A stretch of 64,000 bases of DNA from Pseudooceanicola nanhaiensis (GTDB taxonomy: Bacteria > Pseudomonadota > Alphaproteobacteria > Rhodobacterales > Rhodobacteraceae): positions 124,001 to 188,000 of the forward strand of contig NZ_JAIUZP010000005.1 of the NCBI RefSeq assembly GCF_020171315.1. Direction: 5' to 3'. The notes beneath the pieces were generated by a model. That model was not told where the DNA came from and ran no database searches. It saw nothing but the letters and a program-made list of their open reading frames with translations. Below are positions 1 through 64,000 of the stretch, one piece after another (the first letter of the stretch is position 1; each line of letters begins with the position of its first letter). A program made the translations under genes and the position numbers.

Positions 1-344
1 TATGCTTTCGGAGTTGTCTCGTTCCGTCTTCCCCTCGGAATGTCCCGCCCGGCCGAGAGGCCGGGCAGCGCCGACCCGCCCCCCGTCGCGTCGCCATTGG
101 CGCTCGGACCGATGGCGCGCCAATGGCGACCGGCGCTACTGCGCCACCCCGCGGGACGGCGCTGCCCTGCTCGAAGGTCGGTTAGCGCGCGGCTCTACAT
201 TGGATGACAGCCCGCTTGGGTTCCAGCGGTATTAGAACGCCCGGGGGACAGCCGTCAGCATTAGAGGGCGGCAGCACCGCGCATTGCTCCAAAAACGAAA
301 ACCCCGGCCGAAGCCGGGGTTTCCTCATGTCTCTTCGACAGGGC
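1..344. other. Intergenic region, no gene supported
   Basis: No convincing coding region is visible here. The short open frames are arginine/proline-rich, as expected from random GC-rich DNA. A GC-rich hairpin (8-bp arms, GAGA loop) lies at 47-66 without a T-run and could end a gene left of the window. The right part holds the terminator of the aminotransferase gene. Confidence 0.5.
291..320 (-). terminator. Rho-independent terminator of the aminotransferase gene
   Basis: Read on the minus strand, an 8-bp stem ACCCCGGC / GCCGGGGT (301-308 and 313-320) with a TTCG tetraloop is followed by TTTTCGTTTTT. It lies about 25 bp after the stop codon of the minus-strand aminotransferase gene. Confidence 0.85.
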
Positions 345-1727
345 TTACTTCAGGCCTTCGGCCTGCATCGCCTCCAGCGCGCGGTCCAGCGTCCGCTTCA
401 TGCGGGCGACGATTTCCAGCACGTCATCTTCGGTCACGATCAGCGGCGGGCAGAGCGCCAGCGTATCGCCAACGGCACGGGTGATCAGGCCCTCGTCCGC
501 GGCGATGTCCGCGGCTTTCATGCCGGCCTTCACCTTGGGATCGAAGGGCGCCTTGGTGGCCTTGTCCTGCACCAGCTCGACGCCGGCGATCAGGCCGGTG
601 CCGCGCACTTCACCCACCAGCGGGTGATCCGCCAGCTTGGCCAGCTCGGCCTGCATGATCTCGCCCATCTTGGCGGCGTTCTCGATCAGGCCCTTCTCCT
701 CGATCACTTCGAGGTTGGCGAGGCCCACGGCCGAGGCAACCGGGTGGCCCGAGCCGGTGAAGCCGTGGCCGAAGGTGCCCAGCTTGTGGGAGTTGTCCGC
801 GATCGCCTGGTAGACCTTGTCGGTGAACATGATCGCCGAGAGCGGCAGGTAGGACGAGGTGATCTGCTTCGACAGGGTCATGATGTCGGGCTCGAAGCCC
901 ATCTTCTGGCAGCCGAAGGGCGTGCCCAGACGGCCGAAGCCGTTGATGACCTCGTCCGCCACCACGAGGATGTCGTACTTGCGGCAGATTTCCTGCACGC
1001 CGGGCCAGTAGCCCACGGGCGGCACCATGACGCCACCGGCACCCATGACCGGCTCACCGATGAAGGCGGCGATGGTCTCGGGGCCCTCGGCGAGGATCGT
1101 GTCTTCCAGTTCCTTCAGCAGGCGCGCGGTGAACTGCTCCTCGGTCTCGCCCTCTTCGCCGAAGCGGTAGAAGTGCGGCGTGGTCAGGTGCGTCACCGGG
1201 ATCGCGGGCAGGTCGAAGTCACCGTGGTTCGCCGGCAGGCCGGTCAGCGAGCCCGAGGCGATGGTGATGCCGTGGTAGCCCTTCTTGCGGGCGAGGAACT
1301 TCTTCTTCTCGGGACGGCCGAGGGCGTTGTTCATGTACCACACCATCTTGACGATGGTGTCGTTGGCCTCGGAGCCGGAGTTGGTGAAATGCACCTTGGT
1401 CAGGTGCTCGGGGGTCATTTCCACCAGCTTCTCGGCCAGACGGATCGAGGGCTCGTGCGACTTGAAGGCGAAGGTGTGGTAGTAGGGCAGCAGGCCCATC
1501 TGCTTGTCGGCGGCTTCGCGCAGCTTGGGCTCGGAGAAGCCGACCGCGACGGACCACAGCCCCGCCATCGCCTCGATGTATTCCTTGCCGTTGGAGTCGG
1601 TCACGCGGATGCCGTCACCCTTCACCATGATCGTCGGGCCCTTCTCCTCGAAGGCGCGGGCGTCGGTGTAGGGGTGCAGCTGCGTCGCGATATCCGTCGC
1701 GGCGAGAGAATTCGAAAGCATGTTCAT
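345..1727 (-). CDS. Class III (omega) aminotransferase, PLP-dependent
   Basis: A 460-residue protein with the full length and layout of class III pyridoxal-phosphate aminotransferases. An N-terminal substrate-entry segment contains MAGLW. It is followed by the phosphate-binding GSEAND motif, a YHG motif in the cofactor domain, the DEVINGFGR stretch with the PLP-binding Asp, and the Schiff-base Lys in TLSKQITSSY. It resembles the pyruvate-dependent omega-transaminases of roseobacters, which act on amines or omega-amino acids. The actual amino donor cannot be read from sequence. It is a single gene with its own terminator. The divergent partner is unclear because the upstream gene runs the same way with a 182-bp gap. 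The family call is firm and the substrate is not. Confidence 0.9.
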   Translation of the reverse strand: MNMLSNSLAATDIATQLHPYTDARAFEEKGPTIMVKGDGIRVTDSNGKEYIEAMAGLWSVAVGFSEPKLREAADKQMGLLPYYHTFAFKSHEPSIRLAEKLVEMTPEHLTKVHFTNSGSEANDTIVKMVWYMNNALGRPEKKKFLARKKGYHGITIASGSLTGLPANHGDFDLPAIPVTHLTTPHFYRFGEEGETEEQFTARLLKELEDTILAEGPETIAAFIGEPVMGAGGVMVPPVGYWPGVQEICRKYDILVVADEVINGFGRLGTPFGCQKMGFEPDIMTLSKQITSSYLPLSAIMFTDKVYQAIADNSHKLGTFGHGFTGSGHPVASAVGLANLEVIEEKGLIENAAKMGEIMQAELAKLADHPLVGEVRGTGLIAGVELVQDKATKAPFDPKVKAGMKAADIAADEGLITRAVGDTLALCPPLIVTEDDVLEIVARMKRTLDRALEAMQAEGLK

Positions 1728-1909
1728 GGGGCGAACTCCTGTAAAAGAAGGGACCTCCCCGGCGCGATCCTGTCATGGCTCGCCCGGTGGTATGGGCGGC
1801 ACCCTAGGGAAGGGTCAGCCGGAAAGAAAGCACCACGGTCCGGAATCGGGTGGATCCACGCGGAGGGCCGCCGGATTGCGCATCACGAGGCGAGTCGGCG
1901 CGCGGGACG

Positions 1910-3271
1910 TCAGAGGATCTGGAACGTCCCCCGGCTGCGGATGACCGAACAGAGGCAGCCGATGACGGCAAGCGCGGTGCCGAAGAAGAAGGCCTGCTGT
2001 GCATCATGGGCGCCCATGGAGAGCGCGATCGTCGCCAGCGCGGTGCCGAAGCCCTGCCCGAGCAGGCGCGCGGTGGCCAGCGCCGAGGAGGCGCCGGAAC
2101 TGCGGTGTCGCGGGGTGGCGCCGATCAGGCTGCGGTTGTTCGGGGTCTGGAACAGGCCGAAGCCCACCCCGCAAAGCGCCAGCCGCAGGGCCAGCCCGGG
2201 GATGGTCACATCCTCCGGCATCGTGGCCAGCAGGGTGAGCCCGGTGGCCAGAAGTGCCATGCCGACGGCCACGATACGCCCGTTGTAGGGCTTGTCCGCG
2301 AGACGGCCCGCGATGGGGGCGGTCGCGGCGAGGGTCAGGGGCCATGCGCTCAGCAGCAGGCCGGCGTGGTAGGGGGAATACCCCATCCCGGTCTGTAGCG
2401 CGAAGGGCAGCACGACGAAGGCCAGCATCTGGCTCGAAAACCCGCAGACGGAGGTCATGATCGACAGGCGGAACTGCGGCTTGGCCAGCAGGTCGAGAGG
2501 GATCAGCGGGTTCTCGGACCGCCGCTGGCGTTGCAGCAGCACGGCGCCCGCGATCACCCCGGCGGCCAGCGTCACCAGCGGAACCAGTATCTCTCCGGTG
2601 CGGCCATAGCTCATCAGCGCATAGAGGATCAGCGTAAAGGTCAGGGCCGAGAGCAGCGCGCTCAGCCAGTCGAAGGGATGCCGGATCACGTCGCTTTCGG
2701 GCAGGTAGCGGGCCCCGAGGACGAGGGCGATCACCCCGGTCGGCAGGCCCATCATCACCACGGCGTTCCACGGCAGCACCGTCAGCAGCGCCCCGGCGAT
2801 GGTGGGCCCGGTGGTCATCGACAGCGCCACCACGCTGGCGTTGATCCCGATGGTGCGGCCCAGCTTCTCCGGCGGCACCACCAGCCGCAGCAGGGCCAGG
2901 TTCACCCCCATGACGCAGGCAGCGCCCGTGGCCTGAAGTCCGCGGGTCGTGATCAGCATCTGGAGGCTGTTGGCAAAGCCGTTCAGCGCTGCGCCGATGG
3001 TAAAGATGACGATCCCCGTCAGGTAGATCCGCCGACAGCCGAAGATCTCGGCCAGGCTGGCGACGGGGAAGAGGCAGGCCACGATGACGAGCTGGTAGAT
3101 CCCGACCACCACGGTCACGTCCCTCGGCTCTGCGCCAAGTGCATCGGCGATGCTGGGCAGGGCCACGTTGACGGCGACACTGTCCATCACGCTGGTCGAG
3201 ATCGACAGGACGATCGCCACAACGGCGAGGATACGGTGCCGGTCGGACAGCGGCGCGTCGGAAGGGCTCAT
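1910..3271 (-). CDS. MFS transporter, DHA2-type (14-TM drug/H+ antiporter family)
   Basis: A 453-residue polytopic membrane protein. The N-terminal helix carries the DHA2-style signature SVMDSVAVNVALPSIA, with D and N/P positions typical of the multidrug-resistance branch. Then comes a loop 2/3 region and about 14 predicted hydrophobic helices. In this family such proteins export toxic organics or, less often, metabolites using the proton gradient. The promoter side (3272-3650) is shared with the divergent dehydrogenase gene and holds a TGACCC-type palindrome. The MFS gene may therefore belong to the neighbouring BetI-like regulon (inference). The C-terminus is short and cytoplasmic, with no fused domain. 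Confidence 0.85.
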   Translation of the reverse strand: MSPSDAPLSDRHRILAVVAIVLSISTSVMDSVAVNVALPSIADALGAEPRDVTVVVGIYQLVIVACLFPVASLAEIFGCRRIYLTGIVIFTIGAALNGFANSLQMLITTRGLQATGAACVMGVNLALLRLVVPPEKLGRTIGINASVVALSMTTGPTIAGALLTVLPWNAVVMMGLPTGVIALVLGARYLPESDVIRHPFDWLSALLSALTFTLILYALMSYGRTGEILVPLVTLAAGVIAGAVLLQRQRRSENPLIPLDLLAKPQFRLSIMTSVCGFSSQMLAFVVLPFALQTGMGYSPYHAGLLLSAWPLTLAATAPIAGRLADKPYNGRIVAVGMALLATGLTLLATMPEDVTIPGLALRLALCGVGFGLFQTPNNRSLIGATPRHRSSGASSALATARLLGQGFGTALATIALSMGAHDAQQAFFFGTALAVIGCLCSVIRSRGTFQIL

Positions 3272-3650
3272 GGGCGGGGCGTCCCCGCGGGGGCGGGCGA
3301 CAACGCGCAGGTCTTTGGGCTGGTCACTCTTGGGTCTCTTGCTGCCCGGGAGGGTGCGGGCTCTGATGGGGGCCGAGGGGTGGCCCGGTCGTCGGGGCAG
3401 TCTCGGGGCTCTGTGCGGTCGGTCGCGCTGGGCGCGGGCGGCGGACGGCCCCGGCGCACATCGTGGCGCGGGCGCGGGGCGGCGTCAAACCGGTTGATAT
3501 GGGGGGCGCCGGGATGCGACCCTCGGGTCAGGCGCCTCGTGCGTATACGCAGTATATTACGCGGCCCCCGTCAAGGGCACATCGGCGCAGGACGCCCGGT
3601 GGGGCCCTGGAGGGGCCTTCCGCGCAGGACAGAGCAACAGGAGCGTGCAG
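3272..3650. promoter_or_regulatory. Divergent promoter region between MFS and dehydrogenase genes
   Basis: A 379-bp gap without a supported gene. It contains a GACCC-TC-GGGTC palindrome (3517-3530) and, directly after it, the perfect 10-bp palindrome GCGTATACGC (3541-3550) followed by GTATATTACGC. The local drop in GC around 3541-3560 fits a promoter. The plus-strand gene has AGGAG at 3639-3643, 7 nt before its ATG. Confidence 0.55.
3517..3530. promoter_or_regulatory. Putative BetI-like operator, copy 1
   Basis: The sequence CGACCCTCGGGTCA matches 13 of 14 positions of the perfect palindrome TGACCCTCGGGTCA found between the BetI-like gene and choX. The only change is the first base. Its place upstream of the dehydrogenase gene suggests that the same repressor controls this promoter. 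Confidence 0.6.
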
Positions 3651-4478
3651 ATGACCCGGATCGCCGTGGTTTCGATTGGCAAGATGGGCGAGGCCATTGC
3701 CCGCCGCCTCGTGATGGGCGGGGCCGAGGTGATGACCTCCTTCGAGGGGCGCAGCGAGGCCACCCGTGCCCGCGCCGAGGCGGGCGGGATCACGGGGGCC
3801 AGCGAGGCCGAGATCGCCGGGGCCGACATCTTCCTGTCCATCGTGCCGCCGAGCACCGCCCGCGCCATGGCGGAGCGCTACTTGCCGCTCTTCGCCGCGC
3901 AGGCGCACCCGCCGGTCTATGTCGACTGCAACGCTATCGCGCCGGACACCTCGCGCGAGATCGGCGCGCTCTTCGCCGCCGAGGGGCTGCCCTTTGCCGA
4001 TGGCGGGATCATCGGCGGGCCGAAGTGGGAGGGGCCCGGCCTGCCACGGCTCTACGTCTCCGGCACCGGGCCCGAACTGGCCGAGACGCTGGCGGGCCAT
4101 GGGCTCGACTGCCGCCACCTTTCCGATATGCCGGGCGAGGCCTCGGAGCTGAAGATGAGCTATGCGGGTCTGACAAAGGGATTTCAGGCTCTGGGCGCGA
4201 CCATGGCGCTGGCGGCGGACCGGCCCGCGCTGCGCGAAAGGCTGCTGGCCGAACTCGAGGGGAGCCAGCCGATGCTCTATGGCTGGCTGTCCCGGATGCT
4301 GCCGGGCATGTACGCCAAGGCCTATCGCTGGGAGGGCGAGATGGAGGAGATCGCGGCCTTCCTCGCAAGCCGCGGGCTGGACCCTCGTTTCTTCGAGGCC
4401 GCCGCCGCGCTCTATGGCCAGATCGCCACGGACGAGGAAAAGGTCGCCGCGATCGACCGCTTCGTGACGCGACGCTAG
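3651..4478 (+). CDS. NAD(P)-dependent oxidoreductase, 6PGDH/3-hydroxyisobutyrate dehydrogenase-like, DUF1932 C-terminus
   Basis: A 275-residue protein. The N-terminus has a Rossmann fingerprint (IAVVSIGKMGEAIARRL) followed by the typical FLSIVPPSTA segment. It then has a cofactor-domain core and a C-terminal helical domain like that of the 3-hydroxyisobutyrate dehydrogenase/6-phosphogluconate dehydrogenase superfamily (DUF1932 subtype). The ATG at 3651 is preferred because AGGAG lies 7 nt upstream; the in-frame GTG at 3645 sits too close to it. The stop overlaps the end of the convergent BetI-like gene by 4 bp. The shared operator with the BetI/ChoX pair suggests oxidation of a hydroxylated compound in the same pathway, but the substrate is unknown. 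Confidence 0.8.
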   Translation: MTRIAVVSIGKMGEAIARRLVMGGAEVMTSFEGRSEATRARAEAGGITGASEAEIAGADIFLSIVPPSTARAMAERYLPLFAAQAHPPVYVDCNAIAPDTSREIGALFAAEGLPFADGGIIGGPKWEGPGLPRLYVSGTGPELAETLAGHGLDCRHLSDMPGEASELKMSYAGLTKGFQALGATMALAADRPALRERLLAELEGSQPMLYGWLSRMLPGMYAKAYRWEGEMEEIAAFLASRGLDPRFFEAAAALYGQIATDEEKVAAIDRFVTRR

Positions 4479-5125
4479 ACCGTCTTGGCGGCCAGCGTGG
4501 CGGCAACCTCGGCCATGCGGGCCCGGGCGGCCAGCCGCTCGGGCGTGGTGCCATAGCGCTGGGCGAGGTGGCTTTCGAGGTGATCCAGCGCCTCTTCCCG
4601 GCTCAACCCGCCCACCTGCATGCCAAGGCGCAGCCAGATCCCGTCGATCAGCAGCGAGACCATGTTGGCCCCGCGCTCTGCCGCATCCGCGTCGGGTTCC
4701 ACCGCGATCAGGGCTGACCGCAGGTTGCCGTTGAGCCGCCGGTAGATCACCCGCTGCAACCGGGCGAATTGCGGGTTGTGGGGCACCTCGGCGCACATGG
4801 CGACCCAGCCGTGCGCCATGCGCGGCAGATAGGTGGTGGGCGAGAAGTTCGCCTCGATGATCGCGTAGAATCGTTCCCAGGGTGTCTGGGCGAGGCGCAT
4901 GTAGAGAACCGCCTCCTCCCGCAGGGTCGAATTCCCCTTGCGCAGAGCCGCTTCGATCAGGGCCTGCTTGGTGGCGTAGTAGTGCAGGACGCTGGCCTTG
5001 GAGGCCCCGGTATGGGCCGCCACCCGTTGCAGCGTCGTGCCCTGCAACCCGTGCTCTGCCAGCACCTCGAACGCCGCCTGGGCGAGTTCGGTGCGCCGGA
5101 TATCGGCAATGCTTTTCCGTCCCAT
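4475..5125 (-). CDS. betI: TetR-family repressor, BetI-like
   Basis: A 216-residue regulator with an N-terminal TetR helix-turn-helix (residues about 8-55, including ASKASVLHYYATK). The C-terminal ligand domain resembles that of BetI, the choline-responsive repressor. Shared features are IIEANF, the RLQRVIYRRLNGNL segment and LIDGIWLR. It is divergent from a ChoX-like binding-protein gene, and two perfect TGACCC-N2-GGGTCA palindromes lie between them. Negative autoregulation plus control of choX is the natural reading. No betA or betB gene is in the window, so the inducer may be another quaternary amine. The gene symbol is given by similarity only. Confidence 0.75.
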   Translation of the reverse strand: MGRKSIADIRRTELAQAAFEVLAEHGLQGTTLQRVAAHTGASKASVLHYYATKQALIEAALRKGNSTLREEAVLYMRLAQTPWERFYAIIEANFSPTTYLPRMAHGWVAMCAEVPHNPQFARLQRVIYRRLNGNLRSALIAVEPDADAAERGANMVSLLIDGIWLRLGMQVGGLSREEALDHLESHLAQRYGTTPERLAARARMAEVAATLAAKTV

Positions 5126-5178
5126 CGGTTCCCCTGAAGGCCTCTCGTGCGGCCCTTGCTGCCGCTTCGATAGCTTTG

Positions 5179-5196
5179 ATTGACCCTCGGGTCAAT
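5179..5196. promoter_or_regulatory. Putative BetI-like operator, copy 2
   Basis: A perfect 18-bp inverted repeat ATTGACCC-TC-GGGTCAAT, 53 bp upstream of the BetI-like start codon. The core TGACCC-N2-GGGTCA is repeated 37 bp away. Confidence 0.7.
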
Positions 5197-5217
5197 TTAT
5201 CCTACTGAGATATTGAC

Positions 5218-5231
5218 TGACCCGTGGGTCA
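5218..5231. promoter_or_regulatory. Putative BetI-like operator, copy 3
   Basis: TGACCC-GT-GGGTCA, a perfect 14-bp palindrome extended on the right to GGGTCAAT as in copy 2. It is 32 bp upstream of the choX-like start codon, a position fit for direct repression. Confidence 0.7.
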
Positions 5232-5263
5232 ATAAATGAACCGTCGAAACAGGGAACCTGAGC

Positions 5264-6187
5264 ATGACCAAAGTCCTCTTCACCGCCGCCTCTCTGACCG
5301 CGCTGCTGAGCGCCGGTGCCGCGCAGGCCCAATGCGACACGGTCCGCATGGCCGAGCCGGGCTGGACGGACCTCGCCCTGACCACCGGCATTGCCTCGGT
5401 CCTGCTGGAGGCGATGGGATACGAGACGGACAGCAAGGTACTGGGCATCCCGGTCATCTACGAATCCATGAAGCGTGGCGATCTGGATCTTTTCCTGGGC
5501 TATTGGGATCCGGCGATGACCCAGTACTACGCGCCCTACGAGGCGGACGGTTCCGTCACGACGGTGTCGCAGAACCTCGAAGGGGCGAAATACACCTTCG
5601 CCGTGCCGAAATACGTCTACGATGCCGGGGTGCATGACATCGCGGATCTCGCCAAGTTCCCCGAGGAATTCGGCGAGAAGATCTATGGGATCGAGCCGGG
5701 GTCGAACGAGCTGATGCTGGCGATTGTCGCGGATGAGGCCTTTGGCCTCGACGGCTGGGATGTGGTCGAAAGCTCGGAGCAGGGGATGCTGGCGCAGGTC
5801 GCCAATGCCGTGCGCCGGGACGAGTGGATCGTCTTCAACGGCTGGGCCCCGCACCCGATGAACACCCGGTTCGAGATGGAATACCTGACCGGCGGCGATG
5901 CCTACTACGGCCCGAACTTCGGCGGCGCGACGGTGCACACGCAGGTGCGGGCGGGCTACCTCGACGCCTGTCCCAACATCGGCAAGCTGGCGACGCAGCT
6001 GGCCTTCGACGTGGATCTCGAAAGCGAGGGCATGGGCTACATCCTGACCGACGGCGATGACGCCGAGGCTGCGGCCGAGAAGGTGATCAAAGCCCATCCC
6101 GACCTACTGGAAGGCTGGCTGGACGGGGTGACCACCAAGGACGGTGCCCCGGCGCTGGACGCCGTGAAGGCCGAACTGGGTCTGTAA
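5264..6187 (+). CDS. choX: Choline/quaternary-amine ABC transporter substrate-binding protein, ChoX-like
   Basis: A 307-residue periplasmic binding protein with a Sec signal peptide (residues 1-22, cleavage after AAQA). Aromatic residues that form the cation box for trimethylammonium groups in ChoX/OpuAC proteins appear at matching places: W34 in EPGWTD, W81 in GYWDPAM, Y110/Y117, and W194 in NGWAPHPMN. It would capture choline, betaine or a related compound in the periplasm. No ABC permease or ATPase gene adjoins it, so it is an orphan component here. It is followed after 6 bp by an alpha/beta hydrolase gene and preceded by a BetI-type operator. The substrate class is likely; the exact ligand is not shown. 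Confidence 0.8.
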   Translation: MTKVLFTAASLTALLSAGAAQAQCDTVRMAEPGWTDLALTTGIASVLLEAMGYETDSKVLGIPVIYESMKRGDLDLFLGYWDPAMTQYYAPYEADGSVTTVSQNLEGAKYTFAVPKYVYDAGVHDIADLAKFPEEFGEKIYGIEPGSNELMLAIVADEAFGLDGWDVVESSEQGMLAQVANAVRRDEWIVFNGWAPHPMNTRFEMEYLTGGDAYYGPNFGGATVHTQVRAGYLDACPNIGKLATQLAFDVDLESEGMGYILTDGDDAEAAAEKVIKAHPDLLEGWLDGVTTKDGAPALDAVKAELGL

Positions 6188-6193
6188 GCGCCC

Positions 6194-7054
6194 ATGACGA
6201 TCGAAGAGCGCTGCATCCCCGGGGCCTGCCCTTTGCACGTGGAACTTAGGGGTGCGGCGGAGGCGCCGGCCCTGATCCTCGTGCTGGGGCTGGGGATGCA
6301 GATGCGCGAATGGCCGGAGGATTTCCTGCGCGCGCTGGCGCAGAGCTTCCGGGTTATCTGTCTCGATAACCGGGATTCGGGTCGATCCGGGCGCTGCGGG
6401 CCAGAGCCTGATCCGCAGGCGATGAGCCCTGAAGGTCTGCGCGATCCGGCGGCCTATCGGTTGCAGGACCTTGCCGCGGATGTCTCGCGCGTGGCCGATG
6501 CCCTCGCGCTGAAGAGCTATGCTGTCATCGGCTTCTCCATGGGGGGGATGATCGCGCAGCTGGTCGCCGCCACGGACCCGCGGGTCCGGGCCATGGTGCA
6601 GATATGCAGCTCGGGCGGGGAGGCGACGCTCGTCACCACGCCGGAGGCCGAGGCGCGCTTTACCCGCACGGTACAGCCCTTCGAGAGCGCGGCGGCCTTC
6701 CTCGACTGGCTGGCGGAGGACGTGGCCTATTTCGCCACCCCGGGATCGCTGACGGAGGGCGAGGCGCGGAGCATTGCCGCGCAGATGATCGCAGAGGGCT
6801 ACACGCAGGGCGGTTTCGCCCGTCAGCGCCGGGCCATCGCCCTGGCCGGGGAGCGCAGCGCCCTGCTGCGCCGCATCACGGTGCCATCGCTCATCATCGC
6901 CGGGGCCGATGACAATTGCCTGCCGCCTGAAAGCTCCGTCCGGGCGCAGGCGCTGATCCCGGGATCGGAGCTGCATATCCTGCCCGGCATGGGCCACGCG
7001 CTGGACGCGCCCGCGCTTGATCTGGTCCGGGCGTGGCTGTCCGAACGGGGCTGA
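6194..7054 (+). CDS. Alpha/beta-fold hydrolase
   Basis: A 286-residue alpha/beta hydrolase with a readable catalytic triad: nucleophile S115 in GFSMGG, acid D239/D240 in IAGADD, and H268 in GMGHAL. An oxyanion region (LGLGMQMREW) lies near the N-terminus. There is no signal peptide, so it is cytoplasmic. It starts 6 bp after the choX-like stop and is probably co-transcribed with it. An esterase acting on an ester of a quaternary amine would fit the context, but this is inference. Family members also include lactonases and C-C hydrolases. Confidence 0.8.
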   Translation: MTIEERCIPGACPLHVELRGAAEAPALILVLGLGMQMREWPEDFLRALAQSFRVICLDNRDSGRSGRCGPEPDPQAMSPEGLRDPAAYRLQDLAADVSRVADALALKSYAVIGFSMGGMIAQLVAATDPRVRAMVQICSSGGEATLVTTPEAEARFTRTVQPFESAAAFLDWLAEDVAYFATPGSLTEGEARSIAAQMIAEGYTQGGFARQRRAIALAGERSALLRRITVPSLIIAGADDNCLPPESSVRAQALIPGSELHILPGMGHALDAPALDLVRAWLSERG

Positions 7055-7214
7055 CGCCCGATCTGTCCGGAATTCTGTCTTTCCTGACCGTGTGATGTTT
7101 CCTATTTTCCCAAAATAGTCCGGTTACGGGGAAGCCGGCGGTGTGTGTTAAGGGGGGAAATGTGTTCGGTCAGGCCGAGGGGAAAGGTCCTGTACCTTCC
7201 GGGCGGATCTAGCG

Positions 7215-8453
7215 ATGCGCCTGCTTCGCCGTTTCGTTCGCGGGTCGAAGGCCTCGCCCGAAGAGCGGACCCAGCCCGTTGCCCCGGCCGTTGTGTTGCC
7301 GCTGGACCTGCTGTCGGCCGAGTTCATCGCCGATCCCCACCCGGCCTATGACTGGCTGCGCCGCCATGCCCCTGTGGCGCCCGTGACGGCCGGGGGCATC
7401 CTGCTGACTCGCCACGCCGATGTTCAGGCCGCGCTTGGTGACAAGACGCTCGGCAACGCGCCATCGCGGTTTTCGCCCCTCGCCGCGCGCAATCGCGCGA
7501 CATATGTCGCCGCCGATCTCGCGGCGCATATTCCCCCGTTTCTGGACCTTCCGGCGCACCGCCTGCCGCGACAGGCGATCTCGCGCGGGTTTCACCGGGC
7601 GCTGTCGGGGCGCGATCCGGGACTGGCGGCGCTGGCCTGCGGGCTGACCCGGGCACAGGCCGGGCAGGGGCGCGTCGATCTGCTGGAAACCATCAGCCGG
7701 CCCTATGCGCTCACGGCAATGCGCGGCCTGCTTGGGCTGGAGGGCAGCCCCGAGATGCTGAAATCGGTGGCCGAGAGCTTCTTCCTGCTCTTCGCGCCGC
7801 TGACGGATCGGGCGAAGTTCACCGCGCTCAACGATCAGATGGCCGGGTTTCGCGATCATGTCACCCGGTCTCTGGAGGCCAAGCGAGGCAAGGCGCCGCG
7901 CGATTTCCTGGGCCACATGGCCGCCTTGCAGGCTGATCTTCCGGGGCTGACTGATCAGCACATCGTCGATGCCGCGATCCTGCTGCTGGCGGATGGGGTC
8001 GAGAATGTCGAGACAGGCGCGGCCACGCTGCTGCATATTCTGGCGCGCGAAGGGGGCTCGGTGGACGAGGCGTGGGTGCGCGAGGCGCTCAGGCTCGACA
8101 CGCCGGGGCAGATCATCCCCCGGGTGGCGCGGCAGGACACCGAGATCGCGGGGGTGCCCGTGAAAGCGGGCCACCCGGTGTTCCTCGCGCTTGGGGCGGC
8201 CAACCGTGACGGGGAGGTCTTTGACGCGCCCGATGTTTTCGATCCCACCCGCGATCAGGGGCAGGCGCTGGTCTTTGGCCGCGGGGCGCATCGCTGTATC
8301 GGCGAGCCGCTGGGGATCGCCCTGCTGCTGGCGCTCGCCCGCGCGCTGGAGGCGGCGGGCGCGCGGCCGGTTTCGACGGGGCCGATGGCGTATCAGCCGC
8401 GCTTTGGCCATCGCTGGCCCGCGCGGCTGGAGATCACGATCGCCGCAGGCTGA
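7215..8453 (+). CDS. Cytochrome P450
   Basis: A 412-residue soluble class I-type P450. Heme ligand C361 lies in FGRGAHRCIG, the ExxR motif is E290-R293 (EALR), and the I-helix is LLLADGVENVETG (256-268). In the I-helix, N264 appears to stand where most P450s have the oxygen-activating Thr after the acidic residue. No membrane anchor is seen. The end overlaps the end of the convergent NRPS-like gene by 20 bp. No ferredoxin or ferredoxin reductase gene is nearby, so electrons must come from elsewhere. It may tailor a product of the NRPS-like neighbour. This is inferred from adjacency only. Confidence 0.9.
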   Translation: MRLLRRFVRGSKASPEERTQPVAPAVVLPLDLLSAEFIADPHPAYDWLRRHAPVAPVTAGGILLTRHADVQAALGDKTLGNAPSRFSPLAARNRATYVAADLAAHIPPFLDLPAHRLPRQAISRGFHRALSGRDPGLAALACGLTRAQAGQGRVDLLETISRPYALTAMRGLLGLEGSPEMLKSVAESFFLLFAPLTDRAKFTALNDQMAGFRDHVTRSLEAKRGKAPRDFLGHMAALQADLPGLTDQHIVDAAILLLADGVENVETGAATLLHILAREGGSVDEAWVREALRLDTPGQIIPRVARQDTEIAGVPVKAGHPVFLALGAANRDGEVFDAPDVFDPTRDQGQALVFGRGAHRCIGEPLGIALLLALARALEAAGARPVSTGPMAYQPRFGHRWPARLEITIAAG

Positions 8454-11229
8454 AGGGCCAGAGCGTGCGGCGCGGGCTTTCGAGAGCGTAGTCGGAATAG
8501 AAGGCCACGCCGTTGTCGATCACGTCCGCCGTCACCCGGATCGGCACGAACTTGTCCGGATAGGTCATCTGCACCTCGCGGGTCACGCTGTCGCCGGGGG
8601 CCAGATCCGTCTCCAGTGCCGCGCTGCCCGCGATGCGGGAGCGGATGTGCCCGTCGAAGTTGCGCTGCGTGAGGATCACGCAGGTCTGCCCGGCGGGCCA
8701 TGTCACGGCGCTGGTGTTGGTCACGGTGACCTTGACCGGGACGGTGGCGCGGCGGCGGCCGAAGCGCGGCGCGCGCAGCTTGACCTCGGCCTTGTAGGCC
8801 TCGGGCGTGGCGGGCCGCGTGGTGTCGAGCGCATCGGCGCCGGGCTCCGTCACGGGCAGGGCCTCCAGCCCGTCGATGAGCGCGTTGAGCCGCGTGGCAA
8901 GTGCCTCGGGCAGGGGCGCGCGCAGGGTCTGGCCGTGGCGTCCTTCGAGGTAATGGCCCTCGGCCCCTGCGGGGTGCATCAGCGGCAGGGCGCGTTCCGG
9001 CCCGACCATCCGGTGCTTGGCGGAATGGGTCTTGTCCTCGGTCCAGACGTGCAGCGTCGGGAAGGCGGTCGGGGCATCGGGCCAGTTGTCCCAGCTCACC
9101 AGCAGCGAGATCTCCCGGCCGCGCGCAGCGAGTTCCTCGGCCACCCATGTCATCACCTTGGCCCCCTCGCAGAAGCCGCCAAGGGCAATCGGCCCCTCGC
9201 GTTGCAGCCGGTCGATGGCATTGGCGTAGTGATAGGCGAGGCGGCGGGACTGGGCGTCGTCCTTGTCGACCTTCTGGAACAGGGTCCGCATGGCATAGAT
9301 CGGGCGCTTCTTGCCGAGCGCCTCGACCAGATTGGGCCATTCGCTGTCAGCCTGCACGCACCAGAAGAGCGGACGCGGGCCGTTCTGCCCGCCCACGCGG
9401 AAGATCAGGTCAGACACGTCGGGCCGGGCGGGCGAGAGCTTCCACTCTTTCACCCGTTCGCGCACGAAGGAGAGCGCGGCGTCGTCCAGACGCGCGGCTT
9501 CGGCCTTGTCCTGCGTTTCGACCATCGTGGCGAAGGCCCCGAAGGCGGGCGTGTCGTAGAGCTGCGCCGGGTCGAGTTTCACGCCGGTCAGGCGGGTGAC
9601 CTCGAAGACGAACTGCGTGGCCGAAAGGCTGTCGCCGCCCGCCTCGAAGAAGTCGGCGGACAGGCCCTCGGGCTTGCGGTGCAGCACCGTTTCCCAGGCC
9701 TCGGCGATCTTCTGCGCGGTGTCGGAGAGCGGCGCGCGGTCTGCGGCATCTTCCTCGGACAGCGCGGCGAGGGACACGCGGTCCAGCTTGCCGCCGGCGA
9801 GGCGGGGCAGCGCGTCCGTGATGTCGATCCGGCCGGGACGCTTGAAATCGGCCAGCCGCAGGGCGAGGTGCTTGCGCAGTTCCTCGGCGCCCGCCACCCG
9901 GCCCGGGCGCAGCACCACGGCAAGGCCCACATGCTCGCCCAGCGTGGGATGCGGGCGGGCATAGGCCGCGGCCTCGATGATGGCATGGTGCGAGAGGATC
10001 GCGCGTTCGATCTCCTGCGGCGAGATCTTCTCGCCGCCGCGGTTGATCATCTCCTTCTCGCGCCCGTCGAGGTAGAGGTATCCCTCCTCGTCGATATGGC
10101 CGAGATCGCCGGTGATCAGCCAGCCGTCCTCGTCGAAGGGGCTCTCCGCCTCGCCGAGGTAGCCGGTCATCATGTCGGGCGACATGACGCGGACCTGCCC
10201 GGTCGCGCCTTCCTCGATGTCGGAGCCGTCGGGGGCGCAGATGCGCAGGGCGCAGCCTTCGATCACGCCCACCGATCCAGCCTTGCGCGGGCTGGGGGGC
10301 AGGGGCGTGGTGGCGATCAGGCCGCAGGTTTCGGTCATGCCGTACATCGGCAGGATCGGCACCTCGCCGCCCAGCAATTCCTCGATCATCGCCTGCCGGG
10401 TTTCCGGCAGATCGGCCGAGACCGAGCGGATCAGGCGGATCTGCCCACCCAGTTCGGCCCAGTCATCGGCGGAATATTCGGCTTCCATCCGGGCCAGCAT
10501 CGTGGGCACGGCCTGCAGCCATGTCGCGCCGCTTTCGCGGGCGGCCTGAAGGATCGCGGAGGGATCGCGCCCGGAGGCGCAATGCACCGCGCCGCCCGCG
10601 ATCAGGGGCGCCAGCATCAGGTCGACGAAGCCGCCGATGTGGAACATCGGCAGGGCGTGCAGGGCCATGTCCTCGGGGCCGAGGTAGAGGCTGCCGCCGA
10701 TCCTCTCCGCCGCGCCGTAGAGGTTCTCAAGGGTCAGCGGCACCGCCTTGGGCAGGCCGGTGGAGCCGGAGGTGAAGAGCACGAGGCCGGGGCCCTCGGA
10801 CCAGCTTGCGCCCGCATCGACCGGCCCGCCGGACAGCGTCAGGCTCTGCGGGGCATGGGTGTCGGGCAGCTCCAGCCGGATCTGCGGCAGGTCGCCGGGC
10901 ACCGGCGCGGGGCCAAGCGCGGCCTCGTTGATCAGCGCCTGCGCGCCCGAGATCGACAGCTGGTGCGCGAGATCCTCACGCTGCAGCGCCGGGTTCAGCG
11001 GCACCAACCGCACCAGATGCGCGAGGGCGAAGAGCACCGCCGTCTGCGCAGGGCCGTCGTCCAGACGGGCCGCCACGACCGAGGTCGGCCCAAGGCCCAT
11101 GCCGGACAGGCTCTCTTCCAGCGTCTCGCGCAGCGCCAGCATGGCGGCGCCGTCGAGATAGAACTCCTCGGGTCCGGTCAGCAACGGGCGGTTGGGGGAC
11201 TCGGCAAGGGCAGCGAACAGGTCGATCAT
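8434..11229 (-). CDS. NRPS-like protein: adenylation, carrier, thioesterase-like and Ig-like domains
   Basis: A 931-residue single-module enzyme. Residues 1-490 form an AMP-binding adenylation domain: P-loop TSGSTGLPK (153-161), YGMTET (296-301), GDLGHIDEEG (374-383) and the catalytic Lys K481 in GGKLDR. Residues about 505-575 form a peptidyl/acyl-carrier domain with S534 in GGDSL as the phosphopantetheine site. Residues about 607-790 look like a type I thioesterase, but the nucleophile motif reads GFCEGA with Cys687 and D714 follows 27 residues later. Residues about 810-920 look like an Ig-like beta-sandwich. There is no condensation domain. It would activate a carboxylic acid, tether it and release or couple it. 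The product is unknown. It faces a P450 gene. Confidence 0.85.
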   Translation of the reverse strand: MIDLFAALAESPNRPLLTGPEEFYLDGAAMLALRETLEESLSGMGLGPTSVVAARLDDGPAQTAVLFALAHLVRLVPLNPALQREDLAHQLSISGAQALINEAALGPAPVPGDLPQIRLELPDTHAPQSLTLSGGPVDAGASWSEGPGLVLFTSGSTGLPKAVPLTLENLYGAAERIGGSLYLGPEDMALHALPMFHIGGFVDLMLAPLIAGGAVHCASGRDPSAILQAARESGATWLQAVPTMLARMEAEYSADDWAELGGQIRLIRSVSADLPETRQAMIEELLGGEVPILPMYGMTETCGLIATTPLPPSPRKAGSVGVIEGCALRICAPDGSDIEEGATGQVRVMSPDMMTGYLGEAESPFDEDGWLITGDLGHIDEEGYLYLDGREKEMINRGGEKISPQEIERAILSHHAIIEAAAYARPHPTLGEHVGLAVVLRPGRVAGAEELRKHLALRLADFKRPGRIDITDALPRLAGGKLDRVSLAALSEEDAADRAPLSDTAQKIAEAWETVLHRKPEGLSADFFEAGGDSLSATQFVFEVTRLTGVKLDPAQLYDTPAFGAFATMVETQDKAEAARLDDAALSFVRERVKEWKLSPARPDVSDLIFRVGGQNGPRPLFWCVQADSEWPNLVEALGKKRPIYAMRTLFQKVDKDDAQSRRLAYHYANAIDRLQREGPIALGGFCEGAKVMTWVAEELAARGREISLLVSWDNWPDAPTAFPTLHVWTEDKTHSAKHRMVGPERALPLMHPAGAEGHYLEGRHGQTLRAPLPEALATRLNALIDGLEALPVTEPGADALDTTRPATPEAYKAEVKLRAPRFGRRRATVPVKVTVTNTSAVTWPAGQTCVILTQRNFDGHIRSRIAGSAALETDLAPGDSVTREVQMTYPDKFVPIRVTADVIDNGVAFYSDYALESPRRTLWPFSLRRS

Positions 11230-11512
11230 GGGTCTTCACTATAGCAGGGACGGAACGCGGGTGTGACAGGTGCCCTCCGCCGGGCCGCGCCAAAATAGGG
11301 ATCTCGCGACGGTTGAACAGGGGCATTCGCGGTCATCTTCGCGTCATCGGCTGAAACCGACCGGGATGCCGCGGAGGGCGGGTTCGTAGGCAGGCTGGCA
11401 GGCTGGGCCATGGCCCGGCGCGGGGTGGGGCGTTTTACTCTTTCGGCTGACCGCGAGGGCGCTACTGTGCCCGGCGACTGACCCAGCGACTGACCCAGCC
11501 ACGAGGACCACC

Positions 11513-12454
11513 ATGCCCATCACCTGCGCCGTCTACCTGCCCAAGGACGACAAGATCACCGGATGGGTCGAGAAGCTCTCCGCTGCCCTGCCGGAGGACT
11601 TCACCGTGCTGCCGATGAGCGCGGTGACGGACCCGGCCACGGTCGATTACGCGATTGTCTGGATGCCGCCCGCGGGCATGCTGGCGGGTCTGCCCAACCT
11701 CAAGGCCATTGTCTCCATCGCCGCGGGGATCGACCACCTGCTGGCGGACCCGCAGTTGCCTCAGGATGTGCCGATCATCCGCACCATCGGCAATGACCTG
11801 ACCCAGCGGATGCGCGAGTTCATCGCGTTGCACGTCCTGCGGATGCACCGGGAACAGCGCCGCATGGACACCGCCCAGATCGAGCGCCGCTGGGACCCGG
11901 TGACCGTGCCGCCCGCGAACTACCGCAAGGTGGGGCTCATGGGGCTGGGCAACCTCGGCAAGGCCGCGGCGCAGACGCTGGCCATGCTGGGCTACCAGAC
12001 GCGGGGCTGGTCGAACTCCATGAAGGAGATCGAGGGCGTGACCTGCTACGCGGGGGCCGAGGGTTTTGACGCCTTCCTCGATGGGCTCGACACGCTGGTC
12101 TGCCTGTTGCCGCTGACCGAGGCCACCACCGGCCTGCTGAATGCCACCACCTTTGCCAAGCTGGCGCCGGGCGCGCAGCTGCTGAACGCCGCACGTGGCG
12201 GGCACATGGTGGAGGATGACCTGATCCCGGCGCTGGAGTCGGGCCAGCTGTCCCACGCCACGCTCGACGTTTTCGCGGTGGAGCCGCTGCCCGCGGATCA
12301 CCCGTTCTGGAGCCATCCGCAGATCACCGTCACGCCGCATATCGCCTCGATGATCGATCAGGCGACCGGCGTCTCGATCATCGCGGCCAACCTGCAGGCC
12401 TTCGAGGCGGGCGAGGCGCTCGACGCGCTTTGCACCCCGGGCAAGGGATACTGA
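11513..12454 (+). CDS. ghrA: Glyoxylate/hydroxypyruvate reductase A (2-hydroxyacid dehydrogenase)
   Basis: A 313-residue D-2-hydroxyacid dehydrogenase of the GhrA type. It has the NAD(P) fingerprint GLGNLG, the catalytic Arg in NAARGGHMVEDDL, the Glu in FAVEPLP and the His in TPHIAS. It should reduce glyoxylate and hydroxypyruvate to glycolate and glycerate in the cytoplasm. It appears to be transcribed alone, with a GC-rich hairpin directly downstream. The 283 bp upstream (11230-11512) hold no supported gene. Confidence 0.85.
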   Translation: MPITCAVYLPKDDKITGWVEKLSAALPEDFTVLPMSAVTDPATVDYAIVWMPPAGMLAGLPNLKAIVSIAAGIDHLLADPQLPQDVPIIRTIGNDLTQRMREFIALHVLRMHREQRRMDTAQIERRWDPVTVPPANYRKVGLMGLGNLGKAAAQTLAMLGYQTRGWSNSMKEIEGVTCYAGAEGFDAFLDGLDTLVCLLPLTEATTGLLNATTFAKLAPGAQLLNAARGGHMVEDDLIPALESGQLSHATLDVFAVEPLPADHPFWSHPQITVTPHIASMIDQATGVSIIAANLQAFEAGEALDALCTPGKGY

Positions 12455-12468
12455 CCGCGCATTGGGCA

Positions 12469-12489
12469 GGCGGCCCTTTCCGGGCCGCC
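12469..12489 (+). terminator. Putative terminator hairpin after ghrA
   Basis: An 8-bp stem GGCGGCCC / GGGCCGCC with a TTTCC loop lies 15 bp after the ghrA stop. No T-run follows, so termination strength is uncertain. Confidence 0.5.
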
Positions 12490-12561
12490 GCCACGGGCCC
12501 CGGCTCTTGAACCTTACGGTGCAAAGGCGTTTCTGAGGGCCATCAGACAAAGGAACACGCC

Positions 12562-14226
12562 ATGACCGCCAGCCCCTACGGTTTCACCTGCAAGAAACAG
12601 CCCGCCACGGGCGCGAAGGGGATGGTCGTCACGAACCACCCGCTCGGCTCCTCCGCCGGGGCGCAGATGCTGGCGGCGGGCGGCAACGCGGTGGATGCCG
12701 CGGTGGCGGGTCTGTTGGCCCTGACGGTGGTGGAGCCGATGATGGTGGGCATCGCGGGCGGCGGGCTGTCGCACCTGCGGCTGCCCGATGGCCGCCACAT
12801 CATCTTCGACGGGCTGGCGCAGGCCGCCGGGTCCATGACCGGGGATCTCTACACCCCGCAGAGCGACAATGACCCGGCGCTCTACATGGAGGTCGAGGGA
12901 CGGCGGAACCGGCTCGGCGCCTCGGCGGTCGCGGTGCCCGGCAACCTCGCCGCGTGGTATGCGATGCATTCGCAATACGGCAAGCTGCCCTGGGCCGACG
13001 TGGTGGAGCCCGCCATCGGGCTGGCTGCGCGTGGCTTCCTCGTCACGCCCTACCTGCGCGGCGCCATCGACATGCACCGCCCTGACATGGAGCTGGACCC
13101 GGTCATCTCCTCGATCTTCCTGCCGGGCGGGCAGCTGCCGCAGGCCGGTGACCGCATCGTCATGGGCGATTACGCGGAGAGCCTGCGGGAGATCCAGAAA
13201 CACGGCGCCGCGGCGCTGCACGGCGGGGCACTGGGCAAGGCGCTGGTGGAGCGGATGGCCTCGGGCGACGATTATGCCGGGTTCATCACGCTGGACGACC
13301 TGACCTCCTACGCCGCGGCCGAGCGCGAGGCGATCCACGGCAGCTACCGCGGCTGGGAGATCGTCGGCCCGCCGCCGCCCGCCTCTTCCGGCGTGCATGT
13401 CACCCAGATGCTGAACATGCTGGAGCATTTCGACGTGAAGGGCATGGGCTTCGGCTCGCCCGAGATGATGCACCTGCTGGCCGAGGTGATCCGCGTGGGC
13501 TTCGAGGACCGGCGTGCCGCCTCGGGCGATCCGGCCTTCGTGGACGTGCCGGTGGAGCGCTACACCTCGAAGGAATACGCCGCCGAATGCCTGTCGCGGC
13601 TGCGCAACATGGGCGGGATCGGGCCGGCGACGCCGGGCTACGAGAGCAACGACACCACCCATGTCACCATGGCCGATGACGACGGGATGATCGTGGCGGC
13701 GACCCATACGATCAACGGGCTTTTCGGTGCGAACATCATGGTGCCGGGCACGGGGATCATCCCGAACAACTACATGTGCAACTTCGACCCGCATCCGGGC
13801 AAGGCGCTGTCCATCGTGCCGGGCAAACGGGTGCCGACCTCGATGGCGCCGATGATCGCGCTGAAGGACGGCGCGCCGGAATTCGCCATCGGCCTGCCGG
13901 GCGGCCTGCGCATCTTCCCCTCGGCGATGCAGGCGATGCTGAACCTGATCGACCACGGCATGGACCCGCAGACCGCGGTCGAGGCGCCGCGGCTCTGGAC
14001 GCAGGGGCAGGAGATCGAGCTCGAGCCCGCCTATGCCCACATGCAGGCGGCGCTGGAGGCCAAGGGCCACACGGTCAAGCTGGTGCGCCACATCGGCGGC
14101 GGCATGAGCGTGATCCGCTTCGGCAAGGACGGGCTGATGACCGGGGCCGCCTGCTGGCGCGCGGACGGCACGCCGATGGCGCTTGGCGGCGGTCTGGCCG
14201 AGGCGGGCATCCGCTTCAACGTCTGA
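12562..14226 (+). CDS. ggt: Gamma-glutamyltransferase family protein
   Basis: A 554-residue Ntn-hydrolase precursor. The N-terminal GMVVTNHPLGSSAG stretch and the AVAVPGNLAAW segment match the large subunit of gamma-glutamyltranspeptidases. The autoprocessing nucleophile is T365 in NDTTHVTM, giving a large subunit of about 364 residues and a small one of about 190. A PTSMAPMI segment and GLPGGLRIFPS follow in the small subunit. Unlike the periplasmic E. coli enzyme there is no signal peptide, so it may be a cytoplasmic acylase-like member acting on gamma-glutamyl amides. It is convergent with the next gene, 6 bp apart. Confidence 0.85.
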   Translation: MTASPYGFTCKKQPATGAKGMVVTNHPLGSSAGAQMLAAGGNAVDAAVAGLLALTVVEPMMVGIAGGGLSHLRLPDGRHIIFDGLAQAAGSMTGDLYTPQSDNDPALYMEVEGRRNRLGASAVAVPGNLAAWYAMHSQYGKLPWADVVEPAIGLAARGFLVTPYLRGAIDMHRPDMELDPVISSIFLPGGQLPQAGDRIVMGDYAESLREIQKHGAAALHGGALGKALVERMASGDDYAGFITLDDLTSYAAAEREAIHGSYRGWEIVGPPPPASSGVHVTQMLNMLEHFDVKGMGFGSPEMMHLLAEVIRVGFEDRRAASGDPAFVDVPVERYTSKEYAAECLSRLRNMGGIGPATPGYESNDTTHVTMADDDGMIVAATHTINGLFGANIMVPGTGIIPNNYMCNFDPHPGKALSIVPGKRVPTSMAPMIALKDGAPEFAIGLPGGLRIFPSAMQAMLNLIDHGMDPQTAVEAPRLWTQGQEIELEPAYAHMQAALEAKGHTVKLVRHIGGGMSVIRFGKDGLMTGAACWRADGTPMALGGGLAEAGIRFNV

Positions 14227-14232
14227 GGCCGC

Positions 14233-15765
14233 TCAGTCCAGAAGGGCGCGGGCGGCCTGCAACGCCTCTTCGGGCGGGCCGCTGGCGTCGATCCTGTGCC
14301 ACGACATGGCGCCGGTGTGCTGGGCCAACTGGATCTCCAGCACGGTGATATCCGCGTCCGAGGCATCTCCGCAGCGTGCGGTGACCCGGGCGCGCAGGAC
14401 CTCCTCCGGCGCCTCCATCCAGAACCCGTGGAAAGGCACGCCCGCCGTGCGGGCCGTGGCCTCCGCCAGCCCGCGCAGGCGGCGGTCGAGGAAGGTCGCG
14501 TCCAGCAGGACAGACTGCCCGGCGGCCAGCAGGTGCCCGGCCCGGGCGAAGAGCCGATCATAGACCGCGGTCCGGTTGTGCTCGCTATAGTTCTCCTGCG
14601 CGAGGTGGCGCAGCATGTCGCGCCCGGCCTTCCGCTCAAGGTCCGAGGCCAGCCAAACCGCGCCGGGCACCCGGCCGAGACCGGGGGCAAGTGCCCGCGC
14701 CAGCACCGATTTTCCACTGCCCGACAGGCCGCCGACCGCCACCAGAACGGGCGCAGCGGGGGCAAGGACCGCCTGGGCGAGGCGCAGGTAGGCGGCGATT
14801 TCCGCCTCCGAGGTGCCGGGCGTTCCGCGCGCGGCATCGGTCTGCAGCAGCACCATCGCCCGGATCGCCGCCCGCACCGACAGGAAGAGCGGCAGCGCCG
14901 CAAGGCCGCTGTCCTCGGTCCCGCCCATCTCCCGCAGCCAGGCGGAGAGGGTGCGGCAGGCCTGCGGGGCAAGGTCCCGGTGCAGCAGGTCCATGACGAG
15001 GAAGGCGATGTCGTAGAGCAGGTCACAGGTGCCGAGCGTCTCGTCGAATTCCAGCGCGTCGATGGGCACCGGCGCGCCGTTGATCCGCACGATGTTGCGC
15101 AGGTGCAGATCGCCATGGGCGCGGCGCACGTGCCCGGCTGCGCCGCGTTCGGTCAGAAGGCCGCGCTGCGCGGTCCACGCGCTGCGGGCGGCCTGTAACC
15201 ATGCGGTGGCGTCCGGGACGCTCGCGGCCTCGGGAAACTCGGCAAAGACGCGGCCCAACTCGTCGAGGATATCGCCGATCAGCGGGGCGCCGTCACAGGG
15301 CCGCAGGGGCGTGGCACGGTGATAGAGCGCCACCGCCGCGCCGGTCGCATCGGCCAAGGCGCCGTCGAACCCGCCCGCGGCGGCGATCCGGTCCAGTTCC
15401 TCCTCTGCCGGGAAGCGCCACATGCGCAGGACGTAGTCCACCGGGGTGCCGGTGCCACCCAGCGACAGCCCCTCGGGCCCCTCGGTCACGGGCAGCACGT
15501 CGCGGTAGAGCATCGGCGCGGCAGGGCGGTTCAGCTCCAGCTCGCGCAGCAGCAGGCGGTGGCGTTTCTCCACCGTGGACAGGTCCATGTAGTCGTAGTG
15601 CACTGCGCGCTTGAGCTTCAGCGCGGTCCGGCCGCAGAGGAAGATATAGGCGCCGTGGGTCTCGATCACCTCGACCGGCCCCGCGCCACAGTGGCTGGCG
15701 GGATCTGAGAGAAAGGCGATGGTCCTGTCCTGCGACTGGGTCATGGCTGCGGCTCCATGTTTCAT
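14233..15765 (-). CDS. APH-like phosphotransferase fused to a P-loop (AAA_33/zeta-type) kinase domain
   Basis: A 510-residue two-domain protein. The N-terminal about 320 residues resemble the aminoglycoside/choline phosphotransferase fold, with the catalytic-loop motif HGDLHLRN at 217-224. The C-terminal part begins with a Walker A GLSGSGKS (346-353) and resembles small-molecule or zeta-toxin-type kinases. This architecture is widespread in proteobacteria and its substrate is not known. An alternative start is the ATG at 15744. It is convergent with ggt and divergent from nothing obvious. An inverted repeat at 15810-15834 separates it from the cupin operon end. Confidence 0.8.
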   Translation of the reverse strand: MKHGAAAMTQSQDRTIAFLSDPASHCGAGPVEVIETHGAYIFLCGRTALKLKRAVHYDYMDLSTVEKRHRLLLRELELNRPAAPMLYRDVLPVTEGPEGLSLGGTGTPVDYVLRMWRFPAEEELDRIAAAGGFDGALADATGAAVALYHRATPLRPCDGAPLIGDILDELGRVFAEFPEAASVPDATAWLQAARSAWTAQRGLLTERGAAGHVRRAHGDLHLRNIVRINGAPVPIDALEFDETLGTCDLLYDIAFLVMDLLHRDLAPQACRTLSAWLREMGGTEDSGLAALPLFLSVRAAIRAMVLLQTDAARGTPGTSEAEIAAYLRLAQAVLAPAAPVLVAVGGLSGSGKSVLARALAPGLGRVPGAVWLASDLERKAGRDMLRHLAQENYSEHNRTAVYDRLFARAGHLLAAGQSVLLDATFLDRRLRGLAEATARTAGVPFHGFWMEAPEEVLRARVTARCGDASDADITVLEIQLAQHTGAMSWHRIDASGPPEEALQAARALLD

Positions 15766-15842
15766 GCCAATTCTGGCACATGTATGCAGCTTCGACTTTG
15801 CGCAGGGTCAAGGCGGGAGGAAAGCCCCCGCCTTGTGGGGGG

Positions 15843-16187
15843 TCATACCTCGGGCGTGGGGGCGTATTCGGGCCGGGCCGGGGTGAAGACGTCGATGTTG
15901 ATCACCTCCTCGTCGCCCACCACGACGGCGTGGTGCATGACGTTCGGCGGCACGGTGATGATCGCGCCGGGGCCCATGCGGACGACCTCGTCGCCGACGT
16001 GGAAATCCACGGTGCCCGAGACGATATAGGCGATCTGCTCGTTCTCGTGCTTGTGGGGCTTGGGCTCATGCTCGGGCTGGAGCCGGTGCAGCGCCAGCGT
16101 GGCCCCCGCGCCGGAAAATGCCTTCTGCTCGACGCCGGGGCGGATCGTCTTCCACTCCAGCTTTTCCCAGTCGACCTGATGAATCAT
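15843..16187 (-). CDS. Small cupin-domain protein
   Basis: A 114-residue single-domain cupin. The first motif contains PHKHENEQIAYIVSG (two His and a Glu as metal ligands). The second contains PPNVMHH. It is the last gene of a minus-strand operon with an HpcH/HpaI-type aldolase and a DUF6282 hydrolase-like protein, 11 bp after the aldolase gene. Cupins in such catabolic operons often act as isomerases, dioxygenases or sugar-acid epimerases. No specific function can be assigned. Confidence 0.8.
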   Translation of the reverse strand: MIHQVDWEKLEWKTIRPGVEQKAFSGAGATLALHRLQPEHEPKPHKHENEQIAYIVSGTVDFHVGDEVVRMGPGAIITVPPNVMHHAVVVGDEEVINIDVFTPARPEYAPTPEV

Positions 16188-16198
16188 GTGATGTCCTT

Positions 16199-16951
16199 TC
16201 AGCTGTCCTTGGCCGCGTGCATCATCTGCCGCGCGGCGCTCATGAGGAGGGATTGATCGGCGCCGAGCACGAAGACCGTGACGCCGAGGGCCGCCCAGCG
16301 GGGGACCGCCTCGGGGCCGGGGAGGAAGATCCCGGCCTGTTTACCGGCCGTCCGGGCCGCGGTGACGACCTGTTCGATGGCCTGCGCCAGCTCCGGTGCG
16401 TCCATCCCCACCCCGAGGGAGAGGGAGAGATCGGCGGGCCCGACGAAGAGCACGTCCACGCCCTCGGTCCCTGCGATGGCGTCGAGGTGGTCGAGCGCGC
16501 CGCGGTCCTCGATCTGGGCCATGACGATGCTGTCCGCATCGGCCTGCGCGCGATAGTCTGCCGCCGCCATGGTGCCATAGGCCCCGGCCCGCCCGGAGGG
16601 GGAGAAGCCGCGCTTGCCGGGGGCGTATTTCACCGCCTCCACCACCGCGCGGGCCTCCTCCCCGTCGCGGACATGGGGCACCATGACGCCCGCCGCGCCA
16701 AGGTCCATCGCGGGCCAGAGCGCATCCGCGCCGGACCCGGTGGACCGGATCAGCACCGGCAGGCCGACTGAGCGGCCCGCCATGACCATGAGGTCGAGCG
16801 CCTGAAGCCCGACGGCGGCATGTTCCCGGTCGGCCACGATGAAATCGAGACCGGCGAGGCCCAGCAGTTCGATCACATGGGGATCGGGGATCTTGCCGAA
16901 ACAGCCGACGACCCGGTCACCGGCCGCGATCCGGCCGCGCAGGCCGGTCAT
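16199..16951 (-). CDS. HpcH/HpaI-family aldolase
   Basis: A 250-residue class II (metal-dependent) aldolase/citrate lyase-type TIM barrel. It has the DREHA motif with catalytic H44, a substrate-binding Arg (R69), metal ligands E148 in QIEDR and D174 in FVGPADLS, and the GKRGFSPSGRAG loop. Enzymes of this family cleave 2-keto-3-deoxy acids or 4-hydroxy-2-oxo acids to pyruvate plus an aldehyde. The start codon overlaps the stop of the upstream DUF6282 gene by 4 bp, so the two are translationally coupled. The substrate is unknown. Confidence 0.85.
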   Translation of the reverse strand: MTGLRGRIAAGDRVVGCFGKIPDPHVIELLGLAGLDFIVADREHAAVGLQALDLMVMAGRSVGLPVLIRSTGSGADALWPAMDLGAAGVMVPHVRDGEEARAVVEAVKYAPGKRGFSPSGRAGAYGTMAAADYRAQADADSIVMAQIEDRGALDHLDAIAGTEGVDVLFVGPADLSLSLGVGMDAPELAQAIEQVVTAARTAGKQAGIFLPGPEAVPRWAALGVTVFVLGADQSLLMSAARQMMHAAKDS

Positions 16952-17853
16952 TTCAGCCCGACGAAATCGGCGGCGTTGGTGGCGGTCATGGCGCGGGTGT
17001 CCTCCTCGGAGTAGCCCATCTCCAGCAGCTTCGCGATGATCAGGCGCATGCCCTCCACCGGGGTCGGGTTGCCGGTCTGGCCGAGGTCGGACCCGAAGAA
17101 GCTGTTCTCGACCCCTGCCGCGTCGATGACCTCCTTCAGGTGGGCATCGTCGAACATGGTGAAGGTGGAGGGGATGAACATGCAGATCGAATGCTCCATC
17201 TTCACGCCCATGTTCGCCAGTTCCGTCACCTGGTCGAGGGTGGCGGCGTTCACGTAGGTCGGGTGGTTCAGGAACATCCGGGTGACGCCGCGGGCCTTGG
17301 CCTCCTCGTAGAAGGGGAAGGCCTCGTCCACGTGGTGGTGCCCGGCCGAGACGCAGGCATCGCCCTCCGCGATCAGGTCGAGGATCTGCTTCACCTCGTC
17401 CAGCACCACGCCCTTGTCATCCACGAGGCGCAGGCCCGCCGCTTCCACCGTCTTCTTGGTGTTCTCGGGGAACTTGCCCTTCAGATCCTTGGAGGTCTTG
17501 ATGATGTGGTTCTCGGCATGGGCGGTCGGCATCCAGACGATTCGCGCCCCCTGCTTCAGCGCATAGTCCACGGCGGAGGGGTTGAAGCCCCCCAGCGGGT
17601 GGTTCAGCACGATGGCCGAGAGCACCTCGGTCGTCTTGCCCATATTGGTGTTGAGCAGCGTCGCCAGCGGCATCGTCGGGTAGTAGTGATCCTTCAGCAG
17701 GATCGCCCGCATCCCGGCGTCGTCCGCTTCGTTCAGCGCCTCGATATGGTCGATCTTGCGGGGATGCAGCGAGGGGCCGGAGTGGATGTGCAGGTCGACG
17801 CTGCCCTTCAGCAGCGCCTCGACGCGGGCGGGATCGGCGGTGGTCATGGTCAT
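16948..17853 (-). CDS. DUF6282-type metal-dependent hydrolase-like protein
   Basis: A 301-residue protein with amidohydrolase/PHP-like metal motifs: HxH at H22/H24 in VDLHIHSGPS, LKDHYYP, SAGHHHVDEA, FLNHPTYVN and a late FGSDLGQ. The pattern fits the family annotated as DUF6282, whose reaction is not established to my knowledge. It is the first gene of an operon with an aldolase and a cupin, behind an elaborate inverted-repeat operator at 17969-17997. A ring-opening or lactone/amide hydrolysis feeding the aldolase would be a reasonable guess. Confidence 0.7.
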   Translation of the reverse strand: MTMTTADPARVEALLKGSVDLHIHSGPSLHPRKIDHIEALNEADDAGMRAILLKDHYYPTMPLATLLNTNMGKTTEVLSAIVLNHPLGGFNPSAVDYALKQGARIVWMPTAHAENHIIKTSKDLKGKFPENTKKTVEAAGLRLVDDKGVVLDEVKQILDLIAEGDACVSAGHHHVDEAFPFYEEAKARGVTRMFLNHPTYVNAATLDQVTELANMGVKMEHSICMFIPSTFTMFDDAHLKEVIDAAGVENSFFGSDLGQTGNPTPVEGMRLIIAKLLEMGYSEEDTRAMTATNAADFVGLK

Positions 17854-17968
17854 GCTCCTTCTGTCGCGGCCCCTCCTCGGGTCGCTTGCCGGTCGTCATC
17901 GGGCAGGAGCGGGCACGCATGTCCCGGCCGGGCGCGGCGGGGCCGCGCACGTCTGGTTCCTCCTCCCA

Positions 17969-17997
17969 TTGGTTCTCATTTGGAGAACCAAGTTCTC
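17969..17997. promoter_or_regulatory. Triple half-site operator upstream of the DUF6282 operon
   Basis: A perfect inverted repeat TTGGTTCTC-N5-GAGAACCAA (17969-17991) is immediately followed by a third half-site. This gives a second overlapping palindrome GAGAAC-CAA-GTTCTC (17983-17997). It lies 116 bp upstream of the DUF6282 start in an AT-richer stretch. The arrangement is typical of IclR- or GntR-type regulator sites; the regulator is not identified. Confidence 0.6.
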
Positions 17998-18062
17998 AAA
18001 TAAGATGTCAGGCAGCCGGTGGCTTGTCAATTGCCTGTGGGGTGCCCGCGGGAGCAGACGCG

Positions 18063-18097
18063 AAAACGGCCCCGCCGCGGGCTGCGGTGGGGCCGTC
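18063..18097 (-). terminator. Terminator of the M20 hydrolase gene
   Basis: On the minus strand, GACGGCCCC pairs with GGGGCCGT across a GC-rich loop and is followed by TTTTCG. It begins 27 bp beyond the stop of the M20-family gene. Confidence 0.7.
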
Positions 18098-18123
18098 ACT
18101 TGCAGGGCTATTGGGGGTGCCGA

Positions 18124-19428
18124 TCAGGCGCAGTAGGTCCGGTAGAGATAGGCGGTCAGCACCGCGCAGCCGTCGAGGAAATCGTCGATCTCCATCGCCT
18201 CGTCAGGGTTGTGGCTGCCGTTCTCGTTGCGCACGAAGATCATCGACATGGGCACGCCTGCCGCCGCGAAGGCCGCCGAATCGTGCGACGCCGGGGAGCC
18301 CATCTCCATGTAGGGAATGCCGAGGTCCTCTGCCGCCGCATGGAGCCCGTCGCGGATTGCCCGGTCGGCCAGCCCCACGGGGGCGGATTTGCGCTCTCCC
18401 AGCGTGATGGTCACGCGGTATTCTGCTTCGATCTGGGCGACGAGGGTCAGGAAGTCCTCCTCCACCCGGGCCAGCACCGCCTCGTCATAGCAGCGCACGT
18501 CGAGGGAGAAGTGGAAGAGTCCGGGCACCGTGGTCATCCCGTGGAAGCCGTCGTCGGTGTGGAACCGCCCGAAGGTCACGGCCATCGGGTTGCCGTCGTC
18601 CTCTTCGCGCACCCAGAGCCGCTGCATCGCCACGGCCAGTTCCGCGCCCGCCATGGCTGCGTCGAGGCGGAACCGGCGCGGGGTGCCCACATGGCCGTGG
18701 ACGCCGGTGATCACCGCATCGGGATAACGGAAGTTGCCGGGGATGCCGGTGCAGATGCCGACGGGCAGCCCTTCCTCGACCAGCGAGGGAGCCTGCTCGA
18801 TATGCAGCTCGATCTGGGCCTCCAGCGTGGCAGGGTCCAGCGGGACGTGGCCCGCCTTCAGGGCCGCAACGTCGCAGCCGCTTTCCGCCATGTGGTCGCC
18901 GAGGGTGCGGCCGGTGTCGATCCGCCGTGCGGTGTCGTAGGTTTCGGCGGGCAGGGTGCCTAGCGCCGCGCGCGAACCGATGTAGGAGGTCTGGAACCAG
19001 ACGCTTTCCTCGGCCCGGATGCCCATGGCGCAGAGGTTCACCCGGGGCGTGGCGCCCATGGCCCGCAGCGCCCGCATCGCGACCATTCCGGCCAGCGGCC
19101 CGGCGGCGCCGTCGAAGTTGCCACCGCGCGGCACGCTGTCGAGGTGCGACCCCATGATCACGGTCTTGGCACCCGGCGCGGTTTCCCACAGGGCATAGGT
19201 GTTGCCGGCCTTGTCGACGCTCACGGCGAAATCGCTGTCCGTGGCGACCCGCGCCATGACGTCGTGGCCGAAGGCCTCGCCCGGGCCATAGGTGTCGCGG
19301 GTGATGCCGCCAGCCGGATCGGTGGAGCCTGCGGCGAGGTCGTCGAAGACGCCAGTGGCGAAGCTGCGCTGGTCTTCAACGGCCGCGTGGAGGTCGGCGA
19401 GAGGGGATGCATCGCGTGCGGAGGTCAT
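18124..19428 (-). CDS. M20-family amidase: N-carbamoyl-amino-acid hydrolase / allantoate amidohydrolase-like
   Basis: A 434-residue Zn-dependent hydrolase of the hydantoinase/carbamoylase branch of M20. Metal ligands are H95 in GSHLDSVPRGG, D106 in NFDG and H209 in ELHIEQ. The catalytic Glu pair is E140/E141 in GIRAEES. Family members hydrolyse N-carbamoyl amino acids, ureidopropionate or allantoate and release ammonia and CO2. It is encoded on the same strand as the flavin reductase and GntR genes, with a 241-bp gap, and ends at its own terminator. It plausibly finishes ring-opened products of the neighbouring amidohydrolases. Confidence 0.85.
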   Translation of the reverse strand: MTSARDASPLADLHAAVEDQRSFATGVFDDLAAGSTDPAGGITRDTYGPGEAFGHDVMARVATDSDFAVSVDKAGNTYALWETAPGAKTVIMGSHLDSVPRGGNFDGAAGPLAGMVAMRALRAMGATPRVNLCAMGIRAEESVWFQTSYIGSRAALGTLPAETYDTARRIDTGRTLGDHMAESGCDVAALKAGHVPLDPATLEAQIELHIEQAPSLVEEGLPVGICTGIPGNFRYPDAVITGVHGHVGTPRRFRLDAAMAGAELAVAMQRLWVREEDDGNPMAVTFGRFHTDDGFHGMTTVPGLFHFSLDVRCYDEAVLARVEEDFLTLVAQIEAEYRVTITLGERKSAPVGLADRAIRDGLHAAAEDLGIPYMEMGSPASHDSAAFAAAGVPMSMIFVRNENGSHNPDEAMEIDDFLDGCAVLTAYLYRTYCA

Positions 19429-19669
19429 GGCGGTATCCTGCCCGATTGTCTGCTGTCAGTGAGTCCCGGGCCGTGGCCACGCGGGGTCTGCCCCGGTCAC
19501 TGGGTCAATTCGCGCCGGGTTGCAAGCAACGGCACGGAACCGCGCCCGCCGCGCCGGGATGCGCGGGCAGGGTGTGGTCATGAAACGGGCAGGGGAGGCG
19601 GAGCTGCCCCAGAACGGCGCCGTAGGGTGGCGCGGTTTCCGGGGGGCGGTCGCGGGACTTAGGCGCGGA

Positions 19670-20344
19670 TCAGGCCTTGTGACGGGTCAGCGGCGCATTG
19701 AGGTTGCGCAGCACGTCCTCGGCAGAGGGGGTCGGCCAGTCGAAGTAATCGAGCGTCCCGGCATAGCCGTTGCCGCCCATGCGGCCGATGGCGTCGAGCT
19801 TGGCATGATCGGAATAGCAGGTCGCCGGGTCGATGATATCCTCGCGGATATGCGCCATGACGATGCGGCCCAGGATGATCTCGCGGGCCGAGCTGACCTG
19901 AATGCCGAGGTATCGTTCGCATTCGAAAGCCACGGGGGCCTCTGCGATGCGCGGGCTGGCGACCTTGAGGCCGGGGGCGGAGGTCAGGCCCGCCATCTCC
20001 AACTCGTCCACGTCCGGGGCGAAGGCGGCTGCGGTCACGGCCATGGCCTCCACATTGGGGCGATCCACGATGTTTACCGTGAAGCACTCGGTCATGCGGA
20101 TGTTGTAGGCGGTGTCCTTGAAGCTGCGATCGGGCTTGTTCTCGACCCCGAGTGCAAGGATCGGCGGATCGGCCGAGAGGCAGTTGAAGAAGGAATAGGG
20201 CGCCGCGTTCACCTGCCCGTCTGGCGAGATCGTCGTGACCCAGGCGATGGGGCGCGGGACGATGGTCCCGATCATCACCTTGTAGGCTTCGCGCGGGGTC
20301 AGGTCGGAGAAATCGAAAGTATGGTAACCGTCGCGCTGTGTCAC
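19670..20344 (-). CDS. Flavin reductase family protein (FMN-binding split barrel)
   Basis: A 224-residue protein with the split-barrel flavin-reductase signature near the N-terminus: GTIVPRPIAWVTT, then NAAPYSFFNCLSADPP, then the F/TVNIV strand. Such proteins bind FMN and either supply reduced flavin to a monooxygenase or act on their own substrates. Its ATG overlaps the stop of the GntR gene by 4 bp, so the two are translationally coupled. No partner monooxygenase is present in the window. The 19429-19669 gap downstream shows no gene. Confidence 0.85.
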   Translation of the reverse strand: MTQRDGYHTFDFSDLTPREAYKVMIGTIVPRPIAWVTTISPDGQVNAAPYSFFNCLSADPPILALGVENKPDRSFKDTAYNIRMTECFTVNIVDRPNVEAMAVTAAAFAPDVDELEMAGLTSAPGLKVASPRIAEAPVAFECERYLGIQVSSAREIILGRIVMAHIREDIIDPATCYSDHAKLDAIGRMGGNGYAGTLDYFDWPTPSAEDVLRNLNAPLTRHKA

Positions 20345-21030
20345 TGTGACAGCTCCTTGCCGTAGTGTGAAAGGATGGATTGGATACTATCCGGCTGCTG
20401 CGACAGCTCTGCCCTGTCCGCGACGGCCCCGAGGTGGTGATCCATGATCTCGATCGCGCGGGCCGCGTCACCATCCCGGATCGCCTCGATGATCTGGAGG
20501 TGCTCGTCCACCGCGCAATCGGAGGAGTGATTGCGGGCATAGAGCGACATGATCAGCGAACAGCGCAGCACGACCTCGGAGACGTAGCGCGCCAGGACGT
20601 CGTTCCCCGTCAGCTCTGCGAGGAGGATGTGGAACTCCCCGGCGAGGCGGATCGACACCGGGCCATCCTTGCCCTTGACGGTTTCCTCGCTGCGCACATG
20701 GGCCTCCAACCGGTCATAGCCGGTTTCGGGAATTCTCTTGCAAAGCAGGCGGATAACCTCGTTTTCAAGGCAACGGCGCACCTCGAAGACATGCTGGGCC
20801 TCTTCCTTCGACGGCTCGGCCACGAAGGCCCCGCGATTGCGCCGGGTGATGACCAGGCCCTCGTTCTCCAGCCGCACGAGCGCATGGCGCACGATGGTCC
20901 GGCTGACCCCGAACTGCTCCCCCACGGTGTCCTCGGGAAGGCGCATGCCCGGTTTCAAGGCCTGTTCGATGATCGCTCTCCGGAGCAGGTCATGCACCGC
21001 GTTGGTCAGGGTGTTCTTGTTCTCGGTCAT
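20341..21030 (-). CDS. GntR-family regulator, FadR/FCD subfamily
   Basis: A 229-residue regulator. The N-terminal winged helix (residues about 8-72) carries the GntR signature LPEDTVGEQFGVSRTIVRHAL. The C-terminal FCD-type helical domain (about 80-215) has spaced His/Asp residues expected to bind a metal and a carboxylate effector. It is divergent from the ABC-importer operon. Repeats of ATTGGATAC in the shared promoter region are the likely operators. It probably controls both directions in response to a catabolic intermediate. Confidence 0.85.
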   Translation of the reverse strand: MTENKNTLTNAVHDLLRRAIIEQALKPGMRLPEDTVGEQFGVSRTIVRHALVRLENEGLVITRRNRGAFVAEPSKEEAQHVFEVRRCLENEVIRLLCKRIPETGYDRLEAHVRSEETVKGKDGPVSIRLAGEFHILLAELTGNDVLARYVSEVVLRCSLIMSLYARNHSSDCAVDEHLQIIEAIRDGDAARAIEIMDHHLGAVADRAELSQQPDSIQSILSHYGKELSQ

Positions 21031-21087
21031 GGTCTGCTCTGCTCATCAGGTATGCCACCGTCATATCGCATACATTTTTTCGCGTCA

Positions 21088-21150
21088 ATTGGATACAATT
21101 TGCTTGCCAGATTGAATACGCAATGCCATCGATAGCAAATCGTATCCAAT
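21088..21150. promoter_or_regulatory. Putative GntR operators between regulator and ABC-importer operon
   Basis: ATTGGATAC (21088-21096) and its inverse GTATCCAAT (21142-21150) are 46 bp apart, with degenerate copies such as ATTGAATACGC in between. The stretch is AT-rich compared with its surroundings. Its position between the GntR gene and the divergent operon supports an operator/promoter role. Confidence 0.6.
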
Positions 21151-21194
21151 CTAATCGAATCTGAAATACAATCTTCAACAGCAGGGACCATGAG

Positions 21195-22772
21195 ATGCAG
21201 ATGAGACAGCTACTGCTTGCGACGGCCGCAATCGCGGGTCTGGCGGGCGCGGCGCAGGCCGAGAACATCCTGAAATGGGGCGCAAACCGCGACATCGGAT
21301 CGCTGGATCCCTATTCCTACGGCGACAGCTTCACCATCAACGTGCTGAACCACGTCTACGAAGGGCTGGTGCGCTACAACAAGGACCTCAAGATCGAGCC
21401 GGCGCTGGCCGAAAGCTGGGAGATCCTCGACGATCAGGTGACGTGGCGCTTCAAGCTGCGTCAGGGCGTGACCTTCCACAACGGCAACCCCTTCACCGCC
21501 GACGACGTGGTCGCCTCGCTGACCCGGGTGAGCGACGAGGCCTCGCCGCTGAAGGGCAACCTGCCCGCCTATGTCTCCTCCGAGGCCGTGGACGACTATA
21601 CCGTCGACATCACCCTAAACGGCACCTACCCGCTGCTGCTCAACGACCTGACCAACATCCATATCTTCGACAAGGAGTGGATGACGGAGCATGACGCGCT
21701 CAAGCCCACCGATATCGGTGCGGGCGTCGAGGGCTATGCCACCTACAACGCCAACGGCACTGGACCCTTCATCGTCGAGAGCCGCCAGCCGGATGCCAAG
21801 ACCGTCTTCGTCAAGAACGCCAACTGGTGGGATACGCCCCAGCACAACCTCGACGGCTTCGAACTGCTGCCCGTGAACTCGGCCGCGACCCGGGTGGCGG
21901 CGCTGCTCTCCGGCGAGATCAGCTTCACCAACGATGCGCCGGTGCAGGATCTTCCGCGCCTCGCGGCCGCGCCGAATGTCTCGGTCCTCGAAGGCGTCGA
22001 CCTGCGGACCGTGATGATCGGCTTCCCCTTCCGGGACAAGCTGAGCACCGGCGGCGACAACCCCTTCACCGACGTGAAGGTGCGCGAGGCGCTCTACAAG
22101 GCGATCGACCTCGACCTGATCCACAAGAAGGTGATGCGCGGCAAGAGCCGGATCGCCGGTGCCACTGTCGCGCCGCCGATCCCGGGCTATGCGCCGGAAC
22201 TGGATGAGCTGCCGGGCTACGATCCCGAGGCCGCCAAGGCGATGCTGGCCGAGGCCGGTGTGCCCGAGGGGCTGTCGTTCGAGTTCAGCTGCATCTCGGA
22301 CGGTCTCGTGAACGAAGAGCAGTTCTGTCAGGCGATCGCTTCCATGTGGAGCCGCGTGGGCCTCGCGCCGAAGCTCGACGTGGCGCCCCGCGCCGTGCAG
22401 TCGCCCAAGCGCACCAACGGCAAGACCGATGTCTATATCCTCGGCTGGGCCACGCTGCCGATGCTGGATGCCTATTCGCCGCTGCTGCAGATCTTCCACA
22501 CCAAGGAAGGCAACGCGGGCGTGTTCAACTGGGGCGGCTGGTCCTTCCCGGAGCTGGACAAGCTGATCGACGCGGCGGGCAGCGAACTGGACCTCGACAA
22601 GCGCCTCGCGCTGGAGACCGAAGCGCTGGGGATCGTGAAGAAGGAGCATATCATGCTGCCGCTGCACCAGCAGCCGATGGCCTGGGCCGTCACCGACGAG
22701 GTGACCGACATGCCGCTCTTCCCGGACAACAAGCCGCGCCTCTGGTTCGCCAAGGTCAACCCCGGCTCGTGA
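21195..22772 (+). CDS. ABC transporter substrate-binding protein, family 5 (DppA/OppA-like)
   Basis: A 525-residue periplasmic binding protein of the peptide/nickel type. It has a signal peptide (residues 1-22, AAQA cleavage) and the family-5 start (WGANRDIGSLDPYSYGDSF, then NHVYEGLVRY). The FKLRQGVTFHNGNPFTADDVV segment is the typical signature of the group. It delivers the ligand to the DppB/C-like permeases encoded just downstream. The downstream amidohydrolases suggest a cyclic amide, pyrimidine or purine-like ligand rather than a peptide (inference). Confidence 0.9.
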   Translation: MQMRQLLLATAAIAGLAGAAQAENILKWGANRDIGSLDPYSYGDSFTINVLNHVYEGLVRYNKDLKIEPALAESWEILDDQVTWRFKLRQGVTFHNGNPFTADDVVASLTRVSDEASPLKGNLPAYVSSEAVDDYTVDITLNGTYPLLLNDLTNIHIFDKEWMTEHDALKPTDIGAGVEGYATYNANGTGPFIVESRQPDAKTVFVKNANWWDTPQHNLDGFELLPVNSAATRVAALLSGEISFTNDAPVQDLPRLAAAPNVSVLEGVDLRTVMIGFPFRDKLSTGGDNPFTDVKVREALYKAIDLDLIHKKVMRGKSRIAGATVAPPIPGYAPELDELPGYDPEAAKAMLAEAGVPEGLSFEFSCISDGLVNEEQFCQAIASMWSRVGLAPKLDVAPRAVQSPKRTNGKTDVYILGWATLPMLDAYSPLLQIFHTKEGNAGVFNWGGWSFPELDKLIDAAGSELDLDKRLALETEALGIVKKEHIMLPLHQQPMAWAVTDEVTDMPLFPDNKPRLWFAKVNPGS

Positions 22773-22858
22773 GCTGACCGGGCGGACCGCCACGGGGTGG
22801 TCCGCCTGCCTTCATCCCGGCCGATTGGGCCAGATGTCCGCACGCACAGGAGACGGCA

Positions 22859-23851
22859 ATGATCGCATTCCTTATCAAGCGCGCCGCCAACGCGGCCTTT
22901 GTCATGCTGGCGGTGGCGCTGCTGGCCTTCGTGATCTTCCGCTTCTTCGGTGACCCGGTGGAGATGATGGTGAACGAGCAGGCGACGCAGGCCGACCGGA
23001 TCGAACTGCGGGAACGTCTGGGGCTGAATGATGGCCTCATCACCCAGTACACGCGGTTCGTGACCAATGCGGTGCAGGGGGATTTCGGAATTTCCTACCG
23101 CAACCAGCAGGACGTGATGGTCCTGATCAAGGAGCGGTTCCCGGCGACGTTCGAGCTGGTGCTGGTGGCCACGGTCCTGTCGCTGCTGATCGGCATTCCG
23201 CTGGGCGTCGCAACCGCGGTCTATCGGAATTCACGGCTCGCCAACGCCTTGCAACTCGGCTCGATCGTGGGCGTATCGCTGCCCAGCTTCGTCGTCGGCA
23301 TCCTTCTGATCCTCGGCTTCTCGGTCACGCTGGGCTGGTTGCCGGGCTTCGGCCGGGGCGAGACGGTCGACATCGGCTGGTGGTCCACCGGGTTCCTGAC
23401 GCCGTCGGGCCGGGCGGCGCTGATCCTGCCCTCGATCTCGCTCTCCACCTTCCAGGTGACGCTGGTCATGCGCCTCGTGCGGGCCGAGATGCTGGAGACC
23501 CTGCGCGCCGATTACATCAAGTTCGCCCGTGCGCGCGGCGTGCCCACGGCGCGGGTGCAGTGGCGCCACGCGCTGCGCAACTGCCTGATGCCGGTGATCA
23601 CCCTGACCGGGATGCAGATTGGCAACCTGATCGCCTTCGCCCTCGTCACCGAGACGGTCTTCCAGTGGCCCGGCATGGGGATGCTCTTCATTCAGGCCGT
23701 GACCTTCGTCGATATTCCCGTGATGGCCGCCTACCTGATGATCGTCTCCTTCATCTTCGTGGCGCTGAACACGATCGTCGACATCACCTACGCCTGGGTC
23801 GATCCCCGGCTGCGCGATGACACCGCCCGGGCCGGTGGCGCAAATGGCTGA
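22859..23851 (+). CDS. ABC transporter permease (DppB-like)
   Basis: A 330-residue inner-membrane permease with an N-terminal helix, a long periplasmic loop and a C-terminal block of helices. The EAA coupling motif is readable as YIKFARARGVPTARVQWRHA. It is the first of two permeases of the importer. The gene lies 86 bp after the binding-protein gene and ends just upstream of the second permease, in an operon with almost no spacing. Confidence 0.9.
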   Translation: MIAFLIKRAANAAFVMLAVALLAFVIFRFFGDPVEMMVNEQATQADRIELRERLGLNDGLITQYTRFVTNAVQGDFGISYRNQQDVMVLIKERFPATFELVLVATVLSLLIGIPLGVATAVYRNSRLANALQLGSIVGVSLPSFVVGILLILGFSVTLGWLPGFGRGETVDIGWWSTGFLTPSGRAALILPSISLSTFQVTLVMRLVRAEMLETLRADYIKFARARGVPTARVQWRHALRNCLMPVITLTGMQIGNLIAFALVTETVFQWPGMGMLFIQAVTFVDIPVMAAYLMIVSFIFVALNTIVDITYAWVDPRLRDDTARAGGANG

Positions 23852-23861
23852 ACCGGAGAAC

Positions 23862-24827
23862 ATGATGGAAAAGGTTTCGACACGGCCCCAGACCGCCCCT
23901 GCCGCGGCGCCCCTGCGCGACCGGCTTGCCAAGCTGCGCGACAGCGACCTGTGGTATTCCTTCCGGGCGCATCCTTCTGCGATCTTCGCGGTGGTGCTGC
24001 TGGCCTTCGTGGCGATCACGGCCTTCCTCGCGCCGCTGATCACGCCGCAGAACCCCTACGACCTTGCCGCGCTCGAACTGTGGAACTCCGAGATTCCGCC
24101 GATCTGGGATGCCGAGGGGCAGTGGCCCTACCTGCTGGGCACGGACACGCAGGGGCGGGATATCCTATCGGCCATTCTCTATGGCTCGCGGATCTCGCTG
24201 ATCATCGGCTTTGCCTCGGTGCTGCTGGCGCTCAGCGTGGGCCTCGCCCTCGGGTTGGTCGCGGGCTACTTCGGCGGCTGGATCGACAACGTGATCATGC
24301 GGGTGGGCGACGTGCTGCTGTCGATGCCCTTCATCCTGATCGCGATCCTGATCACGGCCATCGCCTCTGCCTCGTTGCCCACGGCGCTGAAGGACGTGCT
24401 GGCCGCGCCGATCCTGATCTTCGCCATCGCCGTGCCGTCCTGGGTGCAATATGCGCGCACGGTCCGGGCCTCGGCCATGGTGGAGGCGCGCAAGGAATAC
24501 GTGCAGGCGGCGCGGTTGATCCGGGTCCGGGCGTGGCGCATCATGCTGCATCACATCCTGCCCAACTGCATGACCCCGATCATGGTGGCGGCGACGCTGA
24601 ACTTCGGCCTCGCCATCCTGTCCGAGGCCACGCTCTCCTTCCTCGGCGTCGGCATGCCGCCGGACCAGCCCAGCCTCGGCACGCTGATCCGGATCGGGAA
24701 CCAGTACCTCTTCTCGGGCCTGTGGTGGATCGTTGTCTTCCCCTCGATCCAGCTCTGCCTGATCGTCCTGTCGGTCAACATGATCGGCGACTGGCTGCGC
24801 GACGCGCTCAACCCCAAACTTCGGTGA
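23862..24827 (+). CDS. ABC transporter permease (DppC-like)
   Basis: A permease of about 320 residues with the N-terminal OppC_N-type segment (FRAHPSAIFAVVLL), six hydrophobic helices and the EAA loop YVQAARLIRVRAWRIMLHHI. Several starts are possible: ATG 23844 overlaps the previous gene, while ATG 23862 or 23865 has GGAG at 23855-23858. I prefer 23862/23865 on spacing. It pairs with the DppB-like protein in the inner membrane. Confidence 0.85.
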   Translation: MMEKVSTRPQTAPAAAPLRDRLAKLRDSDLWYSFRAHPSAIFAVVLLAFVAITAFLAPLITPQNPYDLAALELWNSEIPPIWDAEGQWPYLLGTDTQGRDILSAILYGSRISLIIGFASVLLALSVGLALGLVAGYFGGWIDNVIMRVGDVLLSMPFILIAILITAIASASLPTALKDVLAAPILIFAIAVPSWVQYARTVRASAMVEARKEYVQAARLIRVRAWRIMLHHILPNCMTPIMVAATLNFGLAILSEATLSFLGVGMPPDQPSLGTLIRIGNQYLFSGLWWIVVFPSIQLCLIVLSVNMIGDWLRDALNPKLR

Positions 24828-24832
24828 CTTTG

Positions 24833-26014
24833 ATGACTTCCAAGACCCTCAAGAACGTCCGCCCGATGGCCGGCCCCGCGACCGACCTGCACATCGTGGA
24901 GGGCCGTTTCGCCGCCGCCGCCCCCGAGGGCGCAGAGGTGATCGACTGCGGCGGACGCATCCTGATCCCCGGTCTGGTGGAGGCGCATACGCATCTCGAC
25001 AAGTCGCTGATCGGCCTGCCGTGGTACTGCAACGAGGTGGGACCGCGCCTGATCGACAAGATCGACAACGAGCGCGCGGTGAAAGTATCCCTCGGGCTGC
25101 ATCCGCAGGTCCAGTCGGAGCGCCACGCGATCGAGCTGATCGCCACCGGCACAACCCAGATCCGCAGCCACGTGGACGTGGACACCCATCACGGGCTCGC
25201 CGGCATCGAAGGCGTGATGGAAACCCGCGAGAAGCTGGCCGGGCTGGTCGATATCGAGATCGTGGCCTTCCCGCAGTCCTCGATGATGCCGCGCCCCGGC
25301 ACTGTGGAGCTGATGGACGAGGCGCTGGCCCTTGGCGCCGACGTGGTGGGCGGGATCGACCCCTGCGGGATCGAGCGTGACCCCAAGGGCCATCTGGATG
25401 CCGTCTTTGCCCTGGCCGAGAAACACGGCAAGCCGATCGACATCCACCTGCACGAACCTGGCGCTTTGGGCACCTTCTCGATGGAGGAGATCATCGCCCG
25501 CACCAAGGCCCACGGGATGCAGGGCAAGGTGACGATCAGCCATGCCTTCTGCCTCGGCCAGCCGGATCGCGCGGTGGTGGCCGCGCTCTATGATGCGCTC
25601 GTGGAAAACCGGATCCACATCATCACCACCGGCTCCACCTCCGCCGATGTGCCCCGCATCCTCGAATTGAAGCAGCGCGGCATCCTGACCGGCGGCGGCT
25701 GTGACGGCATCCGCGACACATGGGGCCCCTATGGCCGCGCCGACATGCTGGAACGCGCCATGCTGATCGGGATGAAGAACAACCTGCGCCGGGACGACGG
25801 CGTGGAACTGGCGCTGGAGGTCTGCACCTCCGGTGGGGCCGCCATCATGGAGACCGAGGGCTATGGCCTCGACATCGGCTGTCGCGCGGACTGCGTGCTG
25901 GTCGAGGGCGAGACGCTGGCCGAGGCCGTGGTGATCCGCGCGCCCCGCAAGCTGGTGCTGAAGGGCGGCAAGATCACCGCGCAGGACGGCACCGCCGTCG
26001 TGACGGCCCCATGA
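24833..26014 (+). CDS. Amidohydrolase, cytosine deaminase (CodA)-like
   Basis: A 393-residue amidohydrolase-superfamily protein with CodA-style metal motifs: HxH at H52/H54 in EAHTHLDKS, SHVDVDT, IDIHLHE, ISHAFC and the late Asp in GGGCDGIRD. It would deaminate or hydrolyse a cyclic N-C bond, for example cytosine, creatinine or a related ring. Start ATG 24833 follows the permease stop by 5 bp. A TTG directly before it is an alternative. The 3' end overlaps the next amidohydrolase gene by 4 bp (ATGA). Confidence 0.85.
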   Translation: MTSKTLKNVRPMAGPATDLHIVEGRFAAAAPEGAEVIDCGGRILIPGLVEAHTHLDKSLIGLPWYCNEVGPRLIDKIDNERAVKVSLGLHPQVQSERHAIELIATGTTQIRSHVDVDTHHGLAGIEGVMETREKLAGLVDIEIVAFPQSSMMPRPGTVELMDEALALGADVVGGIDPCGIERDPKGHLDAVFALAEKHGKPIDIHLHEPGALGTFSMEEIIARTKAHGMQGKVTISHAFCLGQPDRAVVAALYDALVENRIHIITTGSTSADVPRILELKQRGILTGGGCDGIRDTWGPYGRADMLERAMLIGMKNNLRRDDGVELALEVCTSGGAAIMETEGYGLDIGCRADCVLVEGETLAEAVVIRAPRKLVLKGGKITAQDGTAVVTAP

Positions 26015-27447
26015 GCGCGCGCCGCCTCCTCTCGGCCCGTTGGGTCATCGGCCATGTGGCGGGCACCCATGTGGTGTACGAAAACGGCGTGGTGGTGATC
26101 GAGGGGGACAGCCTGCTGCACGTCGGGCAGGCCTTCGACGGGGAGGTGGCAGAGCGGATCGATTACGGCGAGGCGGTGATCGCGCCAGGGTTCATCGACC
26201 TCGACGCGCTCTCCGACCTCGACACGACGATCCTTGGCTACGACAACGGCCCCGCGTGGCAGAAGGGCCGGGTCTGGCCCGAGAGCTACATCGCGCGGGG
26301 CCCCTACGAGATGTACGATGCGGAGGAACTGGCGTTCCAGAAGCGCCACGCCTTCGCCCAGCTGATCCGCAATGGGATCACTACGGCGCTGCCGATCGCC
26401 TCGCTCTTCTACCGGGAATGGGGCGAGACGGTTGCCGAGTTCGAGGCCGCCGCCGCCGCGGCCGAGGACCTTGGCCTGCGGGTCTACCTTGGCCCCGCCT
26501 ACCGCACCGGCGGGCAGGTCACGGATGAGGCGGGCACGATCCGCGCGGTCTATGACGAAGCGCGCGGACTGGTCGGGCTGGAGGAGGCGGCTGCCTTCGC
26601 GCGCAGCATCGACGGCATCGCGGGCGGGCGTATCCGCGCCATGTTCGCGCCAGACCGGATCGAGACCTGCACCGAAACGCTGCTGCGCCGCACCCACGCC
26701 ATCGCCGCCGAGATGGGCGCCCCGGTGCGCCAGCATTCCTGCCAGTCCCCGACCGAGACGCGGCTGGTTCGCGAACAGCACGGCACCACGCCGATTGACT
26801 GGCTCGACCGGATCGGGGCGCTTGGGGCGAACTGGCTGCTGCCGCACGGCACCAATGCCACGGCGCGGGATTTCGAGCTGATGGCCGAACATGGCGCAAC
26901 GCTGGTGCATTGCCCGCTCGTCTCGGCCCGCCACGGGGGGATGCTGCGAAGCTTTGCCAGCTGCCGAGCCATGGGCATCAACATCGGGCTGGGGACGGAC
27001 ACCCATCCGGCGGACATGATCCTGAACATGCAGATCGGCATGATGATGGCGCGGGTGGCGGACGGGCCTCTCGCCCTGCGGTCAGAGGACATGTTCGACG
27101 CCGCCACCCTCGGCGGGGCGCGGGCGCTTGGCCGTGCGGACCTCGGGCGGCTGGCGCCGGGGGCCAAGGCGGACATTGCGGTGATCGACCTGCGCCACGC
27201 GCTGCAGACGCCGGACCCGGTGCAGACGCTGATGACCGGCGCCGCGGGCCGTGACGTGCGCGATGTCTGGATCGACGGGCGGCGCGTGATGGCCGATGGC
27301 GTGATCCCCGGGGTCAATGCCGGGGCAGACGCCGCCCGCGCTCAGGCCCAGTTCGACCGTCTGATCGCCAAGTATCCCGACCGCACCGCGGGCCACCCGC
27401 CGGTGACGGAGATTTTCACCCCCAGTTACGAGAGGATCGCCCCATGA
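26011..27447 (+). CDS. Amidohydrolase, TRZ/ATZ chlorohydrolase-like, with altered first metal motif
   Basis: A 478-residue amidohydrolase related to the TRZ/ATZ and guanine/8-oxoguanine deaminase branch. Later metal and catalytic positions are present: VRQHSCQSPTE, LLPHGTN and the Asp in GLGTDTHPADM. The usual HxH after the GFxD strand is missing. The site reads D65-A-L67 in PGFIDLDALSDLD, with further acids at 69 and 71. Either the metal site is rebuilt with carboxylates or the protein has a non-hydrolytic role. Start and stop overlap both neighbours by 4 bp. Confidence 0.75.
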   Translation: MSARRLLSARWVIGHVAGTHVVYENGVVVIEGDSLLHVGQAFDGEVAERIDYGEAVIAPGFIDLDALSDLDTTILGYDNGPAWQKGRVWPESYIARGPYEMYDAEELAFQKRHAFAQLIRNGITTALPIASLFYREWGETVAEFEAAAAAAEDLGLRVYLGPAYRTGGQVTDEAGTIRAVYDEARGLVGLEEAAAFARSIDGIAGGRIRAMFAPDRIETCTETLLRRTHAIAAEMGAPVRQHSCQSPTETRLVREQHGTTPIDWLDRIGALGANWLLPHGTNATARDFELMAEHGATLVHCPLVSARHGGMLRSFASCRAMGINIGLGTDTHPADMILNMQIGMMMARVADGPLALRSEDMFDAATLGGARALGRADLGRLAPGAKADIAVIDLRHALQTPDPVQTLMTGAAGRDVRDVWIDGRRVMADGVIPGVNAGADAARAQAQFDRLIAKYPDRTAGHPPVTEIFTPSYERIAP

Positions 27448-28421
27448 CCGACATCGTCCTGGACGTGCGCAACCTGCGCGTCGAGTTTCCCACCCGCAAG
27501 GGCGTCCTGACCGCCGTGGACGACATCTCGCTGCAGATCCGGCGCGGCGAGATCCTCGGCATGGTCGGGGAATCCGGTGCGGGCAAATCCATGACCGGCA
27601 TGGCGATCCTCGGCCTGCTGGAGCCGCCGGGCCGGATCGCCTCCGGCTCGATCCACCTCTCCGGTGACAGGATCGACGGGCTGAACGACCGCGAGATGCA
27701 GCAGGTCCGGGGCCGGAGGATCGGCGCGATCTTCCAGGATCCGCTGACCTCGCTCAACCCGCTGTTCCGCGTCGGCGACCAGCTGGTCGAGACGATCCGC
27801 CTGCACACCGCGCTCGACAAGACGCAGGCACGGGCGCGGGCGATCGAGCTGATGCGGGAGGTCGGCATCCCGGCGGTGGAAGAACGGATCGACAACTACC
27901 CGCACCAGTTCTCGGGCGGGATGCGCCAGCGGATCGTCATCGCGCTTGCGCTCTGCGCCGAGCCGGAGCTGATCGTCGCGGACGAGCCGACCACCGCGCT
28001 CGACGTCTCGATTCAGGCCCAGATCACGGCGCTGCTGAAACGGCTCTGCCGCGAGCGCGGCACGGCGGTGATGCTGGTGACCCACGACATGGGCGTGATC
28101 GCGGAAACCGCAGACCGGGTCGCCGTGATGTACGCCGGGCGGCTGGCCGAGGTTGGCCCGGTGGAGGACGTGGTGCGCCGTCCGCGCCATCCCTACACCG
28201 ACGGGCTGATGGGCTCGATCCCCTCGCTGCGCAGCGAGGTCGAGGAGCTGCGCATGATCCCCGGCGCCATGCCCCGGCTGGACGCGATCCCGCCGGGATG
28301 CGCGTTCAACCCGCGCTGTGCCCACGCCGGGCCGCGCTGCCGCCGCGAGGTGCCGCGCCTCGCCGGGACGGGCGCGACCGGCGCCGCCTGCTGGCTTGCA
28401 ACGGAAGGAGCCGTGGCATGA
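27444..28421 (+). CDS. ABC transporter ATP-binding protein (DppD-like)
   Basis: A 325-residue ATPase with Walker A GESGAGKS (42-49), Q-loop FQDP, signature SGGMRQR, Walker B LIVADEPTTALD and a C-terminal oligopeptide-type extension with a Cys cluster (PGCAFNPRCAHAGPRC). That Cys cluster is a feature of DppD/OppD proteins. It energises the importer together with the next gene. It is translationally coupled on both sides by ATGA overlaps. Confidence 0.9.
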   Translation: MTDIVLDVRNLRVEFPTRKGVLTAVDDISLQIRRGEILGMVGESGAGKSMTGMAILGLLEPPGRIASGSIHLSGDRIDGLNDREMQQVRGRRIGAIFQDPLTSLNPLFRVGDQLVETIRLHTALDKTQARARAIELMREVGIPAVEERIDNYPHQFSGGMRQRIVIALALCAEPELIVADEPTTALDVSIQAQITALLKRLCRERGTAVMLVTHDMGVIAETADRVAVMYAGRLAEVGPVEDVVRRPRHPYTDGLMGSIPSLRSEVEELRMIPGAMPRLDAIPPGCAFNPRCAHAGPRCRREVPRLAGTGATGAACWLATEGAVA

Positions 28422-29392
28422 CGATCCGATCCAACGCCATCCTGGAGGTCGACGGGCTGGAACGCCGCTTCGATGTCTCCGCGCCCTGGCTCAACCGCCT
28501 CATCGAACGCAAGCCGCGCCGCACCCTGCGTGCCGTGGATGGCGTCGACTTCGTGATCCAGCGCGGTCAGACCCTCGCGCTGGTGGGCGAATCCGGTTGC
28601 GGCAAGAGCACGATCGCCAAGCTGGTCACCGGGCTGCATCCGCCCTCCGGCGGGGCGATCCGCTTCCACGGGGACCGCGACCGCCTGCAGATGATCTTTC
28701 AGGATCCCTTCGCCAGCCTGAACCCCCGGTGGCGGGTCGGACGCATCATCGCGGAACCCCTGCGCACCCTGCGCCCCGGTATGGATGGGGCCGAGGTCTC
28801 GGCCCGGGTGGACGAGTTGCTGCGCACGGTCGGCCTGTCCCCGGCGGATGGCCTGAAATTCCCGCACGAGTTCTCTGGCGGGCAGCGGCAGCGGATCTCC
28901 ATTGCCCGCGCCCTCGCCGGTGAGCCCGAGTTCCTCGTCTGTGACGAGCCGACCTCGGCGCTGGACGTGTCGGTGCAGGCGCAGGTGCTGAACCTCATGA
29001 AGCGGCTGCAGAAGGAAATGGGGCTGACCTATCTCTTCATCAGCCACGACCTGAGTGTGGTGCGCCACATGGCCGACGTGATCGCGGTGATGTACCTCGG
29101 CCGGATCGTCGAGATCCAGCGGACCAAGGATCTCTTCGCCAACCCGCTGCACCCCTACACCCGGCTTCTGCTGGAGACGATCCCGGACCTCGAAGCGCCC
29201 CAGCGGGATCGCGCCCCGATGGCCGGAGAGGTGCCGTCACCGGTGTCGCCGCCAGCCGGGTGCAGTTTCCACCCGCGCTGCCCGATTGCCTTCGACCGCT
29301 GCCGGCAGGAACGCCCGCAGAGGCGCGCGGCCGTCCACGACCGCCGCGTGGCCTGTTTCGCCGCCGAAGAGGAGGGCCATGGCGATGTATGA
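28418..29392 (+). CDS. ABC transporter ATP-binding protein (DppF-like)
   Basis: A 324-residue ATPase with Walker A GESGCGKS (57-64), SGGQRQR signature, Walker B FLVCDEPTSALD and the C-terminal CSFHPRCPIAFDRC cluster. The stretch between the Walker A region and the Q-loop (GGAIRFHGDRDRLQMIFQDP) looks about 15 residues shorter than in typical DppF proteins. It is the second ATPase of the importer. It overlaps the upstream ATPase by 4 bp and the downstream deaminase by 14 bp. Confidence 0.9.
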   Translation: MTIRSNAILEVDGLERRFDVSAPWLNRLIERKPRRTLRAVDGVDFVIQRGQTLALVGESGCGKSTIAKLVTGLHPPSGGAIRFHGDRDRLQMIFQDPFASLNPRWRVGRIIAEPLRTLRPGMDGAEVSARVDELLRTVGLSPADGLKFPHEFSGGQRQRISIARALAGEPEFLVCDEPTSALDVSVQAQVLNLMKRLQKEMGLTYLFISHDLSVVRHMADVIAVMYLGRIVEIQRTKDLFANPLHPYTRLLLETIPDLEAPQRDRAPMAGEVPSPVSPPAGCSFHPRCPIAFDRCRQERPQRRAAVHDRRVACFAAEEEGHGDV

Positions 29393-29882
29393 TCCCGCCT
29401 TCATGCGCCGCGCCATCGAGATCTCGCGGCAGGCCCTCGACCAGCCGGGGACGGAGCCTTTCGGCGCCGTGATCGTGCGGGACGGAAAGATCGTGGGCGA
29501 GGGGATCAACCGTTCGCTGATGAATCACGATCCCACATCCCACGGCGAAACCGAGGCGATCCGCGACGCCTGCCGGAACTTGGAGACCGTCGATCTGCGG
29601 GGATGTACGCTCTATTCGTCCTGCGAGCCCTGCGCGCTTTGCGTGGCCGCAATGAATATCGCCGGGATCACGGCGCTCTACTATGCCGCCGACAAGGGGC
29701 AGGCGGGCGCGGCGCTTGGCGGTCTGCCGGAGGCGGCGCGGTTTCCCATCGACGTGGCGCGGCTGACCCATGAATGCGGCCATGCCGTCGCGGAGCGGCA
29801 GATGCCCGCGGCGCAACATATGGCGGAGGAGGCGTTCAGCATCCTGCAGAACTGGGCCCGCATGGTGCGCACCCGCGCCTAA
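29379..29882 (+). CDS. Nucleoside/guanine deaminase-like zinc enzyme
   Basis: A 167-residue member of the cytidine/deoxycytidylate-type deaminase fold. The zinc site is H55-x-E57 (SHGETEA) plus C85 and C88 in SCEPCALC. The C-terminal part resembles tRNA-adenosine/guanine deaminases of small-molecule type. It is the last gene of the importer operon and starts inside the end of the dppF-like gene. GGAGG precedes two possible ATGs (29379, 29385). With two amidohydrolases upstream, it supports uptake and deamination of a purine- or pyrimidine-like ring. Confidence 0.85.
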   Translation: MAMYDPAFMRRAIEISRQALDQPGTEPFGAVIVRDGKIVGEGINRSLMNHDPTSHGETEAIRDACRNLETVDLRGCTLYSSCEPCALCVAAMNIAGITALYYAADKGQAGAALGGLPEAARFPIDVARLTHECGHAVAERQMPAAQHMAEEAFSILQNWARMVRTRA

Positions 29883-30123
29883 CGGGCAGGGGGCGCGACG
29901 CTGGCCCGAGGGGGTTGGCGTTGCGCCTGTCCGATGCGAGTGCGCTGCGACAGGATTCGACACCCGACAGCGCTGCCGGAGTGGCGCAGAACGCAGAAGG
30001 GCCTGTCGAGGCTGAACGATGTGGTCTTTCAGGCGAATGCGCAGCAGGCCCGGGCGGGCGAGTCAACCCCCGGTGGGGATCACTCTGATCTGTTCTGACT
30101 GATCTAAGCTGACTTGGCTAAAT

Positions 30124-30200
<77 letters not shown>

Positions 30201-30324
30201 CCAATGTCTTCCGGAGCGTGTCGCCCCGTCGGTGAGGGTCATCTAACGGCTGTGACCGGGGTGCGCAAGGGGGGTGCTTCACATTTTCTTCGTATTGCCG
30301 CATGCCCCGACGGAAGCGTGTGGT

Positions 30325-31617
30325 TCAGACGATGACCGCACGCCGCTCCTGCTCTCCGACGCCGAAGACCCGCTTGTAGCGCGCGATCTCGTCGGCCGGG
30401 CCCATGGCCTTCTCGGGGTTGTCCGACAGTTTCACCGTGGGATTTCCGTTGGCGGAAATCGCCTTGCAAACCAACGAGAAGGGCGCGAGCGCATCGCCCG
30501 CCGCCAGCCCGCGGAAATCGTTCGTCAGCAGCGTGCCCCAGCCGAAGGAGACCTTCACCCGGCCCGAGAACTGCGCGTGCAGCTGTTCGATCTTTTCCAC
30601 GTCGAGCCCGTCGGAGAAGATCACCAGCTTTTCGGTCGGGTCCTCGCCGCGCGAAATCCACCAGTTGATCGCCGTCTCGGCGCCCTCGGCGGGATCGCCG
30701 CTGTCGATGCGAATCCCCGTCCAGCCGGCAAGCCAGTCCGGCGCGCCTTCGAGGAAGCCCTTGGTGCCGTAGGTGTCGGGCAGGATCATGCGCAGGTTGC
30801 CGGAATGCTCCTCGTGCCAGTCGGCCAGAACGTCGTAGGGGGCACGGCGGAGGGCGGCATCATCGGGGGCGAGGGCGGAATAGACCATCGGCAGTTCGTG
30901 GGCGTTGGTGCCCACGGCCTCCAGATCGCGGCGCATGGCGATCAGGCAGTTCGACGTGCCGGTGAAGCGATTGCCAAGGCCCTCGATCATCGCCTGCACG
31001 CACCAGTCCTGCCAGAGGAAGGAATGCCGCCGCCTTGTGCCGAAATCCGCGATCTTCAGCCCGTCGAGATCGCGCAGCCGGGTGATCTTCTCCCAGATCT
31101 TGGTCATGGCGCGGGCATAGAGGATCTCCAGCTCGAACCGTCCCATGGAGTTCAGCACGGCGCGGCCGCGCAGCTCCATCAGGATGGCGAGGGCGGGGAT
31201 CTCCCACAGCATCACCTCGGGCCAGGAGCCTTCGAAGGTCAGCTCGTACTGGTCGCCGCGGCGTTCCAGCGTGTAGGGCGGCAGGCGCAGGTTCTCGAAC
31301 CATTCCATGAAGTCGGGGCGGAACATCTGGCGCTTGCCGTAGAACATGTTGCCCCGCAGCCATGTGCTTTCCCCGCGCGACAGCGAGAGAGAGCGCACGT
31401 GGTCGAGCTGTTCGCGCAGCTCGCCCTCGTCGATCATCTTGGCCAGCGGCACCGACTTGGAGCGGTTGATCAGCGAGAAGGTCACCTGCGTGTCCCGCTT
31501 GTTGCGGAACACCGACTGGCACATCAGCAACTTGTAGAAATCCGTGTCGATCAACGACCGGACGATCGGGTCGATCTTCCAGCGGTGGTTCCAGACACGG
31601 GTTGCGATATCGACCAT
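30325..31617 (-). CDS. pncB: Nicotinate phosphoribosyltransferase
   Basis: A 430-residue enzyme of NAD salvage that joins nicotinate and PRPP to form nicotinate mononucleotide. The N-terminal LIDTDFYKLLMCQ and the phosphorylated catalytic His (H198 in DFGTRRRHSF) are diagnostic, as are the PRPP-side GIRIDSGD and FSDGLD segments. The open frame extends far upstream, but ATG 31617 begins the conserved protein, and the divergent cupin gene has its own start at 31765. The partner pncA is about 0.6 kb away on the same strand. Confidence 0.95.
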   Translation of the reverse strand: MVDIATRVWNHRWKIDPIVRSLIDTDFYKLLMCQSVFRNKRDTQVTFSLINRSKSVPLAKMIDEGELREQLDHVRSLSLSRGESTWLRGNMFYGKRQMFRPDFMEWFENLRLPPYTLERRGDQYELTFEGSWPEVMLWEIPALAILMELRGRAVLNSMGRFELEILYARAMTKIWEKITRLRDLDGLKIADFGTRRRHSFLWQDWCVQAMIEGLGNRFTGTSNCLIAMRRDLEAVGTNAHELPMVYSALAPDDAALRRAPYDVLADWHEEHSGNLRMILPDTYGTKGFLEGAPDWLAGWTGIRIDSGDPAEGAETAINWWISRGEDPTEKLVIFSDGLDVEKIEQLHAQFSGRVKVSFGWGTLLTNDFRGLAAGDALAPFSLVCKAISANGNPTVKLSDNPEKAMGPADEIARYKRVFGVGEQERRAVIV

Positions 31618-31764
31618 GGTCCTCACTCCTGACGTTCGGATCGTTAGAGCAAGGCGCGAAGGGGTTGTCCAGAAGGCCGCAGGAAAGTCTTTGCCCGCGG
31701 CTGACGCTGGGGCATCCTGTCTGTCCCCGATCCGGGGGACCGAGAAACAGGGAGGAGACCCAAG

Positions 31765-32190
31765 ATGAGCGACACTGTGACATGGCTCGGGACGAGCTAT
31801 CACACGATCCTTGATGCGGCGGCGAGCAATGGTGCGATGTCCATCGTGGACAGCACCAGCCCCGAGGGCAGCGGGCCGCCCCGGCACATCCACGCGGCGG
31901 AGGACGAGGTCTTCATCATGCTGACCGGGGTCTGCGAATTCTGGATGGCCGGCGAGACCTTCACCCGCGGCCCGGGCGAGACGATCTTCATCCCGCGCGG
32001 GACGGAACACACGTTCCGGGTGTTGGAGGGGCCGAGCCGCCACATGCTCGTCCTGACGCCAGCGGGGTTCGAAGGGTTCTTCGTGGAGATGGCGAAGGGG
32101 CAGTACGCGATCCCCGACGACATGGAAAAGATCGTCGAGATCGGGGCTGCGCATCACCTGACGTTCACCGGCCCGCCGCTGGGGGCCTGA
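31765..32190 (+). CDS. Cupin-domain protein (quercetinase-like fold)
   Basis: A 141-residue single cupin. Motif 1 contains RHIHAAEDEVFIMLTG with two His and a Glu. Motif 2 contains IPRGTEHTFRVL with a His, so the usual metal-binding set is intact. A strong RBS (GGGAGGAG) precedes the ATG. It lies between the minus-strand genes pncB and pncA, divergent from the first and convergent with the second. The function is unknown. The location hints at but does not prove a tie to nicotinate metabolism. Confidence 0.8.
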   Translation: MSDTVTWLGTSYHTILDAAASNGAMSIVDSTSPEGSGPPRHIHAAEDEVFIMLTGVCEFWMAGETFTRGPGETIFIPRGTEHTFRVLEGPSRHMLVLTPAGFEGFFVEMAKGQYAIPDDMEKIVEIGAAHHLTFTGPPLGA

Positions 32191-32220
32191 GGTCGGGGGG
32201 CTGAGCTAGAGGGCAAACTC

Positions 32221-32247
32221 GGGTCCCAAGATCAGGGACGGGGACCC
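32221..32247. terminator. Putative bidirectional terminator between cupin gene and pncA
   Basis: GGGTCCC and GGGACCC arms (7 bp) separated by 13 nt lie between two convergent stop codons. There is no clear T-run in either direction, so it may be a weak or Rho-assisted terminator. Confidence 0.45.
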
Positions 32248-32262
32248 GAACCGGGGCGGACG

Positions 32263-32859
32263 TTACGCGACGGTGACGCCCGCCTCAGCCATGCCGGAGA
32301 GCGCCGCGGCGAGGGAGCCGCCAAGGTTGATGCCCCGGCAGAGATCGGTGCGCACCGTGACCGCAAAGCCGAGCCGCGCCGCATCCACGGCCGAGAAGTT
32401 CACGCAGAAATCCGTGGCCAGCCCGACCATGGTCAGATCGGTGATGCCACGGGTCTTCAGGTAGCCCTCCAGCCCGGTGGGGGTGCTGTGATCATTCTCG
32501 AAGAAGGCGGAATAGCTGTCGATCGCCGGGTTGTAGCCCTTGCGAATGATCAGGTCGGCCCGGTCCACGGTCAGGTCCGGGTGGAAGTTCGCGCCGGGCG
32601 AGCCCTGGATACAGTGATCGGGCCAGAGCACCTGCGGGCCGTAGGGCATCTCGATCATCGAGAGCGGCGCGGCGCCGTCATGCTGCGAGGCGAAGGAGGA
32701 ATGGCCCGCCGGGTGCCAGTCCTGCGTCAGGATCACCGCATCGAATTCCGTCATCAGCTGGTTCACGTCGGGCACGATCTCGTCCCCGCCTGCCACTGCA
32801 AGCGCGCCGCCGGGGCAGAAGTCGTTCTGGATGTCGATGACGATCAGGGCCCGGGTCAT
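32263..32859 (-). CDS. pncA: Nicotinamidase
   Basis: A 198-residue isochorismatase-fold amidase converting nicotinamide to nicotinate. The catalytic triad D9 (VIDIQNDF), K107 (IIRKGYNP) and C152 (ATDFCVNFSA) is complete, as is the metal site D47-H49-H53 (DWHPAGH). Start ATG 32859 has AGAAGGAG upstream; the longer frame to 32931 lacks an RBS. It feeds nicotinate to PncB, encoded on the same strand beyond an oppositely oriented cupin gene. Confidence 0.95.
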   Translation of the reverse strand: MTRALIVIDIQNDFCPGGALAVAGGDEIVPDVNQLMTEFDAVILTQDWHPAGHSSFASQHDGAAPLSMIEMPYGPQVLWPDHCIQGSPGANFHPDLTVDRADLIIRKGYNPAIDSYSAFFENDHSTPTGLEGYLKTRGITDLTMVGLATDFCVNFSAVDAARLGFAVTVRTDLCRGINLGGSLAAALSGMAEAGVTVA

Positions 32860-32979
32860 GGCGCTCTCCTTCTGGGCTCGGCCATGCGGGCCGATGAATA
32901 GGTCGGGGCACCGTGGCAAGGCTGACGGCACGGGTCAACGGGCGGCGCGGCGGCGGCTGCTCAAAAGCCATGCAGATGA

Positions 32980-33037
32980 TGCAGGGATCGGCAGGAAATC
33001 CCTGCGTTCTGTGCAGTATCGCACGGGTATCCCTGCA
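32980..33037. promoter_or_regulatory. Repeated ATCCCTGCA motifs upstream of the FMN reductase gene
   Basis: TGCAGGGAT (32980-32988), ATCCCTGCG (32998-33006) and ATCCCTGCA (33029-33037) give one inverted pair plus a direct copy exactly 31 bp further, about three helical turns. The block sits between divergent pncA and the FMN reductase gene and is probably an operator for an unidentified regulator. Confidence 0.5.
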
Positions 33038-33098
33038 CTCCGGCCCGTATTCGCCGCGGCGCAGCAGGCGTAGTATCCGGACAAAAGGAGATTCCATC

Positions 33099-33647
33099 AT
33101 GACCAAGATCGTCGCCATCAGCGGTTCGCTCCGCAGCGCAGCCGTTTGCACCCAGATTGCCAACACCCTCGGTGAACTCGCCCCCGCGGGCACCGAAGTC
33201 GAAGTCGTTACCCTGAACGACATCCCGATGCTGAACGAGGACCTCAAGGCCAACGGCTCGCCCGAGGTGATCGCCGCCCTGACCGCGAAGGTCGTTGCAG
33301 CGGATGCCGTCGTGCTCATCACGCCGGAATACAACCGCGGCACCTCGGCTGCGCTGAAGAACGTCATCGACTGGCTGTCGAAGGAAGAGGCCGCACCGCT
33401 GGCCGGCAAGCCCATCGAGATCATCAGCCACTCGCCGGGTGCCACCGGCGGCCTGATGGCGAACCACGATCTGCGCGCGCCGCTGGCCCTCGTCGGTGCC
33501 CACGTGATGGGCGGCTACGAAGTCGCCATCGGCGGCTCCTTCGGCAAGGTCGAAGGCGGCAAGCTGACCGACGCGGACACCCGCGCGTTCATCACCGGCA
33601 AGCTGCAGGGCCTGCTGGCGTCCAGCGCCGTCGCCAAGGCGGCCTGA
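33099..33647 (+). CDS. NADPH-dependent FMN reductase (flavodoxin-like)
   Basis: A 182-residue flavodoxin-fold reductase. The N-terminal phosphate loop [15 protein letters not shown] and the [20 protein letters not shown] motif are the hallmark of NADPH:FMN/azo- or chromate-reductase-like proteins. It would reduce FMN, quinones or metals in the cytoplasm. Start ATG 33099 has AAAAGGAG 8 nt upstream; the longer open frame lacks such a site. It is preceded by the repeated ATCCCTGCA motifs. Confidence 0.9.
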
Positions 33648-33768
33648 TCCGGCACCGATCCGGCCCCTGCGGGGGCCGCCGGAGACACTGGCCTCCACGG
33701 GCCTGATCGTCCAAGATGTCGCGGCGCGTCCCCTTGCCGGGGGCGCGCCGCAGTCGTATCTGGGCCCC

Positions 33769-34671
33769 ATGTACACCATCGCCGCGCTCTACCATTTCAC
33801 CCGTTTCCCGGACCCCGCCGCCGTGCAGGGCCCGCTGAAGGACCTTTGCCTCGTGCAGGGGGTCACCGGCACGCTGCTGCTGGCGGAAGAGGGGATCAAC
33901 GGCACCATCGCGGGGCCGCGTGCAGGCATCGACGCGGTGCTGGCGCATGTGCGCGCCCTGCCGGGCTGTGCCGACCTCGAGTGGAAGGAAAGCACCGCGG
34001 CGGAGCAGCCCTTTGGCCGGATGAAGGTGCGGCTGAAGAAAGAGATCGTGACGATGGGCCAGCCGGACGTCGATCCGAAGGCCCGTGTCGGTCACTACGT
34101 CGATCCCGCCGACTGGAACGCGCTGATCAGCGCTCCGGACGTGGCCGTGATCGACACCCGCAACGACTACGAGGTTGCCATCGGCACCTTCGAGGGCGCG
34201 GTCGATCCCGAGACGGCCAGTTTCCGCGAGTTTCCCGCGTGGTGGGAGGCCAACAAGGAGCGCTTCCACAACAAGCGCGTGGCGATGTTCTGCACCGGCG
34301 GCATCCGCTGCGAGAAGAGCACCAACTGGCTGATCGGGCAGGGCGTCGAGGAGGTCTATCACCTCAAGGGCGGCATCCTGAAATACCTCGAAGAGGTCCC
34401 GGCCGAGGAGAGCTTGTGGCAGGGCGAATGCTTCGTCTTCGACGGGCGCGTCTCGGTCGGGCATGGGCTGGCCGAGGGGCCGCATGAGCTTTGCCATGCC
34501 TGCCGCCGCCCGATCCTGCCCGAGGACCGGACCCGGCCCGCGTATGAGCACGGCGTGTCCTGCCACCACTGCATCGACGAGACCTCGGAAGAGGACAAGA
34601 TGCGGTTCCGTGAGCGGCAGAAGCAGATCGAGCTGGCCCGCAAGCGCGGCGAACGGCACCTCGGGGCTTGA
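33769..34671 (+). CDS. trhO: tRNA uridine(34) hydroxylase TrhO (rhodanese-like, YceA/UPF0176)
   Basis: A 300-residue protein. An N-terminal acylphosphatase-like domain (residues about 1-90: [20 protein letters not shown]) is followed by a rhodanese domain (about 110-215) with the active-site Cys in [11 protein letters not shown]. The C-terminus has Cys pairs (CHACRRP, SCHHCID). This layout is that of TrhO, which makes 5-hydroxyuridine at tRNA position 34 in an oxygen-dependent reaction. A GC-rich hairpin at 33720-33752 precedes it. Confidence 0.9.
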
Positions 34672-34831
34672 GCCCGCGACGGGCCGCCACTCTGGCGCCC
34701 GAGTCGTGCCGCCCGCCTGATGGGGTCTCCCGATAGCGTCCGTGCATCCGCGCGAGGGTGCGGCGAGAAGACCTGCGAAAAATTCCACGTTCCGCGCTAG
34801 GCTCTGCGTCACCTGACAGGGGAGGAATGTC

Positions 34832-36028
34832 ATGGCACCGGGTGCGATCCGCAGCCTGGCCTTGCTGGTCTGCGCGGAAATGGCGGCGATGAGCCTGTGG
34901 TTCGTCTCGGCGGCGATCCTGCCCGAGATGCAGGCGGAGGCATCCCTGACGCCCGGCCGCGCGGCGGCACTTTCGAGCGCGGTGCAGCTTGGCTTCGTCC
35001 TGGGCGCCCTCGGCTTCGCGATCCACGGGACGCCCGACAGATACGATCCCCGCCGGGTGATGGCGGTGGCGGCCTGCCTCGGGGCTCTGGCCAATGCGGG
35101 CCTGCTGATCACGCCGGTGGGCGGGGCCACGCAGGTGGCCCTGCGGGGGCTGACCGGCGTGGCGCTGGCCGGGGTCTATCCGGTGGGCATGAAGATCGCC
35201 GTGGGGTGGAGCCAGAGGCGGCGCGGCCTGCTGGTGGGTATCCTCGTCTGCGCCCTGACGCTGGGCTCTGCCGCGCCCCATGCGCTTGCGCTTGCGGGCG
35301 GGGCGGAGTGGCGCTTCACCGTCATGGCGGCCAGCCTGCTCGCGCTGCTGGCGGCTTTCCTGATCCTCTTCACGCGGCTTGGCCCCCATCACGCCACGGC
35401 GCCGAGGTTCGACCCATCGGCGCTGCGCCTTGTCTGGCAGCGCCCGCGCCTGCGCCTCGCCTATGCCGGATACCTCTGCCACATGTGGGAGCTCTACGGC
35501 CTCTGGGCCTGGCTCGCCGTGGCGCTCTCGGTGTCCTTCGCGCCGCATCTGGGCGAGGGCGCGCCGGCTGCCGCGCGGCTGCTGTCCTTCGCGGCCATCG
35601 CGCTTGGCGGGGTGCTGTGCATCCCGGCGGGGGCCATGGCGGATCGCTGGGGCAAGGCGCGGGTCGCGGGTGTCTGCCTCGCGGGCAGCGCCTCGGCGGC
35701 CTTCGTCACGGCGGCGGGCTTTGGCGGAGCGCCCTGGGTGACGGTGGTCAGCGTGCTGATCTGGGGGGCGCTGGTGATCCCCGATTCCGCGCTCTTCTCG
35801 GCGCTCGTGGCGGATGCTGCGCCACCGGATCGCGCGGGCAGCCTGATGACCTTCCAGACCGCGCTCGGCTTCCTGCTGACCACCTTCACGGTGCAGGGCG
35901 CGCCGCTGGTGGCCTCCGCACTTGGCTGGCCGGCGACGCTGGCGCTGCTGGGGGTCGGTCCTGTGCTGGGGGTCGAGGCGATGCGGCGGCTGGCCCGGCT
36001 CACGGGCGAGCGGGGCGTCACGTATTGA
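34832..36028 (+). CDS. MFS transporter (12-TM)
   Basis: A 398-residue polytopic protein with 12 predicted helices. It starts directly with a helix (LALLVCAEMAAMSLWFVSAAILP) and carries a degenerate loop-2/3 motif (GTPDRYDPRRVM) and the mid-protein PRLRLAYAGYL. It resembles cyanate/nitrate-like or generic roseobacter MFS carriers, but no substrate can be assigned. AGGGGAGG lies upstream of the ATG. Its stop overlaps the end of the convergent dehydratase gene by 11 bp. Confidence 0.85.
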   Translation: MAPGAIRSLALLVCAEMAAMSLWFVSAAILPEMQAEASLTPGRAAALSSAVQLGFVLGALGFAIHGTPDRYDPRRVMAVAACLGALANAGLLITPVGGATQVALRGLTGVALAGVYPVGMKIAVGWSQRRRGLLVGILVCALTLGSAAPHALALAGGAEWRFTVMAASLLALLAAFLILFTRLGPHHATAPRFDPSALRLVWQRPRLRLAYAGYLCHMWELYGLWAWLAVALSVSFAPHLGEGAPAAARLLSFAAIALGGVLCIPAGAMADRWGKARVAGVCLAGSASAAFVTAAGFGGAPWVTVVSVLIWGALVIPDSALFSALVADAAPPDRAGSLMTFQTALGFLLTTFTVQGAPLVASALGWPATLALLGVGPVLGVEAMRRLARLTGERGVTY

Positions 36029-37886
36029 TGACGGCGCGGTCCTTGGAATATTTCTCGACCCACTTGCGCAGCACGGCCTCTCCGGCCTCGCCGTCGCGGG
36101 TGTCGATCGCCTTGCGCAGCTCGGCCATGGCCGAGGCCATTTCAAGCTCGGACAGGTGCTCTTCCTGCGCGCGCATGATCTTGGGGTGCGGCGTCGTCAG
36201 CATGTCGGACCCGATCAGCAGTTCCTCGTGCAGCTTCTCGCCGGGACGCAGGCCGGTGATCTGGATCTCGATGTCGCCGTGGGGGTTGCGTTCGTCCTTC
36301 ACGGTGTGACCGGAGCCTTCGATCATCTGGCGCGCGACCTGATGGATCGGCACCGGTTCCCCCATGTCGAGCACGAAGACATCCCCGCCACGGGCAAAGG
36401 AGCCCGCCAGCAGCACGAGGCGCACGGCCTCGGAGACGGTCATGAAGTAGCGGGTCACGGCGCGGTGGGTCACGGTCAGCGGGCCGCCGCGGGCGATCTG
36501 CTCTTCGAAGAGCGGGATCACCGAGCCGGAAGAGCCCATGACGTTGCCGAAGCGCACCATCGAGAAGCGCGTGGTCTTGGACCGCGTTGCGAGGTCCTGC
36601 ACCAGCTGCTCGGCCATCCGCTTGGTGGAGCCCATGATCGAGGAGGGGCGCACGGCCTTGTCGGAGGAGACGAGGATGAAACGCTCAACCCCGGCGGCCC
36701 CGGCGGCATCTGCCACGATCTTGGTGCCGATGATGTTGTTGCGCAGGCCCTCGATGCAGTTCATCTGCACCATCGGCAGGTGCTTGTAGGCCGCTGCGTG
36801 CAGCACCACGTCAATCCGGTGCCGTTCCAGCACATCGCGGATCAGCCCGGCCTCGCAGATCGAGCCGAGGACCGGCACCAGTTCCATCTCGGGGATGAGC
36901 TCGGCCAGTTCGCGCTGGATGTTGTAGAGCGCCAGCTCGCTGTGATCGAGCATCACAACGGCCTCGGGCTCGCAGGTGACAAGCTGGCGGCACAGCTCGG
37001 ACCCGATCGAGCCGCCGGCCCCGGTCACGAGGATGCGGCGGCCCTTGTAGGCGTCCGAGACGCCGGGCAGTTCCTCTTCCAGCCGGTTGCGGCCCAGCAG
37101 GTTGTCCATGTCGACGGGCTTGGAGGCGCGAACGGCATCGCCCTTCACGACCAGTTCCGCGAAGGAGGGCAGCGCGTGGACTTCGCAGCCGACGTCCTTG
37201 AGGCGGCGGGCGATACGCGCCTGCACCGAGCGCCCGACCGACGGCATGGCGAGCACGACGCGGTCGATCTGCTTGTCACGGACGATGTCGCGGATCTGGA
37301 CCGGCGAATAGACCCGCAGGCCCGAGACGGTCAGGCTTTGCAGCCGGGGGTTGTCATCCACGAAGGCGACCGGGACGACGGCGTCATCGGTGGCGAGCGC
37401 GGTGGCCAGCTGGCGGCCGGTCTGCCCGGCACCGTAGATCAGCACGCGCTTGCGGGCATTGCCCTTGCGGTAGACCATCAGGATGAACCGCAGCAGCACG
37501 AGCCGCGCAGAGACCGACAGGATCAGGAAGGTCATGGCGAAGATCGTGATCTCCACCAGCGGCATGTTCGGGCCCGGCAGCAGGTTGACCAGCGCACAGG
37601 CCGCACCGGCACCACAGGCGACCATCAGCGTTTCCGTCGCGCCGCGCACCTCGTAGGCGATCAGTTTCATCTGATCGAGGCCGACCAGAAGGATCAGAAC
37701 GCAGGAGGTGGCGAGGGCGGCGAGAAGATGGAGCGAGAAGTCCCGCAAGCTGTCCAGTTCGACAAGCGCGGCATCGACCAGCATCTTGGCGGAGACGAAA
37801 GCGACCGCGCACCAGAAGAGATCAAGGGCGAGGAGGAAAGTCCGCTTGTGACGTGGGCGAAGCGCAATCACCAGATCGTATAGCAT
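36018..37886 (-). CDS. Nucleoside-diphosphate sugar epimerase/dehydratase, CapD/WbpM-like membrane protein
   Basis: A 622-residue inner-membrane enzyme. Four or so N-terminal helices (residues 1-130) precede a CoA-binding-like Rossmann domain (LIYGAGQTGRQLA). The C-terminal SDR domain has the GAGGSIGSEL fingerprint, AAAYKHLPMVQ and the VSSDKAVRPSSIMG segment, where many members have MxxxK instead of YxxxK. It should act as a UDP-GlcNAc 4,6-dehydratase/C6 epimerase in polysaccharide or glycan synthesis. ATG 37886 is chosen as the start of conserved sequence; the frame opens at 37985. It belongs with the sugar transferase and OPX genes to the right. Confidence 0.9.
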   Translation of the reverse strand: MLYDLVIALRPRHKRTFLLALDLFWCAVAFVSAKMLVDAALVELDSLRDFSLHLLAALATSCVLILLVGLDQMKLIAYEVRGATETLMVACGAGAACALVNLLPGPNMPLVEITIFAMTFLILSVSARLVLLRFILMVYRKGNARKRVLIYGAGQTGRQLATALATDDAVVPVAFVDDNPRLQSLTVSGLRVYSPVQIRDIVRDKQIDRVVLAMPSVGRSVQARIARRLKDVGCEVHALPSFAELVVKGDAVRASKPVDMDNLLGRNRLEEELPGVSDAYKGRRILVTGAGGSIGSELCRQLVTCEPEAVVMLDHSELALYNIQRELAELIPEMELVPVLGSICEAGLIRDVLERHRIDVVLHAAAYKHLPMVQMNCIEGLRNNIIGTKIVADAAGAAGVERFILVSSDKAVRPSSIMGSTKRMAEQLVQDLATRSKTTRFSMVRFGNVMGSSGSVIPLFEEQIARGGPLTVTHRAVTRYFMTVSEAVRLVLLAGSFARGGDVFVLDMGEPVPIHQVARQMIEGSGHTVKDERNPHGDIEIQITGLRPGEKLHEELLIGSDMLTTPHPKIMRAQEEHLSELEMASAMAELRKAIDTRDGEAGEAVLRKWVEKYSKDRAVINT

Positions 37887-38112
37887 CGTTCTACCCCACC
37901 TTGTCGGCAAACGCCGACCGAAGCTGTCTTTCCGTCTATCAAATCGCGCGCGAAGAGGAAAACAGCCTTCAGTTCGGAATCTCAAAAAAATAGAAAAATA
38001 GCGAACTTACGCGCTTTCGGCCCAAGTAATAACCATTTGCACGATTCTTACAAGTTCGCAGGCGGTGGCGTATGTACGGTGCGGCGACGACTGGCGGTGA
38101 ACCGCCTAAAAT

Positions 38113-38778
38113 CTACCTGTTCGGCGGTCTTTGGCGCCCCGGAGCGAGGGGAAGGCGCCTGAAAACCGTCGTCAGCATCAGCCAGATGTCGAGGCAGATC
38201 GTCCGGTTCCGGGCATAGATCAGGTCCAGCCGGGCCTTCGCGGGCACGCAGCGCCGGGTGTAGACGGCCTCGGTCTCCTCCGCTGTCCGGCAGGTGGCGA
38301 GCAGTTCGGCCTCGCGGGCATGGAAGGCCACGGTGGCCAGCCCGGTCAGGCCGGGGCGGCTTTTCAGCACGTCGGCGTAGAGCGCGGGAAATTGCTCCAC
38401 GTAGCGCCGCAGCGGCGGTCGCGGACCGACGAAGCTGATGTCACCGCGCAGCACGTTCCAGACCTGTGGCATCTCGTCGAGCCGGTAGCGCCGCAGGACG
38501 CGCCCCGTCGGGGTGATCCGGTCGGCCTTGTCGCCGCCGGAGACGCCGCTGTCGTTGCTGACCACCCGCATCGTCCGGAATTTGACCAGCTGGAACCCTG
38601 TCTCGGGCGTCTTCATGCGCTCGGACAGGTAGAACACCGGCCGGCCGTCGCGGATCAGGACGGTCAGGGCAACGACGATGAAGACGGGCCAGAGCACGGC
38701 CGTGATCAGCAGGCAGCAGGTCAGGTCCATCAGGCGCTTGAGGAAGGTCACGCGGCGGGTTCTCCGAACTCTTGCCAT
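38113..38778 (-). CDS. Bacterial sugar transferase (undecaprenyl-phosphate sugar-1-phosphate transferase)
   Basis: A 221-residue monotopic/bitopic enzyme. It has an N-terminal re-entrant helix after FLKRLMDL, the catalytic ERM..ETGFQLVKFRTM segment, RYRLDEMPQVWNVLRGDISFVGPRPPL, and KSRPGLTGLA. These are the signatures of the PglC/WcaJ C-terminal family that transfers a sugar phosphate to undecaprenyl phosphate and starts repeat-unit assembly. Its start lies 31 bp inside the upstream epimerase gene, so they are coupled. The 226-bp AT-richer stretch downstream (37887-38112) is probably the promoter region of the dehydratase gene. Confidence 0.9.
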   Translation of the reverse strand: MARVRRTRRVTFLKRLMDLTCCLLITAVLWPVFIVVALTVLIRDGRPVFYLSERMKTPETGFQLVKFRTMRVVSNDSGVSGGDKADRITPTGRVLRRYRLDEMPQVWNVLRGDISFVGPRPPLRRYVEQFPALYADVLKSRPGLTGLATVAFHAREAELLATCRTAEETEAVYTRRCVPAKARLDLIYARNRTICLDIWLMLTTVFRRLPLAPGRQRPPNR

Positions 38779-39632
38779 TGGCGGATCAGGGCTTGGGGGT
38801 CGGCGCTGTCCGGCAGCGGGCCGATCAGGCGGGTCTGTAGGGTCGTGTCGAGGTTGACCATGGGCATGGCACCGGCTGGGGCCGGGCGCCAGTCGAAGGC
38901 GCGCCCGGCGGTGCGGGCGAGGTCTGCCATGGCGACGGGTGCGGGCCCCGCGAGGTTGATCAGCGCGGGCAGGTCCTCGAGCGGGTAGGTCAGCAGGACG
39001 CGGAGCGCGGCGGCGAGGTCGAGCGGGGCAAGGTAGCTGCGTGCCGGTCCGGTGCCGTCGGCGAACTGGTCGATGACCATCGGCGCGCCGCTGTCGAGCG
39101 ATCCGAAGAGGCTGTCCGCCGCGCCGATGTTCGTCAGCCGCATCACGCAGGCGCGGGGATCATCCGGCAGGGCGCCCCGGCGCGCCAGCAGGGCCTGCTC
39201 CATCTCGCGCTTGGCGCGGCCATAGGCATTCGGCGGGGCCGGAGGGGCGGTTTCGTCCTGCGGTCGGGCGTCCGGCGCATAGATCGCAGAGCTGCTGCAG
39301 TGCAGGACGCGATCGGCACCAATCCGCCGGGCGAGGCGTTGCGCATCGAGGGCGAGGCTGACGTTCGCGTCCAGATCCCGCCCCGGGCCGGGGGTGACCC
39401 CCCAGAGGGCCAGAACGGACGCCCCCCGTGGCAGTTCGGCCACCGACGCGCCGGGGCCCCAGATCACGGATTTCTCAGTGGAAATTGAAGAGATCGGGTT
39501 GCGCGAGACCCAGGTGATGTCGCGCCCGGCCACCTGCCCCGAGGACCAGACGCGCCGCAGGATCCGGCCCAGCCGTCCGCCTGCGCCAAGCACGATCACC
39601 CCAGAGGGGGTCCCGGAGTCCTGCCCGCTCAT
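38748..39632 (-). CDS. NAD-dependent epimerase/dehydratase family protein
   Basis: A 294-residue extended-SDR-like protein. It has the N-terminal GAGGRLGRILRR fingerprint, a CSSSAIYA strand that takes the place of the catalytic Ser/Thr segment, and an NAYGRAKREME stretch with the YxxxK pair. It is probably a nucleotide-sugar epimerase or reductase in the polysaccharide pathway. ATG 39632 is preferred over the longer frame, since conserved sequence starts there. It overlaps the sugar-transferase gene by 31 bp and is divergent from the OPX gene. Confidence 0.8.
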   Translation of the reverse strand: MSGQDSGTPSGVIVLGAGGRLGRILRRVWSSGQVAGRDITWVSRNPISSISTEKSVIWGPGASVAELPRGASVLALWGVTPGPGRDLDANVSLALDAQRLARRIGADRVLHCSSSAIYAPDARPQDETAPPAPPNAYGRAKREMEQALLARRGALPDDPRACVMRLTNIGAADSLFGSLDSGAPMVIDQFADGTGPARSYLAPLDLAAALRVLLTYPLEDLPALINLAGPAPVAMADLARTAGRAFDWRPAPAGAMPMVNLDTTLQTRLIGPLPDSADPQALIRQWQEFGEPAA

Positions 39633-39749
39633 GGTCGTCCTCACCCCAAATTCCAAGTCTCTCCCCCAAAATGGGTCGGAGACCATTGTTTACCATCGCC
39701 ACCATTGGCTAGAAAGGCTTCCAAAGACGATTTGAATCAGGGAATAAGC

Positions 39750-40871
39750 ATGTCCGCAGGAATTCTGAAGGTCTTTGTGTTGGCTGGACTGTCACTTGGC
39801 CTTGCGTCCTGTTCCATCCCGCGTGGTGCGGCGCTTCAGCGTGAGATCACCCGGGAAGCCGACGCTGAGTTTCCAAACGTAGAGGTCGTGCCCGTGAGCC
39901 GCGCCAGTGCGCCGGTTCTGGCGCAATGGCCGCAATCCGGCTGGAAGGGCGGCTACAACTGGCTTGCGCGCGGGGGCGGCTCGAACAGCAGCGTCATTCG
40001 CCCGCAGGACCGGATCGACCTGATCATCTGGGACAACTCGACCAACTCCCTGCTGACGAGCGAGACCTCGAAAGCGGCGGAAATGCCCGGTCTGCTGGTG
40101 TCCTCCGACGGCACGATCTTCATGCCCTACGTCGGCCCGGTGCGCATTTCCGGCATGTCGCCGGAAGAGGCCCGTCGCACGCTTCAGGAGAAGCTGAACC
40201 CGGTGCTGCAGGATGCGCAGGTCCAGCTTGCCTTCACCGCCGGGCAGGGCAACTCCATCGACCTCGTCAGCGGTGTCAGCACGCCCGGGACCTACCCGCT
40301 GCCGCATCGCAACTACACGATCTTGTCGGCGCTGTCGCAGGGCGGCGGGATCAGCACGACGCTGCGCAACCCGGTCGTGCGGCTGCAACGCTCCGGCGCC
40401 ACCTACGCGATCCCGGCGAAGGCCCTGTTCGAGGATGCCTCCAAGAACATCGTGGTCCGCGGCGGCGACCAGATCGTCGTGGAGCAGGACGATCGCTACT
40501 TCACTGCGCTCGGGGCGACCGGCGTCGAGGAGCTGATCTACTTCGACCGTCAGAGCATCAACGCGCTGGAAGCCATGTCGATGATGGGCGGTCTGAACGA
40601 CAACCGGGCGGATCCCAAGGGCATCCTGATCCTGCGCGAATATCCCAGTTCGGTCCTGCGCTTCGACGGTACCGGCCCCTCCAAGCAGCAGGTCATCTAC
40701 ACCGTGGACCTGACCACGGCGGATGGCCTCTTCGGGGCGCGGAACTTCTCGGTGAACCCCGGCGATACCGTGCTCGCGACCGAAAGCCCGGTCACCTCGA
40801 TCCGGACCATCTTCGGCATCGTGGGTAACCTCGTCGGCGTGTCGAACTCGGTGAGCGACTTCACCAACTGA
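39750..40871 (+). CDS. Outer-membrane polysaccharide export (OPX, Wza-like) lipoprotein
   Basis: A 373-residue lipoprotein with a lipobox LASC (C21). It then has the Poly_export domain (RPQDRIDLIIWDNSTNS, GTIFMPYVGPVRISGMSPEEAR) and SLBB-type repeats (VSTPGTYPLPHR, then GGDQIVVEQDD). It would form the outer-membrane or periplasmic channel for capsule or exopolysaccharide. ATG 39750 begins the signal peptide. It belongs to the same EPS locus as the CapD/WbpM-like gene and, across the flagellar block, YjbF/YjbH. Confidence 0.9.
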   Translation: MSAGILKVFVLAGLSLGLASCSIPRGAALQREITREADAEFPNVEVVPVSRASAPVLAQWPQSGWKGGYNWLARGGGSNSSVIRPQDRIDLIIWDNSTNSLLTSETSKAAEMPGLLVSSDGTIFMPYVGPVRISGMSPEEARRTLQEKLNPVLQDAQVQLAFTAGQGNSIDLVSGVSTPGTYPLPHRNYTILSALSQGGGISTTLRNPVVRLQRSGATYAIPAKALFEDASKNIVVRGGDQIVVEQDDRYFTALGATGVEELIYFDRQSINALEAMSMMGGLNDNRADPKGILILREYPSSVLRFDGTGPSKQQVIYTVDLTTADGLFGARNFSVNPGDTVLATESPVTSIRTIFGIVGNLVGVSNSVSDFTN

Positions 40872-40877
40872 TCTTTG

Positions 40878-40905
40878 GGGGCGGGGCCGTGACCGGTCCC
40901 GCCCC
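40878..40905 (+). terminator. Putative terminator after the OPX gene
   Basis: GGGGCGGG (40878-40885) pairs with CCCGCCCC (40898-40905) 6 bp after the stop codon. There is no T-run. Confidence 0.5.
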
Positions 40906-41005
40906 TGATCGCCGCAGGGCCGGATCGCTAAAACTGGATTTGTTAAGCCCCCTGCAAGACCTGCCCCGCTAGACCTCGCCCCGGGTGAGATAAGTGGTGG
41001 TGGAG

Positions 41006-41863
41006 ATGAGCGCGCAGAACAAGGCGGCGCCCATCATCATCAAGAAGAAGAAAATCACGGGCGGTGACGGGCACCATGGCGGTGCCTGGAAGGTCGCCTA
41101 CGCCGATTTCGTGACGGCGATGATGGCCTTCTTCCTGTTGATGTGGCTGCTGAATGCAACGACCGAAAAGCAACGCAAGGGGATCGCGGATTACTTCTCT
41201 CCGACGATCCCGCTGAACCGGGTGTCCGGCGGGGGCGATGGCGCCTTCGGGGGGGAATCTGTCTTCTCCGAGATGACCCATCCCAAGCAGGGGACAGGCG
41301 CGACCGCGCTGCGCCCGACCGAGGAAGACGCGGCGCGCGGGGACAGCGGCCTCGACCGCGAAGGGCGCGACGGGGAGGAGGTCGACGACCGGGCCTTCGC
41401 CGAGATCGAAGAGGCGCTGATGGGCCGTGGCGGGGAGAGCCTCGTCGCCCCCGAGATCCTGAAGCACATTGTCACCCGGGTGACGGACGAGGGCCTCGTG
41501 ATCGAGCTCTTCGACCTGCGCGACGCGCCGCTCTTCAAGGGTGACACCGCGGATCCGACCGTGCTTCTCGAAGACCTCGCCGCGATGCTCGTCCGGGTCA
41601 GCGGCTTGGTCCGCAACCGCATCGCGGTCGAAGGGCATGTGAGCGCGCGGCCCGTGGTGCTTTCCTCCAATCCCGTCTGGGACCTGTCCACGACGCGGGC
41701 GATCGCCATGCGTCACGAGATGGCCGGGCTTGGCATGGATCGGGACCGGGTGATCCGCGTCACCGGCCATGCCGATCGCGAGCCATCGGTGCGCAATCCC
41801 ATGGCAGTGCGCAACAACCGGCTGGAGATCATCCTGCTGCGCAGCGACCGGCCGCGCGAATAG
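41006..41863 (+). CDS. motB: Flagellar motor protein MotB
   Basis: A 285-residue stator protein. A basic cytoplasmic tail (IIIKKKK) is followed by the single helix YADFVTAMMAFFLLMWLLN, where D34 is the proton-binding Asp. A plug region and a C-terminal OmpA-like peptidoglycan-binding domain follow (about 150-280, with RPVVLSSNPVWDLSTTRA and TGHADREP). GTG 40994 is a possible earlier start, but family members begin at the MSAQ-like residue. motA is not adjacent. The hook gene follows after 99 bp. Confidence 0.9.
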   Translation: MSAQNKAAPIIIKKKKITGGDGHHGGAWKVAYADFVTAMMAFFLLMWLLNATTEKQRKGIADYFSPTIPLNRVSGGGDGAFGGESVFSEMTHPKQGTGATALRPTEEDAARGDSGLDREGRDGEEVDDRAFAEIEEALMGRGGESLVAPEILKHIVTRVTDEGLVIELFDLRDAPLFKGDTADPTVLLEDLAAMLVRVSGLVRNRIAVEGHVSARPVVLSSNPVWDLSTTRAIAMRHEMAGLGMDRDRVIRVTGHADREPSVRNPMAVRNNRLEIILLRSDRPRE

Positions 41864-41962
41864 GGCAGGGAATAGGCCAGATTTTACCTGTTAGGGTCAT
41901 GTTAATGCGCCGCGCGTAGCAAGGCTGCAGACCGAGGGTCTATGCAGCAGAAAGGCGTATTC

Positions 41963-43528
41963 ATGACGATCTCCTCCTCGATGAACGCGGGCGTGGCGGG
42001 ACTGTTCACCAACTCGGCCAAGCTGGCCACGATCGCAGACAACATCGCGAATTCGGCAACCTACGGCTACAAGCGGGCCGAGGCTGACTTCCACTCGCTC
42101 GTGATCGGGGCGAACAACGGGGGCTATACCGCCGGCGGTGTCCGGGTCACGACCCAGCGCCTGATCGACGAGCGGGGGCCGCTGGTCACCACCAACAACG
42201 CCACCGATCTCGCGGTGCGGGGCCGGGGCCTGATCCCCGTGGCGCCAGCCTACGAGGTGGAAAATACCGGCACCTTCGACCGGATGATGCTGACGACCAC
42301 CGGATCTTTCCGGGCGGACGCGGATGGCTACCTCCGGACGGAGTCTGGCCTCATGCTCCTGGGCTGGCCCGCCGACAGTTCCGGCGAGATCCCGACCTAT
42401 CCGCGCGACACCTCCGACGGGCTGGAGCCTGTGCAGATCAACGTGAACCTCTTCTCCGGCGAGCCGACGACGAGCGTCTATCTGGGCGTCAACCTTCCCG
42501 CGACCGAGACTGCCTCCACCGCCGATGGCGACATGCAGGAACTGCTGGTCGAATATTACGACAACCTCGGCAAGTCGGAGACGTTGACCGTTCAGTTCAC
42601 CCCGACGGTCCCCGCAACCGGCAGTTCCAACGAATGGACCATGGTGATCACCGACAGTGCCTCGGGCGGAACTGTGGTCGGGGAATACACGCTGACATTC
42701 GACGACAGCCGGACCTCGGGGGGTACGCTTCTCTCCGTCGCAGAAACCACCGGTACCGCCTACGACCCGGCGACCGGGACGGTAATCGTGACTGCCGCGG
42801 GCGGCCCGATCGAGATCGACCTTGGCATGATCGGCGAATCCGATGGCCTGACCCAGCTCTCCGACAGTTTCGCGCCGGTTTCCATCACCAAGGATGGCTC
42901 GCCGGTGGGGAACATGACCTCGGTCGAGGTGGATGCCAATGGCTACGTCCACGCCTATTTCGACACCGGCGTGCGCCGCACCATCTACCAGGTGCCGCTG
43001 GCGGATCTGCCCAATGTCAACGGCCTCGTCGCGCTGGATTACCAGACCTACTACCCCTCTCCGGACAGCGGGAAGTTCTATCTCTGGGATGCCGGTGACG
43101 GACCCACCGGGGACGTCGTCGCCTTTGCCCGGGAGGAATCGGCAACCGATGTGGCCGCCGAACTGACCGAGATGATCCAGACCCAGCGGGCCTATTCGAC
43201 CAATGCCAAGGTCTTCCAAACCGTGGAGTTGTCCTTGGCGTCGGCGACACGTTTGCCGGTGGAGATTTGGCTCTGGGTTTCGGTCATCGACTTGTTGACC
43301 GACTTGAGCGTTTGCAGCGCAACCATGGCGCTGTTGTTCGTGAGGATGCTGGACATGCAATGTTCCTTGGTCGTACAGCGCGGTTCGGCGCCGGTTACAC
43401 AGCCCGTCCGGAGGAGGCTGCCCTCCGCCGACCGGTTTGAATGTCGTTCTGACCATTGCAGCCGTCCTTGTATCCCGGCCGCGCCATCCGCTTCGGATGC
43501 GGGGGCACATTGCGCCACGAAAGCCTAA
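41963..43528 (+). pseudogene. flgE: Flagellar hook protein FlgE, 3'-truncated and fused to antisense flagellin sequence
   Basis: The first 421 codons (to about 43225) are a normal-looking hook protein. They include the N-terminal rod-like helix (MTISSSMNAGVAGLF, DNIANSATYGYKR), a D1/D2 middle and the conserved C-terminal TEMIQTQRAYSTNAKVFQTV. At that point FlgE proteins continue with a short DEM-type helix ending in LKR. Here the frame runs on for 100 unrelated residues, which are the reverse complement of a flagellin gene start and its leader. The C-terminal coiled-coil needed for hook assembly is therefore altered. ATG 41963 has AAAGG 7 nt upstream; an ATG at 41942 is in frame. See the junction finding. 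Confidence 0.85.
43216..43356 (-). pseudogene. fliC: Flagellin N-terminal fragment (47 codons)
   Basis: On the minus strand, ATG 43356 with AAGGAAC upstream opens 47 codons that match the conserved flagellin N-terminus: MSSILTNNSAMVALQTLKS, then SQISTGKRVADAKDNSTVW. Immediately after the Trp, where flagellins continue with AIS-like helix residues, the sequence changes to antisense flgE. The remaining 80-90% of the gene is absent. The upstream 238 bp (43357-43594) are its old leader and promoter region and hold no other gene. Confidence 0.85.
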
Positions 43529-43594
43529 CAGAACCCTAATCGTCACCGCGCCTTTCGGAGGGATTTAACTCAACTCCTGCTCAACCCGGACCGA

Positions 43595-43954
43595 TCAGGC
43601 ACGTTTCTCGACCTGGTGGTCGGGCTGGGTCGTGACCTCCTGCCGGCGCCCGGCCTCGTCATAGGTTTCAAGCGTGCGCCGAATGCGGCGCAACGTGCCC
43701 ATGCGGTTCGCCACGGTGCGAATCCCCCTCAGCGTGCCGTCGAGGAGCGCCTGGTTGCGCAGCGCCTTCACCTGCAGTCCTTCAAGTTCGCGCTGCGCGG
43801 CACCCTCCAGCGCGCCGAGCTGTTCGACAAGCGCCTCCTTCCGTTCGAGCAGGCCGCGGATCGCCGTCAGATCGCCGGACAGCAGGGTGCGCCGCTCCTC
43901 TTCCAGCAGGGCATCGAGGGCGTCGATCAAGGTTTCGTCCCGGTCAGTTTCCAT
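43595..43954 (-). CDS. flgN: FlgN-like flagellar chaperone
   Basis: A 119-residue, mostly alpha-helical protein rich in Leu, Glu and Arg. It has heptad-like spacing (LLEEERRTLLSGDLTAIRGLLERKEALVEQL), as in FlgN-type chaperones for hook-associated proteins. The assignment rests on size, helical pattern and position between the FlgJ-like gene and the flagellin start. It overlaps the FlgJ-like gene by 11 bp. Its export clients FlgK and FlgL are not encoded in the window. Confidence 0.65.
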   Translation of the reverse strand: METDRDETLIDALDALLEEERRTLLSGDLTAIRGLLERKEALVEQLGALEGAAQRELEGLQVKALRNQALLDGTLRGIRTVANRMGTLRRIRRTLETYDEAGRRQEVTTQPDHQVEKRA

Positions 43955-44228
43955 GGATTTCTCTTTCTTTCAATGTGTTGAACAGGGCCTCCGCGAGGCC
44001 GATGCCCCCGGCGGAGGCAAGGGCACGTGCTTGCTCGTCGCGCAGGAAGGAGGCGAATTGCGCCTCTCCGGTACCGCCACCGAAAGCGCCCGGGACCTCG
44101 CCCAGGCCCGCCGCGCCGAGCATTTCGGAGAGGAAGGCCGCCTCCAGATCGCGGGCAACGGTGCGCAGCCTGACATCGGGCGAAGGGGGCAGCGGCAGGG
44201 GGCCGACTGCCGGGAGTGGGTCTGGCAT
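43944..44228 (-). CDS. Rod-binding protein FlgJ-like (N-terminal domain only)
   Basis: A 94-residue protein matching the rod-binding domain of FlgJ: TVARDLEAAFLSEMLGAAGLGEVP, then FGGGTGEAQFASFLRDEQARALA, then GIGLAEALF. It lacks the muramidase domain found in gamma-proteobacterial FlgJ, which is usual for alphaproteobacteria. It should assist rod assembly in the periplasm. ATG 44228 is preferred, with GGAGAG upstream. It is divergent from fliK. Confidence 0.8.
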   Translation of the reverse strand: MPDPLPAVGPLPLPPSPDVRLRTVARDLEAAFLSEMLGAAGLGEVPGAFGGGTGEAQFASFLRDEQARALASAGGIGLAEALFNTLKEREIHGN

Positions 44229-44338
44229 GGGGTCTCTCCAATTGGACTCAGTTTTCCGAGTCTGGCGCGAGAGCAGTAAAGATGTGGTAATCACCTGAGA
44301 GCATTGTTGGGCCCGAAGGAAGAACTCCCGAGGTCCGA

Positions 44339-47300
44339 ATGAAAACCTCTGCCATCATCTCCCTGTTGACCGGGGCAAAGCTGTCGAAAGTCACCCCTGC
44401 CGACGTGCCGGGGCACGGCGGCAGCGTGGATTTCCAGACCGTATTTCAGGACGCCGGGCGCGATCACCGGGCGGAGCAGGGCAAGTCGCTGCCCGCATCG
44501 GATACAGGCGTGGCCGTCGAAGAAGACGTGGTGCCCGAGTCGGACGAGTTTACCGAGGAGGCGCCGGAGGATGCCGCGCCGGAGCCCTGTGCGAGCGCAG
44601 CGATGGACAGCGGCCAACCCGCAGGCGCGGCAGTCCTTGGGCCATATGCGCCCGTTGACCCGTCCCGGGAGGCTCCCGCGGAACCACTTGGCAGGCCTGC
44701 GGCAGCGGGAACTGTGGGAACACAGGGCGTGCTGGCTGTAGCGGAGAGTCTTCCTGAAGGCGTCGCTATCAGACCGCCAGCGCCCCGATCAGATGTCGAC
44801 GCCGCCCTGCAGAACGTAAGTGGCAGAGCAACACCAGCAACGATACGGGCCCTTCCGTCTCTCCCTCCGAACCGCGACGCAAAGGCGTTGGATGTCGGCC
44901 CTGCGGGGGAGGAGCAGGCGATGCAGCCAGGCGGCCGTGGATCAAGTCAGGCGCCTGCGCCGTCTATTGAAGCGACGGCCATAAGCTTTGTTATCGCTGA
45001 TCGCCGCTTCCCCAGCGTTCCATTGGAACCGAACGACGGGATGGGCGGACGGAGTCTGCTGGCGGAGCAACGTCCCCCGGCACGTTTGCGGGAGGTCCCG
45101 CCCGCGCGGGCTGAGACACGGGTGCAGCCGACGGAGCTCAAGGCAACAGGCGCGACGATTGATCACGAGACCCGCCATCTGAGACAGACCGCGGAACCGG
45201 AGGCCTCCCTGGTATCTCCCGTGCCGCAACGAGGGACGCAACCGACGCCGCCGGCGCGCGTCAGCCTGTTGCCGGAAACGCTTGATGTGCCCTCTCCCGC
45301 CCGGGCTGCACCGACCCTCCCAAGGTCTCTCGCTGATGCCGATGCCCTGCGCGGTCCCCATGAACAGGGTAGCACCGCGAGGGGCGTCATTCCGGCGTCG
45401 AAACTGCTACTGGGAGAGGGCGGGGAGAGCTTTACAGGCCGACGATCGATCGCGGTTTCTGTGCGCCCGAAGGCTGGCGCCGCGGCGGAGGGACGTCAAA
45501 GCGCGCCCGTCTCCGGGAGGCGTGCCGAGGCTCCAGCCGCGTTGCCTCGCGCTACCCCGCGCGCGTCGATCTGGCAATCCGTCGCAGACCGTGCGACGGA
45601 GTATGGTGTCGTGGAAAAACTTGTGAAGACTCCAGGCCCTAACGGCGATGAAAACTTCGCGCTGCACCCTGCGGGCCCGGTTGCGGCGCAGCGCGATGCT
45701 CTAGATCGGGCGCGCGCGGGTACAGCGGATTCTCCCCAAACTCCTGCGAGCAGCCAGGGAGGGAGGGCAACCGACCAAGAGGCCGCGCCCGCGCCCTTGC
45801 CACGCGTGGCGCAGGTAGCGGAGCCCCGGTCCGGTGAGGCACCAGATCGCGCTCTGCGCGCTTCCATTGTCGTTGGGGCACAGGCTTTGCGCCTGCGCAA
45901 CCGCAGCGCAGATGGAAACCCTTCCAACCTCCAGATCGATAGTCCGGAGGAAACGTCTCTGCCGCCCTCCTTTCGTGAGCGCTTGTTTGCGCCTGGGGCG
46001 GCGACACGCGCGCCTCTGCTCGACGCGACGCAGACCGTGCGTGTTCGGGGCGGCGAAGTGGAGGTACGTCCCGCCACGCTGGAGGTTTCTGGCGACCAGT
46101 TGACAACGGCGGGGGATCAAGAGCCGGGACCGTCGGAGGACCATCGTCGAACTTCCGGTGCGACGGGCCCGCAGCAGCCCTCAGGGAGAGGGCCTCGGGA
46201 CATTGCGCTGACCATGCCACCGGTCCCGGATCGCTTGTCGAAAACAGAGGCGTACAGCCCGCGACTGGAAGCGGAACCGATCAAGGCCCCTAAAGAGGGC
46301 AAGAGGCGCACAGCGTTTGAAGCCGGTGCAAACCTGCTCAAGGCAGGCCGCTTGGACATGCAATCGGAAGAGGGCGTGCGGTTTCAGAAGCTGGGCCCAA
46401 AGTCTGTGGCAGGGACGCGTCCTGCGCGGCCACCAGATCTGCATGAGGCGTATCAGCGCCCGACAAGCGGCAAACCGATGCCGCGCGGTACTGCCTCCTC
46501 GACCGACGAGAGGCCCGCGACTTCGGCCTCGGCACTTGCCCCGGCGGTTCGCTCTGCAATCTTGTCCAATGGTGGCTCTGAAAGTATGGCGGTGCCCGGG
46601 CAGAACAGTCTCCTTCCGGTTCCATCCGAGAGGGCAGGCACCGTGCCGAGCGTTAAGGCGTTGAATGTGCGCACCCCGGTTGAGACGCGGACACACGCGG
46701 CACGAGACGGGACCGCGAAATTGCCGCCTACCCCGGCCAGACCGGAGGTCGCCGGAGTGACTGCACCCCCGGAGGTACCGAGGCATCGGCCTGAGGCACC
46801 ACCTGCGTCATTGGGCCCAGGAGGGGGCGCAGTGGCAACGGTGCAGAAGGCCTCCATCTGGCAGGGCGGCGCTGCGCCTGATCCTATTTCGCTGCCGAAT
46901 GCGGACGGGCGAGTAAACCTTGAGACGCTTCGACCGGGCGGTGCTTTGGGGGCAGCCGCGCCGAAGGTCTCGCTGCACGACTCCAGCCAGACTGGGCTTA
47001 AACCCGAAGGCTTGCCCATCACGCGGTTGCCGCAGGCGTCTGGCGATGGGCAGAGGAACGCGTCGCCTGCCACGGGCAGAAACGGGGGCCCTGTTGTGGA
47101 GACTGCCGAAGTCTCCCGTCAGCCTGATCCCGTGGCGGTGCGAAAGGCAGGTGCTGATCATCTGATAGTTTCGCTGCCACCGGACGAAAACGCTCAGCCT
47201 CCCCATGGCGATAGGGCGCGCGAGGCTCAGCCGTCCCTGCCCATTGGCCGCGGGGGGGCCGCCGGCGCGACATCTGGCGTTGAGAGCGCGAGGCCTGGGC

Positions 47301-48724
47301 TGGTCGAGAGGGTGACGGGTGGCAACCCGCTGCCGACCGAACCGTCGGCGCCCGAGGCTGTGGTACAGCGCGCTCGGCCAGATACAGGGGTGGTGGCGCG
47401 CAAAATGACTGCTTCCGCGTCGGCGGATGTCTCGACCGTGCGCGTTCAGGAGAGGGAGGTGCCTTCGCGCGCGACCCAGACGTACGCAGAGCGTCGCGAT
47501 GGGGTGTCCGCGCGTCGCGAGGGTGACCCGGCGATGCGGTACGCGGAGGGCAGCCCGCGCGCGTTAGCCCAGCCCCGGGGCTATCCGGTGGGCCGTGACC
47601 TGCGCCAGGCCGACGAGCCGGTCGCCTCCCATGCCGGGACGAAACCGAGACCGCCCGAACCCCGTGCTGATCTTTCGATGCAGGACGGGGAGAACCAGAG
47701 ATGGACCAGAGAGTCACCGGTCTCGCCCGAGAAGATCGAGATGCCCCGCGACATGCCGCGGATGAGCTCGATGAGCGACGGGGCGAGCAGGCGCGCCATG
47801 GCGGCACCGAGACCGTCGCGTGCGCCTGTTGTCCTGTCGAAGGAAGGCCTGTCCACCGTAGCAGTCCCTCAGCCGGTTGACGGAAGGCCGGTCGCAAGGG
47901 ACCGCGCAGGGCCTGTTTCGGGGCATTGGGTGACTGTGGAGGCGCGGTCTTTGGCAGCTGGCGGTGACCACGCGCAGGAACGTCCTCGAGGGACCCCCGA
48001 AGCCCCTGTGCCGGTGCAGCCCCCGGTGGCGGGCGGAACATCGCTGCCGCATAAGGGGGCGCGCAGTCCGGCAGAGCCCGTGATGGTGGAAGCCGAACCC
48101 GTTCAGGCGCGGCCTATGTCTGAGGCGCGCCGTGTCACCCGGGCGGCCGAAAACCCGCAACCTGTCCCGGCGGCGGGGCCTCCCGTCGAAGAGGCGGTCG
48201 TTGTCGTCGAGGAGCCGGGGTCCGACGGGTCCGAAGGGCCGGAGGTGCCGTTTTTCGACGGTGCGGGGCGTTCTTTGACGCCGGTGGAGCCTCGTACGAC
48301 AGGCCTGCGGGGGGCGGAGCCCGCGATGCCGCGCCAGATCGCCGCGCAGATTGCCATGGCCGCGCGCCAGATCGTGGAGCGCCCGGTGGAGATCTGCCTG
48401 CAGCCGGAGGAGTTGGGGCATGTGCGGCTCCACGTTCAGCCAACCGAGGGTGGTGTCATCCTCAGCATCACGGTGGAGCGGCAGGAGACGCTGGACCTGA
48501 TGCGTCGCCATGCGGAGCCGCTTGCGCGGGAGCTTTTGGCAGAGGGCTACCAGGATGTGCAACTCAGCTTCTCCCAGGGCAGGAGCGACGATCGGGGCGA
48601 CGGAGAGGCTTCGCCCCAGGGCGGTCAGCCAGACCGGACGGCGGAGGCGCCGGGCAGGCCCGTGGCCGACGTGCTGGCAGCACATGGGGCGATCATGGTG
48701 AGCGGATTGGATCTGAGACTTTAG
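44339..48724 (+). CDS. fliK: Flagellar hook-length control protein FliK, unusually long
   Basis: A 1461-residue protein whose last about 135 residues carry the Flg_hook domain: MPRQIAAQIAMAARQIVERP, then ICLQPEELGHVRLHVQ, then LDLMRRHAEPLARELLAEGY and a DVQLSFSQG strand. The preceding about 1300 residues are rich in Pro, Ala, Arg, Ser and Glu, with no predicted globular domain. This is a very long molecular-ruler part, since FliK is commonly about 400-700 residues. Codon use in the middle (about 44.7-47.3 kb) is less GC3-biased than in neighbouring genes, which suggests weak constraint. flgD follows after 8 bp. FliK would set hook length and switch export specificity. Confidence 0.85.
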   Translation: MKTSAIISLLTGAKLSKVTPADVPGHGGSVDFQTVFQDAGRDHRAEQGKSLPASDTGVAVEEDVVPESDEFTEEAPEDAAPEPCASAAMDSGQPAGAAVLGPYAPVDPSREAPAEPLGRPAAAGTVGTQGVLAVAESLPEGVAIRPPAPRSDVDAALQNVSGRATPATIRALPSLPPNRDAKALDVGPAGEEQAMQPGGRGSSQAPAPSIEATAISFVIADRRFPSVPLEPNDGMGGRSLLAEQRPPARLREVPPARAETRVQPTELKATGATIDHETRHLRQTAEPEASLVSPVPQRGTQPTPPARVSLLPETLDVPSPARAAPTLPRSLADADALRGPHEQGSTARGVIPASKLLLGEGGESFTGRRSIAVSVRPKAGAAAEGRQSAPVSGRRAEAPAALPRATPRASIWQSVADRATEYGVVEKLVKTPGPNGDENFALHPAGPVAAQRDALDRARAGTADSPQTPASSQGGRATDQEAAPAPLPRVAQVAEPRSGEAPDRALRASIVVGAQALRLRNRSADGNPSNLQIDSPEETSLPPSFRERLFAPGAATRAPLLDATQTVRVRGGEVEVRPATLEVSGDQLTTAGDQEPGPSEDHRRTSGATGPQQPSGRGPRDIALTMPPVPDRLSKTEAYSPRLEAEPIKAPKEGKRRTAFEAGANLLKAGRLDMQSEEGVRFQKLGPKSVAGTRPARPPDLHEAYQRPTSGKPMPRGTASSTDERPATSASALAPAVRSAILSNGGSESMAVPGQNSLLPVPSERAGTVPSVKALNVRTPVETRTHAARDGTAKLPPTPARPEVAGVTAPPEVPRHRPEAPPASLGPGGGAVATVQKASIWQGGAAPDPISLPNADGRVNLETLRPGGALGAAAPKVSLHDSSQTGLKPEGLPITRLPQASGDGQRNASPATGRNGGPVVETAEVSRQPDPVAVRKAGADHLIVSLPPDENAQPPHGDRAREAQPSLPIGRGGAAGATSGVESARPGLVERVTGGNPLPTEPSAPEAVVQRARPDTGVVARKMTASASADVSTVRVQEREVPSRATQTYAERRDGVSARREGDPAMRYAEGSPRALAQPRGYPVGRDLRQADEPVASHAGTKPRPPEPRADLSMQDGENQRWTRESPVSPEKIEMPRDMPRMSSMSDGASRRAMAAPRPSRAPVVLSKEGLSTVAVPQPVDGRPVARDRAGPVSGHWVTVEARSLAAGGDHAQERPRGTPEAPVPVQPPVAGGTSLPHKGARSPAEPVMVEAEPVQARPMSEARRVTRAAENPQPVPAAGPPVEEAVVVVEEPGSDGSEGPEVPFFDGAGRSLTPVEPRTTGLRGAEPAMPRQIAAQIAMAARQIVERPVEICLQPEELGHVRLHVQPTEGGVILSITVERQETLDLMRRHAEPLARELLAEGYQDVQLSFSQGRSDDRGDGEASPQGGQPDRTAEAPGRPVADVLAAHGAIMVSGLDLRL

Positions 48725-48732
48725 GAGGCAAG

Positions 48733-49422
48733 ATGGAGACCACGAGCATTTCAGCCATGGCGGGGACGGCGGCCTCTGCCGCGAGTACGTCGGCCAGCAA
48801 CAGCGGGTCGGCCGGGGCAGCGCTCAGTTCCGATTTCCAGACGTTCCTCAACATGCTGGCCACGCAGTTGAAGAATCAGGATCCGCTCGATCCGGTGGAT
48901 GCGGAGGACTTTGCCGTCCAGCTCGCAACCTTCTCGGGGGTGGAACAGCAGGTGATGACGAACAACCTGCTGCAGAGTCTTTACAGCCAGATGGGCCTGT
49001 CGGGGCTCGCCGATATCTCGGCATGGGTCGGGATGGAGGCCCGCAGCATCGCGCCGGCCTATTGGGATGGGAGCAGCGTGACCCTCGCGCCGAACCCGCT
49101 GGCGGCGGCCGATGAAGCCTATGTCATCGTGCGCGACGAGGATGGCAACGAGGTGGACCGCTTCGAGATCGATGTTTCTGCCGATCCCGTGGAGTGGGAC
49201 GGGACGACCCAGTCGGGCGCGGTCCTGCCCTTCGGGTATTACAGCTTCGAGCTGGAGAACATGATCGACGGCGACGTGGCTGCGACCGATGCGGTCGAGA
49301 CCTACTCTCTCGTTACCGAGACGCAACTGGTGGACGGGCAGTTGATCCTCGTGCTCTCCGGTGGGGGGCGGATCCTGACCAGTGACGTGACCGGGCTGCG
49401 GCGACCGTCCGGGGCCAGCTGA
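48733..49422 (+). CDS. flgD: Flagellar hook capping protein FlgD
   Basis: A 229-residue protein. The N-terminal region has the export and cap segment DFQTFLNMLATQLKNQDPLDPVDAEDFAVQLATFSGVEQQ, diagnostic for FlgD. The Ig/FlgD-like C-terminal half (about 95-225) contains a VEWDGTTQSGAVLPFGYYSFE strand set. It caps the growing hook. It is likely co-transcribed with fliK. The 258 bp after it (49423-49680) show no supported gene. Confidence 0.9.
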   Translation: METTSISAMAGTAASAASTSASNSGSAGAALSSDFQTFLNMLATQLKNQDPLDPVDAEDFAVQLATFSGVEQQVMTNNLLQSLYSQMGLSGLADISAWVGMEARSIAPAYWDGSSVTLAPNPLAAADEAYVIVRDEDGNEVDRFEIDVSADPVEWDGTTQSGAVLPFGYYSFELENMIDGDVAATDAVETYSLVTETQLVDGQLILVLSGGGRILTSDVTGLRRPSGAS

Positions 49423-49680
49423 CGGTTACCGAGGTGACCGGGCGATGGACCCTTGGGCGCAGGGCGGATAGCGCGATGCAGGGCAGGGCTGGCGCGCCTC
49501 GGGGCGGTGGTCAACAGGGTCTGGATGCGGTCGGGAGGCCGAAGCACGGGGTTGGTGAAACGAGTGCTGTTGGGGCCGAGGGCGCCTCTGGAGGCGAGAA
49601 AGCCTGCGGAGCGGCGAGGGTCGCCGACCAAAGGTCAGGATCGGGGCGCGGCCACTTTCGCAGGCAGCGCCCCGATAAGA

Positions 49681-50352
49681 TCAGCGACGGAGGTACTGGA
49701 CCTCGATATAGCCGTTGTCCGGGCCGACCCACTGGTTGGACTTCAGGACGATGCCGTTGCCATCCACCCAGTAGGTGTTAGTGAACTCTTCATCCTTGTT
49801 CACGCAGCGCTCGCTCATCACCGTGGTCTGCGCGGAGATCACCCCGCCCGAAACGGCCTCGGACCCGGTCCGCTCCACGTAGCAGGTCACGGACTGTTCG
49901 TAGGTGTGGTTCTCGACGTCGAGGTACCGGCGGAAGCGGTTCGCCACGCCATCGGTGCGGCTGTAGACCAGCTGCCGAACGTCCTTGTCGGTCGCGTCCA
50001 TGATGTCCTGGCTCAGCCCGCGCGTCCCGGTCAGGATGCCGTCGATCAGGATCAGCGTCCGCTTGTCACCGGTGATGAAGGTCTCGTAGGGGCCGTTCGT
50101 CGCCAGCCGCCGCAGCACGGCGGAGCTGTTGCGCGAGGGGACGCGCGCCAGCAGCATCGGCCCGTTGAACCGTTGCAGCGCGCCCTGGATGTCCGCGTTG
50201 CTGACCTGGTATTCCTGCTGCCCCTTGCCCGGCGTGAAGGCCGCCGCGACCCGGGTCAGCGCTTCCTGGCGCCCGTAGGTGGTGCCGCAGGCGGCAAGCG
50301 CCAGCAGCGCCAGCCCGGCGGCGGCGATCTTGAACTTGGCGGTCACGCTCAT
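49681..50352 (-). CDS. YjbF/GfcB-like lipoprotein of a polysaccharide locus
   Basis: A 223-residue lipoprotein with a clear lipobox LAAC (C22). The mature part resembles the YjbF/GfcB family, with GPMLLARVPSRNSSAVLRRLATNG, ILIDGILTGTRGL, and late YWVDGNGIVLKSNQWVGP. It overlaps the yjbH-like gene by 4 bp, the standard pairing in YjbEFGH/group-4-capsule loci. It probably works in the periplasm in secretion of an exopolysaccharide. Confidence 0.8.
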   Translation of the reverse strand: MSVTAKFKIAAAGLALLALAACGTTYGRQEALTRVAAAFTPGKGQQEYQVSNADIQGALQRFNGPMLLARVPSRNSSAVLRRLATNGPYETFITGDKRTLILIDGILTGTRGLSQDIMDATDKDVRQLVYSRTDGVANRFRRYLDVENHTYEQSVTCYVERTGSEAVSGGVISAQTTVMSERCVNKDEEFTNTYWVDGNGIVLKSNQWVGPDNGYIEVQYLRR

Positions 50353-52448
50353 CTCCAGAATTTCCCCCAGGTCTTGGCCATTTCGGGCTCATGCGAGTCG
50401 CGCACCACGCCGTAGAGCCGGCCCGGCACGCTCAGGCGTGCGCCACCATCGCGGGTGAGCGACTGGATGGCAAAGTTGCTGGACCGGCGGCTCGGGGTGC
50501 CAAGAGCCCAGCCGAGCGGAACCGTGAAGCGCAGGCCCTTGTCGAAGGAGCCCTCGCCGAAGTCCTCGGACGAGATGTCGGTCTTGGTGGCGTAGGCGCC
50601 GATGCTCCAGCCGTTGTCGAACTCGCGGTCGATGGCGACGGTCGCGCCCCAGTCCCCGGCAAGATAGCGCCCTACGTCGACCTGGCCGTGGAAGCCCCAG
50701 CCGATGTCGTAGTAGGCCGACACGTGGCCGGTGTAGACGTCATAGTCCTGGAAGCCGAAGCCGCCGTCGTAATCGCGCTTCTTGGCGTAGTTCGCCTCGA
50801 CCCCGATCCCGAGACGCGAGTCCTGCGGTTTCCACAGCACCTCTGCCGAGACACCGGCATACATCTGTTCGAGGTAGCCGACGGAGAGGCGGCCATAGAT
50901 GTCGGGCGTCATCTGCAGGTACTGCGCGGCATAGAGCGTTTCCAGCCGCGGCTCGGGGCCATCCTGGTAGCGCGACGTATCGGACCGGACGACGGGGACA
51001 CCGTTCACCGTGCTGGTGGTCGGGCTGCTCATCTCGTCGAGCGTCCCGGCCAGCTTGGAGGTGACCGAGCCGGAGACCATGAGGCCGGGCGTCAGGAAGA
51101 CGGAAGCGCGGGCCCGCAGGCCGATGTCGGCGCGCAGGGGATTGTCCACGTCGAAGAAGCCGAGGCGCATGAAGGGGCCGAAGCTCCAGTCGAGGCGCGG
51201 ATAGGTTTCATCCAGCACGGCGGCGCTGGAGGCAGCCAGCCCGGAGGCAAAGACCGCCTTGTCCTTGATCGCGTCGGCGGGCGACATTTCCAGCTGTTCG
51301 AGATCGGCGCGGTTCAGGGCGACGGAGCCGGTGGGCATCCCGTTGACGTTCTGCGCGATGACGAAGGTGGTGATCGAGCCGGGCAGGTAGCGGGACATGA
51401 CCCGCGCGGTGCGGCCGATCGCCTGGGATTCGATGTCGTAGCGCTCGTTGCGGATCTGGACGACGGCCTCGCGGCCGGTCAGCGTCGCCGCTTCGAGATA
51501 GATGCCATAGGGCTTGAGCTCTTCGGCCAGCTTGGCCTTGTAGGAGGCCTGCTGCGCCGGGACATTCGTCCAGCCCAGATCGTCGACCGACTCCAGCGGG
51601 CGCAGCACCACGGGCGGCGGCGCGGTCTCGGAGCCGCCGGGCACGCCCTGGTTCTTCGGGTTCAGCGCCATGCGGACTGAGACGCCGAACTCGCTGCCGT
51701 ACATGTAGTAGCCGCCGACGCTGAGGTAATCGGTCACCTGGTAGTCGAGGCCGAAGTTCCAGTCCGACTTGCGATCGAAAGTGTCGTTGGTGACGGTTTC
51801 GAGCCGGTAGGCATCGGAGGAATATTCGGCCTTGAGGGTCAGCTTGTCCGTCGCGGCATAGCTGACACCGCCGAAGACGCCGATATCGCCCCGGAACCAG
51901 CGGTCATAGGTCGGGATGCCGCCGCTGCCGAGCACGTCCCGCGGCCGGTCGCCGTAGGAGGCGATGGAGTTCGCGCTGCCGAGGCGCCCCCAGCCGAGGC
52001 CGGCGGTCACGCGCAGGCGCCCGTCCATAAAGCCCTTGGTCGCGGCGAGGTATTCCGAGCCGTAGAGGCCCGTGCCGAGGAAGTCGCGCAGGCCGATCGA
52101 CAGGGCGGGCCAGCTGGTCGTTTCCTTCAGAAGCAGCAGGCTGACGTCGAAGCTGCGGTCGTAGTAGGTGTCGAAGCCGGTGGAATCGAGCCCGTCGATG
52201 CCGGTGTAGCGGAACGACCCGCTGAGCCGGGGCAGGATCTGGAACGAAAGCGTCGATTTGAAACTGCCGCCAAAGTAACTCAGCGTCGTGGCCAGCTCGC
52301 CGTCCGGGGCCACCTCGGCGGAGGGCATGTCGATCAAGCCCCCGGGGTTTCCGAACATATTCGTGAGCTGGGTCGTCTGGGCCTGCGCCGCGAGAGGTGC
52401 CGAAGCACCGACAACAGCGAGAACGGCAAGCAAATTGCGCGCGTTCAA
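50349..52448 (-). CDS. YjbH/GfcD-like outer-membrane exopolysaccharide protein
   Basis: A 699-residue exported protein with a signal peptide (residues 1-23, AAQA). The N-terminal start NMFGNPGGLIDMPSAEVAPDGEL and the many alternating beta strands with aromatic girdle residues match the YjbH family, which is predicted to form outer-membrane barrels for polysaccharide export. It is the first gene of the pair with the YjbF-like lipoprotein. The 132 bp upstream hold the promoter. The OPX gene nearly 10 kb to the left is a likely functional partner. Confidence 0.85.
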   Translation of the reverse strand: MNARNLLAVLAVVGASAPLAAQAQTTQLTNMFGNPGGLIDMPSAEVAPDGELATTLSYFGGSFKSTLSFQILPRLSGSFRYTGIDGLDSTGFDTYYDRSFDVSLLLLKETTSWPALSIGLRDFLGTGLYGSEYLAATKGFMDGRLRVTAGLGWGRLGSANSIASYGDRPRDVLGSGGIPTYDRWFRGDIGVFGGVSYAATDKLTLKAEYSSDAYRLETVTNDTFDRKSDWNFGLDYQVTDYLSVGGYYMYGSEFGVSVRMALNPKNQGVPGGSETAPPPVVLRPLESVDDLGWTNVPAQQASYKAKLAEELKPYGIYLEAATLTGREAVVQIRNERYDIESQAIGRTARVMSRYLPGSITTFVIAQNVNGMPTGSVALNRADLEQLEMSPADAIKDKAVFASGLAASSAAVLDETYPRLDWSFGPFMRLGFFDVDNPLRADIGLRARASVFLTPGLMVSGSVTSKLAGTLDEMSSPTTSTVNGVPVVRSDTSRYQDGPEPRLETLYAAQYLQMTPDIYGRLSVGYLEQMYAGVSAEVLWKPQDSRLGIGVEANYAKKRDYDGGFGFQDYDVYTGHVSAYYDIGWGFHGQVDVGRYLAGDWGATVAIDREFDNGWSIGAYATKTDISSEDFGEGSFDKGLRFTVPLGWALGTPSRRSSNFAIQSLTRDGGARLSVPGRLYGVVRDSHEPEMAKTWGKFWR

Positions 52449-52580
52449 AATGACTCTCCCCGAAAAGGACTTCTTTTTCGCGACACTAAGGAAGGCCGCA
52501 GTGCATTGATAGATGCGCGGTGCCGTCAGCGGCCTTTCGCCTGCCTGTGTCGCAAAAATGCGCCGATCAGCGGCAGTTGC

Positions 52581-54113
52581 CTAAAGAAGCTCCGCCCCGA
52601 GGACGACCAGCGCCGCGCCAAGCGCCATGCCGCTGACACCCGCTGCCAGAATTGCGCGTTTGCTGATGCGGCGGGGCGGGGTCTTGTCCGCGACCTGCTT
52701 CATCAACGCCTGTTCGACGAGGCCGGGCAGGCGCGGACCGAACCGCGCCATGACCTGCGCCGTCTGGGCAAGATCGCGCAGCACCGCCCGCGGGCCGAGG
52801 CTACGGGTGATGTAATCGGTGACCACCGGCTGGGCCACTTCCCAGATGTTGATTTGCGGGCTCAGCGAGCGGGCCACGCCCTCGACCACGACCATGGTGC
52901 GTTGCAGCAGGATCAGCTCGATCCGGGTCTCCATGCCGAAGCGCTCCGTCACCTCGAAGAGGTAGGACAGCAGTTTGCCCATGGAGATTTTGGTGGCGTC
53001 CATGCCGAAGATCGGTTCGCCCACGGCGCGCAGGGCGCGGGCGAATTCATCCACGTCCCGGTCGGCGGGCACGTAGCCGGCCTCGAAGTGCACCTCGGCG
53101 ACGCGGCGGTAGTCGCGCTGGATGAAGCCATAGAGGATCTCGGCGTAGACCCGGCGGGTGTATTCGTCGATGTGCCCCATGATGCCGAAGTCATAGGCGA
53201 TGATATCGCCGTTCGGCGCGACCTTCAGGTTGCCCTGATGCATGTCGCCATGGAAATAGCCGTCGCGCAGCGCGTGCTTTAGGAAGAGCTGAAGCACCCG
53301 TTCGCCAAGCGCCACGCGGTCATGGCCCGCGGCATCCAGCGCGTCGTTGTCCCCCAGCGGCAGGCCCTCGGCCCAGCCCATGGTCATGATGCGGCGGCCG
53401 CTCTCGTGCCATTTCACCTGCGGCAGGGTGAAGCCTTCGTCATGGGCGGTGTTGGAGGCGAACTGGTTCGCGCTCGCGCTTTCCAGCCGGAAGTCGAGCT
53501 CGCCCTGCACCACGCCGTCGAAATGCTTGATCACCTCCGACGGCCGCAGGCGGCGCGAGAAGGGGGCGAGGAATTCGATGATCGAGGCGGCGAAGTAGAA
53601 GGCGTCGATATCCTTGCGGAAGGCCCGCTCGATGCCCGGACGCAGGACCTTCACGGCCACTTCCTCGCCGGTTTCGACGAGGCGGGCACGGTGCACCTGC
53701 GCGATGGAGGCCGCGGCCACCGGGGCGCTGAACTCCGAGAAGACGTCCTCGATCGGCTGTTGCAGCTCGGCTTCGACCACCTTCTTGGCGGTCTCGATCG
53801 GGAAGGGGGGCAGCTTGTCCTGCAGGACGCGCAGCTGCTGCGCCATCTCGGGGCCCACCACGTCGGGGCGGGTCGAGAGGATCTGGCCGAACTTGATGTA
53901 GGCCGGCCCAAGCGCGGTGATCGCCCGGGTGACCGGCGGCATCGCCGGATCGCCCTTCAGGCCCAGCCACTGGAACGGCCAGCCCGCGATCCGGGCCGCG
54001 GTGCGCAGGATCGGCGGCGCATCCATGGCGTCCAGCACCTCGCCCATGGCACCGGTGCGTTCGAAGGTGGCGCCGGTGCGAACCAGCCGCCAGATGTTGT
54101 GCGGGCCGCGCAT
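52581..54113 (-). CDS. ubiB: UbiB, atypical kinase-like ubiquinone biosynthesis protein
   Basis: A 510-residue ABC1/UbiB-family protein. The KxGQ motif is in ALGPAYIKFGQILSTRPD, the Ala-rich loop is PVAAASIAQVHRA, the Lys is in VAVKVLRPGI, and the catalytic and metal motifs are GDMHQGN and AYDFGIMG. A C-terminal hydrophobic stretch anchors it to the inner membrane. It supports ubiquinone synthesis, probably by extracting lipophilic intermediates. It lies 4 bp after ubiE in the same operon. Confidence 0.95.
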   Translation of the reverse strand: MRGPHNIWRLVRTGATFERTGAMGEVLDAMDAPPILRTAARIAGWPFQWLGLKGDPAMPPVTRAITALGPAYIKFGQILSTRPDVVGPEMAQQLRVLQDKLPPFPIETAKKVVEAELQQPIEDVFSEFSAPVAAASIAQVHRARLVETGEEVAVKVLRPGIERAFRKDIDAFYFAASIIEFLAPFSRRLRPSEVIKHFDGVVQGELDFRLESASANQFASNTAHDEGFTLPQVKWHESGRRIMTMGWAEGLPLGDNDALDAAGHDRVALGERVLQLFLKHALRDGYFHGDMHQGNLKVAPNGDIIAYDFGIMGHIDEYTRRVYAEILYGFIQRDYRRVAEVHFEAGYVPADRDVDEFARALRAVGEPIFGMDATKISMGKLLSYLFEVTERFGMETRIELILLQRTMVVVEGVARSLSPQINIWEVAQPVVTDYITRSLGPRAVLRDLAQTAQVMARFGPRLPGLVEQALMKQVADKTPPRRISKRAILAAGVSGMALGAALVVLGAELL

Positions 54114-54117
54114 CCGC

Positions 54118-54861
54118 TCAGATCTTCCAGCCGGAGTGCAGGGCGGCGATGCCGAGGCTCAGGTTGCGGTACTTGGCGTTCTCGAACCCGGCGGCGCGCA
54201 CCATGGAGAGGAAGGTCTCCTGATCCGGGAACTTGCGGATCGATTCCACGAGGTACTGGTAGCTGTCGCGGTCGTTCGCGATCATCTTGCCCATGGCGGG
54301 GATCACGTTGAAGGAATAGCGGTCGTAGGCCCATTGCATCGCCGGGTTCGGCAGCTGCGAGAACTCCAGCACCATCAGGCGGCCACCGGGTTTCAGCACG
54401 CGGAAGGCCTCGTTCAGGGCTTCCTGCGGACGGGTCACGTTCCGGATCCCGAAGGAGATCGTGTAGACGTCAAAGGTGTTGTCGTCGAAGGGCAGGTTCA
54501 TGGCGTCGCCCACGACCCAGTCGAGGCTGTCGGCCATCTGGGCCGCCTCGGCGCGCTTGCGGCCTTCGACCAGCATCGGCTCGGTCAGGTCCAGAACGGT
54601 GGCATGGCCATGGCCCGCGCGGTCGAGGAAGCGGAAGGAGATGTCACCGGTGCCGCCCGCCACATCCAGCAGCTTCTGGCCGGGCCGGGGGGCCAGCCAG
54701 TCCATCATCGCGTCCTTCCAGATGCGGTGGATGCCGACGGACATGACATCGTTCATGACATCGTACTTGCTGGCAACGGAGCCGAACACGCCCTTGACGC
54801 GCCCTGCCTTCTCGCTTTCCGGAACGTCCTGGAAGCCGAAGTGAGTGGTTTTCTCGTTCAT
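54118..54861 (-). CDS. ubiE: UbiE, ubiquinone/menaquinone C-methyltransferase
   Basis: A 247-residue class I SAM-dependent methyltransferase. UbiE signatures are [17 protein letters not shown], the SAM motif [18 protein letters not shown], and [13 protein letters not shown]. It methylates the benzoquinol ring during ubiquinone synthesis. It is the first gene of the ubiE-ubiB operon and is divergent from mutM with an 84-bp shared promoter region. Confidence 0.95.
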
Positions 54862-54945
54862 GCCCTTGCGCTTTCTGTGGCCTGCCCCTCCTTATAGGGC
54901 GCTGCGCCGCCGCTGCAATGCGACGCGACCCCGCGAGAGGACAAG

Positions 54946-55797
54946 ATGCCGGAACTGCCAGAAGTCGAAACCGTCCGCCGCGGCCTTGCCCCCGTGATGG
55001 AGGGCGAGGTGATTTCCGAGGCGCTGGTGAACCGGCCCGACCTGCGGTGGCCCTTCCCCGAAGGCATGGCTGCGCGGCTCACGGGCCAGCGGGTGCTGGC
55101 CCTGCGGCGCCGGTCGAAATACATCCTTGCCGATCTGTCGGGCGGTGAGACGCTGTTGATCCACCTCGGCATGTCGGGGCGGATGCTGGTCTCGGGCGAT
55201 CCGCTGGGGCGGTTCGTGCACGATCATCCGGCACCCGAGAAACACGATCACGTCGTGTTGAACATGGGCTCCGGCGCGCGGATCACCTTCAATGACCCGC
55301 GCCGTTTCGGCGCGATGGACCTGATGGAGACCGGCGCGGAGGCGGGGCACAAGCTGCTCTCGGGTCTCGGGCCCGAGCCGCTGGGAAACACCTTCGACGG
55401 GCCCTACCTGGCCGAGCGTCTGGCCGGGCGGCGCACGCCGATCAAGGCGGCGCTGCTGGATCAGCGCGTGGTGGCGGGCCTTGGCAACATCTATGTCTGT
55501 GAAGCCTTGTTCCGTGGCGGAATTCACCCCGCACGCCTATGCAAAAGGATAGGTCGGGCGCGGATCGAGGCGCTGGTGCCGATCATCCGTCAGGTGCTGG
55601 AAGAGGCCATCGCGGCGGGCGGCTCCTCGCTCAAGGATTTCCGTCAAGCCGATGGGGAACTTGGATATTTCCAGCACAATTTCGATGTCTACGGCCGCGA
55701 GGGTCTGCCCTGCCGAACGCCGGATTGCGGGGCGGTCGTGGCTCGAATCGTGCAGTCTGGGCGGTCGTCCTTCTACTGCCCGCAATGCCAAAGATAG
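54946..55797 (+). CDS. mutM: Formamidopyrimidine-DNA glycosylase
   Basis: A 283-residue DNA repair enzyme that removes oxidised purines. P2 and E3 (PELPEVE) form the catalytic N-terminus, and K58 (RRSKYI) contacts [11 protein letters not shown] and the helix-two-turn-helix [14 protein letters not shown] are present. The C-terminal zinc finger CRTPDCG...CPQC is intact. It is followed by the enoyl-CoA hydratase gene after 64 bp. Confidence 0.97.
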
Positions 55798-55861
55798 CTT
55801 GAAACACAGTCCGAACCTGCTAGGGAATCGTGCCTAGCCGTAACGGATGAGAGCTGAATTC

Positions 55862-56638
55862 ATGGCCTATGAGACGATCATCGTCGAAATAGAAGACCAC
55901 GTCGCACTGGTAAAACTGAACCGGCCGGACGCGATGAACGCGCTGAACGATGTTCTGCTTGGCGAACTGGCGGACTTCCTGACCTCGATCAGGACCAACG
56001 ACAAGGTGCGCTGCGTCGTGCTGACGGGGGCGGAGAAGTACTTTGCCGCCGGCGCCGACATCAAGATGATGTCCGAGAAGAGCTTCACCGATGTCTTCGT
56101 GGGCGATCTCTTCGCCGCCGAAGCCGATGCCATCTGCCGCACCCGCAAGCCGATCATCGCCGCTGTCTCGGGCTATGCCCTCGGCGGGGGATGCGAGCTG
56201 GCGATGATGTGCGACTTCATCATTGCCGCCGACAACGCCAAGTTCGGCCAGCCCGAGATCAACCTCGGCGTCATTCCCGGCATCGGGGGCACCCAGCGTC
56301 TGACTCGCGCCGTGGGCAAGGCCAAGGCGATGGACATGATCCTGACCGGCCGCTTCATGGATGCCGAAGAGGCAGAACGCTCGGGCCTCGTGAGCCGGGT
56401 CGTGCCGCTCAAGCAGCTGAAGGACGAAGCGATGGCCGCCGCGGCCAAGATCGCCGAGAAGAGCATGATCAGCGTCGTGGCCGCCAAGGAGGCCGTGAAC
56501 CGTGCCGACGAGGCGACCCTCTCCGAGGGTCTGCTGTTCGAACGCCGCCTGTTCAACGCGCTGTTCTCGACCGAGGACCAGAAGGAAGGCATGTCCGCCT
56601 TCATGGAAAAGCGCGAGCCGCAGTTCCGCGACCGCTGA
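55862..56638 (+). CDS. Enoyl-CoA hydratase
   Basis: A 258-residue crotonase-fold hydratase of beta-oxidation. The oxyanion hole is in AAGADIKMM, the first catalytic Glu in [12 protein letters not shown], and the second Glu region in [20 protein letters not shown]. It hydrates short-chain trans-2-enoyl-CoA. ATG 55862 is chosen over the in-frame ATG at 55847, because MAYETIIVE matches the family start. A strong terminator follows. Confidence 0.93.
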
Positions 56639-56660
56639 GCGGGTGCAGGATGCGAGATCG

Positions 56661-56684
56661 AGGCCGCCTTCGGGCGGCCTTTTT
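56661..56684 (+). terminator. Rho-independent terminator after the enoyl-CoA hydratase gene
   Basis: An AGGCCGCC-TTCG-GGCGGCCT stem-loop is followed by TTTTTCG, 22 bp after the stop codon. Confidence 0.9.
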
Positions 56685-56776
56685 CGTTTCCGGGCCCGGG
56701 GCAGGTGGCTGCCCCGGGGGTGACGTGGCGCCAAATCGGCATAGGTCACGGGCAACCCTGCTGGAAAGGAACTGCC

Positions 56777-58177
56777 ATGCAGCATGACTGCGACGTCGCC
56801 GTGATCGGCGCCGGAACCGCTGGCCTGAGCGCGGAAAGCCACGCCCGCAAGCACGGCGCCCGGACTCTGCTGATCGACCCCGACTTCAAGGGCACCACCT
56901 GCGCCCACGACGGTTGCATGCCGTCCAAGCTGCTGATCGCGGCAGCGGATGCCGCGCATGGTGCCCGGTCCGCCGGTTTTCTGGGCATCCATGCAGAGCC
57001 GCGTATCGACGGGCCTGCCGTTCTGGCCCGGGTGCGGCGGCTGCGGGACGATTTCGCCGGGGGCGTGCGCAAGAGCATCGCCCGCCTGCCCGAGGGCGTG
57101 ACGCTGAAGGGGCGGGCGGCCTTTGCCGGGCCGGGGGAGCTGGTGCTCGACACCGGGGACCGGGTGACGGCGCGGGCCGTCGTCATCGCCACCGGCTCTG
57201 CCCCCTTCGTGCCGCCGCCCTACCGCGTGGCGGGGGACCGTCTGCTGACCAACGAAAACGTCTTCGAGCTCGAGGACCTGCCCGAGAGCCTCGGCGTGAT
57301 CGGCGCGGGGATCATCGGGCTGGAGCTGGCGCAGGCCTTTGCCCGTCTGGGTGTGCGGGTCGCGGTCTTTGACGCGGCAACGGCCTATGCCGGGCTCCCC
57401 GATGCGACAGGTTCGGTGCTGCGGGAGGCGCTGGAGCGGGAATTCCCTCTTCATATGGGCGTGAAGCCCGAGGTGACATTGGAGGCCTCCGGCGTGCGAC
57501 TCGCCTGGGAGGGACGCAGCGACATCTTCGACAAGATTCTCGTCGCCACCGGGCGGCCGCCGAATCTGAAGGGGCTGGACCTCGAAAAGGCGGGTGTGGC
57601 GGTGAGCAGCAAGGGGGTGCCGCTCTTCGATCCCGACACGTTGCAGTGCGGAGATTCGCCGATTTTCATCGCGGGAGATGCAAATGGGGCACGGCCCCTG
57701 CTGCATGAGGCCTCTGCCGAGGGAACGATCGCCGGGCGCAATGCAGCGCTCTATCCGGAGGTCGCGTCCCGGAGGCAGAAGGTGGCGCTGGCGGTGACCT
57801 TCACCCGTCCCGATTGCGCCACGGTGGGGGCATTGCCCGAGGACGGAGACCCCGACATCGTCACCGGAACGGTGGATTACGCCGATCAGGGGCGCGCCCG
57901 CACCATGGGAGAAGCCCATGGTTTGTTGAGGATTCATGCCCGCCGCACCGATGGGCGCCTGACCGGCGCGGACCTCGTGGCGCCGGGAGGCGAGCATCTG
58001 GCCCACCTGCTGGCCTGGGCCATCGAATGCGGCATGTCGGCGGGTCAGGTGCTGGAGATGCCCTTCTATCACCCGACGCTGGAGGAAGGCCTGCGCAGCG
58101 CCCTGCGGGACGTCTGCCGGCAGCTGAGCGAGCCCGCGCCATGGCATCGCAGCACCCTGCGCGATCCCGGGGATTGA
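56777..58177 (+). CDS. Dihydrolipoyl dehydrogenase family flavoprotein
   Basis: A 466-residue pyridine nucleotide-disulfide oxidoreductase. It has the FAD fingerprint VIGAGTAGLSAE and a redox disulfide C42/C47 in TCAHDGCMPSK, where the usual LN-V-G-C-I is changed. It has the NAD fingerprint VIGAGIIGLELA and a C-terminal YHPTLEEG with the His-Glu pair. The overall form matches dihydrolipoamide dehydrogenases of the non-complex-linked type, sometimes linked to mercuric/soluble transhydrogenase-like proteins. ATG 56777 has AAAGGA upstream. It stands alone between two terminators or promoters. Confidence 0.85.
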   Translation: MQHDCDVAVIGAGTAGLSAESHARKHGARTLLIDPDFKGTTCAHDGCMPSKLLIAAADAAHGARSAGFLGIHAEPRIDGPAVLARVRRLRDDFAGGVRKSIARLPEGVTLKGRAAFAGPGELVLDTGDRVTARAVVIATGSAPFVPPPYRVAGDRLLTNENVFELEDLPESLGVIGAGIIGLELAQAFARLGVRVAVFDAATAYAGLPDATGSVLREALEREFPLHMGVKPEVTLEASGVRLAWEGRSDIFDKILVATGRPPNLKGLDLEKAGVAVSSKGVPLFDPDTLQCGDSPIFIAGDANGARPLLHEASAEGTIAGRNAALYPEVASRRQKVALAVTFTRPDCATVGALPEDGDPDIVTGTVDYADQGRARTMGEAHGLLRIHARRTDGRLTGADLVAPGGEHLAHLLAWAIECGMSAGQVLEMPFYHPTLEEGLRSALRDVCRQLSEPAPWHRSTLRDPGD

Positions 58178-58275
58178 GAGGCGATTGACGTAGGCCGCGG
58201 GATGGTGCAAACCCCGCCTGCAACCGCCGGGGGCGCATATCTGCGCATTTCGGCAAGAAACACTGGCCGTATGTG

Positions 58276-58304
58276 TTGACTCACTGACGAGTCGGCCCTA
58301 AAGA
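58276..58304 (+). promoter_or_regulatory. Sigma-70 promoter of rpsT
   Basis: TTGACT (58276-58281), a 17-bp spacer and TAAAGA (58299-58304) closely match the housekeeping consensus. Transcription would start about 35 bp upstream of the rpsT ATG. Confidence 0.7.
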
Positions 58305-58347
58305 CGCGGCTTCAGATTACACCGAACCCTAAAGGGGACGAACGTCC

Positions 58348-58611
58348 ATGGCAAATTCGCCTCAGTCCAAGAAACGCGCCCGCCAGGCCGACCGTCGTCT
58401 GGCAGTGAACAAGGCGCGCCGTTCGCGGATCCGCACCTTCCTGCGTAAAGTGGAAGAGGCGATCTCGTCCGGCGACAAAAACGCGGCACAAAACGCCCTG
58501 CAGGCAGCTCAGCCCGAGCTGATGCGCGGCGTCACCAAAGGTGTGTTCCACAAGAACACCGCAGCACGGAAAATGTCGCGTCTTTCGGCGCGCGTTAAGG
58601 CCATCGCCTGA
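58348..58611 (+). CDS. rpsT: 30S ribosomal protein S20
   Basis: An 87-residue, Lys/Arg/Ala-rich helical protein with the S20 start [18 protein letters not shown], the middle [21 protein letters not shown], and the usual length. It binds 16S rRNA in the small subunit. A strong sigma-70 promoter precedes it and a terminator follows. It lies directly before dnaA, the common alphaproteobacterial order. Confidence 0.98.
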
Positions 58612-58635
58612 TCCGGCTAAGCCGTTGAGTTAGAA

Positions 58636-58662
58636 AGGCACCGCTTCGGCGGTGCCTTTTTT
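58636..58662 (+). terminator. Rho-independent terminator of rpsT
   Basis: AGGCACCGC-TTCG-GCGGTGCCT stem with TTTTTT directly after it, about 25 bp past the stop codon. Confidence 0.95.
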
Positions 58663-59130
58663 CGTTGGTGTGGCGGTTTTGTGCGGGCCGGAGATTCTTT
58701 TCACACCGGTGTGAGTCAAGCGCGTTGTTGCGGTTGCCCACCTCCCGCGCCGGTTGCTAACTTCGACTTGCGATTCCGGTCGCCTTGGGGGGGCATGACA
58801 GACCTTTACAGGTCATAACCATCGAAACGACCAGCCTACGTTGGGTGTCTTGGGCTGGGACAATCGAGTCATGTCCGATGAGCGTGCCAAGGCGATGCAA
58901 TCAGAGGGCGAGCTGCCAAGCTGTTGAGTACCTCTGACTGCATCGTCGAACAGGCTACCACATTTGCCTGCTGATCCCGTGGGGGGATGCGCAGGTCACT
59001 GTCACCGCGCCTTGCTGCTGCTTGGCGTGATGGGTGTGGTTTTCGTTCTGAAATCCTGAGGTAGCCCCGGTCGTGCCCGAACCGGCAGCGGGCGTTTGTA
59101 TCCGCCGGACAATAAACGCTTGGGGGCAAA
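58663..59130. promoter_or_regulatory. rpsT-dnaA intergenic region with palindromes
   Basis: A 468-bp non-coding stretch upstream of dnaA. It holds a perfect 14-bp palindrome TCACACC-GGTGTGA (58701-58714), a GACCT-TTAC-AGGTC hairpin (58801-58814) and a 15-bp inverted repeat with one mismatch (58893-58907 and 58931-58945). I found no consensus DnaA box (TTATCCACA) or strong AT-rich unwinding element, so I do not call an origin. It must include the dnaA promoter; GGGGG lies just before the dnaA ATG. Confidence 0.6.
58893..58945. repeat. Long inverted repeat upstream of dnaA
   Basis: Arms CGATGCAATCAGAGG and CCTCTGACTGCATCG (15 bp, one mismatch) enclose a 23-nt loop containing AGCT-type inner complementarity. 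In RNA from the minus strand the mismatch becomes a G-U pair. There is no T-run after it, so it is not a standard terminator. A small RNA or protein-binding site is possible. Confidence 0.5.
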
Positions 59131-60522
59131 ATGACGAAAGAACAATGGGGCGAAGTCAAGCTGAAGCTGCGTGACTCCGTCGGGCAAAACAACTTTCTGA
59201 ACTGGATCGAGCCGCTGGAACTGGCCGCCACCCGCGATGGTGTGGCCGTGATCAGTGCGCCGACCTCGTTCGCAGGCAACTATGTTTCGCGCAACTTCGG
59301 TGACAAGATCTTGGGTGAGATCTCCGCCTGCAACGCGTCGATTCGTCGGGTCGAATTCACCGTGATCGCGGCCAATACCTCGGCGAAGCCGGTCGAGGCT
59401 GCGGCCTCTGCCGCCGCGCCTGCTGCTGCGGCGCCCGTTGCGGCCCCCGCGGCGATCGCATCGGAGAGTAGAGAAGACCTGTTGCCGCCGGCCCCGCTGG
59501 ATCCGCGGTTCACCTTCGACAGTTTCGTGGTCGGCAAGCCGAACGAACTGGCCCATGCCGCCGCGCGCCGCGTGGCCGAAGGCGGCCCGGTGACGTTCAA
59601 CCCGCTGTTCCTCTATGGCGGCGTCGGCCTCGGTAAAACCCACCTGATGCACGCCATCGCCTGGGAGCTGCGCAGCTCGAACCCGCAGCTGAACGTGGTC
59701 TACCTTTCGGCAGAGCAGTTCATGTACCGCTTCGTGCAGGCCCTGCGCGAACGCAAGATGATGGACTTCAAGTCGCTGTTCCGCTCGGTCGATGTGCTGA
59801 TGGTGGATGACGTCCAGTTCATCGCCGGCAAGGACAGCACGCAGGAAGAATTCTTCCACACGTTCAACGCGCTGGTCGATCAGCACAAGCAGATCATCAT
59901 CTCTGCCGACCGCGCCCCGGGCGAGATCAAGGACCTCGAGGACCGCATCAAGTCGCGGCTTCAGTGCGGCCTCGTCGTGGACCTGCACCCGACGGACTAT
60001 GAACTGCGTCTTGGCATCCTGCAGTCCAAGGCCGAGAGCTTCCGCAAGCAGTATCCGGGCCTTGCCATTGCGCCCGGCGTGCTGGAATTCCTCGCGCATC
60101 GCATCAGCACCAACGTCCGTGTGCTGGAAGGCGCGCTGACCCGTCTCTTCGCCTTCGCCTCGCTGGTGGGCCGCGAGATCACCATGGACCTGACGCAGGA
60201 CTGCCTCGCCGACGTTCTGCGCGCCTCCGAGCGCAAGATCACCGTCGAGGAAATCCAGCGCCGCGTGGCCGAGCATTACAACATCCGTCTCAGCGACATG
60301 ATCGGCCCCAAGCGGGTGCGCAACTTCGCCCGCCCGCGCCAGATCGCCATGTACCTGTCCAAGCACCTGACCTCGCGCTCGCTGCCCGAGATCGGGCGCC
60401 GGTTCGGCGGTCGCGACCATACCACCGTGATGCACGGTGTGCGCCGCATTGAGGAACTGAAGGCACAGGACGGGCAGGTCGCGGAAGACCTTGAAATGCT
60501 GCGCCGCGCGCTGGAGGCCTGA
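59131..60522 (+). CDS. dnaA: Chromosomal replication initiator DnaA
   Basis: A 463-residue initiator. Domain I is residues 1-80 (WGEVKLKLRDSVGQNNFLNWI). A low-complexity Ala/Pro linker domain II spans about 85-120. The AAA+ domain III has Walker A GGVGLGKT (163-170) and Walker B VLMVDDVQF (222-230). DNA-binding domain IV has the signature GRDHTTVMHGVRRIEE near the C-terminus. It starts replication at oriC and is followed by dnaN after 207 bp. Confidence 0.98.
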   Translation: MTKEQWGEVKLKLRDSVGQNNFLNWIEPLELAATRDGVAVISAPTSFAGNYVSRNFGDKILGEISACNASIRRVEFTVIAANTSAKPVEAAASAAAPAAAAPVAAPAAIASESREDLLPPAPLDPRFTFDSFVVGKPNELAHAAARRVAEGGPVTFNPLFLYGGVGLGKTHLMHAIAWELRSSNPQLNVVYLSAEQFMYRFVQALRERKMMDFKSLFRSVDVLMVDDVQFIAGKDSTQEEFFHTFNALVDQHKQIIISADRAPGEIKDLEDRIKSRLQCGLVVDLHPTDYELRLGILQSKAESFRKQYPGLAIAPGVLEFLAHRISTNVRVLEGALTRLFAFASLVGREITMDLTQDCLADVLRASERKITVEEIQRRVAEHYNIRLSDMIGPKRVRNFARPRQIAMYLSKHLTSRSLPEIGRRFGGRDHTTVMHGVRRIEELKAQDGQVAEDLEMLRRALEA

Positions 60523-60729
60523 CGTCCCGAGCGCCCGGCGCGAACCCGGGTCCCCCCGAATTTCTGCAATCGCGACCGTCAGGCGCCCGGCCCATGTGCC
60601 GAGCGCCTTGACGCTGTCCCCGATCCGGCGGAAAAGTGGAAAAAACGCTTGTGGCGCATCGGGAAACGGGTACCTTGCCCATCCCGGGGCGTGCCGCGCA
60701 GCCCCATGGCGATGGGACAGGAGTAAGTG

Positions 60730-61848
60730 ATGAAACTCAGTATCGAACGTGCAGCACTGCTCAAGGCCGTCGCCCAGGCCAATTCGGTTGTTGAGCGACG
60801 CAACGCGATCCCGATCCTTGCCAACGTGCTGATCGAGGCCGAGGGCGACACGGTGCAGTTCCGCGCCACTGACCTCGACATCGAGGTGGTCGACCGGGCG
60901 CCTGCCATGGTCGAACGCGCGGGGGCCACGACGGTCAGCGCCGTGACCCTGCACGAGATCGTCCGCAAGCTGCCGGACGGCGCCATGGTCACCCTGACCG
61001 ATGACAGCGCCGCAGGCCGCCTGACCGTTGCCGCGGGCCGGTCGCACTTCAACCTCGCCACGCTGCCGAAGGAAGACTTCCCGGTGATGGCGTCCTCGGA
61101 ATACACCTCGAACTTCTCGGCCAATGCGGCCGTGCTGCGCCGTCTTTTCGACAAGTCGAAGTTCGCGATCTCCACCGAGGAGACGCGTTACTACCTGAAC
61201 GGCGTCTACATGCACATCGCCGAGAGCGAAGAGGGCCGCGTCCTGCGCTGCGTCGCCACCGATGGCCACCGCCTCGCCCGGATCGACGCCGCCCTGCCCG
61301 AAGGGGCCGAGGACATGCCCGGCGTGATCGTGCCGCGCAAGACCGTGGGCGAGCTGCGCAAGCTGCTGGATGACGACGAGATGGCGATCGCCGTCTCGGT
61401 GAGTGAGACCAAGGTCCGCTTTGCCACGCCGAACATCACGCTGACCTCCAAGGTCATCGACGGGACCTTCCCGGATTACACCCGCGTCATTCCCCACGGC
61501 AACACGCGCCGGATGGAAGTGGATGCCAGCGATTTCGCCCGCGCGGTGGACCGCGTGGCGACCGTCTCCTCCGAGCGGTCGCGCGCCGTGAAGCTGGCGC
61601 TGGACGAGGACCGGCTGATCCTCTCGGTCAATGCGCCCGACAGCGGCGCGGCCGAGGAAGAACTGGCCGTGGCCTATGGCGACGAGCGGCTGGAAATCGG
61701 CTTCAACGCGAAATACCTGCTGGAGATCGCCAGCCAGGTGGACCGCGAGAACGCCGTCTTCCTGTTCAACTCCTCCGGCGATCCGACGCTGATGCGCGAG
61801 GGCAACGATACCTCGGCGGTCTATGTCGTCATGCCGATGCGGGTGTGA
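60730..61848 (+). CDS. dnaN: DNA polymerase III beta subunit (sliding clamp)
   Basis: A 372-residue clamp protein made of three repeats of the same fold. It opens with MKLSIERAALLKAVAQANSV and contains ILANVLIEAEGD. The middle FAISTEETRYYLNGVYMHI and the C-terminal end SGDPTLMREG...YVVMPMRV are highly typical. AGGAG at 60719-60723 favours ATG 60730 over the GTG at 60727. It holds DNA polymerase on DNA. recF follows after 89 bp. Confidence 0.98.
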   Translation: MKLSIERAALLKAVAQANSVVERRNAIPILANVLIEAEGDTVQFRATDLDIEVVDRAPAMVERAGATTVSAVTLHEIVRKLPDGAMVTLTDDSAAGRLTVAAGRSHFNLATLPKEDFPVMASSEYTSNFSANAAVLRRLFDKSKFAISTEETRYYLNGVYMHIAESEEGRVLRCVATDGHRLARIDAALPEGAEDMPGVIVPRKTVGELRKLLDDDEMAIAVSVSETKVRFATPNITLTSKVIDGTFPDYTRVIPHGNTRRMEVDASDFARAVDRVATVSSERSRAVKLALDEDRLILSVNAPDSGAAEEELAVAYGDERLEIGFNAKYLLEIASQVDRENAVFLFNSSGDPTLMREGNDTSAVYVVMPMRV

Positions 61849-61937
61849 CGTCTCACGGTGACGGGCGACTTGCCAGTCTCGCCGCTGCGCGGCGGCCTCC
61901 GGCGGGGATATTTCTTGCAAGAAAATGAGGGCGCGGC

Positions 61938-63053
61938 ATGGAACGCCTCTGCCTGACGCAGCTCAGGCTGTCGCATTTCCGGTCGCACCGCGTCGGGAGC
62001 ATTGCCTGCGACGGGCGGCCGGTGGCGATCTACGGGCCCAATGGTGCGGGCAAGACCTCGGTGCTGGAGGCGGTCTCGCTCTTCTCGCCGGGGCGCGGTC
62101 TGCGCCGGGCGAGCGCCGAGGAGATGGCGCGGCGGCCCGAATCCCTCGGCTGGAAGCTGACCGGCGTGATGCAGTCGCTGCGGCAGGTGCACGAAGTCGA
62201 GATCTGGGCCGAGGGCGGGGCCGCCCGGCAGCTGCGGCTGGATGGCAAGGCGGCGGCGCAGGGCGCACTTGGGCGCGTGGCGCGGCTGCTCTGGCTGGTG
62301 CCTTCCATGGATCGGCTCTGGATCGAGGGCGCCGAGGGGCGGCGGCGGTTCCTGGACCGCATGACGCTTTCGTTCTTTCCCGGACATGGCGATGCCTCGC
62401 TGGCCTATGAGAAGGCCATGCGCGAGCGCAACCGCCTGCTCAAGGACATGGTCCGCGACGGCCATTGGTATGCCGCGCTGGAGGGCCAGATGGCCGAGGC
62501 GGGCGCCATGGTGGATGCCAACCGGCGCGCAGCGCTGGCCCGGCTGGCCGAGGCCGCGCAGGGGGCCGAGACGGCCTTTCCCCAGCCTGAGCTGACCCTG
62601 GTGCAGTCCGATGGCGAGATGCCGGAGGACGCGGAGGCACTGCGCGCGGCGCTGGCGGCGGGGCGCGCCCGGGATCTGGCCGCCGGGCGTACGCTGGTGG
62701 GGCCGCACAGGACGGATATGGAGGCCCATTGGGCCGCAAAGGGGATCGCGGCCAAGGACGCCTCCACCGGCGAGCAGAAGGCCCTGCTGATCTCGCTGAT
62801 CCTCGCCAATGCCCGGGCGTTGGCGCAGGAGATCGGCGCAGCGCCGATCCTGCTGCTGGACGAGGTGGCGGCGCATCTGGACGCGGGCCGCCGCGCCGCG
62901 CTCTACGACGAGATCTGCGCCCTTGGCGCGCAGGCCTGGATGACCGGGACGGGGCCGGAACTCTTCACCGATCTGGGCGACCGCGCACAGTACCTTGAAG
63001 TGACCGAGGAGAGCGGCGAAAGTCGCATCAGGGCGGAGGAGGCCCCCACATGA
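61938..63053 (+). CDS. recF: DNA replication/repair protein RecF
   Basis: A 371-residue SMC-like ATPase. It has Walker A YGPNGAGKTS (32-41), LTQLRLSHFRSHR at the N-terminus, a signature region around STGEQKALLISLIL and Walker B PILLLDEVAAHLD. It loads RecA at gaps in single-stranded DNA. It overlaps the VOC-protein gene by 4 bp at its 3' end. Confidence 0.96.
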   Translation: MERLCLTQLRLSHFRSHRVGSIACDGRPVAIYGPNGAGKTSVLEAVSLFSPGRGLRRASAEEMARRPESLGWKLTGVMQSLRQVHEVEIWAEGGAARQLRLDGKAAAQGALGRVARLLWLVPSMDRLWIEGAEGRRRFLDRMTLSFFPGHGDASLAYEKAMRERNRLLKDMVRDGHWYAALEGQMAEAGAMVDANRRAALARLAEAAQGAETAFPQPELTLVQSDGEMPEDAEALRAALAAGRARDLAAGRTLVGPHRTDMEAHWAAKGIAAKDASTGEQKALLISLILANARALAQEIGAAPILLLDEVAAHLDAGRRAALYDEICALGAQAWMTGTGPELFTDLGDRAQYLEVTEESGESRIRAEEAPT

Positions 63054-63529
63054 GCGAGAGCAGATTGCCCGTGCAGCGCGTGACGCTGATCACCCTCGGC
63101 GTGGCCGATCTGGCGCGGTCGCGCGCCTTCTATGCCGATCTCGGCTGGCAGCCGGTCGCGGCGCAGGAGGGCGTCTGCTTCTACCAGATGGACGGCATGG
63201 GGCTGGGGCTCTTCGGGCGTGAGGCGCTGGCCGAGGATCAGGGCCGCGCGGGCACGCGGCTCGAGACGGGCGCGATCACGCTGGCGCAGAATTTCTCGGA
63301 CCGGCACGGGGTGGACGCGGCTTATGCCGCCGCCATGACCGCCGGGGCGGAGCCGCTGAAGGCGCCGGAGGAGGTCTTCTGGGGCGGATACTCGGGCTAT
63401 TACGCCGATCCCGACGGCCATGTCTGGGAGGTGGCGCACAACCCCTTCTGGCCGCTGGACGGGCAGGGGCGGCTGACGATCCCTTCGGACGGCGGTGCCC
63501 CGGACGAGTCCATGGAAGAGGACAGCTGA
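63050..63529 (+). CDS. VOC-family (glyoxalase/bleomycin-resistance fold) protein
   Basis: A 159-residue protein with two beta-alpha-beta modules of the vicinal oxygen chelate fold (VTLITLGVADLARSRAFYADLGW, then GYSGYYADPDGHVWEVAHNPFW). The late Glu in VWEV is a typical metal ligand. The substrate is unknown. Translation is coupled to recF by a 4-bp overlap, and the gene is followed 3 bp later by a LysE-type gene. Confidence 0.85.
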   Translation: MSESRLPVQRVTLITLGVADLARSRAFYADLGWQPVAAQEGVCFYQMDGMGLGLFGREALAEDQGRAGTRLETGAITLAQNFSDRHGVDAAYAAAMTAGAEPLKAPEEVFWGGYSGYYADPDGHVWEVAHNPFWPLDGQGRLTIPSDGGAPDESMEEDS

Positions 63530-63532
63530 GCC

Positions 63533-64000
63533 ATGACGCTGACAGGATGGGAGCTGGCCTTCTACGCGGGGGCCATGGTGGTGATGTTCTTCACCCCCGG
63601 GCCGGTCTGGCTGGCGCTGATGGCGCGGGCGCTGTCGGGCGGGTTCCGCGCGGCCTGGCCGGTGGCGCTTGGGGTCTGCCTCGGCGATGCGCTCTGGCCC
63701 TTCCTCGCGATCATCGGGGTGACCTGGGTCGTCTCGGTCTTCTCGGGCTTCCTGATGGTGCTGCGGCTGATCGGGGCGGCGATGTTCCTGACCATGGGCG
63801 TGCTGCTGATCCGCAATGCCGACCGGCAGATCGCCGCGGACAGCCGCCTCACACGCCCCGGCATGTGGGCGGGCTTTGCCGCCGGGATCATGGTGATCCT
63901 CGGCAATCCCAAGGCGATCCTCTTCTACATGGGTGTACTGCCGGGCTTCTTCGACCTGACGCAGGTGACGGCGACGGACATTGCCGCGATCGTCGCGATT
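63533..64000 (+). CDS. LysE/RhtB-family exporter, partial (3' end outside the window)
   Basis: The first 156 residues of an open frame running past the window edge. The N-terminus MTLTGWELAFYAGAMVVMFF is followed by TPGPVWLALMARALSGG, the hallmark of LysE/RhtB amino-acid exporters. Further hydrophobic helices and the GNPKAILFYMGVLPGFFD motif follow. Family members export amino acids or related small molecules across the inner membrane. It starts 3 bp after the VOC gene and is probably part of the recF operon. Confidence 0.85.
   Translation, partial: MTLTGWELAFYAGAMVVMFFTPGPVWLALMARALSGGFRAAWPVALGVCLGDALWPFLAIIGVTWVVSVFSGFLMVLRLIGAAMFLTMGVLLIRNADRQIAADSRLTRPGMWAGFAAGIMVILGNPKAILFYMGVLPGFFDLTQVTATDIAAIVAI

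Follow-up and report, generated by a model that had tools for sequence, protein, structure and literature searches.

The locus examined here raises the question of how a flagellar hook gene comes to run into an inverted flagellin gene, and whether this join is peculiar to one strain. It lies within the window, by which we mean the whole 64,000-nucleotide stretch of Pseudooceanicola nanhaiensis DNA that was analysed (G000:C5:124001-188000; source assembly a 4.8-Mb draft of 30 contigs), whose relatives are Rhodobacteraceae resembling Pseudooceanicola; among the best database relatives, the named FlgE nearest to its own is that of Pseudooceanicola sp. 502str34. As read from the sequence, codon 421 of flgE is joined to antisense fliC codons 44-1. 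The retained part of the hook gene (flgE', codons 1-421, 41963..43225, plus strand) ends in KVFQTV with codon 421 at 43225, the last 12 of the 433 codons of intact relatives being gone; residues 1-421/422 match NCBIfam hook models, and flgE' is 95% identical in amino acids, and 91% in nucleotides over its last 328 bp, to the intact flgE of a relative (G005). The plus-strand frame stays open across the junction (41963..43528), so that FlgE' is followed by ~100 residues translated from antisense fliC and the DNA upstream of it. The minus-strand frame that begins with the ATG at 43356 is 54 codons long, and its first 47 codons (MSSILTNN...DNSTVW) reach 43216; the fliC stub itself (43228..43356, minus strand) comprises the first 43 whole codons of the fla1 flagellin, its start codon included, with codon 44 falling in the crossover window. 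The minus-strand peptide matches flagellin model PRK12687 at E 1.7e-15, under the model's curated cut-off because it spans just the first 48 model positions, and Pfam Flagellin_N matches at the stub with 29.2 bits (positions 1-45).

A preliminary description of this DNA had read flgE as normal through KVFQTV at codon 421 and then as a reverse-complemented flagellin start, with a minus-strand ATG at 43356 and 47 conserved codons ending at Trp (43216); coordinates and family matches agree with it on both points. It was also correct that a 12-bp overlap (43216-43227) fits both genes; in 15 intact relatives this is an imperfect direct repeat (7-11/12 matching). Comparison with relatives narrows the switch further. 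At 43224 the DNA has T, as in FlgE, whereas all 28 intact fla1-type flagellins among the matches listed have Ala here and so an antisense C; at 43228 its G agrees with flagellin when intact relatives are compared. The switch thus falls in a crossover window of 3 bp, 43225..43227, that is common to flgE and antisense fliC.

The flanks of the fla1 cluster are kept on either side. To the left, motB (40994..41863, plus strand; NCBIfam MotB PRK09041, 2.9e-49, under the curated cut-off) precedes flgE here, in G005 and in all 12 other genomes found to carry the same fusion. To the right lies a minus-strand gene (43595..43954) without a match in an NCBIfam search, which from its position we take to be flgN-like and which has a similar counterpart in five of the 12 other fused genomes. 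It is followed by a flgJ-like rod-binding protein gene (43944..44294, minus strand; NCBIfam FlgJ PRK12790, 4.1e-9, under the curated cut-off), present to the right of the scar in 12/12 other fused genomes. Between flgJ and flgD stands a long low-complexity ORF of 1461 residues (44339..48724, plus strand), presumably fliK on the strength of position alone, for which the NCBIfam search likewise returned no match. The last kept fla1 gene, flgD (48733..49422, plus strand; NCBIfam PRK12813, 1.8e-83, above cut-off), is retained in 12/12 other fused genomes. The locus thereby shows the motB-flgE synteny with a fla1-type FlgE that marks a fla1 remnant, whilst a complete fla1 set from motB to flgD is lacking, ~29.5 kb being gone; the fla1 label itself is assigned by gene order as given in PMC12363192. 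Separately, we observed that dS against G005 rises from 0.18-0.29 at 30-36 kb to 0.5-1.0 at 38-50 kb, a stretch of polysaccharide and flagellar genes (window 30325-50352), which suggests that the 38-50 kb stretch may have been replaced by recombination either in the window strain or in G005.

In G005, flgE and antisense fliC are found in equal order and orientation ~29.5 kb apart, with flanks shared with the window, a gene order that bears out the earlier suggestion of a deletion between a plus-strand flgE and a minus-strand fliC. The intervening segment contains what we take, mostly by sequence or position, to be flgK, flgL, flgI, fliP, fliF, motA, flhB, flgH, flgG, flgF, flgB, flbT, flaF and the rest of fliC; flhA, also inside the segment, was confirmed by family. 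When 17.5 kb of this segment was compared as DNA with the window genome, distant pieces alone were recovered (67-89%), eight of nine on contig C14 and one, a 35-bp match, on C6, and FlhA is present in one copy in the window genome (on C14) vs two in G005. Absence in the window genome covers these 17.5 kb as DNA, all but the last ~11.6 kb of the segment, together with FlhA, Flagellin_N and FlgE. No inverted or reciprocal copy of the missing segment was present in these searched parts (17.5 kb of DNA; flagellin, FlgE, FlhA), and the absence there of a close copy indicates deletion rather than inversion. The window junction is accordingly read, from gene content and order, as almost certainly the scar of a ~29.5 kb deletion (size taken from G005) through which the body of the fla1 cluster was lost. 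Inversion or translocation of the segment, the former having been put forward as an alternative history, was dismissed for want of any copy in what was searched of the window genome, as was an invertible flagellar switch, both gene halves in inverted order being absent from the same searched parts. The expected loss of flgK, flgL and flgI is upheld in that all three lie inside the G005 segment; the extent of the loss had been underestimated, as it reaches ~29.5 kb and includes export genes such as flhA. That the join might instead be a chimera of assembly or sequencing is barely credible: whilst the source is a draft of 30 contigs, the same junction is found in other assemblies, three of them listed as a single contig (G186, G413, G313), and those of the missing genes that were looked for have gone and not moved elsewhere. 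The junction is also internal to the 525-kb contig C5, with zero N across 41500-44200.

The window genome carries a second flagellar set on C14, a 79.7-kb contig with flgE, two Flagellin_N genes and FlhA, so that the search of the genome for a second fliC and flgE proved productive, whilst the 17.5 kb of fla1 segment DNA used as query has no close copy there. Over 8 kb this cluster is similar to plasmid clusters annotated with flgE, flgK, flgI and flagellin, for example that of Marinovum algicola DG 898, which is the fla2 reference strain of PMC12363192; by this similarity the C14 cluster appears fla2-like. The C14 contig itself (L004, L005) may be a plasmid. With a fla2-like cluster still present, one of two systems was lost by the deletion, and motility may persist via the other. 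The view that the strain lacks an intact hook C-terminus and flagellin at this locus consequently stands for the locus, but the strain need not be aflagellate.

The junction is not confined to this strain. A 77-position junction profile, run on 394 family genomes (393 genera), gave some match in 321, of which 13 contain the full junction (E 1e-44 to 9e-34, the next best partial match being 4e-22), and the order motB-flgE'|fliC stub-flgJ-flgD is maintained in 12/12 other fused genomes. The identical junction and flanks in 13 of 394 genomes argue against the local accident that the preliminary description had implied. FlhA is absent in nine of the 13, and in nine of the 13 Flagellin_N matches at the stub only. 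Each of the four other fused genomes has one FlhA, at a distance from the scar: on another contig in three and ~420 kb off in G149. These copies score 775-825 bits vs 709-729 bits for fla1-type copies of the window's genus, and by score and place we infer that they are probably not fla1-type. Amongst database proteins, the anchor QTV motif is present in 118 of the 120 best matches to the fused one, and in 29 of the 118 antisense flagellin begins with the residue that follows, a fused query naturally favouring fused matches; named examples include Sulfitobacter porphyrae, S. noctilucicola, Roseivivax halotolerans and Roseivivax sp. THAF40. Relatives whose FlgE carries such a tail do therefore exist, as had been envisaged, but they carry the same deletion and not a naturally longer FlgE. 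A natural 100-residue tail was rejected on this basis, the relatives' tails being antisense flagellin starts, and stop codons inside the matched stretch in seven of the 13 fused genomes indicate that the FlgE' tail is not a conserved part of the protein. A warning follows from this: among the 202 FlgE protein clusters retrieved, in a sample that fused queries had biased, 33 end in a spurious stretch of antisense flagellin. Searches of viral contigs and phages revealed no carrier of the junction, and a plasmid search gave matches, the best being MotB/FlgE of other species, of which none covers 80% of the query.

Whether these junctions descend from one event was addressed with FlgE trees. On a tree of 224 rows the 44 fused sequences need 24 changes, 19 of them forced by starred branches, whilst shuffled labels gave a mean of 40.6 changes and 0/500 as low as 24, indicating that the fused label is partly clustered and that part of the cases may share an event. 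A 306-row tree gave 34 changes, 23 forced, against 46.0 for shuffled labels, the values of 34 and 23 being slightly high as P0202 was mislabelled fused there (corrected in the 64-row set). Seven starred groups of the 224-row tree join fused with intact FlgE (L129 with P0001/L007; P0030 with L071; P0005 with P0027/P0033; P0020 with P0073; P0045 with P0094; P0038 with L153; L134 with L029). With a better model on 64 chosen rows, the minimum for 20 fused sequences is 17 changes (14 of them forced), and the hypothesis of one fused clade is rejected (AU p 1.6e-69). These rows were hand-chosen (20/48 fused, 16 intact, most near fused ones, and 28 random), with the long rows L132 and L139, the duplicates L073 and L080, long or fla2-type intact rows and 24/33 fused database proteins left out, so that 17 changes (shuffled 17.2) are no proof of random scatter. 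A single origin of the junction was nevertheless discarded, since fused FlgE do not form one clade in the trees, including the 64-row set. Among close pairs, Sulfitobacter sp. DFL-14 keeps flgK, flgL, flgI, fliP, fliN, fliH, fliF and fliL (10 kb examined), and its intact FlgE is nearly identical to the fused FlgE of S. porphyrae.

Rather than arising repeatedly, one deletion could have been spread between genera by homologous recombination of its flanks, for instance through gene transfer agents, which are found in the order (PMC12363192). Such spread would account at once for the identical junction, and dS of the window locus to G005 above that of its left flank makes a larger import possible in this strain. 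Nevertheless we consider it improbable. Besides the failure of fused FlgE to form one clade, spread by recombination would make fused genomes alike near the junction, and they are not: pairs matched for far divergence differ, over the 78 bp to the left of the repeat, by 0.220 (fused-fused) vs 0.220 (fused-plain) and by 0.253 vs 0.256, with 0.256 vs 0.198 in the smallest bin (3 fused pairs), and stubs of fused genomes are no closer to one another than otherwise (0.308 vs 0.280; 10 fused, 29 intact, the comparison having taken in 10 of 14 distinct fused stubs). Local transfer is thus not supported by sequence on either side. Moreover, ~10 bp from the junction, at a position occupied by an Ile codon in most other genera, the window still has TTC, as is typical of its own genus. 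Taking trees, local divergence and constraint together, an origin of the junction that was repeated and independent is very probable.

We then asked what the two sites share that could bring them together so often. Both contain an imperfect CCAGACNG(T/C)NGA repeat, and ordinary microhomology-mediated deletion, repeated because loss of fla1 is often favoured and because conserved genes always offer the same imperfect repeat, is an obvious candidate, the more so as sporadic independent losses of fla1 are known (PMC12363192). Across 15 intact genomes the sites match at 7-11/12 positions with exact runs of 4-8 bp, reaching 11/12 in three of the 15. However, the cluster ends of each of these genomes contain 124 to 354,429 12-mer pairs at least as good. 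By gapped window scores the site pair is moderately outstanding in two genomes, both among the three with 11/12, being equalled by 41-43/3000 random window pairs, and is equalled by 203-2622/3000 in the other thirteen. The junction does, then, hold a shared stretch of 12 bp, albeit imperfect, but in none of the 15 genomes does homology single out the site pair, and with at least 124 equally good pairs per genome microhomology alone does not pick the flgE/fliC combination. The 10-12 bp of microhomology originally proposed is real as a 12-bp overlap and insufficient as an explanation; as a sufficient cause it was set aside, equally good pairs being abundant in 15/15 intact clusters.

The position of the switch points the same way. 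All 14 distinct DNA junctions retain the FlgE T, and 13 of the 14 then switch to flagellin within 2-3 bp, the pattern CARACNGTNGNRTTRTC being found at the junction in 12 of 13 fused genomes. The exceptions are G434, in which GATCCG stands right of the T and the switch point could not be placed, and, among the 33 fused database proteins, P0068, which has Ala and not the Val coded by T. Because 14/14 still show the base of FlgE where the two sites usually differ, the switch is located to the right of this mismatch and not inside the longer matching block, which counts against microhomology, and deletions ending elsewhere in flgE were not seen in these searches. We therefore regard repeated microhomology-mediated deletion, unaided, as doubtful. 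A crossover at the same few bp, as in 13 of the 14 distinct junctions, is what site-specific recombination would produce, and a site-directed process, acting through a putative agent, is the likeliest source of this precision, although we would give it somewhat less than even odds from the sequence patterns available. However, synonymous positions of both sites vary in flgE and in fliC, so that neither is a DNA site conserved beyond its codon constraint, which counts against a DNA-sequence-specific enzyme, since such enzymes usually require a conserved site. No reciprocal (circle or inverted) junction was detected in viral_contigs or 269 loci, a control pattern also having given nothing in viral_contigs, which makes this a weak test.

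The flgE::fliC junction is not the sole way to lose fla1. FlhA is missing in 84 of the 394 genomes, 25 of which keep a flgE or fliC match, nine with the flgE::fliC scar and 16 without (a split made by eye from the FlhA list vs the junction-profile list). Fourteen of these 16 keep flgE, as does G200, which has a sub-threshold FlhA alone, and flgE adjoins flgK in all 15, in damaged or partial form in G115 and G160. Reading further downstream in ten of the 15 revealed a second scar in two, in which the 3' part of fliP, beginning at ~codon 184, abuts DNA from immediately upstream of fliC (L254:12724-12888 in G115, L251:14142-14309 in G393), and a third in one, with flgI running straight into flgD (L256:4564-5241 in G261). 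G115 and G393 belong to different genera, but their FlgE are 83% identical and the two may possibly share one event; the remaining flgE-flgK genomes may represent other losses or assembly gaps. Both FlhA and any flgE/fliC match are lacking in 58 genomes; at E 1e-20 a fla1 motB was found in none of these and in 3/3 controls. The scope of this survey was genomes lacking FlhA, leaving out those that keep a fla2- or fla3-type FlhA after loss of fla1.

Both remnants are still constrained. Relative to G005, dN/dS in the window is 0.029 for flgE' and 0.012 for the stub, and across the last 300 bp of flgE divergence by codon position is 0.209/0.153/0.525 in fused genomes vs 0.241/0.185/0.537 in intact ones, from which many of the losses look recent. 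Constraint on fused FlgE could alternatively mean that the remnant has a use, and in its strongest form this would make the fused remnant a functional unit kept by selection and old in several clades. In most fused genomes flgE' and the stub are indeed open and constrained, and fused sequences do group, as near S. noctilucicola and the two Roseivivax, where ten fused sequences and a single intact one stand together. Against this, nine of the 13 fused genomes are without FlhA to export anything and seven of the 13 have stops in the matched stretch; fused and intact sisters exist at almost no distance; flgE' is broken and frameshifted in G313; two fused FlgE (G152, G149) have very long branches in the 224-row tree; and fused end branches are somewhat longer in the 306-row tree (median 0.063 vs 0.041, p 0.054). 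An old functional unit thus seems slightly less probable even than spread between genera. Three of these sequences, L198 (G313), L132 and L139 (G152, G149), look like older losses in decay.

The best explanation, to which we assign a probability of roughly 0.75, is a recurrent, recent and sequence-directed deletion of fla1. Specific breakage or recombination would occur at two codon-conserved sites, flgE codon 421 and fliC codon 44, to be followed by joining within a 2-3 bp window with loss of the ~29.5 kb between, the loss afterwards being favoured by selection or tolerated. A bolder proposal, which we think unlikely, is that Rhodobacteraceae possess a built-in or strongly site-directed fla1 excision, whereby the same two coding sites are cut repeatedly and aflagellate lines are shed from a flagellated lineage that persists; if true, such excision would account for junctions that are almost identical and dispersed over the tree, for fused and intact strains that barely differ and for the constraint on the remnants. 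Tomasch et al. 2025 (PMC12363192) describe fla1 as the ancestral system, passed on vertically and lost sporadically and independently, and fla2 as one that has moved horizontally; the sections consulted mention no scar or common breakpoint, and the main text has 0 occurrences of remnant, lost or pseudogene. Nor was a report of a flgE::antisense fliC junction found in the literature searched. Parallel losses of gene clusters are common, but one would not expect them to reuse a window of a few bp across many genera when no special homology directs them there. If confirmed, recurrent sequence-directed deletion would point either to a mechanism of deletion not yet known or to a programmed transition by which members of an abundant marine group give up swimming, and the junction would provide a single PCR-sized marker with which to count flagellum loss in cultures and metagenomes.

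Set against known systems, the scar shares features with several. Microhomology-mediated and replication-slippage deletions in bacteria join genes at a short shared stretch with loss of the intervening DNA, and a short shared stretch is present here also; unlike in such deletions, the stretch is a poor match that many other pairs equal, and still one junction reappears in genus after genus. Site-specific excision and inversion systems, such as Hin-type flagellar phase variation, are alike in that the crossover is nearly fixed within 2-3 bp and a flagellin gene is involved, and differ in that the DNA site here is not conserved beyond codons and no reciprocal product was seen (in a weak test on viral_contigs and 269 loci). 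In comparison with the fla1 cluster of Rhodobacterales, as presented in PMC12363192, the window retains the motB-flgE and flgJ/flgD flanks, and the body found in G005 is deleted. The fla2 cluster, often on plasmids in the same source, is what the C14 cluster resembles, a separate system that lies outside the scar.
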